This document shows, one piece after another, positions 1 through 46,046 of a stretch of DNA of 46,046 nucleotides (its first letter is position 1; each line of letters starts with the position of its first letter). The notes beneath the pieces were generated by a model, which was given only the letters and a program-made list of their open reading frames with translations, did not search any database and was not told the DNA's origin. The stretch comes from Acidaminococcales bacterium. Its GTDB lineage: Bacteria > Bacillota > Negativicutes > Acidaminococcales > JAISLQ01. The position numbers and the translations under genes are program-made. Location of the stretch: assembly GCA_031290885.1 (NCBI GenBank), contig JAISLQ010000051.1, forward strand, positions 1-46,046, in the 5' to 3' direction.

Positions 1-1
1 G

Positions 2-1060
2 GCGCAGAAGGCGCAAATAGAGCGCCTGGCGGCGGAGTTCGCCAATGAGCTGGAGAGCCTCGGCGTGCGCGTCGGCAAACTGGAGAAGAAACTCGACAAC
101 GTCACCATCACCGGGGAAGTCCGTTTTTCCAATTATACTTATGATAAATTATTTGCGAACAAAGAAAATCTTCGTAGCCGTATATTCATCAACGGCCAAG
201 TCAACGACCGCTGGAAATATACCGGTATGTTCGAGAATACCCAAAATCTTAGGTTCAACGATTCCGAAGGCGGTGTCAATCTGCGCCGCGCCTGGGTAAC
301 CGGCTCAATCGGCGACGTTGGTGTGCGTCTTGGCCGCTTCCCGTTCAAAGTGGCCTACGGCGCCATAGTCGACAACGAGGCCGATGGCATTGACCTTACC
401 TACAAGAAAGGAAATTTTGACGTAGGCTTGTTTGCTGTACGACCGGAAACATCCAGTTTGTGGTTAGGTTCTGTAGCAACTATTGTTAACAATGCTATTA
501 CTACTATTGGTAGCCCCGCCGCTCAGAAAGTGCAGGTTCTCGGTGGACAGGTTGGTTATAAATTTAACAAAAATCTTGATTTAAGGGTTGCTTATTTTGA
601 TATTAAGGGCAAGGGTGACTATGCGGTTATGGATATAGACGACAGCAGCCTTGAGGTCATACTCGGCTATAAATTCAGCAAAGAGCTTTCCGCTTACGCC
701 GAATATATCCGTGCCGGTAGGAAAGCGGAATATACCTTGCCTCAATCTTTGGGCGGAGGTACTTACCGAGACAGCAAAACCGGCTGGGCAGCCGGAGTAG
801 TCTACAGCACCCTCAGTCGTGCCAAGGCCAATACCTACGCCGTGCGCGCCAATTATTACGACATCCCGACCGGTGCCTTGATTGACCACACTTCCGAACT
901 TGATTTCGGCGTGGGCTTCAAAGGCTACTCCATAGGCGCTTCTTACATGCTGGCCAAAAATGTTGAACTTGCCGTCGACTATTTCGATTTTGAAGGCAGA
1001 AAAAATCTGCATAATTTAGAAGAAGATCTTCTCTGGACGAAGTTATTCTTCTACTTCTAA
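2..1060 (+). CDS. Outer-membrane porin, OmpM-like (5' end outside window)
   Basis: The reading frame is open from the first bases of the window, so the N-terminus is missing. The visible part begins with a heptad-like coiled-coil stretch (about residues 1-35, rich in Gln, Glu, Leu and Lys). It continues with alternating hydrophobic and polar residues typical of transmembrane beta-strands (TGEVRFSNY, VGVRLGRFPF, LDLRVAYFDI) and ends in Phe, the usual outer-membrane assembly signal. In Negativicutes, OmpM-type porins carry an N-terminal SLH domain that grips the cell wall, then a coiled coil, then a beta-barrel; the missing 5' part would be expected to hold the SLH domain. The role would be diffusion of small solutes and tethering of the outer membrane to peptidoglycan. 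The family assignment is from architecture, not alignment. A hairpin follows the stop codon. Confidence 0.75.
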   Translation, partial: AQKAQIERLAAEFANELESLGVRVGKLEKKLDNVTITGEVRFSNYTYDKLFANKENLRSRIFINGQVNDRWKYTGMFENTQNLRFNDSEGGVNLRRAWVTGSIGDVGVRLGRFPFKVAYGAIVDNEADGIDLTYKKGNFDVGLFAVRPETSSLWLGSVATIVNNAITTIGSPAAQKVQVLGGQVGYKFNKNLDLRVAYFDIKGKGDYAVMDIDDSSLEVILGYKFSKELSAYAEYIRAGRKAEYTLPQSLGGGTYRDSKTGWAAGVVYSTLSRAKANTYAVRANYYDIPTGALIDHTSELDFGVGFKGYSIGASYMLAKNVELAVDYFDFEGRKNLHNLEEDLLWTKLFFYF

Positions 1061-1106
1061 AAACCGGAGAGCGGCTTGTCAAAAACAACAAAACAGCGCT
1101 TTACGC

Positions 1107-1140
1107 CAAGCGGCGGCCATAAAGGCCGCCGCTTGCGGTT
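1107..1140 (+). terminator. Hairpin after the porin gene
   Basis: A perfect 12-bp inverted repeat (1107-1118 with 1124-1135, loop ATAAA) lies 47 bases after the porin stop. The T-tract after it is weak (GCGGTTTTCGG), so termination efficiency is uncertain. Confidence 0.6.
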
Positions 1141-1258
1141 TTCGGCTTTGCAAAGCAAGCCGCGCGCAAGCTGCAAACCGGCGCCCCGGGGCTGGCCTCC
1201 CGCCGCTTTCGCCTTTAGGTCAGGCCAAGCTTTTAAGGCGGCGTTGGGGTTTGTCGGC

Positions 1259-1286
1259 AAAACGGCGCGCCGCCACGCCGTTTTTT
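1259..1286 (+). terminator. Intrinsic terminator just upstream of the perR-like promoter
   Basis: A 9-bp stem (1259-1267 with 1276-1284) is followed by a T6 run at 1281-1286 that overlaps the 3' arm. It sits directly before the promoter at 1292 and would isolate the regulator gene from upstream transcription. Confidence 0.65.
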
Positions 1287-1291
1287 GGCTA

Positions 1292-1320
1292 TTGACACCG
1301 AGGGACAATAAGGATATGAT
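1292..1320 (+). promoter_or_regulatory. Sigma-A promoter of the PerR-like gene
   Basis: TTGACA (1292-1297) and TATGAT (1315-1320) are separated by exactly 17 bases, so this is close to the vegetative consensus. A start of transcription near 1327 leaves a leader of about 60 nt. Confidence 0.8.
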
Positions 1321-1332
1321 TGTAGCAACAGA

Positions 1333-1344
1333 TAATAGCTATTA
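1333..1344. promoter_or_regulatory. 12-bp palindrome, candidate autoregulatory operator
   Basis: TAATAGCTATTA is a perfect palindrome lying a few bases downstream of the expected transcription start. AT-rich dyads of this kind resemble half-sites of Fur/PerR operators. Binding by the adjacent regulator is inferred from position only. Confidence 0.4.
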
Positions 1345-1386
1345 GGTATTTTTCTAAACTTTGTCCGACAGGCAGGTGAAGTTGTC

Positions 1387-1917
1387 ATGGTTGAAGACAT
1401 AACCGTTTTTTTAAGAAACAATGGCTTTAAGGCCACGCCGCAAAGGTTGGCCGTATATAACGCTTTGGCCGGCACTAAGGCGCATCCGACCGCCGATGCG
1501 CTTTTTGCGCTTTTGCGGCCGCATTTTCCCACCATGAGCTTGGCTACTGTTTATAAAACTCTCGACGTACTCGCGGAACTGGGATTGATCAAAGTGCTGA
1601 ACACCGGCGAGTTTTCTTTCCGCTATGACGCCGACACGAGCGACCACGCGCATGTGCGCTGCGAAAAATGCGGCCGGGTGTCCGATGTCTTTTCCGTGGA
1701 CGCCGGCAACATTGTAAAAGAAGCGGAAGCGGAAACCGGCTGCGCGATATCCGGGCAGCAGATATATTTTTTCGGTTTGTGCCCGGAGTGCGCGCCGGAT
1801 AAAAGCGCGCGGCCAGCCCTTGACGAACGCCGGAAGATAGGTTTTGCGGCAAGCGCCGGCTGGGCGGGCAAAGGTCAAAAAGCCTCTCCCGCCGCCGCGA
1901 AATCCAAAAACAATTGA
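1387..1917 (+). CDS. Fur-family regulator, PerR-like
   Basis: The product is a metal-dependent DNA-binding repressor of 176 residues. The N-terminal winged helix (about 1-80) contains the HPTAD and LATVYKTLDVL segments. The dimerisation domain has two CxxC pairs (CEKC and CPEC) expected to hold structural zinc, and a YDADTSDHAH segment like the regulatory metal site of PerR, the peroxide sensor that senses by metal-catalysed His oxidation. The overall pattern is nearer PerR than Fur or Zur, but this is by motif only. The C-terminus beyond about residue 140 is an extra tail rich in Ala, Lys and Gly. An AGGTGA ribosome site precedes the ATG. The last 43 bases overlap the convergent LysR gene, so no terminator separates them. 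Confidence 0.85.
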   Translation: MVEDITVFLRNNGFKATPQRLAVYNALAGTKAHPTADALFALLRPHFPTMSLATVYKTLDVLAELGLIKVLNTGEFSFRYDADTSDHAHVRCEKCGRVSDVFSVDAGNIVKEAEAETGCAISGQQIYFFGLCPECAPDKSARPALDERRKIGFAASAGWAGKGQKASPAAAKSKNN

Positions 1918-2771
1918 GCGACTGCGGACAATTTGTGTTCCTTCAGTACGGCGAAGGAGCGTTTGGCCGACATGTCGCCACCGGTGAGCGGACGGCAGCA
2001 GACGCCGTCCGTTTCGATTTCCCGCGTGGAGCCGGCCGTAACCAGCCCCACCGCTTTCGCGTTGCGCGCCCACATCAGGGTAGTGGGACGGGACGAGGAC
2101 ACGCTGAGCAGGACGGGGGCAAATCCGGCGTCGCCGCATATTTCCGTGACTTTTGCCTTGAACCCCCGGGAAACGCTCAAGGGAACGCCTTGCAACAGTT
2201 TAATCGGCACGGTTTTGAGTTTCGGCGAAAGCCAGGGGTTTTCTTTGTGGAACACGGCCACAAGCTGTTCGCTGACCGCGCCGTAGGATCGGAACATGGG
2301 ATTGATATAGGCGGGCGTCCTTATGATGCCTATTTCTATTATGTTGCTTACCAGTAAATCCATGATCTGATCGGAGCTTGCTTCGTGGATTTCATAGGCG
2401 ACATGGGGGTGGAGGGAATAAAAGCCTGACAGCAGCCCTTCCATGAACAAATCGGGGTAAGAAGGCGTAAGGCCCAGCCGCAACGTTCCCCGGTTGCCCA
2501 GCAGACAGGCGCTTATTTCGTCATGGGCCATTTCTTCCAACGAGCAGATGAGCTTGGCTTTTTCGTAAAGTATCTGCCCCGCGTCCGTCAGTTTGATGCG
2601 CCGCGCGCCCCTTTGAAAAATCTGCGCGCCGTATTCTTTTTCCATGGACTTGATCTGGTTGCTCAAGGCCGGCTGGGCGATGAGGAGTTCCCGCGCGGCG
2701 GCCGAAATGCTCCCCGTTTTCACTATTTTCATAAAATTGCGATAATGCCCGAGATCCATCTTTTCCCCCAT
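1875..2771 (-). CDS. LysR-type transcriptional regulator
   Basis: The 298-residue product has a typical LysR N-terminal helix-turn-helix (about residues 5-65; SISAAARELLIAQPALSNQIKSM region cut here to its core, AAARELLIAQPALS) and a C-terminal periplasmic-binding-like effector domain (about 90-295). LysR regulators usually control a divergent neighbour in response to a small ligand. Here the divergent neighbour is the CoA-transferase/mutase/PrpD operon, separated by 100 bases with overlapping promoters. The natural inference is that this protein activates or represses that operon in response to an organic acid or CoA ester, and represses itself. Its 3' end runs 43 bases into the PerR-like gene on the other strand. 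Confidence 0.85.
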   Translation of the reverse strand: MGEKMDLGHYRNFMKIVKTGSISAAARELLIAQPALSNQIKSMEKEYGAQIFQRGARRIKLTDAGQILYEKAKLICSLEEMAHDEISACLLGNRGTLRLGLTPSYPDLFMEGLLSGFYSLHPHVAYEIHEASSDQIMDLLVSNIIEIGIIRTPAYINPMFRSYGAVSEQLVAVFHKENPWLSPKLKTVPIKLLQGVPLSVSRGFKAKVTEICGDAGFAPVLLSVSSSRPTTLMWARNAKAVGLVTAGSTREIETDGVCCRPLTGGDMSAKRSFAVLKEHKLSAVAQLFLDFAAAGEAF

Positions 2772-2785
2772 AGCGAAAGGTTATG

Positions 2786-2839
2786 GCAGATATATTAATT
2801 TGATATTTTCATTATAGCTGAAAGTCTGCTATACTGCAA
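2786..2839. promoter_or_regulatory. Divergent promoter region of the LysR gene and the CoA-transferase operon
   Basis: For the LysR gene (minus), a -10 TATAAT (complement of 2811-2816) lies 17 bases from a weak -35 TTGCAG (complement of 2834-2839). For the operon (plus), a -10 TATACT sits at 2830-2835 with a poor -35, as expected for an activated promoter. The two promoters overlap. A 5-bp dyad (GCAGA at 2786-2790, TCTGC at 2825-2829) brackets an AT-rich stretch where a LysR protein could bind. Confidence 0.5.
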
Positions 2840-2871
2840 GCAAGAGCAAATTGTTACAGGAGTGATGAACG

Positions 2872-4386
2872 ATGCTTGACAAAACCCGTCTGCGCAACCC
2901 CCGCCTGTTTGGAAAAATCCTCGCGCCCGGGCAGGCGGCCGATCTCATTCTGGACGGCATGAACGTCGCCACCAGCGGCTTTACCCCGTCAGGCTACCCG
3001 AAAATGACGACCGTCGCCCTTGCCCGGCAAATCCGGGAAGGCAAAAAATGCCGGATAAATTTGTGGACCGGCGCATCGGTCGGCAAAGAGATCGAGGAGG
3101 AGCTGGCGGCGGTGGACGGCATAGCCGGACGCGCCCCGTATTACGCTTTTTCCAATCGTTCCATGCAAAAGGGCATCAACGAGCGCCGGATAAATTATAC
3201 GGATCTGCATCTTAGCCATTTCGGCCAGCAGGTGCATTATGGCTTTTTCGGCAAAGTGGACGTGGCGGTGATTGAGGCCGTCGCCATAACCGAGGAAGGC
3301 AATATTGTTTTAGGGCCGGGCGTGGGCAACGCGCCGATTTTCGTCAAAGGCGCCGAAAAGATCATCGTCGAGGTAAACACGGCGCAGCCGCTGGAGCTGG
3401 AAGGGATGCACGATATATATATCCAGGAAAAGCCGCCGCGCCGGCGGGAGATACCTATTTACAGCGTCGGCGACCGGGTGGGTTCCCCTTACGTCGAATG
3501 TGGCCTTGACCGGATAGACGCCATCGTTGAGTCGTCCGTGCCGGATCAGGTGCGCGATCTTGCCCCGCCGGACGAAAAGAGCAAACAAATCGCCGGCCTT
3601 TTGATCGAGTTTTTAAAAAGCGAGCAAAAACGCGGCCTTCTGCCCGCGCAAATGCTTCCTTTGCAGTCAGGGGTCGGCAGCATTGCCAACGCCGTCTTGT
3701 CGGGGTTCAAAGATTCCGACTACGCCGGCCTGGAGATGTATTCGGAAATACTGCAGGACGCGGTGTTTGAACTTATTTTGCTGGAAAAGGTGAAATTCGC
3801 TTCCGGCTGCGCCTTTACCCCATCGCCCAAGGTGCTGAAACTTTTCCGCGAGAACGCCGCCCTCTTTAAAAAATCCATCGTCCTGCGCCCGCTGGACATC
3901 AGCAACCACCCGGAGATAATCAGGCGGCTGGGGGTCATCGCGCTCAACACCCCGCTGGAATTTGACATTTACGGACACGCCAATTCCACCCATTCCATGG
4001 GTTCGTCCATTCTCAACGGCATTGGCGGCTCGGGCGACTATATGCGCAACGGTTATCTTTCCATTTTCGCCACCGAGTCCACCGCCAAAGGCGGGGACGT
4101 GTCCCGCGTCGTGCCTTTCGCCGCGCATACGGACCACTCGGAACACGACGTCATGGTCTACATCACCGAAAGGGGGGTCGCGGACATCCGCGGCCTGGCC
4201 CCGCACGAGCGGGCGCGCCTCATCATCAAAAACTGCGCCCATCCCGATTTTCAGCCCGCGCTCTATGAATATCTCGAACGGGCGGAAAAAGGGCCGGGAC
4301 ACATACCGCACGATCTTAAAAACGCCTTTAAAATGCATTGCGCTTTCCAGGAAACGGGCGCAATGAAAAATGTTCGTTTCCAATAA
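2872..4386 (+). CDS. Acetyl-CoA hydrolase/transferase family CoA-transferase (succinyl/propionyl-CoA type)
   Basis: This 504-residue enzyme moves CoA between carboxylic acids, typically succinyl-CoA with acetate or propionyl-CoA with succinate, through a glutamyl-CoA intermediate. The expected catalytic glutamate is E292 in MYSEILQD, matching the position of the active-site Glu in succinyl-CoA:acetate CoA-transferase. A glycine-rich loop ([18 protein letters not shown]) lies in the C-terminal domain. The length fits the roughly 500-residue bacterial class. An AGGAGTGA ribosome site precedes the ATG. The next gene encodes methylmalonyl-CoA mutase, which takes succinyl-CoA as substrate, so propionyl-CoA:succinate transfer is the most likely reaction. 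Substrate choice cannot be settled from sequence; itaconate or another dicarboxylate is possible given the PrpD-like gene downstream. Confidence 0.88.
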
Positions 4387-4411
4387 AAGGAGAAAAGGGA
4401 GAGAGAGCAAA

Positions 4412-6067
4412 ATGTTTGAAAAAAAAGAGTTGGAGAAGATTGCCGCCGGCCAAAAAGAGTACGACGGCAAGCTGGAAAAGTTCCTGCAAAAGTCGCCGGA
4501 GAGCAGGAAAATAGAAGCGAACAGGCTCTATACGCCGCTGGACGTCGCCGATTTTGATTATACGGAAAAAACCGGCTTTCCGGGCGAATATCCTTTCACC
4601 CGAGGAATCCAGCCCACCATGTACCGGGGACGGTTCTGGACCATGCGGCAGTATTCGGGGTTCGCGACGGCGGAAGAGACCAACGCCAGGTACAAGTATC
4701 TTTTGAAAAACGGCGTCATGGGCCTGTCGGTGGCCATGGATCTGCCGACGCAGATCGGCTATGATTCCGACCATCCTTTTGCCGCGGGCGAAGTCGGCAA
4801 GGTGGGAGTGGCGATCGACTCGCTGGCGGATATGGAAGAACTTTTTCAGGGCATACCGCTCGACAAGGTAAGCACTTCCATGACCATCAACGGCCCGGCG
4901 GCCGTCCTGCTGGCCATGTACGCGGCGGTGGCGGAGAAAAACGGCATACCGCAGGACAAACTCAGCGGCACCATCCAAAACGACGTTTTGAAAGAATACA
5001 TCGCGCGCGGCACTTACATTTTCCCGCCGCGCCCGTCCATGCGCCTTATCACCAATACCTTTGAATATTGTTCCAAATACATTCCGAAATGGAACACCAT
5101 CAGCGTCGGCGCCTATCACATCAGGGAGGCGGGTTCGGACGCCGTGCAGGAAGTCGCTTTCGCCTTCTCCAACGCGATCGCTTACATTGAGGCGGCCGTC
5201 AGGGCCGGGCAGCAGGTGGACGATTTCGCGCCCGGCATATCGTGGATATTCACTGCCGACCTTGACCTTTGCAAAGAGGTGGCGAAGTTTAGGGCGGCCA
5301 GGAGGCTATGGGCGAAAATTATGAAAGAAAGGTTCGGGGCCAAAGCCGCCAAGGCGCAAATGCTGCGCTTTCACGTCCACACCTCGGGCAGCGTCCTGAC
5401 CGCGCAGCAGGTTGACAACAATGTCGTCCGCATCGCCTGGCAGGCGATCGCGGCGGTGCTCGGCGGCTGCCAGTCGCTGGCGACCTGCGCCAAGGACGAA
5501 GCGGTGGCCCTGCCCACGGAAGCGTCCGCTACCCTGGCGCTGCGCACCCAGCAAATGATCGCTTACGAAAGCGGCATTACGGACACGGTCGACCCGCTCG
5601 GCGGTTCTTATTATATAGAGGCTTTGACCGACAAGATAGAAAAAGAAGCTTATGCGTACATCAGGAAAATCGACGAAATGGGCGGCGCGGTGGAAGCCAT
5701 CGAAAAAGGCTACATGCAGGCGGAGATCGCCAATTCCGGCTACAGCCGCCAGTTGCGGGTGGAAACCGGCGAACAGGTGGTCGTGGGGGTAAACAAGTTC
5801 GCCGCCGCCGATGACAGCAAAGGCGAATACCTGACCGTCGATCCTTCGGTCGGGCAGAGGCAGACCGCCAAACTCAACAAAATGAAGGCCGCCCGCGACG
5901 GCGCCCCGGTCAAAAACAGCCTGGCGGATCTTAGAAAGGCGGCGCGGGGGGAGGACAATCTCATGCCGTATCTCATCGGGGCGGTGAAAACTTACGCCAC
6001 CTTGGGCGAAATTTGCGGCGTGCTGCGCGATGAATTTGGCGAATATAAACCTTCCGTTTATTTTTAA
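4412..6067 (+). CDS. Methylmalonyl-CoA mutase, catalytic (large) subunit
   Basis: The product interconverts succinyl-CoA and methylmalonyl-CoA using adenosylcobalamin. I place the start at the ATG at 4412 (MFEKKELEK), with GGGAGAG upstream, giving 551 residues; an in-frame start at 4370 would run into the preceding gene. The substrate-binding residues of true methylmalonyl-CoA mutases are kept: Tyr in RQYSGF (residue 81), Arg in PSMRL (211) and His in GAYHIREAG (236). Isobutyryl-CoA mutases carry Phe and Gln at the first two. The protein ends at about 550 residues, so the C-terminal B12-binding domain (DxHxxG) is absent, as in two-subunit mutases. No small subunit is encoded nearby; it must be elsewhere in the genome. 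It lies 25 bases after the CoA-transferase gene. Confidence 0.9.
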
Positions 6068-6087
6068 GGCGAAAGAGGTGCGGGCAA

Positions 6088-7455
6088 ATGATGGCATATA
6101 CCAAACTGTTGGCGGAAAAGATCGCCGGCATCAATTATCGGGACCTGCCGGAGGGCACGGCGCAAATGGCCAAACAGTGCGTCCTGGACTGGCTGGGCAA
6201 CAGCATCCGGGGCTGGGGGCAGAAAAACATGGCCATTATGTCGGAAACGCTGGGGCGCTGCCCGGACGGCCCGGCAACGCTGTTTAACGGCCAAAAAGGC
6301 GCGAAACATTCCATATATTACGCCGCCATGCTTAACGCGGCCGCCTCCCATTCTTTGGATTTTGACGATTTGCACAACGCCTCGATCATACATTTAGGCT
6401 GCGTGGTCATCCCTCCCGCCTGGGCGGCGGCGGAAAGGGGCGACTTGGCCGGCCGGGACTTTCTGGCGGCGGTCGCCGCCGGATACGAAGCCGGCGCGCG
6501 CATCGGCGAGTGCGTCAATCCGGAGTCTTATCATTTCTGGCATACCACCGCCACCTGCGGCGTTTTCGCCGCCGCCGCCGCCGCCGCCAACCTTATAAAA
6601 CTCGGGCCCATAGAAATGGTGGAATGTCTTGGCACGGCCGGCACGCAAGCCGCCGGCCTTTGGGAATTTTTGATCGACGGCGCCATGAGCAAGACCCTGC
6701 ATATCGGCAAGGCGGTTTTCGGCGGCCTGTTGGCTGCCGAACTGACGCAAAAAGGTTTTACCGGCGCCCAAAGGATACTTGAAGGCGAAAAAGGCTTTTG
6801 CCTCGCCATGCTGCCCAACCCCCATTGGGATGCCCTAACGCGCGGCGGCGCGGGCAAATATAAAATCGACGAAAATTCTTTCAAGCCTTACGCCTGCTGC
6901 AAACATACCCATCCGGCCAATTACGCCGCCCAGCTTCTGCGCGCCGAAAACGGCCTCGCCCTAAGCGATCTGGAATCGGTCAGGATAAAGACCAACAGCG
7001 TCGCGAAAAGCCTTGTGGACAACCCCGATCCGCAAAACCCTTACGGCAGTAAGTTTTCCATACAATATTGTGTGTCCGCCATGATCAAATACGGTAAACT
7101 CGGCGTTGACGAATTCAGCCCGGAAAACCTCGCCGACCCGGACACTATGCAAGCCATGCGCAAATTCACGGTTGAAGTCGATCCCGAATTGGAACGGGAA
7201 TTTAAAGAAAGGCCGGAACGTTGGTCGGTGGATCTGGCCGTTACGGACAAGACAGGCCGCCTATTGCGCAAATTTGTCGAATATCCCAAGGGCGACCCGC
7301 CCAATCCCATGACCTGGGATGAAAGCGTGGAAAAATTCCTGGCGCTGGCCGAACCGGTCTACGGGCGCAGGATCTGCGAAAAACTGTGCGAATTTATCGG
7401 CTCACTGGAAAAATACGATAATTTCCGACAAGCGGTGGCCGCCTGTTTCGCGTGA
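6088..7455 (+). CDS. MmgE/PrpD family protein (2-methylcitrate dehydratase / cis-aconitate decarboxylase superfamily)
   Basis: The family includes 2-methylcitrate dehydratase and cis-aconitate decarboxylase (itaconate-forming); members dehydrate or decarboxylate tricarboxylic-acid-like substrates. The 455-residue product has the family hallmarks: HSLDFDDLHNAS near residue 90, SKTLHIGKA near 200, and KPYACCKHTHPAN near 270. A GAAAGAGGTG ribosome site lies 20 bases after the mutase stop, so it is in the same operon. In the classical methylcitrate cycle PrpD sits with PrpB and PrpC, which are not seen here. Pairing with a CoA-transferase and a methylmalonyl-CoA mutase is unusual and suggests a different C5-C7 acid as substrate. 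The exact reaction is unknown. A poly-Ala run lies near residues 155-165. Confidence 0.8.
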   Translation: MMAYTKLLAEKIAGINYRDLPEGTAQMAKQCVLDWLGNSIRGWGQKNMAIMSETLGRCPDGPATLFNGQKGAKHSIYYAAMLNAAASHSLDFDDLHNASIIHLGCVVIPPAWAAAERGDLAGRDFLAAVAAGYEAGARIGECVNPESYHFWHTTATCGVFAAAAAAANLIKLGPIEMVECLGTAGTQAAGLWEFLIDGAMSKTLHIGKAVFGGLLAAELTQKGFTGAQRILEGEKGFCLAMLPNPHWDALTRGGAGKYKIDENSFKPYACCKHTHPANYAAQLLRAENGLALSDLESVRIKTNSVAKSLVDNPDPQNPYGSKFSIQYCVSAMIKYGKLGVDEFSPENLADPDTMQAMRKFTVEVDPELEREFKERPERWSVDLAVTDKTGRLLRKFVEYPKGDPPNPMTWDESVEKFLALAEPVYGRRICEKLCEFIGSLEKYDNFRQAVAACFA

Positions 7456-7932
7456 AAGACGAAAAGGCAAGCCGCCGGCCCCTTCTCGGAGGGGCGAGAT
7501 AAAAAGCAAGCTGCCGCACGTTTTTGCGTGCGGCAGCTTGCTTTTGGGGCGCTGCGCCAATGCTGTTTTCCGGCCAAGATTGCGGCCTATGCTCTCGAGT
7601 TAAGTCAGGCTTCTTTGCGCCCAATTTGCCGCCCGGCTTTGCTCTTAAACCCCGCCGATTACAAGAGTGAATTTTGCGCCGCGCAGGGCGGCACAATGGT
7701 TCGCAAATCTATCCATGCTTTAGGCCAAGGGCGCACGCTGCGCCGCCCACACCTGAAACGCGGGCGGCGTTTGGCGATGCGGCGGCAGGATTATTTTGTT
7801 TTAGCGCGAATATTTAAAATATGTATCATCATTCCATTCTTTCCGTTTTCCCAAACGCCGCGCCAAGCCTCCGAAAATAAGCGCCTGTTTCTTCCCGGGC
7901 GGGCAACGTGCGCCGAAAGGAGTTGAAGGAAG
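7456..7932. other. Intergenic region before the repeat protein
   Basis: This 477-base stretch holds the strong terminator at 7502-7545 and a weaker 8-bp hairpin (7741-7748 with 7762-7769, followed by TTT). An AT-rich stretch around 7790-7830 could contain the promoter of the next gene, but no clear -35/-10 pair is visible. No gene is supported. Confidence 0.5.
7502..7545. terminator. Strong hairpin terminator closing the CoA-transferase operon
   Basis: A perfect 19-bp stem (7502-7520 with 7527-7545, loop TTTTTG) is flanked by an A-run on the left and TTTT on the right, so it can work in both directions. It lies 46 bases after the PrpD-like stop. Confidence 0.85.
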
Positions 7933-8769
7933 ATGCCGGCAAATTTATTCGGCTTAACGCGCCCGCAACCGAAAAGGCGCCTGCCCAAGCCGGGCAAAGG
8001 GCAAAAAACTGTACCGGCGCATAGGGACGCCGCAAAGGGCGTTCGCGGGTGGCGGGGCGGGGCGTTTTTCTTTGCGCTCTCGGTTGCCCTGCTGCTGGCG
8101 GTCGCTTTCCCTTCCCCCGCTTATATGGCGAACGCGCACTACCGGATGGCCAAGGACGGCAGCGTTCCCACCGGGAAAAATTATGTGCTGTTAAAGGCGG
8201 GAACCATCGTCGTCGTCAATGAAAAAGGACATGTATTGGAAGGGACTTTGGCCAAGAGCCAGTTCATCGCCTCCGCCCGGGTTTCGTTGCGCTTTAAGGA
8301 GGGCACGAAGATCGTCCTTGACGGCGACGGCCATTTGCGCTACGGCACGCTGCTCGCCAACGAAACCATTTTTAACGGCCGCAATTTTTTCCGTTACAAG
8401 GCGGGCAGCGAAGTTTACTTTGACCAGGACGGCAACCTGACGCAGGGGACCCTTCTCAATGATCAAATCATCGGCGCGAACGCCCAGAAATGTTTTTTCC
8501 GCGGCGGCTATCCCGTGGAATTTAAATACGCCGGGTTTATCGTGCGGGGAGTGCTGGCCGCCGATCAGGAATTGACCAACGGGCATTTTTCGCTTTTTTA
8601 CCAAAAAGGAACAGAGGCCCTTTTCGACACGGACGGCAACATTGCCGGCGGCGTACTGCTTTATGCCGAGCGGCTTTACACAACGGACGGCGTGGCCAGG
8701 GTTTTTCCCGCGGGCACGCGCGTTGCCTATGATTGGCGCGGCTTGGTTAAAAAAGAAAAAGGTGGTTAA
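7933..8769 (+). CDS. Anchored or secreted protein of six 34-residue repeats, unknown function
   Basis: I do not recognise this family. The 278-residue product has a basic N-terminal tail (residues 1-42), one hydrophobic segment (about 43-62) that acts as a membrane anchor or long signal peptide (possible cleavage after AYMANA), and then a region built of repeats. A Gly-Thr/Ser turn recurs at residues 89, 123, 157, about 191, 226 and 260, a period of 34. Each unit follows the plan GT-x-hydrophobic strand-(D)xDG-hydrophobic-x-x-G-T/V-L-L. The regular short strands suggest an extended beta structure outside the cytoplasm. An AAGGAG ribosome site supports the ATG. The small gene at 8774 follows after 4 bases, so the two are probably co-expressed. 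Confidence 0.7.
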   Translation: MPANLFGLTRPQPKRRLPKPGKGQKTVPAHRDAAKGVRGWRGGAFFFALSVALLLAVAFPSPAYMANAHYRMAKDGSVPTGKNYVLLKAGTIVVVNEKGHVLEGTLAKSQFIASARVSLRFKEGTKIVLDGDGHLRYGTLLANETIFNGRNFFRYKAGSEVYFDQDGNLTQGTLLNDQIIGANAQKCFFRGGYPVEFKYAGFIVRGVLAADQELTNGHFSLFYQKGTEALFDTDGNIAGGVLLYAERLYTTDGVARVFPAGTRVAYDWRGLVKKEKGG

Positions 8770-8773
8770 TTGT

Positions 8774-8956
8774 ATGCAAAAAGATCCAACGGTCAGTTTT
8801 AACGACCCGAAAATGCTGGCGATATTAAAGGAAATAAACCAGCTTAAAGAAGAAATGTCCGCCGCCGACGCCGAAGCTGCGGCCGCTTTGAAAAAACAGA
8901 TCAACGAACTGCAGATGCACTACAACGTGTTGTCCGAACGCCGCGGGCCTGTTTGA
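8774..8956 (+). CDS. Small coiled-coil protein, 60 residues
   Basis: The start is the ATG at 8774, because an AAAGGTGG ribosome site sits at 8757-8764 inside the end of the previous gene. A longer in-frame reading from 8642 would lie almost wholly within that gene. The product is charged and helical from residue 13 onward (ILKEINQLKEEM and LKKQINELQMHY) with leucine and isoleucine at heptad-like spacing. It has no signal peptide, so it is probably a cytoplasmic oligomer. No family is recognised. Its link to the repeat protein rests on the 4-base gap. Confidence 0.65.
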   Translation: MQKDPTVSFNDPKMLAILKEINQLKEEMSAADAEAAAALKKQINELQMHYNVLSERRGPV

Positions 8957-8968
8957 ACACGGCACGGG

Positions 8969-9011
8969 CGCCGGGGCGCAGCTGCATTTGTCCGCGCCGG
9001 CGTGGTTTTTT
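8969..9011 (+). terminator. Terminator after the small coiled-coil gene
   Basis: CGCCGG (8969-8974) pairs with CCGGCG (8997-9002) around a GC-rich inner stem, and a T6 run follows at 9006-9011. Confidence 0.55.
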
Positions 9012-9036
9012 GTGTCGGACTGCGCGGCCGCCTTAT

Positions 9037-9366
9037 TTACTGTTTCTTTTTGTCGTCCTTGGCGCCTTCGCGCGAGCGGGAACCGGCGCACAGGTTCTCC
9101 AGGTCCGCCTCGGCGCCCAAAGCCTGAAATAGCCGCTCCAGCAAGCCGTTGCCCTGCCATTTGCGAAACCGCGCGTACACCGCCTCCCATTTGCCGTAGC
9201 GCTTCGTGATTTCGCGCCATTGGCAGCTAGTGCGCGCAATCCACAGCATCGCGTTCAGCATCGCGCGGTCGTCTTTGCGCGGACGGCCGCCTTTGCTGCC
9301 GAATTTCGGCGGCATCAGGCTTTCTATCCGTTCCCATTCTTCGTTTGTCAGTTCATGTCGTTTCAT
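9037..9366 (-). pseudogene. IS5-family transposase remnant (IS402-like N-terminal domain only)
   Basis: From the ATG at 9366 the 109-residue product matches the N-terminal DNA-binding domain of IS5-family (IS402/IS1031-type) transposases: KRHELTNEEWERI, GRPRKDDRAMLNAMLWI, RYGKWEAVYARFRKW. In intact elements this region leads into a catalytic DDE domain after a motif like DLEWLMIDST. Here the similarity stops at ADLENL, the product ends in a short charged tail, and no second open frame with DDE residues follows. It is therefore a decayed fragment or a solo domain. A promoter-like pair (TTGTTT, 18 bases, TATAAT on the minus strand, -10 at 9375-9380) lies just upstream. No terminal inverted repeats were found by eye. 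Confidence 0.7.
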
Positions 9367-9531
9367 TATTTCAATTATACTGCAAAATTTGTTTTTTAAA
9401 CAAGACCCGGCCACGGATATTTTGCGAAAAGTTTCGTCTCAAGTCTTTTGCCGTCAGGCCGGGCATCCGCTCGCGGCGGGGCGCGCGGAATTTTTGCCCG
9501 CAAATTCAGCCCGAATTTGACGGATAAGCGG

Positions 9532-9561
9532 TTGACAGCGCAAGCGGCGTAGTTATACAAT
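9532..9561 (+). promoter_or_regulatory. Promoter of tRNA-Asp
   Basis: TTGACA at 9532-9537 is followed, 16 to 18 bases on, by TATACA or TACAAT (9554-9561). It ends 33 bases before the tRNA. Confidence 0.65.
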
Positions 9562-9594
9562 AAGTAAAGGGCGCGCTTTAAGGCCGCCTCGTAC

Positions 9595-9671
9595 GGCCCG
9601 GTAGTTTAGTTGGTTAGAATGCCGCCCTGTCACGGCGGAGGTCGTGGGTTCGAGTCCCATCCGGGTCGCCA
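9595..9671 (+). tRNA. tRNA-Asp (anticodon GTC)
   Basis: A full cloverleaf can be drawn. The acceptor stem GGCCCGG pairs with CCGGGTC (one G-U), the anticodon loop is CTGTCAC with anticodon GTC, the T-arm loop contains TTCGAGT, the discriminator base is G, and CCA is encoded. The length is 77 bases. It is read alone from its own promoter; a 6-bp hairpin (9695-9700 with 9711-9716) lies downstream but lacks a T-tract. Confidence 0.96.
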
Positions 9672-9763
9672 CTTCAGAACAATCGGACATGCCGGCCCCG
9701 TTCAAATTGCCGGGGCGTTACGGGCGAGGATGCGTTTTAGGAAAGTCAAGGAAGGTGACGGTT

Positions 9764-10570
9764 TTGGAAAAGACAGCCGGGACCTGCGTTGTTTGCAATG
9801 CCGCCTTGCCCCGTTTAAGGGGAATGTGCTATTGTCCCTACTGCGGAGATGCCCTGCCGAAAAATGGCGAGGGCGGCGAAGGAGAAACAAACGCGCAAAA
9901 TCATTTGTCTTTGGAAGAACAGCAGCGCGCAACGCGGGAAAAGTATGCCGGCAAAGCAAACGACCCGCGGGTGAAGGTGCCTTTGCCGGAAGATGTTTAC
10001 ACGTTGGCGCTCAAAGGATGCGAAAACAAGGAAGCGCTGGTGGCCTGTCTCAATCAGGTGCTTACGCGCGGAGAGCAGGCGATTCGCCTGGCCGTTGCCG
10101 CTATGCCTTCAGTCCTTTTATACAAGGCCAATATCGAGGCCGTCAACGAGGTGGTTGCCGCGCTGAGGGACGCGGAAGCGGCTTACGCCGTTGTCGAGGG
10201 AAATTTCGATTACGGTATTTTTTATAAATCGGTTCATTTTGCCAATCTGGGCAAAGCTGGGCGGGCGATTTTGAAAAGCGCGCCCAAGGCGATGTGGCTG
10301 GGCGAAAATGTCAAGTTCATCAGCGAAGATATGTTTTTCGAGGGGAAAAAGGGATACGGGGTTTTCAGCGACAACTCCTTTTTTTTCTTTTGGATAGAAA
10401 ACGGCGTCCACAGCTTGATTTTACCGGTTTATCAGTTGGAAGGGATAGATATGTGGGAACAGGAAGGCCAATTTTTGGGGGAATGGCTGGCCAAGGACGG
10501 GCGCGCCTTCCGGCTGGAATTTTCACGCAAGGAAGATTTTGACGCCATGCGGGAACTGTCCTGGGATTGA
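9764..10570 (+). CDS. Zinc-ribbon protein with possible L7/L12-like and PH-like domains, unknown function
   Basis: The start is placed at the TTG at 9764, since an AAGGAAGGTGA ribosome site precedes it; the frame also runs back into the tRNA, which cannot be coding. That gives 268 residues. An N-terminal zinc ribbon (CVVC near residue 8, CYCPYC near 22) is followed by a charged linker. Residues about 80-150 have the hydrophobic spacing of the ribosomal L7/L12 C-terminal fold, with a central AVAAMPSVL segment. The C-terminal 100 residues (WLGENVKFISED, GYGVFSDNSFFFFW, LILPVYQLEGI) look like the strands of a PH/GRAM-like domain. Both fold suggestions are by eye. No signal peptide or membrane segment is present. 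Function is unknown. Confidence 0.65.
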   Translation: MEKTAGTCVVCNAALPRLRGMCYCPYCGDALPKNGEGGEGETNAQNHLSLEEQQRATREKYAGKANDPRVKVPLPEDVYTLALKGCENKEALVACLNQVLTRGEQAIRLAVAAMPSVLLYKANIEAVNEVVAALRDAEAAYAVVEGNFDYGIFYKSVHFANLGKAGRAILKSAPKAMWLGENVKFISEDMFFEGKKGYGVFSDNSFFFFWIENGVHSLILPVYQLEGIDMWEQEGQFLGEWLAKDGRAFRLEFSRKEDFDAMRELSWD

Positions 10571-10586
10571 GCGGCGCAAGCGGGCG

Positions 10587-11459
10587 TTGTCCGATTACGA
10601 TCATGGCAAGGGGGAGAACACTATAAATACAGTTAAAATACCAAGGGCCCTGACGCTGGCCGGCTCGGACGCCAGCGGCGGCGCGGGCCTGGAAGCGGAT
10701 TTGAAGACATTTCAGGAGTTTTGCGTTTACGGCATGACCGCCGTAACTGTAATCGTGGCGCAGACCCCGGGCGAGTGGGCGCACGAGGTGTTCCCGGTCG
10801 AGCTTTCGGTCATCGCGAAACAGCTTGACACCATTCTCGCGGGAATCGGCGTTGACGCCATGAAAACGGGGATGCTCGGAACCAATGAGATCATTGAGGT
10901 AGGCGCTCATTATGTAAAAAAATATGCCGTGAAAAACTTGGTCGTCGATCCGGTCATGGTCTGCAAGGGGGCGGACGACGTTATGAACCCGGACACGGTG
11001 CGGTATCTTAGCAAAACCCTTTTGCCTTTGGCCAAGGTCGCCACTCCCAATCTTTACGAGACCGGGTTTTTGAGCGGATTGGGGGCGATAACGACGCTTG
11101 AGCAGTTAAAGGAAGCGGCCAAGCGCGTACACGCTTTGGGGCCGGAGGTAGTAGTGGCCAAGGGCGGCGCTAAACTTGAGCATCCGCTGGCGGTGGATGT
11201 TTTTTATGACGGCAAGGAAGTCATTGTTTTGGAAGGCGAGCGTATCGACACCAGTTGGACGCACGGAGCGGGTTGCAGCTATTCGGCGGCCATAGCGGCG
11301 GGAATCGCCGTTGGCGAGAGCATCCGGGACGCGGTTTTCAACGCCAAGGAATTTATTGCCGGCGCGATCAAGGCATCTTTCCCGCTCAACAAATTCGCCG
11401 GCCCGCTGGACCACGCGGCGCGGCGGCGCGCGCCAACGGCAGGCGGATCGGGCAAGTGA
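10587..11459 (+). CDS. pdxK: Pyridoxal/pyridoxine kinase, ThiD-type PdxK
   Basis: The enzyme phosphorylates B6 vitamers (pyridoxal, pyridoxine) with ATP, and possibly hydroxymethylpyrimidine. It is a ribokinase-fold protein: LAGSDASGGAGLEADLKTF binds substrate near the N-terminus, MVCKGADDVM and ATPNLYET lie in the middle, and WTHGAGCSYSAAIAA carries the anion hole and catalytic region. The WAHEVFPV and CKGADDV segments resemble Bacillus PdxK more than dedicated ThiD. The start is uncertain. TTG at 10587 is the nearest conventional codon but has no good ribosome site, whereas AAGGGGGAG at 10608-10616 sits 6 bases before an in-frame ATA at 10623 that would give the family-typical N-terminus. 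The C-terminus has a short basic tail. Confidence 0.8.
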   Translation: MSDYDHGKGENTINTVKIPRALTLAGSDASGGAGLEADLKTFQEFCVYGMTAVTVIVAQTPGEWAHEVFPVELSVIAKQLDTILAGIGVDAMKTGMLGTNEIIEVGAHYVKKYAVKNLVVDPVMVCKGADDVMNPDTVRYLSKTLLPLAKVATPNLYETGFLSGLGAITTLEQLKEAAKRVHALGPEVVVAKGGAKLEHPLAVDVFYDGKEVIVLEGERIDTSWTHGAGCSYSAAIAAGIAVGESIRDAVFNAKEFIAGAIKASFPLNKFAGPLDHAARRRAPTAGGSGK

Positions 11460-11646
11460 TGCGTCCGCGCCCGGACATGTTTGCGGCAAACTTAAATCCC
11501 TGACGTGACAAAGCCGGCATTTTTTTGCCGGGGCGCGCCGTCCGATGTTGCCGGGCGCCCGGCGCAAAGGCCGGCTTCGCGCTTGGCGGCAGCAGCGCGT
11601 CCTGCTGTTTTTTGCCGGTTTGTTGCGTTGCGGGGGTTTTTTTTTG

Positions 11647-11652
11647 TATAAT
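11647..11652 (+). promoter_or_regulatory. Candidate -10 of the cdaA operon
   Basis: A perfect TATAAT lies 57 bases before the cdaA start, preceded 18 bases upstream by a weak -35 (TTGCGT, 11623-11628) and a long T-run. Confidence 0.5.
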
Positions 11653-11709
11653 TTAATAAGAGTGGATGTTTTCAGGGGCGGGTTATTTTTTCCGTAAAGG
11701 CGTGGAACG

Positions 11710-12543
11710 ATGATAGCTCAATTGCAATCGCTTTTTTTGAGTTTGCGGTTATGGGACCTTTTTGATATATTTATTATTTCGGTGGTGTTTTATTACCTTT
11801 ACATGCTGCTGAAAGACACCCGTGCAATCTCATTGGTCAAAGGGCTGACCTTTCTTCTCGTGCTCACTTTTTTGAGCGGCTGGTTTGAACTGCACGTTGT
11901 TTATTGGCTCTTGCAAAAATGCATGACCGTGCTGCTGGTTGCTTTGCCGGTGGTTTTTCAGCCGGAATTGCGCCGCGCCTTGGAACATATAGGCAGAGGC
12001 AATTTTTTCGCCAAAAATTTTTTTGACGAGGCGACGGTGGAAAATTTGCTCGCCGCGCTGTCCTCGGCCGTGCTGAATATGGCAAAACACAGAATCGGCG
12101 CGCTTATCGTCGTCGAACGCAGCATCGGGCTGAACGATTACATAGAAACGGGCGTCCGTATTGACGCCGTGGTGTCAAGCGAGCTTTTGATAAACATTTT
12201 CATTCCCAACACCCCGCTGCACGATGGGGCGGTCATCCTGAGAGGGGGAAGGATTGCGGCGGCGGCCGCGCTGCTGCCGCTTACGGAAGCGCACGGGCTC
12301 AGCCAGGAGCTGGGCACGCGGCATCGGGCGGCCATCGGCCTGAGCGAACAGACGGACGCGCTGGTTCTGGCGGTAAGCGAGGAAACCGGCACGATTTCAC
12401 TGGCCAGCGGCGGCTATTTGCGCCGGGAACTGACCGGCGAGGATATACGGAAAACCTTGCGGCCGGTTTTGCTTGCGGATTCCCAGAACATTGACCTGAA
12501 AAGTTCCCTTAACGCGTTATTTAAAAATTGGAGGCTGCCCTGA
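11710..12543 (+). CDS. cdaA: Diadenylate cyclase CdaA
   Basis: The product makes c-di-AMP from two ATP at the inner face of the cytoplasmic membrane. Three hydrophobic segments lie in the first 95 residues, then a DisA_N catalytic domain with the DGAVI motif (about residue 175) and the RHRAA motif (about 207). The 277-residue length matches the family. It is followed after a single base by cdaR, then by the glmM-glmS genes, an arrangement common in Firmicutes, where CdaR and GlmM bind and adjust CdaA. c-di-AMP controls potassium and osmolyte balance and cell-wall homeostasis. Confidence 0.95.
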   Translation: MIAQLQSLFLSLRLWDLFDIFIISVVFYYLYMLLKDTRAISLVKGLTFLLVLTFLSGWFELHVVYWLLQKCMTVLLVALPVVFQPELRRALEHIGRGNFFAKNFFDEATVENLLAALSSAVLNMAKHRIGALIVVERSIGLNDYIETGVRIDAVVSSELLINIFIPNTPLHDGAVILRGGRIAAAAALLPLTEAHGLSQELGTRHRAAIGLSEQTDALVLAVSEETGTISLASGGYLRRELTGEDIRKTLRPVLLADSQNIDLKSSLNALFKNWRLP

Positions 12544-12544
12544 C

Positions 12545-13489
12545 ATGCGATTGCCTAAACGTTTGCCGCACAACAGCACTTTGGTCAAAGCCCTGTCAGT
12601 TATCGCCGCCTTCGTTTTGTGGCTGTACGTGATGAACGAGCAGAACCCTTCCATCAGCCGCACTTATGCGCTGGAACTGGAAAAGCGCAACTTGCCGGCC
12701 AATCTGGTAGTAACCGATGATTTCGCCGATATAAGAGTCAAGGTCAGCGGCCCGCGCTATGTGCTGGCCAATGTTTCCGTGAAAGACATAAAAGCTTACG
12801 TCGATTTGCAGGACATAAACAAGGGCAGCCACGACAGGAAGGTATGGGTGGTCGCCCCGCCGGAATTGCAGTTGGACGAAGTGACGCCCGATGTTGTTTC
12901 AGTCGTGACCGATACGCTGGTAAGCCGCGATTTCCCCGTTGCCGTCCGCTTCAGCGGGCAGGGCGCGCCGGAGCTTTCCATAGTGGCCGCCGCCGTTGAC
13001 CCTGATACCGTGCAGGCGCAAGGCGCCGCCCGGTTAATCGGCAATATAACGAAAGTAGAGGCTGTCCTGAACATCGACAGCGCCCTGGCGTCCAAAGGGC
13101 GCTACAAGCTGGCCGCGCGGCTGAACGCGCTGGACAAGGACAACAATGCATACGGCAAAGTCGCGCTGACGCCTGACGGGGTAATTGTAACCGTCGACGT
13201 TGCCGACAGGATAATTACAAAAACCGTGCCCGTGAAAGCGGGTTTTACCGGCCCGCCGCCGGGGGCAGCCCCTTCGAGCCAAGCCCTGCTTACGCCCCTG
13301 GAGGTGAAACTGACCGGCCCTTTCGCGCAGCTTGCGCAAATTGAGGAGGTATTTACGGAGAAAGTAGTTTTGGACAAACTGCCCGCCGGGCCGCTTTTGT
13401 TGGAAATCAAGCTGCCGCCGGGCGTTACGGCGGACACGGATAGGGCAACGGTTGTTTTTGCGCCGAACGAGAGCGGCCAGGGGACTTAA
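12545..13489 (+). CDS. cdaR: CdaR, YbbR-domain regulator of CdaA
   Basis: This 314-residue protein has one N-terminal transmembrane helix (about 14-30: ALSVIAAFVLWLYVM) followed by repeated YbbR domains on the outer face; about three units can be counted from the recurring VxGP/VTPDVV-type strands. CdaR is the membrane partner that modulates c-di-AMP synthesis by CdaA. The start codon comes one base after the cdaA stop, so translation is coupled. Its N-terminal RLPKRLPHNSTLVKALS segment is typical of the family. Confidence 0.9.
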   Translation: MRLPKRLPHNSTLVKALSVIAAFVLWLYVMNEQNPSISRTYALELEKRNLPANLVVTDDFADIRVKVSGPRYVLANVSVKDIKAYVDLQDINKGSHDRKVWVVAPPELQLDEVTPDVVSVVTDTLVSRDFPVAVRFSGQGAPELSIVAAAVDPDTVQAQGAARLIGNITKVEAVLNIDSALASKGRYKLAARLNALDKDNNAYGKVALTPDGVIVTVDVADRIITKTVPVKAGFTGPPPGAAPSSQALLTPLEVKLTGPFAQLAQIEEVFTEKVVLDKLPAGPLLLEIKLPPGVTADTDRATVVFAPNESGQGT

Positions 13490-13493
13490 GGCT

Positions 13494-15089
13494 GTGCTGA
13501 CATTGTCCGGCCTGAGGGTTGCGCTCGCGGACGAGCGGCCGCTGGCGGAGATCGCCGCGGCTTATTTAAGGCTTGCGCCGTCCGCCGCCCCCAAGATAAA
13601 AATACTTGGCAAAGCCATTGACGCCCGGCGCAAAGACAGGATATCTTTCGTTTACAAACTCGGCCTTTTGGCCGAGGATGAAAACGGGTTGCTGAAAAAG
13701 TACGCGGGCGATAAAAATCTCGCGCTTTATCAGCCGCCGCCGCCGGTCAAGATCGTTTACGGCAAACAGCCGGCGCCCGGACGGATAGTGATTGCGGGCG
13801 CGGGGCCGGCCGGGCTGTTCGCCGCGCTGACCTTGGCGGAACACGGGTACAAGCCGCTAATCGTCGAGCGCGGCTTGCCGGTCGGTCGGAGGGTAGGCAA
13901 AGTCGCGGATTTTTGGCAACGGGGGGAGTTCTCCCCCGAGGCCAGCGTACAGTTTGGGGAAGGCGGCGCCGGTACTTTTTCCGACGGCAAATTGACGACG
14001 CGGATAAACGATCCGGCATCCGGGCTTATTTTGCGCCGGCTGGCGGCTTGCGGCGCCCCGCCGGAAATAGAATACTGCCACAAGCCGCACATCGGCACCG
14101 ACCTTTTGCGCCGCGTAGTCGGCAACCTTTCCCGCCTCATATGCGAAAGCGGCGGCGAAATACGCTACGAGACAAGGCTTTCCGATATAAAGCTGAAAAA
14201 CGGCCGGATGGAAAAAGCGGCGCTGTCCGGCGAATACGTGGACTGCGCGGCGCTTGTTGTCGCCACCGGGCACAGCGCGCGCGATGTTTACGGGCTTTTG
14301 TTGGCGCGCGGTTTTGCTCTTTCGCCCAAGCCTTTTTCCATCGGCGTGCGCATAGAACATCCGCAGGAGGTCATCGACAGGGCGCAGTACGGCGTTTTGG
14401 CAGGGCACCCTAAGCTGGGGGCGGCCGACTATTCTTTGGCCTGGCATGACAAAGGGAGCGGGCGCGGCGTATATTCTTTTTGCATGTGCCCGGGCGGCGT
14501 GGTGATAGCTTCCTGTTCGGGCGAGGAAGAGATCGTGACCAACGGGATGAGTTACCGGCGGCGCGATTCAAGTGTCGCCAACAGCGCCCTGGCGGTAGGG
14601 GTCGCGCCGCCGGACTTTGGCTTTCATCCGCTCGCCGGCGTGGAGTTTCAAAGGCGCTGGGAAAAACTTGCCTTTGCGAAGGCGGGCGGAGGCTATCATG
14701 CCCCGGCGCAGACGGTAGGCAGTTTCCTGTCCGGCGGGCGCCCGGTTGCGGACGGCCAAACCGCCGCCACTTATCGGCCCGGGATCCGGCCGGTATCCTT
14801 GCGGGAGGTGCTGCCCGGCTTTGTAACTGACGCGCTGGCGGCGGCCTTGCCGCTTTTCGGACGCAAAATAAAAGGTTTTGACGCGAAAGGCGCTTTGCTG
14901 ACCGGGGTTGAAACGCGCACGTCCGCGCCCCTTTGGATTTTGCGCGATCCCGAAAGCCGGCAGGCGCAGGGCAAAACAGGCGTATATCCGGCGGGCGAAG
15001 GGGCGGGCTACGCCGGGGGGATAATGAGCGCCGCCCTTGACGGCTATTATACGGCGCTGGCAATAATGAAAAAATATCGGCAGACTTAA
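13494..15089 (+). CDS. FAD-dependent dehydrogenase, COG2509 type
   Basis: This is a flavoprotein of unknown substrate, of the bacterial FAD-dependent dehydrogenase group often annotated only as an oxidoreductase. I place the start at GTG 13494, four bases after the cdaR stop, with AGGGGA upstream; an earlier in-frame start would overlap cdaR. The 531-residue product has an N-terminal domain of about 95 residues, then an FAD-binding dinucleotide fold (VIAGAGPAGLFAALTLAEHG near 105), the EGGAGTFSDGKLTTR segment that characterises the group, and a C-terminal GEGAGYAGGIMSAALDG motif that completes the FAD site. It sits between cdaR and glmM, which are usually adjacent, so it is presumably co-transcribed with c-di-AMP and amino-sugar genes. 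Confidence 0.85.
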   Translation: MLTLSGLRVALADERPLAEIAAAYLRLAPSAAPKIKILGKAIDARRKDRISFVYKLGLLAEDENGLLKKYAGDKNLALYQPPPPVKIVYGKQPAPGRIVIAGAGPAGLFAALTLAEHGYKPLIVERGLPVGRRVGKVADFWQRGEFSPEASVQFGEGGAGTFSDGKLTTRINDPASGLILRRLAACGAPPEIEYCHKPHIGTDLLRRVVGNLSRLICESGGEIRYETRLSDIKLKNGRMEKAALSGEYVDCAALVVATGHSARDVYGLLLARGFALSPKPFSIGVRIEHPQEVIDRAQYGVLAGHPKLGAADYSLAWHDKGSGRGVYSFCMCPGGVVIASCSGEEEIVTNGMSYRRRDSSVANSALAVGVAPPDFGFHPLAGVEFQRRWEKLAFAKAGGGYHAPAQTVGSFLSGGRPVADGQTAATYRPGIRPVSLREVLPGFVTDALAAALPLFGRKIKGFDAKGALLTGVETRTSAPLWILRDPESRQAQGKTGVYPAGEGAGYAGGIMSAALDGYYTALAIMKKYRQT

Positions 15090-15118
15090 ACCAGTAATAA
15101 ATTCCGGGAGGGAATTTT

Positions 15119-16459
15119 ATGCAAAGATTGTTTGGCACAGATGGCGTCAGGGGATTGGCAAACCGTGAGATAACGGCGGAACTGGCGCTGAAGCTCGGGG
15201 CCGCCGCCGCCGGCTATTTTTCCCGGGGCGCAAGCGGCAGGCCGCAAATAATGATCGGGCTCGATACCAGGCTGTCCGGGGACATGCTGGCGGCGGCGCT
15301 GGCGGCGGGCATATCTTCCGCCGGCGGCGAGGCGCATATGCTCGGCGTCATGCCGACCCCCGCCGTCGCTTATCTTACCGCCCATTCCAACGCCTGCGCC
15401 GGAGCGGTCATCTCCGCGTCCCACAATCCGTTTGAGGACAACGGCATAAAGTTTTTTTCCCATGCGGGGATCAAACTGCCTGATGAAATTGAAGACGAAA
15501 TACAAAGGCTGGTTGAAGGGCAGGAATTGGCCGGCAAACCGATAGGCGACGGCATCGGGCGCATAGTTTTCAGAAGCGGCCTGGCGGATGATTATGCCCA
15601 ATATGTGATCAAGTCCGCCGATACGGATCTGCACGGCTTGAAAATAGTCCTGGACTGCGCCAACGGGGCGGCTTCCGATCTGGCGCCCTTTGTTTTGCGC
15701 GCGCTCGGGGCGGAAGTGATCGTTACAAACAACCGGCCGGACGGCCTCAATATCAATAAGGGCTGCGGCTCGACGCACATGGAAGGGCTGCGCAAAAAAG
15801 TATTGGAAGAAAAGGCCGATCTTGGCGTGGCGCACGATGGCGACGCCGACCGCTGCCTGATGGTGGATGAAAACGGTCAGTTGGTAGACGGCGACCAACT
15901 GATGCTGATCTGCGCGCTGGAACTTATGGAAGCGGGCAGGTTGGCCGCAGATACGCTGGTAACGACCGTTATGAGCAACATAGGGCTTCACTGCGCGTTC
16001 AAGGCGCGGGGCGGCAAATGCGTGGTTACGCCGGTGGGCGATCGCTATGTTCTGGAAGAGATGCTCAAAAACGGCTACAATTTCGGCGGCGAACAGTCAG
16101 GGCACATAATATTCGGCGATTACGCGACGACGGGCGATGGCCTGATGACAGCCACACAGGTATTGAGGGCCGCCGTCAGGAACAATCGGCCGCTTTCCGC
16201 CCTGGCCGGCCTCATGACCAAATATCCGCAGGTGCTTAATAACGTGAAGGTAAAAAGCAAGGAAGGCTGGCAAACCAACAAGGAAATCGGCAAAGCGATC
16301 GCCCACGCGGAACAATCGCTTGGCGAAGCGGGCCGCGTGCTGGTCAGGGCTTCGGGTACCGAACCGCTCCTGCGCGTCATGCTGGAAGGGCCCGATCGGG
16401 AAATTCTTGATGAACTGGCCAGATCCATAGCGCGGGCGGTGGAAAACGAGCTGGGATAA
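15119..16459 (+). CDS. glmM: Phosphoglucosamine mutase GlmM
   Basis: The enzyme converts glucosamine-6-phosphate to glucosamine-1-phosphate, the second step toward UDP-GlcNAc for peptidoglycan and lipopolysaccharide. The phosphorylated active-site serine is S101 in ISASHNPFEDNG. The metal-binding loop DGDADRC lies near residue 240 and the phosphate-binding RASGTEPLLRVM loop near the C-terminus. The 446-residue length matches the family. GGGAGGGAA precedes the ATG. In other Firmicutes GlmM binds CdaA and lowers its activity, which fits this operon. Confidence 0.96.
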   Translation: MQRLFGTDGVRGLANREITAELALKLGAAAAGYFSRGASGRPQIMIGLDTRLSGDMLAAALAAGISSAGGEAHMLGVMPTPAVAYLTAHSNACAGAVISASHNPFEDNGIKFFSHAGIKLPDEIEDEIQRLVEGQELAGKPIGDGIGRIVFRSGLADDYAQYVIKSADTDLHGLKIVLDCANGAASDLAPFVLRALGAEVIVTNNRPDGLNINKGCGSTHMEGLRKKVLEEKADLGVAHDGDADRCLMVDENGQLVDGDQLMLICALELMEAGRLAADTLVTTVMSNIGLHCAFKARGGKCVVTPVGDRYVLEEMLKNGYNFGGEQSGHIIFGDYATTGDGLMTATQVLRAAVRNNRPLSALAGLMTKYPQVLNNVKVKSKEGWQTNKEIGKAIAHAEQSLGEAGRVLVRASGTEPLLRVMLEGPDREILDELARSIARAVENELG

Positions 16460-16538
16460 CAATCCGCCGCAACTTTTTGCCCCGGACGGCCAGGGCGGAA
16501 AATTTTCCCCGCAGGCGGTATTTTTGCCGTTCTTTTGT

Positions 16539-16544
16539 TATAAT
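16539..16544 (+). promoter_or_regulatory. Candidate -10 upstream of glmS
   Basis: TATAAT lies 62 bases before the glmS start in the 146-base glmM-glmS gap. No good -35 is present at the right distance. It may be an internal promoter allowing separate control of glmS. Confidence 0.4.
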
Positions 16545-16605
16545 AAGCGTAAGGATCCGCATTCGCTGCTCATGCGTGGCGGACCATATGAAAGGGGATT
16601 TTGCC

Positions 16606-18435
16606 ATGTGTGGTATTGTCGGCTATATCGGGGAAGAAAACGCGGCGATTTTTTTGTTTGACGGCCTGTCGAGGCTGGAGTACCGGGGATATGATTCGGC
16701 TGGCATAGCGGTGTGCGACGGCCAAAAGATCATAGTGGAGAAAACGGCCGGCCGCTTGGAAGCCCTAAAGCAAAAATTGGGGCAGGCCCTTCCCGCAGGA
16801 TGCGTCGGCGTCGGGCACACCCGCTGGGCGACGCACGGGCGCCCGTCCGACCGCAACAGCCACCCGCACGCCAGCGCCGACGGTAATTTTGTCGTTGTCC
16901 ACAACGGGATTATCGAAAACTACCTTGATTTAAAGGAAGACCTGTTAAGCGAAGGCTACACTTTCTCGTCCGAAACGGACACCGAAGTCGTGGCGCAGCT
17001 CATGCAAAAGCATTATACGGGCGATTTGCTCGGCACGGCAAGAAAAGTGCTGGCAATCATCGAAGGCTCTTATTCCCTGGTGTTTATGAGCGCCTACGAA
17101 CCCGACCGGCTTATTTGCGCCAAAAAAGACAATCCGCTGGTCATAGGGCTCGGCGAGCGGGCTAACTACATAGCGTCCGATATACCGGCGATTATCGCCA
17201 AAACCCGGCGCACCTATATATTGAGCGACGGCGAGACGGCGATTGTTACAAAGGATGGCGTGCGGATTGAGAACATCAAGGGCGAGCCTGTCGACAAAAA
17301 AGAATTTGTCGTGACTTGGAACGCGCAAGCCGCTGAAAAAGGCGGTTACGAGCATTTTATGATCAAAGAGATATACGACCAGCCTAAGGCTGTCCGCGAC
17401 ACTTTGAGCGGGCGCGTCGGCAAGGACGGACATTCGGTGGCGCTGAAGGAATTGGGCTGGACGGCGCGGGAGATGGAAAAATTCAAGAAGATTTTTATCG
17501 TTGCCTGCGGCACCGCCTATCACGCCGGCATGGTCGGCAAACACTATATTGAGCAATTGACCCGCGTGCCGGTGGAAACGGACATCGCGTCGGAATTTCG
17601 TTATCGCGCGCCGGTCGTCGGCAGCGATTGCCTGGCGATCGTGGTAAGCCAGTCGGGAGAGACCAGCGACACTTTGGCCGCGCTCAAGGAAGCAAAACGG
17701 CTCGGCGCGCTGACCCTGGCCATAACCAACGTAGTGGACTCGTCCATCGCCCGGGAAGCGGACAAAACGCTTTATACCTACGCCGGCCCGGAAATAGCGG
17801 TCGCCTCGACCAAGGCTTACACCACCCAGGTCATGGTACTGCTGCTCTTGGCCGTCTATATGGCGCAGATTTCCGGGAGCGCCCCGCCGGCGCGCCTTGA
17901 GAAAATCGTCGAAGAGATCAAATGCATGCCGGAGCGGATCCACGAACTTTTGGAAGACGTCGATCCGATAAAAGTATTCGCCCAACAGTACGCCGCCAGC
18001 GAAGACGTATTTTTCATCGGCCGCCTGCTTGATTATGCGGTGGCGCTCGAAGGGTCGCTCAAACTCAAGGAAATATCCTATATCCACGCCGAGGCTTACG
18101 CCGCCGGCGAATTAAAGCACGGCACGCTCGCGCTTATCGTCGCCGGCACGCCGGTGATTGCGCTGGCAACCCAGGAGGAAGTTTACGAAAAAACCCTGAG
18201 CAACATAAAAGAAGTTAAAGCGCGGGACGCCATGGTCATCGGCATCGCCATGGCAGGCAGCGCCAATATAGAAAAATACGTTGACCACACTATATATATA
18301 CCGCATACTGACAAATATCTTGCGCCGGTACTCACGGTCATACCTTTGCAGCTTTTGGCTTATTACGCGGCGCTAAGCCGCGGCTGCAACGTGGATATGC
18401 CGAGAAATCTGGCAAAAAGCGTAACTGTGGAATAG
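16606..18435 (+). CDS. glmS: Glutamine-fructose-6-phosphate aminotransferase GlmS
   Basis: The enzyme makes glucosamine-6-phosphate from fructose-6-phosphate and glutamine, the entry step to amino-sugar synthesis. The ATG at 16606 is chosen because Cys2 (MCGIVGYIG) must become the N-terminal nucleophile, and AAAGGGGA precedes it; the frame extends upstream but cannot be used. An N-terminal glutaminase domain (1-240, with GHTRWATHG and NSHPH) is followed by two SIS sugar-isomerase domains (CGTAYHAG, SQSGETSDT, STKAYTTQ). The C-terminus DMPRNLAKSVTVE is the family ending. It has 609 residues. The leader shows no obvious glmS ribozyme by eye. Confidence 0.97.
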   Translation: MCGIVGYIGEENAAIFLFDGLSRLEYRGYDSAGIAVCDGQKIIVEKTAGRLEALKQKLGQALPAGCVGVGHTRWATHGRPSDRNSHPHASADGNFVVVHNGIIENYLDLKEDLLSEGYTFSSETDTEVVAQLMQKHYTGDLLGTARKVLAIIEGSYSLVFMSAYEPDRLICAKKDNPLVIGLGERANYIASDIPAIIAKTRRTYILSDGETAIVTKDGVRIENIKGEPVDKKEFVVTWNAQAAEKGGYEHFMIKEIYDQPKAVRDTLSGRVGKDGHSVALKELGWTAREMEKFKKIFIVACGTAYHAGMVGKHYIEQLTRVPVETDIASEFRYRAPVVGSDCLAIVVSQSGETSDTLAALKEAKRLGALTLAITNVVDSSIAREADKTLYTYAGPEIAVASTKAYTTQVMVLLLLAVYMAQISGSAPPARLEKIVEEIKCMPERIHELLEDVDPIKVFAQQYAASEDVFFIGRLLDYAVALEGSLKLKEISYIHAEAYAAGELKHGTLALIVAGTPVIALATQEEVYEKTLSNIKEVKARDAMVIGIAMAGSANIEKYVDHTIYIPHTDKYLAPVLTVIPLQLLAYYAALSRGCNVDMPRNLAKSVTVE

Positions 18436-18470
18436 GCGGCGCTTTCGGCGCCGACCGGGGAGGGAACAAT

Positions 18471-19226
18471 TTGCCTGAAAGCAACCGTTGCCGTCTTTTG
18501 GGGGCAAAATGCCGGCAAACAGCGATTTTTTTGTTCATTTTCCTTTTTCTCTTTTTGCCGCGCTCCGGCAACGCCGCAATCGGGCCGGACGCCGGCGCCT
18601 ATTTCGCGGCGATGGGGCAAAAATCCTATCGGGAAGGAGATTATGGCGCGTCCGTGCTGTTTTTCAGCAAGGCCATCCTCAACAGCCCGGAAAGGGCGGA
18701 ACTGTATTTGGGCAGCGCCAAAGCCTGGGTCAAGGCGGGCGATCTGACCCAGGCGGCGAACGATGCGCGGGAGGCGGTGCGAATCGCGCCGGATCGGGAA
18801 GAGGGGTACTGCCTTAACAGTTACATTTTATATCTTATGGGCGAACAGGACGAGGCCGTGGCCTTCGCGGACAGAACGGTTGAAATTTTCCCCGCCAGCC
18901 CTTTCGCCTATTATGGCCGGGCGGTCGTTTGGGAATCACTGAGCGATTTCAGTCGGGCCATCGCCGATTATAGCGAGGCGCTGCGCCTTTACAAAAAAAT
19001 GCCCAAAAGATTGCGGGCGCGGGGCATGAATGAATTCGCCGATTGCGCGGAAAGGCCTTTTTTCGATGAAAAAGCTGCGGCCATTTATTTTGGCCGGGGC
19101 ATGGCGCAATCTAAGGACGGCAATTTCAAAGAGGCCAGGCGCGATTTGAGACGGGCCGTGAAAATAAGGCCGGAACTCTCGCTTTATCTGCCGGAGGGCA
19201 TAATCGAAAGGCCGGAGGCCGCTTGA
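18471..19226 (+). CDS. Secreted or lipid-bilayer-tethered TPR protein
   Basis: The TTG at 18471 is supported by GGGGAGGG six bases upstream and gives 251 residues. A hydrophobic signal segment (about 18-33) ends in SGNAA, a plausible cleavage site. The mature part consists of tetratricopeptide repeats: AYFAAMGQKSYREGDYGASVLFF, then units near residues 75-105, 110-140, 143-172 and 200-235. TPR proteins hold partners together rather than catalyse. It starts 35 bases after glmS, so it is probably the last gene of the cdaA-glmS operon and may assist envelope assembly in the periplasm. The partner is unknown. Confidence 0.75.
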   Translation: MPESNRCRLLGAKCRQTAIFLFIFLFLFLPRSGNAAIGPDAGAYFAAMGQKSYREGDYGASVLFFSKAILNSPERAELYLGSAKAWVKAGDLTQAANDAREAVRIAPDREEGYCLNSYILYLMGEQDEAVAFADRTVEIFPASPFAYYGRAVVWESLSDFSRAIADYSEALRLYKKMPKRLRARGMNEFADCAERPFFDEKAAAIYFGRGMAQSKDGNFKEARRDLRRAVKIRPELSLYLPEGIIERPEAA

Positions 19227-19230
19227 GCGC

Positions 19231-19269
19231 AAAAACCGCCGGGAAGGGGCAAAGCCCTTCGCCCGGCGG
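19231..19269 (-). terminator. Terminator of the SpeD-like gene (minus strand)
   Basis: A bulged 14- to 15-bp stem (19254-19269 with 19236-19250, loop near 19251-19253) is followed on the minus strand by TTTTT (19231-19235). It sits between two convergent genes and may also stop plus-strand transcription from the TPR gene. Confidence 0.7.
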
Positions 19270-19333
19270 CGCCGCTTAAAGGAATCCGCGCTTTGGCGCC
19301 CGCTCGGGGCGCACTTGCGCTATCGGAACAGCA

Positions 19334-19807
19334 TCAGTCTATGGACGGCGGTTTTTTGCTTCCCAGCATGTTGAGCATTTTCGCGCTGGCATTGCGCACC
19401 CTGCGCCAGGTTTTGATCTGCCGCCTCATGGTTGGTTTCATATCGTTTAGCGAACCGAAATCGCCCCTTTTCAAAATGGTGTTTTTGTTTCTTTCCGACT
19501 TTAAGATTTGCTTTATTTTCGCCGATACTTTTTCGACGGCAGTATCCGCCGCCGCCGAAAAAACGTCCGCCGAAGCGAAGCCCGTGGAGGGGAAAGTATG
19601 GACAACCACATGACCGTGCCGATGGAAAACGGCCAGGGAAAAGCCGCCGTCCCCGCCCTGCGGAAGCGTGAAAGAAGACAGGGCCGGCATGGAGCCGTCC
19701 GCCATGATTTCTTCCAGCGCGGGCAACAACTCGGCTTGGTTGGTCAACCTGTCAAAATCGCAGTTATACAGATCGAGGATTATCTGCCGGCCTGGTAACA
19801 TAACCAT
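19334..19807 (-). CDS. SpeD-like protein lacking the AdoMet decarboxylase catalytic residues
   Basis: Of three closely spaced ATGs I choose the one at 19807, since AAAGGTG lies six bases upstream; this gives 157 residues. The protein resembles S-adenosylmethionine decarboxylase: GRQIILDLYNCD near the N-terminus, then a VVVHTFPSTGFASADVF segment that aligns with ESHLTIHTWPE...DVFTCG. Two essential residues are missing. The serine that cleaves to form the pyruvoyl group is replaced by Gly65, and the catalytic Cys by Ala85; the catalytic-type His70 remains. The C-terminus is longer and strongly basic (residues 105-150). It probably cannot self-process or decarboxylate AdoMet. It could be a regulatory subunit, a binding protein or a relic. 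No spermidine synthase gene is nearby. Confidence 0.7.
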   Translation of the reverse strand: MVMLPGRQIILDLYNCDFDRLTNQAELLPALEEIMADGSMPALSSFTLPQGGDGGFSLAVFHRHGHVVVHTFPSTGFASADVFSAAADTAVEKVSAKIKQILKSERNKNTILKRGDFGSLNDMKPTMRRQIKTWRRVRNASAKMLNMLGSKKPPSID

Positions 19808-19962
19808 CGACATCACCTTTTTCGCAGTTTTTTCGGGGCGGGGGCTTCTTTGCCGGGCTGCCCATCCCCGCCGGGTTCGGTGATAAATATTATATGCCAC
19901 AAAAGGCCGTATGTCAAAAGGATATATTCGGCGGCGCGCCGCCGGGACGGGGGACAACGCCA

Positions 19963-22122
19963 ATGTGCGAGCGGCTTGAGGGCGTTGTGGACGCAATCAT
20001 CTTTCAAAGCGGCGACAGCAATTTTTGCGTGTTTAAAATTACCGGCGCCAGAAGCGGCGGCATTGCCGTCGTCATGCGCGGCATGCCGCCGCTTCTGGGG
20101 GAGGAAATATCCCTTGAGGGGCAATGGGTGGAACACGCCCGGTTCGGCCGCCAATTTCAGGCCGTTTCCTTTAAAAGCGCCGCCGGGCTGTCTGTCCGGG
20201 GGATGGAAAGATTTTTGGGCTCGGGCGCCATAAAGGGGGTAGGGCGGACCATGGCCGCGCGCATAGTGGCGTGTTTCGGCCCGGATACTTTGCGCGTCCT
20301 GAGCGAGGAACCGTCCCGGCTGACCGCGGTGAGCGGGATCGGGACAAAAAAAGCGGAAGCGATCGGGGCCTCTTACGGCGAATTGGCAGAAATAAGGGGC
20401 CTCATGCTTTTTCTGGAAGAAAATGGGATCAGCGCCAACTATGCGCCCAAGCTGCAAAAAGTATACGGCGGCGCGGCCATTGAGCTGCTTAAAAGCAACC
20501 CTTACCGGCTGGCTCATGAAGTTGAGGGCATAGGTTTTAAAATCGCCGACCGGATAGCGGTTTCGCTGGGCATTGCCTATAATGACCGGCGCAGGATAAG
20601 CGGCGGTATCGAATTTGCCTTGCGCCAGGTCGCCCAAGCCGGCCATGTCTGCGTGCCGGAGGAGATGCTGCGGGAAAGGGCGGCCGCGCTTTTGGCCTTG
20701 GATGGGGCGGACGTAGAGGAGACGCTTAAGGATTTATTGAAAAACGGCGCCCTGCGCACGGAAAATTTCGGCGGCGAGTTCCTCGTCTATCCCGAATACC
20801 TCTACAGGGCGGAGGTAGAAACGGCGCAGCGTCTGTTATATTTAAAAAGCCGCGCCCGTTCCGTGCGGCTGCCGGACGCCGACTCCGTCATAAGAGAATG
20901 GGAGGGGCAATCCGGCATAAAATTGGCCAAAGTGCAGAGGGAAGCGATCGACAATGTGCTCCGGCACGGCGTGCTGGTATTGACCGGCGGCCCTGGCACC
21001 GGCAAGACGACCATCATCAGGGGGATCATTGCCGTTTTGGAAGCGGCCGGCTGCCGGATACAGCTGGCCGCGCCGACCGGGCGGGCGGCGCGGCGGCTGG
21101 CCGCTTCCGCCGGGCGGCCGGCGCTTACCGTGCACAAGCTGCTTGAATACGCGCCGCACGAGGGCCCGTTTGCCTTCGGGCGCAACGAAAGCGCCCCCTT
21201 GGACGCCGACGCGCTCATTGTCGACGAATCTTCCATGCTGGACATAGCCCTGGCCGCCTTTTTGCTGAAAGCCACGCCGCCCGGCTGCCGGCTGATTTTT
21301 GCCGGCGACGTCGACCAACTGCCGGCGGTAGGGCCCGGCAGCGTGCTCAAAGACATCATCAGGTCCCAAAAAGTGCCGGTCTTGAGGTTAAATGAAGTGT
21401 TCCGGCAGGGAAGGGAAAGCCGGATCGTGCTGAACGCCCATCTGATCAACCGGGGACGCATGCCGGACTTTACCGCCCCGGAGGAATTTTCCCTGGCCGA
21501 ATGCGCGGACGAGGACGCGGTAGCGGCCAAGATCGTCGAAGAGTATGTCAAACTGGCCGAAGCGCACGGCGGGCAAAACATACAAGTTTTGTCGCCGATG
21601 CACAAGCAGGCCTGCGGCGTGGAGAACCTCAACCGCCTGCTGCAGGAGACCCTCAACCCGCCCGGCGGCGAGCGGCGCGAGATAGCCACGCCGCGCCAGG
21701 CGCTGCGCGAAGGCGACAAAATAATGCAAATGCGCAACAATTACGACAAAGAAGTATTCAACGGCGACATCGGCTGGGTGGAAAGCATCGAGGGGCGGAC
21801 GCTTACGGCGCGTTTCCCCGATATAGGCGGGGGGCTGGCCGTCCGCTACGAACAGGGCGAACTTGACGAGTTGCAATTGGCCTACGCCATGAGCGTACAC
21901 AAATCGCAGGGCGGGGAATACCCGATCGTCATTCTGGCGCTTTCCCGCGCGCATTATCTTTTTTTGCAGCGGAACCTCCTTTATACAGCCGTAACCAGGG
22001 CGCGACGGCAGGTACTGATCGCCGGGCAGAAAAAGTCTTTGCAGACGGCGGTGCTCAACGACCGTATGCGGCGGCGGTATTCGCTTTTGACGGAAAGATT
22101 GCGGGAGACGCCTTTATGTTGA
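19963..22122 (+). CDS. recD2: RecD2 (RecD/TraA-type) ATP-dependent DNA helicase
   Basis: This superfamily 1B 5'-3' helicase acts in DNA repair and replication-fork maintenance in bacteria without RecBC-type RecD. I choose the ATG at 19963 (MCERLEGVV) with GGGGGA upstream, giving 719 residues. An N-terminal OB-like and helix-hairpin-helix region (about 70-170, with GVGRTMAARIV and VSGIGTKKAEAI) precedes the ATPase core: Walker A GGPGTGKTT, Walker B ALIVDESSM, then QLPAVGPG, and a C-terminal AYAMSVHKSQGGEY and LLYTAVTRAR. The organisation matches RecD2 from other Firmicutes. The stop overlaps comF. Confidence 0.92.
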   Translation: MCERLEGVVDAIIFQSGDSNFCVFKITGARSGGIAVVMRGMPPLLGEEISLEGQWVEHARFGRQFQAVSFKSAAGLSVRGMERFLGSGAIKGVGRTMAARIVACFGPDTLRVLSEEPSRLTAVSGIGTKKAEAIGASYGELAEIRGLMLFLEENGISANYAPKLQKVYGGAAIELLKSNPYRLAHEVEGIGFKIADRIAVSLGIAYNDRRRISGGIEFALRQVAQAGHVCVPEEMLRERAAALLALDGADVEETLKDLLKNGALRTENFGGEFLVYPEYLYRAEVETAQRLLYLKSRARSVRLPDADSVIREWEGQSGIKLAKVQREAIDNVLRHGVLVLTGGPGTGKTTIIRGIIAVLEAAGCRIQLAAPTGRAARRLAASAGRPALTVHKLLEYAPHEGPFAFGRNESAPLDADALIVDESSMLDIALAAFLLKATPPGCRLIFAGDVDQLPAVGPGSVLKDIIRSQKVPVLRLNEVFRQGRESRIVLNAHLINRGRMPDFTAPEEFSLAECADEDAVAAKIVEEYVKLAEAHGGQNIQVLSPMHKQACGVENLNRLLQETLNPPGGERREIATPRQALREGDKIMQMRNNYDKEVFNGDIGWVESIEGRTLTARFPDIGGGLAVRYEQGELDELQLAYAMSVHKSQGGEYPIVILALSRAHYLFLQRNLLYTAVTRARRQVLIAGQKKSLQTAVLNDRMRRRYSLLTERLRETPLC

Positions 22123-22820
22123 AAAAACTCGCCACGGCGCTGGCGGACTTCTTTTATCCGCCGGTTTGCGCCGTCTGCGGCGAAACGGCCGAAGCAAGCG
22201 GCCGCTTGTGCGGCCGCTGCCGCGCACGGGCGGCCCACCCCCGCGCCTACGCGGCGCGCGAGGCCGGCCTTGCGCACATAGACGGCGTATTGGCGCTGGC
22301 GCGTTACCGGGGCGGGCTGCAAACGCTGCTGCATAAGGTCAAATTCTCCGGGCAAAAGGAACTGCTGCCACTTTTGGCCGGGGAATTTGAATTTTTATGG
22401 GAAGGGCCGGGAAGGGCCGGCCTGGAAAGATTGCTGGGAAATTACAGCGGCGGCATCGCCGCAATCCCTGTCCCGACGGACGGGCAGAGGCTAATTGCGC
22501 GCGGCTATGATTTGCCCAAAGTCATTTTTCAGGCCTGGAGCCGCCGCCAAAACTACGCCTGGCGGGAATGCCTGAAAAGATGCGCGGCCAAACGGCCGCA
22601 ATACGAGCTTACCGGCCTTGAGCGCCGCAACAACATGGCCGGCGCGGTAGCGGCGGAATATGTGCCGGAAGAGGGCGCCCTGCTGATTGTCGACGACATA
22701 TTGACCACCGGGGCGACGCTTTGCGAGTGCGCGCGCGCCCTCAGGTCGGCGGGCGGCGCGAAGAAAATCATCGTAGGGCTGGCCGTGGCCAGCGATGCAC
22801 AAAACCCCGCGCCAAACTGA
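22116..22820 (+). CDS. comF: ComF-family phosphoribosyltransferase-like protein
   Basis: ComF proteins are cytoplasmic factors needed for uptake of transforming DNA in competent bacteria, and are widespread in non-competent ones too. The 234-residue product has an N-terminal four-cysteine zinc ribbon (CAVC near 18, CGRC near 32) and a type I phosphoribosyltransferase domain whose PRPP loop is LLIVDDILTTGAT (about 188-200). The start overlaps the recD2 stop by seven bases, so the two are translationally coupled; both relate to DNA handling. No other competence gene is in the window. Confidence 0.9.
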   Translation: MLKKLATALADFFYPPVCAVCGETAEASGRLCGRCRARAAHPRAYAAREAGLAHIDGVLALARYRGGLQTLLHKVKFSGQKELLPLLAGEFEFLWEGPGRAGLERLLGNYSGGIAAIPVPTDGQRLIARGYDLPKVIFQAWSRRQNYAWRECLKRCAAKRPQYELTGLERRNNMAGAVAAEYVPEEGALLIVDDILTTGATLCECARALRSAGGAKKIIVGLAVASDAQNPAPN

Positions 22821-22827
22821 CGCGGGG
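22801..22827 (-). terminator. Terminator of the HD-GYP gene (minus strand)
   Basis: CCCCGCG (22805-22811) pairs with CGCGGGG (22821-22827) around a 9-base loop, and TTTT follows on the minus strand. The stem overlaps the last codons of comF. Confidence 0.6.
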
Positions 22828-22850
22828 CCGATTTCAGGCGCCTTGCGGCG

Positions 22851-23450
22851 TCAATGCCCCAAGGCGCCGGCCAGCGCCTTGACCACCTCCGGGTCAAAAG
22901 CCGTGCCGGACTGTTCGAAAACTTCCCGCATGGCCGCCTTGACGGTTTTCGGCCAGTTGCCGGAGCAGGGATTGACCGTGTCGTAGTAATCGGCCACGCC
23001 GATGATCCGCGCGCTTAACGGTATGTTAGAGCCTTTCAGCCGTCTGGGAAAACCTTTGCCGTCCCATCTTTCGTGATGCGAACGAATGAAAACGCAGATG
23101 TTGTCTTTGAACCCCGGTTCGTTTTCCAGCATGTTCATGCCCATGTCGCAATGCCTCTTGTAAAGGCTTACCTCGCGCTTGTAAACGCAGGGCAGCCTCC
23201 TCAAAAGCTCGTTGGGCAGGGCGAGCTTTCCGATGTCGTGCAGCAGGGCGGCCGCTTTCAGCACGCTTATTTCTTCCTCGGGCAGGCCCATTTTGGCGCC
23301 TATGCTGACGGCGTAATTGGCGACCTGTATGCTGTGATTATAAACGGTCTTGTTTTTGACGCGCAAACGGTTAAGCCAAGTGAAGGCAATGGCGTTTACA
23401 GGACCTTCTTCTTCCAGGGCCAAGGTGGTTTGATCAATAAAGTCAGACAA
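22851..23450 (-). CDS. HD-GYP domain protein, putative cyclic-di-GMP phosphodiesterase
   Basis: HD-GYP proteins hydrolyse c-di-GMP. The domain covers almost the whole protein: HDIGK near residue 70 is the HD metal site, and HHERWDGKGFP near 125 is the GYP motif in a GFP form, which is tolerated in active members. No sensory or receiver domain is attached, so this is a bare domain of 199 residues. I choose TTG 23450, because GGAAAGGA lies eight bases upstream; a TTG at 23471 has no good ribosome site. It is divergent from the flagellar operon that follows, which fits control of motility, but no direct link is shown. Confidence 0.85.
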   Translation of the reverse strand: MSDFIDQTTLALEEEGPVNAIAFTWLNRLRVKNKTVYNHSIQVANYAVSIGAKMGLPEEEISVLKAAALLHDIGKLALPNELLRRLPCVYKREVSLYKRHCDMGMNMLENEPGFKDNICVFIRSHHERWDGKGFPRRLKGSNIPLSARIIGVADYYDTVNPCSGNWPKTVKAAMREVFEQSGTAFDPEVVKALAGALGH

Positions 23451-23836
23451 GAAAATCGTCCTTTCCGGCAAAAACGCGCCGGCACCGCCGGGAAAGTCCA
23501 GTTGTCGTCGGGCCGCGCCGCGTTTAAACGCTTATGATTGGATTTGCAATTGTATCCTAACGGCGGCCGGAATTTATAACGGCCGCGAAAAGTCGAAAAT
23601 TTTTAACTTGACAAAACGATTTTTTTGTAGGCCCCAACCGCAGGCGTGAAAGAAGATATACAGGCGGCATTTGAAGTTTAGCAGATTTCAACGAAACATT
23701 CAAATAGGAAAAAAGGCCTATTTTTTGCCGCACGGCAAAAAAATATGATAAAACATTTAATTTATGGCGGCTTTTACACGATATTATGAGTAAGAAGTTT
23801 ATTTTTACATGCCGAATAAAATAAGAGGTGGCAATT
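23451..23836. other. Intergenic region between the HD-GYP gene and flgM
   Basis: The stretch is AT-rich from 23590. It contains two overlapping inverted repeats (23702-23708 with 23717-23723; 23721-23729 with 23734-23742) of unknown meaning. A possible FliA-type promoter lies near its right end: AGAAGTTT (23793-23800), 10 bases, then GCCGAATAA (23811-23819), against the consensus TAAAGTTT-N11-GCCGATAA. If used, it would leave a very short leader before flgM, so this is tentative. Confidence 0.35.
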
Positions 23837-24133
23837 ATGAACATAAAATCTACCGACTTACTGCATGGTTTGTCAGCTTATAAAAGCCAGGCGCTCCAGC
23901 AAAAGCGCGCTGGCGCCGAAAACAAAAAGAACGCCAACATGCAGCCGGACGAGGTGATACTTTCCGGCCGCAACACGGAGATTGGCCCGGACATGAAGCA
24001 AATCCGCGATACTATAGATTTGCGCCAGGAATTGGTGGAGCAAATAAAAACGCGCATGCGCGACGGCAGCTATTACGTTGAGGCGGGAGAGATTGCCGAC
24101 AAGATCATTGAAGCGTCAAAGGTCGAACCTTGA
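23837..24133 (+). CDS. flgM: FlgM, anti-sigma-28 factor
   Basis: FlgM holds the flagellar sigma factor FliA inactive until the hook is complete and FlgM is exported. The 98-residue product has an unstructured, polar N-terminal half and a C-terminal sigma-binding part (RQELVEQIKTRMRDGSYYVEAGEIADKI, shortened here to its core LVEQIKTRMRDGSY). The ATG at 23837 is chosen because AGAGGTGG lies five bases upstream. It opens the operon flgM-flgN-flgK-flgL-fliW-csrA, a standard late flagellar order in Firmicutes. Confidence 0.88.
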   Translation: MNIKSTDLLHGLSAYKSQALQQKRAGAENKKNANMQPDEVILSGRNTEIGPDMKQIRDTIDLRQELVEQIKTRMRDGSYYVEAGEIADKIIEASKVEP

Positions 24134-24639
24134 TGGATGCGGCGTGGGAAGAGGTGATTGGCCTCTTGGACGCCATGTCCGGACATTATCTCGAGATGAT
24201 CGGGCTGGCCGAGGAAAAGCGCGCCGCGCTGATTAACGTCCAGGCCAATAAAATCAGCGGCATCATCGCGCGGGAAGAGGCGCTCATCAGGCAAATAGGC
24301 GCGCTCGAAAAAAAAAGGGTTGGCCTTGTCGGGCAGATTGCGGCCGAAAGCGGCTGGACCGACCAAAAGATCAAGCTCTTGCATCTGGTGGAAAGGGCGC
24401 CGGAAAAATTCGCGGAACGCATGAAGCAGACCGGCCATAAATTGGCCGACATTGTCATGCGTATCGCCATGTTGAACGGAATCAACAACAATCTTCTGAA
24501 ACAGGCCATGCATATTGTCGATTACAATATCAACATTCTGTCGCGGGCGCAGGCGGCGCCCGTTTATGAAGCCGGCGGCGGGCAATCGCGCGACGGCAAG
24601 GGCGACCTTAGGCTTGGCGTCCTCGACAGGAAGGCATAA
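24133..24639 (+). CDS. flgN: FlgN-family flagellar export chaperone
   Basis: FlgN binds the hook-junction proteins FlgK and FlgL in the cytoplasm and delivers them to the export gate. The 168-residue product is almost entirely helical, with long charged heptads (EEKRAALINVQANKISGI, then ALEKKRVGLVGQIAAE), as expected for the family. The ATG shares one base with the flgM stop. Its two expected clients are encoded directly downstream. Confidence 0.85.
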   Translation: MDAAWEEVIGLLDAMSGHYLEMIGLAEEKRAALINVQANKISGIIAREEALIRQIGALEKKRVGLVGQIAAESGWTDQKIKLLHLVERAPEKFAERMKQTGHKLADIVMRIAMLNGINNNLLKQAMHIVDYNINILSRAQAAPVYEAGGGQSRDGKGDLRLGVLDRKA

Positions 24640-24651
24640 AGGAGAATCGCC

Positions 24652-27042
24652 ATGTTATCAGCTTTTTTGGGGCTTAATACTTCCAAACTGGGGCTCATGT
24701 CGCATCAGAGCGCCCTCTATACGACCGGGCACAATATTGCCAACGCGGATACCGTGGGCTATTCGCGCCAGATGGTTACCAAGGCCACCATGCCGTCCGT
24801 CGACGTTAACGGCGCGCTCGGCAGCTATTGGGTCGGGACCGGGGTAGACATTCAGTCCGTAAACCGCGCGCGCGATTTTTTGGTTGACCGCCAGTTCTGG
24901 AAACAGACGGCGACCAACGCTTATTTTTCCAATCTCAATTATGTGCAGTCGAAAATGGAAACTATTTTCACCGAACCCTCGGACACTAATTTCCAGGCCG
25001 GGCTCGACAAATTTTGGACGTCGGTGCAAAACGTGGCGGCTAACCCCGGCGACATGGGCACCAGGACCACCATGCTGCAATCGGCGGTGGACTTGGTCGA
25101 CAAGATACAGACGGCGGCCAAGCAGTTGGGCGATCAGGTCGTGGAAATAAATGACAACATCAGAAAGAGCGTTGACAGGATAAATCAGATAAACGTGGAA
25201 ATACTTTCGCTCAACAAGCAAATCGCCCTGTCGGAGGTCAACGGCGCCAAGGCCAACGACCTGCGCGACAAGCGCGACCTCTTGGTCGACGAGCTGTCGC
25301 AGTACGCCCGGGTCAACGTAACCGAGGACAAGCGGGGCAATTATACGGTCGTGCTCGACGGGCAGGTAGTGGCTGACGCCATGTCCGCTACCAAGCTGGA
25401 AGTATATGAAAACAAAAATACCGAAATATACCGGCACTACGGTTATCAGACCCTCAACGTCAGGGTGGTGACCATCCCGCCGGTGCCGCTTAAATTTACG
25501 GACGGCTCGGTCGCCGGCCTGCTGGAAGCAAGGGACTCGGACCGGCAGGGCGTATTGTCAAAACTCAACATGCTTGACGGCATTTCCAAAGCGTTGCTTT
25601 GCGATTTTAACCAAATACACAAAGAAGGTTTGGGGCTTGACAATTCTACCGGCCTTAATTTCTTCGGCGAACAGGACTGGGTGGATCCGCTGACCGGTAC
25701 GCGAAGCGCGCTGCAATACGCCGCCATAGGGTCCACGCTTTCCGTTGATCCGGCCACCGGCCTTAGCATTGCGCCGGGGACCAATCCCATAACCGGGCTG
25801 CCCATCTCCTCCGATGCCGGCTTTGACCCGGCCGCAAGCGGCGCGAACAACACCGAGCGCAACTGGATACGCCATCTGAAAGTAAACGATATATTCTTCG
25901 ACCCGACCAGCGGCCTTGAAAAAATCGCGGCCAAGACTTTGGCCGGCAACCTTGAGGTAACGCTGTCCACCTCCAACCGGGTCAGCACCATTGCGCCGAC
26001 CGTTCCGGGAACCGTTCCGCCTCCGGCCAAGGCCATTTTCGTCGGCGAGTCGCAGATCGTCTTTAAAGGGCCGGCCGAGCAGCGCATTCAGATAAGGGTA
26101 AATAGCGTAAACGCGGACGGGTTCATCGACAACGCCGATTACACGATGGACGCAGGCGCGACTTGGCTGGCCGCCGACTGCACGAGCGATACCGGCCGCT
26201 CCGTGCTCAAACTGCAGGGCATAGCGCCTTTTGAGTACAACATTCAAGTCGCCGTTGATCCCCGGACGGACGAAAACACCCTCGCCGCCGGCGACACTTA
26301 TGACTTGGTTCTTTATCCTTCGACCGGCGGCGCCGCCCAACTCGTCAATACCGCCTACACGCGCTTTGAGAGCCGCAACCAGTATACTTTCACCATCGCC
26401 GATGCCGCCGTCGATCCGACCGGACGGGTCACCGCCATAAAGCTTTCCCTGGACGGCAAAAATGAATACGCCACTTATACCGTAGGGCCGATCCAGCCTG
26501 CGGCCGACGGCAAGGGCAACGTGTTTACCATCTCCGGCGTTCTGCCCGACGGCAACGCCTTTACCTTCGAGCTGGAGATCAAGGACGATATTGGCAATGT
26601 GGGAAATGCCGACATCGCCAAAGCGGACAAATATGTCTTTAAAATGCCGCCGAGCGAGGCAGCCAGCGACAATGCCGTGCGGCTGTCGCAGTTTTTGAAA
26701 TACGGCGCCGACGACGCGGCCGTAACCGTCCATTCCATGTACATGGGCGACGCCACCTACAAGCCCGCCCTCTCCGCCCGCTCGATCGACGAAGAATACA
26801 ACGACGGGCTGGGCGCGCTGGGCGTACAGACCCAAACAAGCTACAGCATGTGGATGAACCAGACTACCTTGGTGGAGCAGATAACCACCGTGCGCGCCAA
26901 CTACAAAGACGTGAGCCTTGACGAGGAAATGACCAATATGATCATGTTCCAAAAGGGCTACAACTCCAACGCGCGTATGCTGACCGCCATGGACGAGATG
27001 CTTGACCGGCTGATCAACGGCACCGGCCGGGTTGGGCTATAA
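24652..27042 (+). CDS. flgK: FlgK, hook-associated protein 1, with an enlarged central domain
   Basis: FlgK forms the first junction between hook and filament. The N-terminal D0/D1 part (FLGLNTSKLGLMSHQSAL and the GHNIANADTVGYSRQ motif) and the C-terminal D0 part (DEEMTNMIMFQKGYNSNARM, LDRLINGTG) are canonical. At 796 residues it is well above the usual 450 to 650. The extra length falls in the surface-exposed middle (about residues 340-700), which is rich in Thr, Asp and Gly with beta-strand character. AAAGGAG precedes the ATG. It lies 12 bases after flgN. Confidence 0.93.
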   Translation: MLSAFLGLNTSKLGLMSHQSALYTTGHNIANADTVGYSRQMVTKATMPSVDVNGALGSYWVGTGVDIQSVNRARDFLVDRQFWKQTATNAYFSNLNYVQSKMETIFTEPSDTNFQAGLDKFWTSVQNVAANPGDMGTRTTMLQSAVDLVDKIQTAAKQLGDQVVEINDNIRKSVDRINQINVEILSLNKQIALSEVNGAKANDLRDKRDLLVDELSQYARVNVTEDKRGNYTVVLDGQVVADAMSATKLEVYENKNTEIYRHYGYQTLNVRVVTIPPVPLKFTDGSVAGLLEARDSDRQGVLSKLNMLDGISKALLCDFNQIHKEGLGLDNSTGLNFFGEQDWVDPLTGTRSALQYAAIGSTLSVDPATGLSIAPGTNPITGLPISSDAGFDPAASGANNTERNWIRHLKVNDIFFDPTSGLEKIAAKTLAGNLEVTLSTSNRVSTIAPTVPGTVPPPAKAIFVGESQIVFKGPAEQRIQIRVNSVNADGFIDNADYTMDAGATWLAADCTSDTGRSVLKLQGIAPFEYNIQVAVDPRTDENTLAAGDTYDLVLYPSTGGAAQLVNTAYTRFESRNQYTFTIADAAVDPTGRVTAIKLSLDGKNEYATYTVGPIQPAADGKGNVFTISGVLPDGNAFTFELEIKDDIGNVGNADIAKADKYVFKMPPSEAASDNAVRLSQFLKYGADDAAVTVHSMYMGDATYKPALSARSIDEEYNDGLGALGVQTQTSYSMWMNQTTLVEQITTVRANYKDVSLDEEMTNMIMFQKGYNSNARMLTAMDEMLDRLINGTGRVGL

Positions 27043-27204
27043 TGCGGCTCGCAGGCTCGGGGCGTCTTTGCGTCTGTTTTGCCGCACCGTTTTGCGCAGA
27101 ATCTTCGCCGCCCCCCGGTCCGCCTGCGTTTTGCGCCGCGCAAGCTTTGTCCATGTTTGGGCCGGGGAACAGTACGCACAGTATAAGGAGGTAATTTTCA
27201 GGTT

Positions 27205-28128
27205 ATGCAGCGAATCAGCACAAGCAACATGAGTTTTCAATATCTGACCGATCTGAACCGGGCGCTGGTGAGGGAGAACAAATTGCAGGAACAGATGGCC
27301 AGCGGCAAGACGCTTAACCGCGCTTCCGACGACCCTATCCGCATATCGCGCAGTTTGCGTTTTCACAGCGCGCTGGCACAAAACGACAAATATGTCAGCA
27401 ACTACGGCGACGCCGAAACTTGGATGAAAAACAGCGACGATGCGCTCCAGACCATGGGCTCGGTGCTTATCCGGGTGAAGGAACTGGTCGTGCAGGCCGC
27501 CAACGACACAAACACGGAGGACGAGCGCAAATCGATCGGCACGGAGATCAATAAATTGGTGGACACCCTGGTGGACGCGGCCAACTCCAAAGTGGGCGAC
27601 CGCTATCTTTTCGGCGGGCAGTCTGACCGGAGCCAGCCCTACACCCGCAATCCCGACGGCACGGTGTCTTTTGCCGGCGACAACCATTTCATATCCATGC
27701 GCTTGCAGGCGGGCGGAGTCAGCCCGGTGCAGGATTCGATAAACGTAACCTGCGCGGAGGCTTTTGGCGCCGACTGCGAAATGTTCAATAAAATAAATGA
27801 AATAGCGCAGGCGCTGACGAGCAACGAAACGCCTGACGGTCGGCCTATGGGCCAGTGGCTTTCTTACGTGGCCTTGGCTGACGTGGATACAAACCATGAG
27901 CGCCTCCTCCAGGCGGACGCGTCCTTGGGCGCGCGCATGAATTCCTATGAGATGCTCGGCAACATGCTGCTCGATCGCGACACCAACATCAACATCGACA
28001 TAAGCAACAACGAGGATACGGACTACGCCAAAGCTATAAGCGAATACCAACTCTGGGACAATGTCTACAACGCCGCCTTGAAAACCGGGGCGATGGTGCT
28101 GCCCATGTCTTTGGTTGAGTTTTTGTAA
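27205..28128 (+). CDS. flgL: FlgL, hook-associated protein 3
   Basis: FlgL forms the second hook-filament junction. The 307-residue product has flagellin-like ends: RISTSNMSFQYLTDLNRAL and LNRASDDPIRISRS at the N-terminus, and a C-terminal helix ending in AKAISEYQLWDNVYNAAL. YLFGGQSDRSQPY marks the FlgL-type start of the variable domain. The AAGGAGGT ribosome site at 27184-27191 lies 13 bases from the ATG, longer than usual. A 162-base gap separates it from flgK with no clear promoter. Confidence 0.92.
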   Translation: MQRISTSNMSFQYLTDLNRALVRENKLQEQMASGKTLNRASDDPIRISRSLRFHSALAQNDKYVSNYGDAETWMKNSDDALQTMGSVLIRVKELVVQAANDTNTEDERKSIGTEINKLVDTLVDAANSKVGDRYLFGGQSDRSQPYTRNPDGTVSFAGDNHFISMRLQAGGVSPVQDSINVTCAEAFGADCEMFNKINEIAQALTSNETPDGRPMGQWLSYVALADVDTNHERLLQADASLGARMNSYEMLGNMLLDRDTNINIDISNNEDTDYAKAISEYQLWDNVYNAALKTGAMVLPMSLVEFL

Positions 28129-28266
28129 CAAGGGCCCGGCGCCGGTCGTCTTTGCTTGATATGGGGCGCGCCCGCGTGGGCGCGCGTTTTTGTGGCGGTA
28201 TCTTTGGCGCCGGCGGGCCGGCGGCCGCAAAAAATAAAAACTCTGACACATGGGGGATTTGCGCAA

Positions 28267-28791
28267 ATGATGGTAAATACTATGCGTTTTGGCGCGATAG
28301 AAGTGGACGAACGGCAGATTTTTGAATTTTCCAAAGGCCTGCCCGGTTTTCACGCTGAGCGCCGCTTTGCTTTTCTGCCGCATGACGCGGGCGAGAACGA
28401 AAAACCCAATTTCGCCTATCTGCAGTCGCTTTCAACGCCGGAACTGACCTTTCTCTTGGCGGATCCTTTCGCCTTTTTCCCTGATTATGAATTTACCGTA
28501 GACGACGCCACCGAAGAAAGTCTCGGCTCCTCGGCCGCCAACCTGCCGATGGTTTGGTCCATCGCCATGATCCCGGACAAAGTGGAGAACATGACGATAA
28601 ACTTGGTGGCGCCGGTGCTTTTCAATTTAGAAAATCACAAAGCCACGCAGCTTATCCTTGACAACAACAAATACAGCACCAGGCACAGAATATTTTCCGA
28701 CGACATCCGCGAAAGGATGACGGATGCGCCAAAAGAGCAAAAAAGCGGGGAGGTGTCGCAAGATGCTGGTACTGAGCCGCAAAATAAGTGA
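28267..28791 (+). CDS. fliW: FliW, flagellar assembly factor and CsrA antagonist
   Basis: FliW binds CsrA and frees flagellin mRNA for translation; flagellin itself displaces FliW, closing a feedback loop. The start is the ATG at 28267 (MMVNTMRFG) with GGGGGA upstream, giving 174 residues. Family motifs are present: IFEFSKGLPGF near 20, FLLADPFAFFPDYEF near 65, MTINLVAPVLFN near 120 and a RHRIF near the C-terminus. The 3' end overlaps csrA by 29 bases, so the antagonist pair is translationally coupled. Confidence 0.92.
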   Translation: MMVNTMRFGAIEVDERQIFEFSKGLPGFHAERRFAFLPHDAGENEKPNFAYLQSLSTPELTFLLADPFAFFPDYEFTVDDATEESLGSSAANLPMVWSIAMIPDKVENMTINLVAPVLFNLENHKATQLILDNNKYSTRHRIFSDDIRERMTDAPKEQKSGEVSQDAGTEPQNK

Positions 28792-28981
28792 AAGCATTGT
28801 CATAGGCGACAATATTATCGTGCGCGTGGCCGACATACGGGGAGATACCGTGCGCATCGCCATAGAAGCCCCTCGCTCCATAAAAATTTACCGCGGCGAA
28901 GTATACGATGCGATCAGCGAAGCAAACAAGGCCTCCATGGGGCTGCCGCAGAATGATTTCGATTTGCCGGCGCCGAAGTAG
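28763..28981 (+). CDS. csrA: CsrA, carbon storage regulator / translational repressor
   Basis: CsrA is a small dimeric RNA-binding protein that blocks ribosome sites, notably on flagellin mRNA. The 72-residue product begins MLVLSRKISESI and has the RVRIAIEAP-type strand ending in EAPRSIKIYRGEVY, both RNA-contact regions. The start at 28763 is supported by GGGGAGGTG eight bases upstream. It lies inside the end of fliW. A strong hairpin follows the stop. Confidence 0.95.
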   Translation: MLVLSRKISESIVIGDNIIVRVADIRGDTVRIAIEAPRSIKIYRGEVYDAISEANKASMGLPQNDFDLPAPK

Positions 28982-28990
28982 TTTTCAACG

Positions 28991-29035
28991 AAAAACCAAG
29001 CCAGCCGGGCGCATCGATTAGCGATGCGCCCGGCT
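28991..29035. terminator. Bidirectional terminator between csrA and typA
   Basis: A perfect 14-bp stem (29003-29016 with 29022-29035, loop ATTAG) lies between the convergent genes. On the minus strand it is followed within a few bases by TTTTT (28991-28995). On the plus strand the T-tract is poor. Confidence 0.75.
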
Positions 29036-29067
29036 GTCCTATTGCCGGAACCGTCCGGCATTATGGG

Positions 29068-30870
29068 CTATTTGCCGCGCAGTCGCGCCCTTTGCACCCG
29101 GCTGAGTATTTTCTTCCTTATCCTGATGCTCTTGGGCGTAACCTCGACCGTTTCATCGTCGTTTATGTATTCAAGCGCCTGCTCAAGGGAATGTACGCGG
29201 GGAGGGATCAAGCGGACGGCTTCGTCGGAACTGGAGGAGCGCATGTTGGTAACATGCTTTTTCTTGCAGGGATTGACGTCCATATCCAATTCGCGGCTGT
29301 TCTCGCCGACTACCATGCCCTCGTACACCATTTCGCCCGGGGACACGAACATCACGCCCCGATCCTGCAAGCCGTATATGCCGTATCCGGTGGTTTCGCC
29401 TTCCTCGAAAGCTACCAGCGCGCCGTGCGTGCGCCCCGGAATGTCGCCTTTATAGGGCGCGTAGCCGTTAAAGACATTGTGCATGACGCCGTTGCCTTTG
29501 GTGTTGGTAAGCAGTTCGTTGCGAAAGCCGATCAACCCGCGCGCCGGCGCCAGAAATTCCAGGCGCAGGCAGGCGGCGATTTCGTGCATGTTGACCAGTT
29601 CGGCGCGCCTTAGGCCGAGCGTTTCCATGACCGTGCCCATAAATTCCCGCGGCGCGTCAACCGTCAATTTTTCAATCGGCTCGTAAAGTTCGCCGTTTAT
29701 TGTTTTATAAATTACCTTGGGTTTGCCGACCTGCAACTCAAACCCCTCGCGGCGCATGGTCTCTATCAGTATGGAAAGGTGCAGCTCGCCGCGCCCTGAA
29801 ACGGCAAAGGAATCTGTGCTGTCGGTTTCTTCGACCCTCATGCTGACATTGGTTTCAACCTCGCGAAACAGCCGGTCGCGCAAATGCCGGCTGGTAACGT
29901 AGGTTCCCTCCCTGCCGGCGAACGGGCCGTTATTGACGCTGAAAACCATGGAAAGGGTAGGCTCGTCTATCTTTATCCCCGGAAGCGACTCCGGCGCGTC
30001 CGGGTCGGCAATGGTGTCGCCGATGCTGACGTCGGACAACCCGACGAGCGCGACAATTTCGCCGCTGGCCGCCTGGGGGATTTCCATCCTTTTCAGGCCC
30101 TGATATTCGTACAGGCGCCCGATTTTGCCCTTTCTTTCCCCTGTTTCGTTGATAATGCTGACCTGCTGGCCGTTTTTGATTACGCCCCGCACTATGCGCC
30201 CTATGACTATGCGGCCGACATAATCGTCGTAATCGAGCGTGTTGGCCAGCATCTGCAAAGGCGCGCCATCGTCGCCCTCCGGCGCCGGTATGCTGTCGGC
30301 TATGGTTTGAAAGAGCGCCGATATGTCGCGCCCTTCTTCTTCCATGGAAAGTTTGGCCACGCCGTTTTTCGCCGAAGCGTACACCACCGGAAAGTCAAGC
30401 TGGGCGTCGTTCGCTTCCAAATCAATGAACAGATCTATCACCTCGTCCAGCACTTCTTCTGCCCGCGCGTCCGGCCGGTCGATTTTGTTGATGACGACGA
30501 TCGGCTTTAAATTGCGTTCCAGGGCGTTGCGCAGCACATACCTCGTCTGCGGCATGGGGCCTTCAAAAGCGTCCACCAATAGCAGCACGCCGTCCACCAT
30601 GTTGAGCACCCGCTCCACCTCGCCGCCGAAGTCGGCGTGCCCGGGCGTGTCCAATATATTTATCTTGATGTCGCCGTATTGCACGGCGGTGTTTTTCGAT
30701 AAAATGGTTATGCCCCGCTCCCTTTCCAGATCGTTGGAGTCCATGACGCAGTCCGCCACCTGCTCATTGGCGCGGAAAACCCCGCTTTGTTTGAGCAAAG
30801 CGTCCACCAGCGTAGTTTTGCCGTGATCGACATGCGCTATGATAGCGATATTGCGCAATTTTTTTTTCAT
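29068..30870 (-). CDS. typA: TypA/BipA ribosome-associated GTPase
   Basis: TypA is an EF-G-like GTPase that binds ribosomes and matters for assembly and stress or cold growth. The 600-residue product has the G-domain motifs AHVDHGKTTLVD (G1), RERGITI (G2), DTPGHADFGGEV (G3) and NKIDRPDA (G4), then the domain II barrel, two EF-G-like domains and the C-terminal TypA-specific domain (ARGLIGFRNELLT, TRG-like SSSDEAVRL). GGAGGAAATT precedes the ATG. A -10-like TATTAT (complement of 30897-30902) lies about 30 bases upstream, with only a weak -35. Confidence 0.97.
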   Translation of the reverse strand: MKKKLRNIAIIAHVDHGKTTLVDALLKQSGVFRANEQVADCVMDSNDLERERGITILSKNTAVQYGDIKINILDTPGHADFGGEVERVLNMVDGVLLLVDAFEGPMPQTRYVLRNALERNLKPIVVINKIDRPDARAEEVLDEVIDLFIDLEANDAQLDFPVVYASAKNGVAKLSMEEEGRDISALFQTIADSIPAPEGDDGAPLQMLANTLDYDDYVGRIVIGRIVRGVIKNGQQVSIINETGERKGKIGRLYEYQGLKRMEIPQAASGEIVALVGLSDVSIGDTIADPDAPESLPGIKIDEPTLSMVFSVNNGPFAGREGTYVTSRHLRDRLFREVETNVSMRVEETDSTDSFAVSGRGELHLSILIETMRREGFELQVGKPKVIYKTINGELYEPIEKLTVDAPREFMGTVMETLGLRRAELVNMHEIAACLRLEFLAPARGLIGFRNELLTNTKGNGVMHNVFNGYAPYKGDIPGRTHGALVAFEEGETTGYGIYGLQDRGVMFVSPGEMVYEGMVVGENSRELDMDVNPCKKKHVTNMRSSSSDEAVRLIPPRVHSLEQALEYINDDETVEVTPKSIRIRKKILSRVQRARLRGK

Positions 30871-31020
30871 TGATAATTTCCTCCCAGGCTTCGGCTATAA
30901 TACTGTTTGCCGACTAAAATCACGGCGTTTTTGCAAAATGGGCGGCGTCCCCTCAAATGGCGGCAAGCCCAACGGTTTGAATCGTGGCCGGAAAATCCAA
31001 AGCTGCGGGAAAACAGGGCG

Positions 31021-31926
31021 CTACTCGCCGATTATCCTGATTTCCGGCTCCAGCGGCACGCCGAAGGTTTTATAGACCCTTGCGGCTACTTGCTCCATCA
31101 GCCGCAAAATGTCGGCGGCGCTGGCGCCCGCCGCGTTCACGATGAACCCGGCGTGTTTTTCCGATACCCGCGCGCCGCCTACCGCCAAGCCGCATAGCCC
31201 CGCCTGCTCAATCAGTTTGCCGGCGAAATTGTCCGGCGGCCGCTTGAAGGCGCTGCCCGCGCTCGGCATCTCCAGCGGCTGCGCCGCTTGCCGCTTTCGC
31301 AGAAATTCTTCCATCTTAGCTTTTATTTGTTCGCTTTCGCCCGCCGCCAGCCGCAAACGCGCGCCGGTTATTATTTCGCCGCCGGACAGGAAGGCGCTTG
31401 CCCGGTAGCCGAAAGCAAGTTCGGCCGCCGGCCGGGCGGACCGTTTGCCGGCAAGATCCAGCGAGTCAACTTCGACGATAAAATCTTTTATTTCCCCGCC
31501 GTAAGCGCCGGCGTTCATGCAAACGCCGCCGCCCACGCTGCCCGGTATGCCGTAAAGAAATTCCAGGCCGGCCAGCCCGGACGCCGCCGCCTTTTGCGCG
31601 GCGGCGGAAAGCGGCAGGCCGGCCTGGCAGTACATGCCGTTTTCCAGGATCAGGACTTTTGTGGGCCCGCCGCCAATTTTAAGCGTAACCCCCCGTATGC
31701 CGCGGTCTTTTACCAAAACGTTCGTGCAGCTGCCAAGCACGGTCAACGGCAGATCGTAATTTTGGGCCAAGGCGGCGACTGCGGCGATTTCCTCCTCGTC
31801 GCCGGGCATGGCCAAAACGTCGGCCGGGCCGCCCGCCCGGAAAGAGCAATGTTTGGACATGGGCTCGTCTGTCGCGTATTTCACGCCGGTTTTTTTCAGC
31901 GCGGTCAAAAATCCTTCCTCAATCAC
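31021..31926 (-). CDS. murB: UDP-N-acetylenolpyruvoylglucosamine reductase MurB
   Basis: The enzyme reduces UDP-GlcNAc-enolpyruvate to UDP-MurNAc with NADPH and bound FAD, the second committed step in peptidoglycan synthesis. Motifs seen: HCSFRAGGPADV and LGSCTNVLVKD in the FAD domain, YGIPGSVGGGVCMNAGAYG, and PSAGSAFKRP near residue 220, the serine region that protonates the intermediate; the last resembles the shorter type II form. The 301-residue length fits. Its start overlaps the ylbF stop by eight bases, placing it last in a four-gene unit. Confidence 0.96.
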   Translation of the reverse strand: MIEEGFLTALKKTGVKYATDEPMSKHCSFRAGGPADVLAMPGDEEEIAAVAALAQNYDLPLTVLGSCTNVLVKDRGIRGVTLKIGGGPTKVLILENGMYCQAGLPLSAAAQKAAASGLAGLEFLYGIPGSVGGGVCMNAGAYGGEIKDFIVEVDSLDLAGKRSARPAAELAFGYRASAFLSGGEIITGARLRLAAGESEQIKAKMEEFLRKRQAAQPLEMPSAGSAFKRPPDNFAGKLIEQAGLCGLAVGGARVSEKHAGFIVNAAGASAADILRLMEQVAARVYKTFGVPLEPEIRIIGE

Positions 31927-32269
31927 TTTTTTCTTCGCCCAGTACCGGTTTTACCGCATCGCCCAAAATTTTGTAAATATCGTCAAGCAAAAGCTGAAAG
32001 CGCATAAGCGCTTGCAGATAATCGCGCCCTTTCTGGTTTTGGACGACAAGTTCGTAGAGCTTCTGCAGCTGTTCCTGTTTGCCGGCGGCGGCCTCCTTGC
32101 CGCTTAGCGTTTCTAATTGCAGCTGCGCTTGTTTGGCGAGAAAGTCTTTCACCATTTTTTGCGCGTCGCCGTCCGCGCCCAAGACACTCTTCGCCGCCAA
32201 AAGCTTGCTGTATTCTTGGCCCTCTTTCAGCGCCCGGGCAAGTTGGTTGGCCAAATCATAAGCGTTCAT
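31919..32269 (-). CDS. YlbF/YmcA family protein
   Basis: The 116-residue product is helical with the YlbF-family pattern: AYDLANQLARALKEGQEY at the start, KDFLAKQAQLQLE in the middle and a C-terminal helix (LQALMRFQLLLDDIYKILG). In Bacillus, YlbF and YmcA form a complex with YaaT that steers RNase Y processing and development. The role here is inferred only from the family. It is 15 bases downstream of the TIM-barrel gene and overlaps murB by eight bases. Confidence 0.8.
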   Translation of the reverse strand: MNAYDLANQLARALKEGQEYSKLLAAKSVLGADGDAQKMVKDFLAKQAQLQLETLSGKEAAAGKQEQLQKLYELVVQNQKGRDYLQALMRFQLLLDDIYKILGDAVKPVLGEEKSD

Positions 32270-32284
32270 CGCAATCCCTCCATT

Positions 32285-33154
32285 TTATTCAGGCAACCTT
32301 TCCATATAGTAGTTTTTCATAGTTTGCGCGTCAATGTCCTGCGTCCCCGCCGATTCGCAGATGACCAGCGGCGCAAGGCCGTAATCCAGTACGGCTTCAA
32401 TAAACGGCTCAAAGGGCGGTCCGTAAGGGTCGGAGAAGCTCCAATGCTTCTTTTCTCCCGAGCCGGTAAATTCAATGCAACTGAAATGCACATGCAAGTT
32501 TCGCAGCGCCGCCGGCCCCAAATTTTCCCCGATATAGTCAAAAGCCGCCAAATATTCGCTTTTGGCTATATAACCGCCGCCCGTTATCGCATGCAGATGC
32601 CCGAAATCCACCGCCGGCAGCAACATCTCCGGCCACAGGCGGCAAAGTTCGACCGTTTCCGCCAACGAGCCAATCTGCCCTTTTTTGCCCATTGTTTCCG
32701 GCAGCAAAGTCGTCTTGTCCATGCCGCGCCGGGACAACTCTTCAAGCGCTGCCCCAAGATTTTTTTTGACCTGGCCGAAAGCGCGCGTACGTTCGGCCTT
32801 GCCTTGCCCGCCGGCATGGAAAACCACCCGGCCCGCTTTCATCAAGGCGGCGGCATTTATGGAAGACATAAGATAATGGAGATTTTTTTCCTGCTGCGCT
32901 TGGTCAGTTGTCGCCAGATTGATAAAATAAGGCGCGTGCAGACTGAGGACAATGGAGCGCTCCGCCGCTGCCGCGCCGAGCAGGGCGGCGGCATCGTCGC
33001 GCAGCCGCATTCCCCGCCCGGCGGAATACTCATAGGCGTCCAGGCCTTTGTCCGCCAGCCAGCGCGGCATGTCGGCGGATGCGCTGAGCCGGTCGGCGTA
33101 AAACGCCGCCGGGCTGCCGGCCGTGCCAAACAAAGCTTTTTCGGCTGTTTTCAT
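32285..33154 (-). CDS. TIM-barrel protein of the endonuclease IV / xylose-isomerase-like superfamily
   Basis: The 289-residue product has a metal-site pattern like endonuclease IV: His in LHAPYFINLA, His in VVFHAGGQ, Glu in LLPETMG, Asp and His in VDFGHLHA, His in LHVHFS and Glu in VICESAG. In true endonuclease IV an Asp-x-His pair closes the third zinc site; here the matching segment reads KKHW, so the Asp appears absent. It may be a DNA-repair AP endonuclease, a sugar isomerase or another metal-dependent hydrolase. Its start overlaps the trmL stop by four bases (ATGA), so it is translated with trmL. Confidence 0.75.
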   Translation of the reverse strand: MKTAEKALFGTAGSPAAFYADRLSASADMPRWLADKGLDAYEYSAGRGMRLRDDAAALLGAAAAERSIVLSLHAPYFINLATTDQAQQEKNLHYLMSSINAAALMKAGRVVFHAGGQGKAERTRAFGQVKKNLGAALEELSRRGMDKTTLLPETMGKKGQIGSLAETVELCRLWPEMLLPAVDFGHLHAITGGGYIAKSEYLAAFDYIGENLGPAALRNLHVHFSCIEFTGSGEKKHWSFSDPYGPPFEPFIEAVLDYGLAPLVICESAGTQDIDAQTMKNYYMERLPE

Positions 33155-33609
33155 GACAGATCCCCATAACCCGTCTGGCGCAAAGCCTCATAGACCACCA
33201 CCGCCACGGAATTGGCCAGGTTGAGCGAACGGGCGGGATCCTTCATGGGGATGCGCACGCAACGGCCGGGGTGTTCTTGCAGCAGCTCCGCCGATAGGCC
33301 GGCGGTTTCCCGCCCGAACACTAACAGATCGTCCGCGCGGTAGACGGCGTCCGAATGTCTCTTTGCCGCCTTTGTGGTCAGGAGGTGAAAATTGCTCTCC
33401 GGATATTCTTTCAGCACTTCGTAAACCGAATCATGGTAACGAATGTTGACAAGATGCCAATAGTCAAGGCCGGCGCGCTTTAAATGACGGTCTTCGGTGG
33501 AAAACCCGAGCGGGCGCACGAGATGCAAGATAGAACCGCTGGCCGCGCAAAGGCGGGCGATATTGCCGGTATTGCCGGGTATTTCTGGCTGGACAAGGAC
33601 TACGCGCAT
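33151..33609 (-). CDS. trmL: tRNA (cytidine/uridine-34 2'-O)-methyltransferase TrmL
   Basis: This SPOUT-fold enzyme methylates the ribose of the wobble base in tRNA-Leu isoacceptors using AdoMet. The 152-residue product has the N-terminal LVQPEIPGNTGNIARLC motif, GFSTEDRHLKRAGLDYW, the knot region FGRETAGLS and the C-terminal SLNLANSVAVVVYEALRQ. Size and motifs match TrmL rather than the longer SpoU enzymes. It is the first gene of the trmL-TIM barrel-ylbF-murB unit. Confidence 0.94.
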   Translation of the reverse strand: MRVVLVQPEIPGNTGNIARLCAASGSILHLVRPLGFSTEDRHLKRAGLDYWHLVNIRYHDSVYEVLKEYPESNFHLLTTKAAKRHSDAVYRADDLLVFGRETAGLSAELLQEHPGRCVRIPMKDPARSLNLANSVAVVVYEALRQTGYGDLS

Positions 33610-33912
33610 GTTTTTCCCTCTGGATGGCCATAGGTTGCTTTTGTTAATTATAACATATCAAACCTGCGGCGGGAACATAAAGCGCCTTGAGCAAATGGCG
33701 CCCGCCGGCGCTTGCTTGCCGCGCCCGGATTTTTCTGTTATTGTTCACAAACAGTTCACTTGACGGCCTTTTTTTGGTCAAAATTTTGTTTTATATTATA
33801 AGCACGGCGGCAAAGACATGGCCGATCCCGTAAGGGCAAGCCTTTTTAACGGCTGGCAGCCGGGAATTTGGCCGGTTTTCTGAACGCCAGAAAATTTTAA
33901 GGGGTGAAAGAA
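33610..33912. other. Divergent intergenic region between trmL and the secreted small protein
   Basis: The region contains the trmL promoter at its left side and an AT-rich stretch (33760-33800) likely to hold the promoter of the plus-strand gene; TATATT and TATTAT are present but no clear -35 spacing. No gene or other signal is seen. Confidence 0.45.
33647..33655 (-). promoter_or_regulatory. Extended -10 promoter of the trmL unit
   Basis: On the minus strand TGTTATAAT forms an extended -10 about 38 bases upstream of the trmL start. The -35 is weak, as is common for extended -10 promoters. Confidence 0.6.
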
Positions 33913-34443
33913 ATGAAAAAAGTATTTACAGGTATTGCCGCAGTATTACTAATGACTTGTTTCAGCGCCGCCGGATGGGCTTATCCCGGGCGGGAAGGCC
34001 GGCAAGTCCGGGAGTTTGATCCCGGGCGCAAGGCGGGATGGGTCGAGTTTGTGGCCGAAAAAAACAAACTGCGCGCCGACTTTCTAAACGGCGAAGTCGC
34101 CGCCGGCCGCCTGTCGCGGCAAGCGGCGGACGCCCATATCACGCTGATGGACGAACGTTTGGCGCAAATTAAGGACGGCGGGCAGAGGCGCCGCGCCGAA
34201 AGCGCGGCGGAGAGAGAAGCCGCCCGCAAAGCCAGGCGCGATTATTTCGATAAAGTGCGCGCGCTGGAAATCGCATCAATCCAAAAAGCGGTTGCCGCCG
34301 GCCGGATAGAAAAAGAGAAGGGCGAGAGGATGATTGAACGCCTGGAAAATGACGGCGGCTATAGATACGGCGGCTGCCGCCGCGGCGGCGAGGAAGGATG
34401 CGGCGGTTATGGCCGCGGCGGCGGCAAAGGTTATTATCGGTAA
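33913..34443 (+). CDS. Small secreted protein with DUF2680-like repeats and Gly-rich tail
   Basis: The ATG at 33913 is preferred over the GTG at 33904 because AAGGGGTG precedes it; the product has 176 residues. A clear signal peptide (residues 1-23, ending GWA) is followed by a charged helical region with two similar units, FLNGEVAAGRLSRQAADAHI and IQKAVAAGRIEKEKGERMI. These resemble the short helical motif of DUF2680-type exported Firmicutes proteins. The tail (about 150-176) is rich in Gly, Arg and Tyr with two cysteines. Function is unknown. It stands alone between divergent and convergent neighbours. Confidence 0.65.
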   Translation: MKKVFTGIAAVLLMTCFSAAGWAYPGREGRQVREFDPGRKAGWVEFVAEKNKLRADFLNGEVAAGRLSRQAADAHITLMDERLAQIKDGGQRRRAESAAEREAARKARRDYFDKVRALEIASIQKAVAAGRIEKEKGERMIERLENDGGYRYGGCRRGGEEGCGGYGRGGGKGYYR

Positions 34444-34454
34444 TTTGCGGATGA

Positions 34455-34496
34455 ATCGCCGGCGGCGCGGCCGCCGGCGATGAACCGGTTTTGTTT
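34455..34496 (+). terminator. Hairpin after the secreted protein gene
   Basis: A perfect 12-bp stem (34455-34466 with 34470-34481, loop GCG) begins 12 bases after the stop codon and is followed by a T-rich run (GGTTTTGTTT). Confidence 0.6.
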
Positions 34497-34500
34497 CAGG

Positions 34501-34544
34501 GCCCGCCCCTTTGCCGGCGTTAAAACGGCGGCAAAGGGGCGGGC
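34501..34544. terminator. Second hairpin between convergent genes
   Basis: A perfect 16-bp stem (34501-34516 with 34529-34544, 12-base loop) lies 28 bases beyond the ligA stop. It has no T-run on either side, so it may stabilise RNA ends or pause polymerase. Confidence 0.55.
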
Positions 34545-34572
34545 CGGTTTCACCGGCAACGGCAGGATACGC

Positions 34573-38756
<4,184 letters not shown>

Positions 38757-38973
38757 AAACGCCCCCCTTGGCAAAACAAGCCGCCATCGGCGGCGGCCGC
38801 TTGTCGGCGCTTTTTTGCGCGCCTTCGGCTAAAAATCTTGCCGGCATGCCCTGCATGAAAATATTCGGCGCAGCGGCGCCAGCCGCTTGCCGGAAGCGCC
38901 CTTGGGCCGAGGCGGGGCGCCACGCGGCTTGGCCGGTCGCGGCAAGGACGCTATCTTGCCCTCCGGCGCCGCT

Positions 38974-39579
38974 TCACAGCGAAACCATTTTGTTTTTCAA
39001 AGCATATAGCACGGCCTGCGTACGGTCATGAACTTTGAGTTTTTTGAATATGTTGGTCAAGTGGTTCTTGACGGTTTTTTCGCTTAAATAAAGTTTTCCG
39101 GCAATGTCCCGGTTGTTCATGCCGCAGCCGATCAATTGCAATATTTCCATCTCCCGCGCGGTCAGCCGGATCTCTTTTGCCCCGCCTGCGCCGGGCGGCG
39201 AAGGTTTGGCGCCCTTTGCCCAATCCGCGCCGTCGCCTTTTATTTCGCGGAGGGCGCCGGCCAACGAAGCGGCCGGAATATTCCCGCGCAGGCAGCCGGC
39301 AGCTTCTATGCGGGAAAGATCCGCTTCGGGGGCGTTTTTTTCGCCTGCGATAAAAATTACTTTGCAATGGCCGCGCAAACGGCGATTCAGCTCAAATCCG
39401 CCCATTTTCGGCAGCCCGCTGTCAAGCAGCACGATGTCGGGCTTCAGTTCTTTGGCCAATTTTGCCGCAATTTCCCCGTCTTCCGCTTCCCCGGCCACAT
39501 GCATGTCCTTTTCCGCCCGCAAAATGCTTTTGATTCCTTCGCGGACAAACGTACAACCGTCAGCTATGAGGATTTTCAT
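38974..39579 (-). CDS. NarL/LuxR-type response regulator with an atypical receiver
   Basis: The C-terminal LuxR helix-turn-helix (about residues 138-195: LTAREMEILQLIGCG, NRDIAGKLYLSEKTVKNHL) is canonical. The receiver (1-120) keeps the phosphorylatable Asp53 in LLDSGLP, but only one residue of the acidic metal pair (D7 followed by Gly), Ala where Thr/Ser is expected (FIAGE) and no conserved Lys (GCLRGN instead of GYLLK). Phosphorylation may therefore be absent or unusual. No sensor kinase gene is in the window. It lies 20 bases after pgi as the last gene of the sugar-phosphate operon. Targets are unknown. Confidence 0.85.
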   Translation of the reverse strand: MKILIADGCTFVREGIKSILRAEKDMHVAGEAEDGEIAAKLAKELKPDIVLLDSGLPKMGGFELNRRLRGHCKVIFIAGEKNAPEADLSRIEAAGCLRGNIPAASLAGALREIKGDGADWAKGAKPSPPGAGGAKEIRLTAREMEILQLIGCGMNNRDIAGKLYLSEKTVKNHLTNIFKKLKVHDRTQAVLYALKNKMVSL

Positions 39580-39599
39580 GTTGCATTTGTCTCCAAAAG

Positions 39600-41066
39600 C
39601 TATTTTTGCAAAGCGGCCATTTTTACCTTCAGTATTTTTTTGTATGCCTCCACGCCCGGCTGGTCGAAAGCGTCCACATTGGCCAATTCTCCCTCGTAGG
39701 CGATCGAGAGCGCCAAGAGGTACATGAGGGCACCCAGATAGTAAAGATTCAGCCGGGGCAGGACAAACACGGCGCAGAAACGCCCGTTGCCGGCCAAAGC
39801 CTCCGCGTTCGCCTCCAGCGCGGCATTCATCGCCTTGCTGAAAGTAACGCCGGAAATTTTGCCAAGCGCGCTTTCCTGCGGAAAATAGTTGGGGATTGCG
39901 GGATCGTTGTCCCAGGCGGCAACTTTGACGAACTGCACGACTTTGTTAAGTTTCCCTTCCTGATGTTGCTGGGTCTGGGCGTGCATGTCGGTCGTGCCGA
40001 CCGCGGCGATGGGGGTGCGCCCGTAATGCGCCGGCAGTCCGTCCCGGGTACGCCCTTTGCCAAGCGACTCGGCCAAAAGCTGGATGTACCATTCCGCCAG
40101 CGATTTCAGGCTGTCGGCGTAGGGCATGAATACTTCCATGTCGCGGCCGAATTTTTCCGCCGCCAGAAACTTCAGCGCGGCGTTTAAAAGCGCCATGTTT
40201 TCATAAGGGTCGTCAGACTGGCAAGCTTTGTCCATGTCCCTGGCCCCGGCGAGGAAGTTTTTGAAATCAAGCCCAACCGCCGCAGCGGTAACCAAGCCGA
40301 CGTCGCTGAATACGCTGAAGCGCCCGCCCACGCCGTCCGGCACGCAAAACAGCCGCCAGCCGTTCTCGCGCGCCAGTTTGTGCAGCAAAGTTTCCCCCGC
40401 GCCTTCCGCCGGGTCGGTAACCGCCGTTACTTCAACCTCCAAAACATCTTTTTGTTTGTCAAGTTCCGCCAGCGCGTACATGAAACAAGCCATGGTCTCC
40501 AAGGTCGCGCCGGACTTTGAAATGACGATAAGCGAAATTTTGTAAAGCCGGCGGGCGCCGTTTTCTTTCAGCGCCCGCGCTTGCGCCGCGATCTCCCGCA
40601 AAAGCGCGTCCGTGCGCGCCCCGTCGACATTGTTGCCGCTGAAATAAAACTGCGGCCAGCCGCTGCGGCTATCCCGCCCTTTTTGATTCCAAAATTCGCC
40701 GCAACCTACGTCGAAAAGCACTTTGTTGCCTAAAAAAGAACCGCCTATCCCGAAAGATATTACGGCGTCCACGCGGTTTCTTAAACCGGCGCCGAAAGCC
40801 GCCAGAGCGTCCATGGATTCCGGCGTGTTTATATGGCCTCTTTCCACATAAGGCAGTTGGCTGAACAAAACCTTTTCCGGCTGCCCGTCTTTGGACAGAT
40901 GGCCCTTTACCTCGCCGCTTTTGCGCATGTGGGCAACGGCGGACGCAGCGGCTTTGATCTTGTCCGATATTTCTGCCAACATGGCGCCGCTTACCATGTT
41001 GTCGCCATATAAGTTGTTATAAACAAAGGAGATCCCGGCGGCATTGGCCAACGTGTCGTCTCGCAT
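39600..41066 (-). CDS. pgi: Glucose-6-phosphate isomerase
   Basis: The enzyme interconverts glucose-6-phosphate and fructose-6-phosphate, joining glycolysis to the galU and glmS branches. The 488-residue product has the SIS-fold motifs FGIGGSFLGNKVLFD, FSGNNVDG, VISKSGATLET and a C-terminal HAQTQQHQEG, with the GTTDMHAQTQ histidine region. The product is shorter than the E. coli enzyme and closer to the compact form. It lies 15 bases after galU, so they share a transcript. Confidence 0.93.
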   Translation of the reverse strand: MRDDTLANAAGISFVYNNLYGDNMVSGAMLAEISDKIKAAASAVAHMRKSGEVKGHLSKDGQPEKVLFSQLPYVERGHINTPESMDALAAFGAGLRNRVDAVISFGIGGSFLGNKVLFDVGCGEFWNQKGRDSRSGWPQFYFSGNNVDGARTDALLREIAAQARALKENGARRLYKISLIVISKSGATLETMACFMYALAELDKQKDVLEVEVTAVTDPAEGAGETLLHKLARENGWRLFCVPDGVGGRFSVFSDVGLVTAAAVGLDFKNFLAGARDMDKACQSDDPYENMALLNAALKFLAAEKFGRDMEVFMPYADSLKSLAEWYIQLLAESLGKGRTRDGLPAHYGRTPIAAVGTTDMHAQTQQHQEGKLNKVVQFVKVAAWDNDPAIPNYFPQESALGKISGVTFSKAMNAALEANAEALAGNGRFCAVFVLPRLNLYYLGALMYLLALSIAYEGELANVDAFDQPGVEAYKKILKVKMAALQK

Positions 41067-41081
41067 AGTCTACGCGCCTTT

Positions 41082-41960
41082 CTATGTATGATTGCCCTTT
41101 ACGGCCTTGCTCAAGTATCGCTGGAAATCATCGCGCAGCTGCGGGTCTTTGAGCGCGAAATCCACCGTGGCTTCCAAAAAGCCCTTCTTGCTGCCAATAT
41201 CATAACGGCGCCCGGAAAAATTGAAGGCGAAAACTTTTTCTTTGCGCGCCAGGGCGGAAAGCGAATCGGTCAACTGTATCTCGCCGCCCGCGCCGGGCTT
41301 GGCTTTGGCCAGCAGGGGAAATATCCCCGGCCGGATAATATAGCGTCCCAATATAGCCAGATTGGAGGGGGCTTCTTCCGCCGGCGGTTTTTCCACAAGG
41401 CTGGCAACCCGCCAGACAGCGTCTTTGATCCGTTCGGCCGGGTTTACTATGCCGTAATTCGACACTTGGGAGTTGGGTACCGGTTGCACGCCGATCACGC
41501 TGCCGCCGTATTCCCCGTAGACATCCAGCAATTGGCTAAGGCATGGCGTTTTTGCGTCCACTATGTCGTCCCCGAGCATCACGGCGAAGGGCTGGCCGCC
41601 GATAAACTGGCGGGCGGCGGCCACGGCGTGGCCGAGCCCCAAAGCTTCCTTTTGCCTGATATAGTGTATCGGGATATCGGCAATGTCCCGCACGGCTTGC
41701 AGCAGTTCTTCTTTGCCCTGCTTTTCCAGCAAAAGTTCCAGCTCAACCGCCCGGTCGAAATAATCTTCCAGCGCGCGCTTGTTGCGCCCGGTGATTATGA
41801 GGATTTCTTCTATCCCCGAAAGCAGGGCTTCCTCTATGATATGCTGGATGGCCGGCTTATCTACTATGGGCAGCATCTCTTTCGGCTGCGACTTGGTTGC
41901 CGGCAAGAGGCGCGTGCCCAGGCCCGCCGCCGGGATTATTACTTTGGTGATTTTTTTCAT
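41082..41960 (-). CDS. galU: UTP-glucose-1-phosphate uridylyltransferase GalU
   Basis: The enzyme makes UDP-glucose from glucose-1-phosphate and UTP for envelope polysaccharides. The nucleotide-binding motif is AAGLGTRLLPATKSQPKEMLP at the N-terminus (given by its core, GLGTRLLPATKSQPKEM). VDKPAIQHIIEEAL, LGLGHAV, MLGDDIVD and the GEIQLTDSL segment follow. The 292-residue length is standard. The preceding gene supplies glucose-1-phosphate, completing a route from glucose-6-phosphate to UDP-glucose. Confidence 0.96.
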   Translation of the reverse strand: MKKITKVIIPAAGLGTRLLPATKSQPKEMLPIVDKPAIQHIIEEALLSGIEEILIITGRNKRALEDYFDRAVELELLLEKQGKEELLQAVRDIADIPIHYIRQKEALGLGHAVAAARQFIGGQPFAVMLGDDIVDAKTPCLSQLLDVYGEYGGSVIGVQPVPNSQVSNYGIVNPAERIKDAVWRVASLVEKPPAEEAPSNLAILGRYIIRPGIFPLLAKAKPGAGGEIQLTDSLSALARKEKVFAFNFSGRRYDIGSKKGFLEATVDFALKDPQLRDDFQRYLSKAVKGNHT

Positions 41961-41999
41961 TGCTTTCGCGTTCCGCCGCCCTTCGCAAAATCTAAACCT

Positions 42000-43376
42000 T
42001 CAATCGGGCTCGCCGCCGATGACCGCCAGCAATTCCGCTGTTTTTTCTTCCATGAGCGCCCGGTCGGCGCGCGTTTCCAGGTTCAGCCGCACTACCGGCT
42101 CGGTATTGGATATGCGGACATTGAAACGCCATTTGCTGAATTCAAAACTTATGCCGTCCACTTCTTCCGCCTTGCCGAGCCCGGCGTATTTTTCCTTGAT
42201 GCGGGCAAGCACGCCGGGGCCGTCTTTCACCCGCCTGTTTATTTCTCCGCTGCAAGGGAACTTGGCGATACATTCGCCGACCATTTCGGACAAAGGCTTG
42301 CCGGACACGCACATCAATTCGGTTATCAGCAGCCAAGGCAACATGCCGCTGTCGCAATAAGTAAAGTCTTTGAAATAATGGTGCGCCGACATCTCGCCGC
42401 CGTAAACGGCGTCCACCTGGCGCATTTTTTCTTTTATGAAGGCGTGCCCGCTTTTACATTCAACCGCTTCTCCGCCCAATCTCTTTACCGTCTCCAACGT
42501 GTTCCATATAAGGCGCGGATCGTGGATTATCCTGGCTCCGGGCACCTTGCGCAAAAAAGCCTCCGCCAGTATGCCTACTATATAATAGCCTTCAATAAAT
42601 TCGCCGTCCGCGTCGAACAAAAAGCAACGATCATAATCGCCGTCCCAGGCCACGCCCAAATCGGCTTTTTCTCTTTTGACGGCGGCGGCTGTCTCCGCAC
42701 GGTTTCGCGGCAGGATCGGATTGGGCACGCCGTTAGGGAAATTGCCGTCAGGTTGGCTGTAAAGTTTGACAAATTTGAACGGCAGGCGCCTTTCCAACTG
42801 TTCAAGCGGCGCGCCCGCGCAGCCGTTGCCCACGTTCGCCACTATCTTCAGCGGCTTTAAAGCGCCGGAATCAACATAGCTCAAAAGATGCCCGATATAG
42901 TCCCCCATCACATCCACCTTGGTAACAAGGCCCTTTTCCGGCCCGTCCTGCGCGCCGCGCGTAAAACTGCCCGCCAGCGCGCGGTCGGCGATCTCCATGA
43001 GGCCGCTGTCGCTGGAAATCGGGCGCGAGCCTTCCCGCACAAATTTCATGCCGTTGTATTCTTTGGGATTGTGGCTGGCCGTAACCATAACGCCGCCGTC
43101 CGCTTTCAGGAAAGTAGTGGCGAAATACACCATCTCCGTGCCGCAAAGCCCTATATCCAAAACAGAACAGCCGGCGTCCGTCAAGCCTTCCGCCAAAGCG
43201 TTCTGTATGCTCTCGCCGGAAAGCCGCGCGTCACGCCCTAAAACCACCTTCTTTGCCGTAAGCAGGCCGGCGAAAACCCTGCCGATGCGGTAAGCCATTT
43301 CCTCGTTCAATTCGTCCGGTACCTTGCCGCGCAAATCATACGCCTTAAATGCGCTTCTGCATTTTGTCAAATCCAT
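42000..43376 (-). CDS. Phosphomannomutase/phosphoglucomutase (alpha-D-phosphohexomutase)
   Basis: The enzyme moves phosphate between C6 and C1 of mannose or glucose. In this 458-residue product the active-site serine lies in MVTASHNPKEYNGMK (near residue 97), the metal loop is DGDYDRC (near 243), the sugar-specificity loop is GGEMSAHHYF (near 325, of the GEMSGH type seen in bifunctional PMM/PGM), and the phosphate loop RISNTEPVVRLNLE is near the end. GGGGAGGAA precedes the ATG. It heads the operon with galU, pgi and the response regulator. Confidence 0.92.
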   Translation of the reverse strand: MDLTKCRSAFKAYDLRGKVPDELNEEMAYRIGRVFAGLLTAKKVVLGRDARLSGESIQNALAEGLTDAGCSVLDIGLCGTEMVYFATTFLKADGGVMVTASHNPKEYNGMKFVREGSRPISSDSGLMEIADRALAGSFTRGAQDGPEKGLVTKVDVMGDYIGHLLSYVDSGALKPLKIVANVGNGCAGAPLEQLERRLPFKFVKLYSQPDGNFPNGVPNPILPRNRAETAAAVKREKADLGVAWDGDYDRCFLFDADGEFIEGYYIVGILAEAFLRKVPGARIIHDPRLIWNTLETVKRLGGEAVECKSGHAFIKEKMRQVDAVYGGEMSAHHYFKDFTYCDSGMLPWLLITELMCVSGKPLSEMVGECIAKFPCSGEINRRVKDGPGVLARIKEKYAGLGKAEEVDGISFEFSKWRFNVRISNTEPVVRLNLETRADRALMEEKTAELLAVIGGEPD

Positions 43377-43988
43377 AGCCGTTCCTCCCCGAAAATAAAT
43401 TGCCGCCGCTATTTAAATATTCAAGCTGAAACCGGGTTGACCTGCCGGCCGCCATGAAAACAAAAAGTTTCAAAAGAAGCGGCGCAAAGCTTCCCGGCGC
43501 AGCCCGAAACGGCAAAAAACCCGCCGCTTCCCGCTTCTTTAGGCCGCAGCGGAAAGGCAATGAAGGCCAAAAGCCCGACAATAATCAAAGGGGGCCGCTT
43601 CCCGGAAAAATCAGTTTTTGCGGGGGACGAACTAGGTTCATAATGGGAACATTGTACCACACAACAGAACAGTTTATCAACTTTTCCTTTAGGATGGGCC
43701 GCATAAAGGGCGGCACAAAACCGCTTTTGCCCCTGAAAACGCCGCTTGCCGCGCAGTAATACTCCGGGCCATTGAAATGCCGATTAAATATGGCGCATTT
43801 TATATGGCCGGCCAATTGTTTCCCATAAGCTCACGCTGCCCGCCCGTCCATTGCGCAACGCTGAATTGGCGGGGCAGCGCTATCGGCGCCGCGGCAGACC
43901 GTCCGCCGAAGGGAGCGGCTTGCGCCGGCAGGCTGATCCGGCCAACCGCCGCCCGCCTTTAGCCGGACGGCCGTTGGCGGCAGGGGCG
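43377..43988. other. Intergenic region with long structured leader
   Basis: The left part (43377-43645) is the untranslated leader of the phosphohexomutase operon. It can fold with a 10-bp pairing of 43473-43482 to 43531-43540 enclosing GC-rich hairpins, followed on the minus strand by TTTT, which looks like an attenuator. The right part (43760-43988), after the lyase stop, is GC-rich with no clear terminator. Short open frames here (for example 43421-43660 minus) lack ribosome sites and family features. Confidence 0.4.
43651..43680 (-). promoter_or_regulatory. Promoter of the phosphohexomutase-galU-pgi operon
   Basis: On the minus strand TTGATA (complement of 43675-43680) is followed, 18 bases on, by TACAAT (complement of 43651-43656). 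Transcription would begin near 43645, leaving a leader of about 270 nt. Confidence 0.65.
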
Positions 43989-45455
43989 TTACAGGCCGGA
44001 GGGCATATCGGCGCAAAACTTTGCGGCAAGCCGTTCCTGCCAGTCGCCGATGGGGCGCAGCCGCCCAAAGAAAAACCGCAGCATTTCAGGTTCTTCTTCA
44101 AATTCCAATCCGCCGATGCAGGCACGGTTTTTATACAGCCAGGACAGGCGGTCGGCGACAAATTTCATCTGCGAATAGGTAAATACCCGTTTGGGAATGG
44201 CCAGGCGCACTAATTCCATGTCGGATACTTTTTCCGTGCCGTCGGGATTTCTTTGCTCGGACAAGGTGCCGCGTTCCATGCCGCGAATGCCGCCGACGAT
44301 GTAGATAGCTGCGGCCAGGGCGCCGGCCGGGTATTCTTCCTGCCGGATATGGCCAACGAACCTTGAAGCGTCCACATGGCAGCCCAGGCCGCCGAACGGG
44401 GTAACGACCGGCACGCCGTTTTCCGTGAGCATTTTGCCCAAAGCCTCGACGAAAATCGGCGTTTGGTTTATCACGTTAAAATCAAGCGTTTCTTTTATCC
44501 CCACGGCAATGGCCTCCATTTCGCGCACCGACATGCCGCCGTAGGTAAGAAATCCTTCGTAAAGGGTAACCAGGGGACGCAGTTTTTTATAATACTCGGC
44601 ATTGGACGTGATTATGCCGCCGCCGCGCGCGCAGCCCAGCTTGCGGGCGGAAAAATAAGATATGTCCATGAGCGAGGCGATTTCCCGCACTATGTCTTTA
44701 AGCGGCCGGTTGGCGCAGGACGCTTCCCGGGCCTTGATAAAGTAGAGGTTGTCGGCGAGCAGGCTGGCGTCAAGGATCAGGAGTATCCCCCGCGAACGGC
44801 AGAAGGCCGAGACTTCGCGCATGTTCGCCAAAGACACCGGCTGCCCCCCTATAAGGTTGGTGCCGGATTCAATGCGCACGAAGGCGACATTGCCAACCCC
44901 GGCTTTTTCCACGGCGGCTTTGAGCAAGTCCAGGTCGAAATTGCCTTTGAAAGGGTCGCCGCTGACAGCGTTGGTCGCGCCGGGGGAGCAGACTTCGACG
45001 ACTTTTCCGCCCAAGCGGGTTATGTGCGCTTTGGTTGTGGTAAAATGATAGTTCATTATCGTATATTTGCCTTCGGCAACGAAAGCGTTGGCGATAATAT
45101 TTTCGCAGGCCCGGCCCTGATGCGCCGGCAGGAAATATTTTGTGCCGAATACATCGCTTAACGCGGCAGACAGGCGGAAAAATGTTTCCGACCCGGCGTA
45201 GCTGTCGTCAGCCGTAAGCATGGCCGCATACTGCGCGTCGCTCATGGCGTTGACGCCGCTGTCGGTCAGCATGTCCAGAAAAACGTCGCGGTTTTTCAGG
45301 AGAAAGGTGTTGTTGCCGGCTTCCTGCACGGCGCGCAGCCGCTCGTTGACCGGCAGAAGGTTGACGCGCTGCACCATGCGGACTTTGTGCATTTCCAGCG
45401 GGATGTTTTCGCCGGAAAAAAAGGTTACTTTTTCTTCGCTTTGATCGTTTGGCAT
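43989..45455 (-). CDS. PLP-dependent beta-eliminating lyase, tyrosine phenol-lyase-like
   Basis: The tyrosine phenol-lyase/tryptophanase family splits Tyr or Trp to phenol or indole, pyruvate and ammonia, reversibly for Tyr. In this 488-residue product the PLP lysine is K272 in SARKLG, the Asp contacting the pyridine nitrogen is D229 in LILDASL, and R115 lies in AHQGRACEN. Two positions that separate the enzymes point to the phenol-lyase: Arg395 in MERG, where tryptophanase has VEIG, and Phe461 in LRFF, where tryptophanase has RHF. The residue before the PLP lysine is Arg rather than the usual Lys, so this is a divergent member. AAGGAGG precedes the ATG. Expression is governed by a T-box leader. 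Family assignment is firm, substrate less so. Confidence 0.8.
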   Translation of the reverse strand: MPNDQSEEKVTFFSGENIPLEMHKVRMVQRVNLLPVNERLRAVQEAGNNTFLLKNRDVFLDMLTDSGVNAMSDAQYAAMLTADDSYAGSETFFRLSAALSDVFGTKYFLPAHQGRACENIIANAFVAEGKYTIMNYHFTTTKAHITRLGGKVVEVCSPGATNAVSGDPFKGNFDLDLLKAAVEKAGVGNVAFVRIESGTNLIGGQPVSLANMREVSAFCRSRGILLILDASLLADNLYFIKAREASCANRPLKDIVREIASLMDISYFSARKLGCARGGGIITSNAEYYKKLRPLVTLYEGFLTYGGMSVREMEAIAVGIKETLDFNVINQTPIFVEALGKMLTENGVPVVTPFGGLGCHVDASRFVGHIRQEEYPAGALAAAIYIVGGIRGMERGTLSEQRNPDGTEKVSDMELVRLAIPKRVFTYSQMKFVADRLSWLYKNRACIGGLEFEEEPEMLRFFFGRLRPIGDWQERLAAKFCADMPSGL

Positions 45456-45520
45456 TGGTTTTTCCTCCTTATTTCAGTAAATCAGTCTCAAGGAAATCCC
45501 CGGGGCGGATGCTTTCCTTC

Positions 45521-45577
45521 AAAACAAAAAGCCCCCGCGCCCTGAACAAAACAGTCAATGTTCAAGGGACGAAAGCT
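45521..45577 (-). terminator. Regulated terminator of the T-box leader
   Basis: On the minus strand AGCTTTCGTCCC...TGAACA pairs with TGTTCA...GGGCGCGGGGGCT (45577 down to 45530), followed by a T-rich tract (TTTTTGTTTT, 45530-45521). Its 5' arm lies just after the T-box core and would be exclusive with the antiterminator. Confidence 0.8.
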
Positions 45578-45791
45578 AAAACTCCCGCGGTACCACCCTT
45601 ATTACAGCCGAAAAACCCGGCTGTCGCTCGGCGCGCCTTGTAACGGCGGCGATCCGGGCGCCGCTTGGACGCGGCGCCGGCTCAGGAGTGTATTTACACG
45701 CGCCTAACGGGCCCTGCTCGCACCTGCCGCAGGGTCTCTGGCAACCGGCATCGGCATCGTCTTTCTCTCCATCAAAGCCTGTATGTTGTTT
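45521..45791 (-). promoter_or_regulatory. T-box riboswitch (tyrosine specifier UAC) upstream of the lyase gene
   Basis: Read on the minus strand, the leader contains all main T-box parts. Stem I is closed by GGCT...GGAG pairing with CTCC...AGCC. An apical AGAGA-CCCTGC...GCAGGG element carries GGTG. The internal loop strand GTAAATACA holds the specifier TAC (45690-45692) followed by A. The T-box core AGGGTGGTACCGCG lies at 45586-45599; its UGGU would pair with a tRNA ending in ACCA, as tRNA-Tyr does. An intrinsic terminator follows. Uncharged tRNA should stabilise the antiterminator and allow transcription. The class is certain from the core motif; the codon is read by eye from the loop geometry. 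Confidence 0.88.
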
Positions 45792-45797
45792 GTTGAA

Positions 45798-45827
45798 ATT
45801 CTATCACGGGCAACCCCGCTTTGTCAA
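45798..45827 (-). promoter_or_regulatory. Promoter of the T-box leader and lyase gene
   Basis: On the minus strand TTGACA (complement of 45822-45827) is 18 bases from TAGAAT (complement of 45798-45803). The start would be near 45791, at the beginning of the T-box fold. Confidence 0.75.
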
Positions 45828-46046
45828 CTTTATAACTATTTTGCCAAGGGTTGCTTGGGGAAAAATTTCCTTGCGGCGGACCGCAAAACCTAAAATCATG
45901 CCGGGCGCGGCGGCGTCTGCCGCGCTCCCGCCGCCGAAGTTAAATCGCCTTCGCGCAAACGCGATATAAAAACTTTCTCGCGCACGCGGGAAAAGCGCAA
46001 TCTCCAAAACCGGCAAATTGCAAAAACCACTTGACAAGCGCCGGGC
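45828..46046. other. Right-end region without a supported gene
   Basis: No gene is supported. A TTGACA at 46031-46036 on the plus strand could be the -35 of a promoter continuing past the window. A minus-strand open frame at 45804-46037 has no ribosome site, runs through the lyase promoter and is not accepted. Confidence 0.4.

Follow-up and report, generated by a model that had tools for sequence, protein, structure and literature searches.

A tyrosine-type T-box leader ahead of a gene for a divergent relative of tyrosine phenol-lyase in an Acidaminococcales bacterium

In the 46,046-nucleotide contig of an Acidaminococcales bacterium analysed here (the window), a gene for a beta-eliminating lyase is preceded by a leader (45784-45562) that covariance and sequence analysis confirm as a real tyrosine-type T-box. 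Domain, structure and residue comparisons, together with a phylogenetic tree, indicate that the gene does not encode an ordinary tyrosine phenol-lyase (TPL) and that it is a member of a separate sister clade with altered cofactor-site residues. The reading that we favour, with a probability of about 0.6, is that the tyrosine T-box drives a gene standing by itself, whose product is an anabolic TPL relative and would make tyrosine from phenol.

The T-box leader of the lyase gene

The promoter, the leader and the gene are arranged as follows:

45798..45827, minus strand: sigma-70-type promoter TTGACA-N18-TAGAAT, matching 11 of 12 consensus positions
45562..45784, minus strand: T-box leader, from stem I to the antiterminator (RF00230)
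45690..45692, minus strand: specifier codon UAC (Tyr), from covariance alignment and sequence, with A next after the codon
45587..45600, minus strand: T-box core AGGGUGGUACCGCG with the UGGU bulge, predicted to pair with the ACCA end of tRNA-Tyr (discriminator A)
45521..45576, minus strand: intrinsic terminator, its stem overlapping the 3' half of the antiterminator, with a U-run at 45530-45521
45461..45470, minus strand: ribosome-binding site AAGGAGG, a short distance 5' of the ATG
43989..45455, minus strand: beta-eliminating lyase of 488 amino acids, assigned to an R217L/K256R sister clade of TPL from PF01212, structures, residues and tree

The entire Rfam covariance model RF00230 (positions 1-219) matches the leader, scoring 95.9 bits against a gathering threshold of 93 (E 6e-20). 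The terminator hairpin (45576-45531), which is followed by UUUUUGUUUU, has a predicted fold of -23.3 kcal/mol and overlaps the antiterminator (-12.7 kcal/mol), the two structures being mutually exclusive. The MFE fold of the complete leader is unexceptional (z -1.5), and for this reason the case for a T-box depends on the covariance model. A first-pass annotation of this DNA had placed a T-box core, a regulated terminator and a promoter ahead of the lyase gene, within 43989-45827; all three are recovered by our searches, the interval is right and every element lies on the minus strand. The UAC specifier read at that time falls in the specifier column of the covariance alignment. It also agrees with the single tRNA-Tyr found in the genome, whose GUA anticodon fits the UAC specifier and whose discriminator A fits the UGGU bulge. 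Just 5' of the promoter, on the minus strand, a terminator-like hairpin (45869-45888) possibly ends the preceding transcription unit.

A search with RF00230 finds ten T-boxes in this genome. The other nine, whose targets were assigned by their specifiers and by the translated gene starts, precede Thr, Phe, Ser, Leu, Ala-type, Trp (two), Ilv and Ile genes, and no second tyrosine specifier is seen among the ten. Two tryptophan loci of the same genome show, respectively, a divergent T-box (L010:1501-1838; 47.9 bits) with an apparent UGG specifier before trpF, and a trpE with its own Trp T-box (L007).

In general, T-boxes control genes for aminoacyl-tRNA synthetases, amino-acid biosynthesis and transport (PMC3766115). 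The tyrosine T-box leaders known from the tyrosine operon of B. anthracis and B. cereus share with the window leader the RF00230 architecture, the UAC specifier and the antiterminator/terminator switch; the window leader differs in its target, a TPL-like enzyme. Phenylalanine 4-hydroxylase, a protein unrelated to the clade enzyme, takes phenylalanine as its starting compound and requires oxygen. A T-box governs it in the B. cereus group (PMC2494555), which is a precedent for such control of a tyrosine-yielding enzyme that lies outside the TyrA route. The pairing of a T-box with a TPL-like gene is absent from two T-box surveys (PMC2494555, PMC3766115). The first-pass annotation knew of no described case, and no earlier description of it was found in the literature searched here.

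The lyase and its relatives

The 488-residue product carries a PF01212 (Beta_elim_lyase) domain (E 8e-50; 170 bits against a cut-off of 27) and passes the broad NCBIfam subfamily model PRK13238 (570.5 against 285), while it falls below the cut-off of the TPL equivalog TIGR02618 (432 against 720.7). Its best PDB matches, by sequence and by fold, are TPL structures. Specifically, an AlphaFold2 model of the product (pLDDT 85) has the fold of TPL (EC 4.1.99.2; C. freundii, E. herbicola), with TM of 0.85-0.91 at 40-41% identity. Relatives sharing 57-91% identity occur in Bacillota, Bacteroidales, Actinobacteria, Deltaproteobacteria, one spirochaete and one Puniceicoccales MAG, and their records, judged by title, come largely from animal guts. 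In the tree, the clade sequences form one monophyletic group that is sister to canonical TPL (SH-aLRT 100 and 99; stem 1.13).

In the numbering of C. freundii TPL, which is used throughout, the clade has in common with TPL the catalytic Y71, D214, K257 and R404, and retains R100, N185, T124, M379, R381, F448 and F449 as well. Five positions, namely T124, M288, M379, R381 and F448, separate TPL from tryptophanase (PMC5805759); the clade keeps four of them and has F at 288, as in tryptophanase, where TPL has M. The product also shares with tryptophanase (EC 4.1.99.1) the fold and the passing of the PRK13238 cut-off, whereas the equivalents of tryptophanase D137, I/V396 and H463 (E. coli numbering, PMC5805759) are missing, with T124, R381 and F448 at the aligned positions. 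What distinguishes the clade from TPL, besides F288, is the combination of R217L and K256R, found in 95 of 95 clade sequences, while R217 and K256 are present in all 17 canonical TPLs and all 20 tryptophanases sampled; E69D, G101A and H343L are additional marks, and L289 is likewise invariant. R217, K256 and E69 are located close to the cofactor or to the site that binds the monovalent cation. The loss of R217 could mean an altered chemistry, and it is a speculation that the changes at 217 and 256 tune the reaction toward synthesis. The kept ring-binding residues, in turn, favour phenol as the probable substrate. In the literature searched, nothing relevant was found on Arg217 or on rumen TPL. 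The original label of a TPL-family gene calls for refinement: it holds for the fold and for the Beta_elim_lyase domain, while the separate clade, the lost R217 and K256 and the score below the TIGR02618 cut-off set the enzyme apart from an ordinary TPL.

Recurrence of the pairing and the tyrosine pathway

For canonical TPL, a catabolic role and activation through TyrR are described in Erwinia and Citrobacter (PMC1173090), whereas the clade gene has a tyrosine T-box leader. A survey of related genomes, which had been proposed together with the initial observation, extends this leader-gene pair well beyond the window: a T-box lies directly 5' of 26 of the 46 Bacillota clade genes having upstream sequence, across at least 12 GTDB families, and its specifier is UAC in 25 cases and UGC in one. 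An identical search of 20 loci for canonical TPL or tryptophanase detects no T-box. About eight changes of the T-box label are needed on the tree, which indicates that the pairing has been repeatedly gained or lost. The remaining 20 of the 46 genes have no T-box (L080-L085, L087-L090, L092-L094, L099, L101, L122-L126), and at L118 a divergent Lrp/AsnC-type regulator adjoins a Bacillota clade gene of this T-box-less kind. No T-box was seen ahead of the non-Bacillota clade genes examined, which for those of Bacteroidales is the outcome of a pattern scan.

Three genomes (G333, G171 and G256) contain, in addition to a T-box-controlled clade copy, a canonical TPL with R217 and K256 that is 66-76% identical to the C. 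freundii enzyme; a fourth (G199) has a canonical TPL and a clade copy without T-box. These two-copy genomes fit with one degradative and one anabolic enzyme per cell. Across the 26 loci compared, no neighbour genes are conserved beyond near relatives and the clade gene stands alone; in Bacteroidales, no conserved neighbour gives a functional clue, and no phenol-metabolism genes are conserved beside the clade gene.

Some individual leaders depart from the common pattern. The T-box reading UGC (Cys) belongs to genome G321 (L096:2985-3205) and its congener G296 (L116) reads UAC, so the former is either a one-base specifier change or a sequencing error. A second T-box, apparently with a CAC (His) specifier, lies just 3' of one clade gene that has its own tyrosine T-box (L086:3211-3540). 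In the sister species of the window genome, the T-box (L016:1651-1871) scores 51.8 bits; its core reads AGGGCGCUGCUGCG in place of AGGGUGGUACCGCG, with loss of the UGGU bulge, the specifier and the terminator are kept and the -35/-10 promoter match is lost. This may reflect decay to a non-functional leader, altered regulation or an assembly error.

With regard to tyrosine supply, no TyrA (prephenate dehydrogenase, PF02153) above the cut-off is found in either genome of the window's genus, which are 95% (window genome) and 75% (sister species) complete. Neither of them shows IorA (indolepyruvate oxidoreductase), a potential route from arylacetates to aromatic amino acids. A 22-bit PDH_N match in the window genome was rejected as TyrA, as it corresponds to IlvC behind another T-box. 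PheA is present in both genomes, and the T-box-controlled trpE and trpF of the window genome indicate that the genus uses chorismate; of the two genomes, only that of the sister species yields a chorismate synthase (AroC). Since TyrA and IorA are absent and the Phe and Trp genes are kept, the clade enzyme is the only tyrosine-forming candidate recognised in the genus. In the order as a whole, TyrA is found in 56 of 63 genomes. The genomes are mostly MAGs, which makes gene absences provisional.

In a wider sample of 398 Bacillota genomes, TyrA is missing from 17 of 40 clade genomes and from 74 of 358 others (p 0.003, uncorrected for kinship; p 0.03 when stratified by family), where the clade count takes relatives of at least 59% identity and leaves five at 50-53%, with the signature residues, among the others. 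TyrA is retained in the other 23 clade genomes, and 14 of the 26 T-box-bearing clade genomes are without it. The pattern of PheA present and TyrA absent is not enriched (2 of 40 clade genomes against about 13 of 358 others). In particular, TyrA loss mostly accompanies loss of the whole Phe/Tyr branch: most TyrA-lacking clade genomes are also without PheA, and many are without AroC or have IorA. It follows from these losses and from the presence of IorA that the enzyme is not simply a TyrA replacement; many TyrA-lacking clade genomes may get tyrosine by other means, and the clade enzyme looks like a phenol-salvage route in both prototrophs and auxotrophs. Eleven rumen and gut Bacteroidales genomes with a clade gene (L030, L032, L034-L038, L041, L042, L048, L061) have neither TyrA nor PheA, and 10 of them have chorismate synthase.

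Proposed role and competing explanations

We infer the switching of the T-box, the direction of the enzyme, phenol as its substrate and the source of this phenol as follows. When tRNA-Tyr is charged, transcription would terminate in the leader. Uncharged tRNA-Tyr would instead be bound at two points, the GUA anticodon pairing with UAC and the terminal ACCA with the UGGU bulge, whereupon the antiterminator would form and the lyase gene would be transcribed. The enzyme would then convert phenol, pyruvate and ammonia into tyrosine or, in an alternative reaction, phenol and serine by beta-replacement, using phenol taken from the gut environment. The TPL reaction is chemically reversible, a property on which the industrial production of tyrosine and DOPA is based; ammonia and phenol are available in gut contents. 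No phenol source was identified in the analysis, and no phenol-to-tyrosine route assigned to the normal metabolism of any organism was found in the literature searched. The direction of tyrosine synthesis, which the first-pass annotation had suggested, emerges as the best-supported reading, one that we infer from the conservation of the leader, the hole in the pathway, the division between paralogues and the distinct clade. A degradative enzyme induced by tyrosine starvation would deepen that starvation, which makes synthesis the most economical reading. On a broader scale, there is about an even chance that this horizontally scattered and widespread clade is a dedicated, prephenate-independent tyrosine synthase that replaces TyrA in some lineages.

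A different reaction could also supply tyrosine under the same T-box logic, starting, for example, from a substituted phenol or from another beta-substituted amino acid, with phenol not being the donor. The invariant L217, R256, A101 and L289 and the tryptophanase-like F288, which separate the clade from TPL, together with a TIGR02618 score of 432 against 720.7, lend this idea a small but appreciable probability; nevertheless, T124, R381 and F448, which bind the ring of phenol, are kept (PMC5805759). It seems unlikely that we are dealing with an ordinary degradative TPL or tryptophanase-like enzyme, whose T-box would report starvation in general, so that pyruvate and ammonia are set free. The known members of the family are indeed lyases and TyrA is kept in over half of the clade genomes sampled, but breaking down tyrosine during tyrosine starvation would be self-defeating, canonical TPL and tryptophanase loci have no T-box, a separate canonical TPL is kept in three genomes and 25 of the 26 specifiers read UAC.

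The occurrence of the clade gene in TyrA-positive genomes and in gut habitats (as given by record titles), where phenol is expected, would also agree with an enzyme that makes a tyrosine-sparing product or that detoxifies phenol into tyrosine, the supply of tyrosine being a by-product. We regard this as rather improbable; for detoxification, a phenol sensor would be expected rather than a sensor of tRNA-Tyr, and no conserved phenol-metabolism genes adjoin the clade gene. The degraded core of the sister species, in turn, could suggest that the window leader is a decaying or fortuitous T-box that came with neighbouring DNA and lost its function, which is very improbable when the window core, specifier, terminator, promoter and ribosome-binding site are all intact and the pairing recurs widely.

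TPL has so far been viewed as a catabolic, phenol-producing enzyme, and its reverse reaction as a tool for industry. With a conserved tyrosine T-box in front of a separate clade, this reverse reaction would acquire a role in nature; the pairing would also predict a chorismate-independent route to tyrosine. This raises the direct question of whether phenol rescues tyrosine auxotrophs that bear the clade gene. In addition, many gut-metagenome annotations of 'tryptophanase' or 'tyrosine phenol-lyase', now taken as indole or phenol producers, would be corrected. If true, gut bacteria would recycle the phenol released by tyrosine-degrading neighbours into tyrosine.
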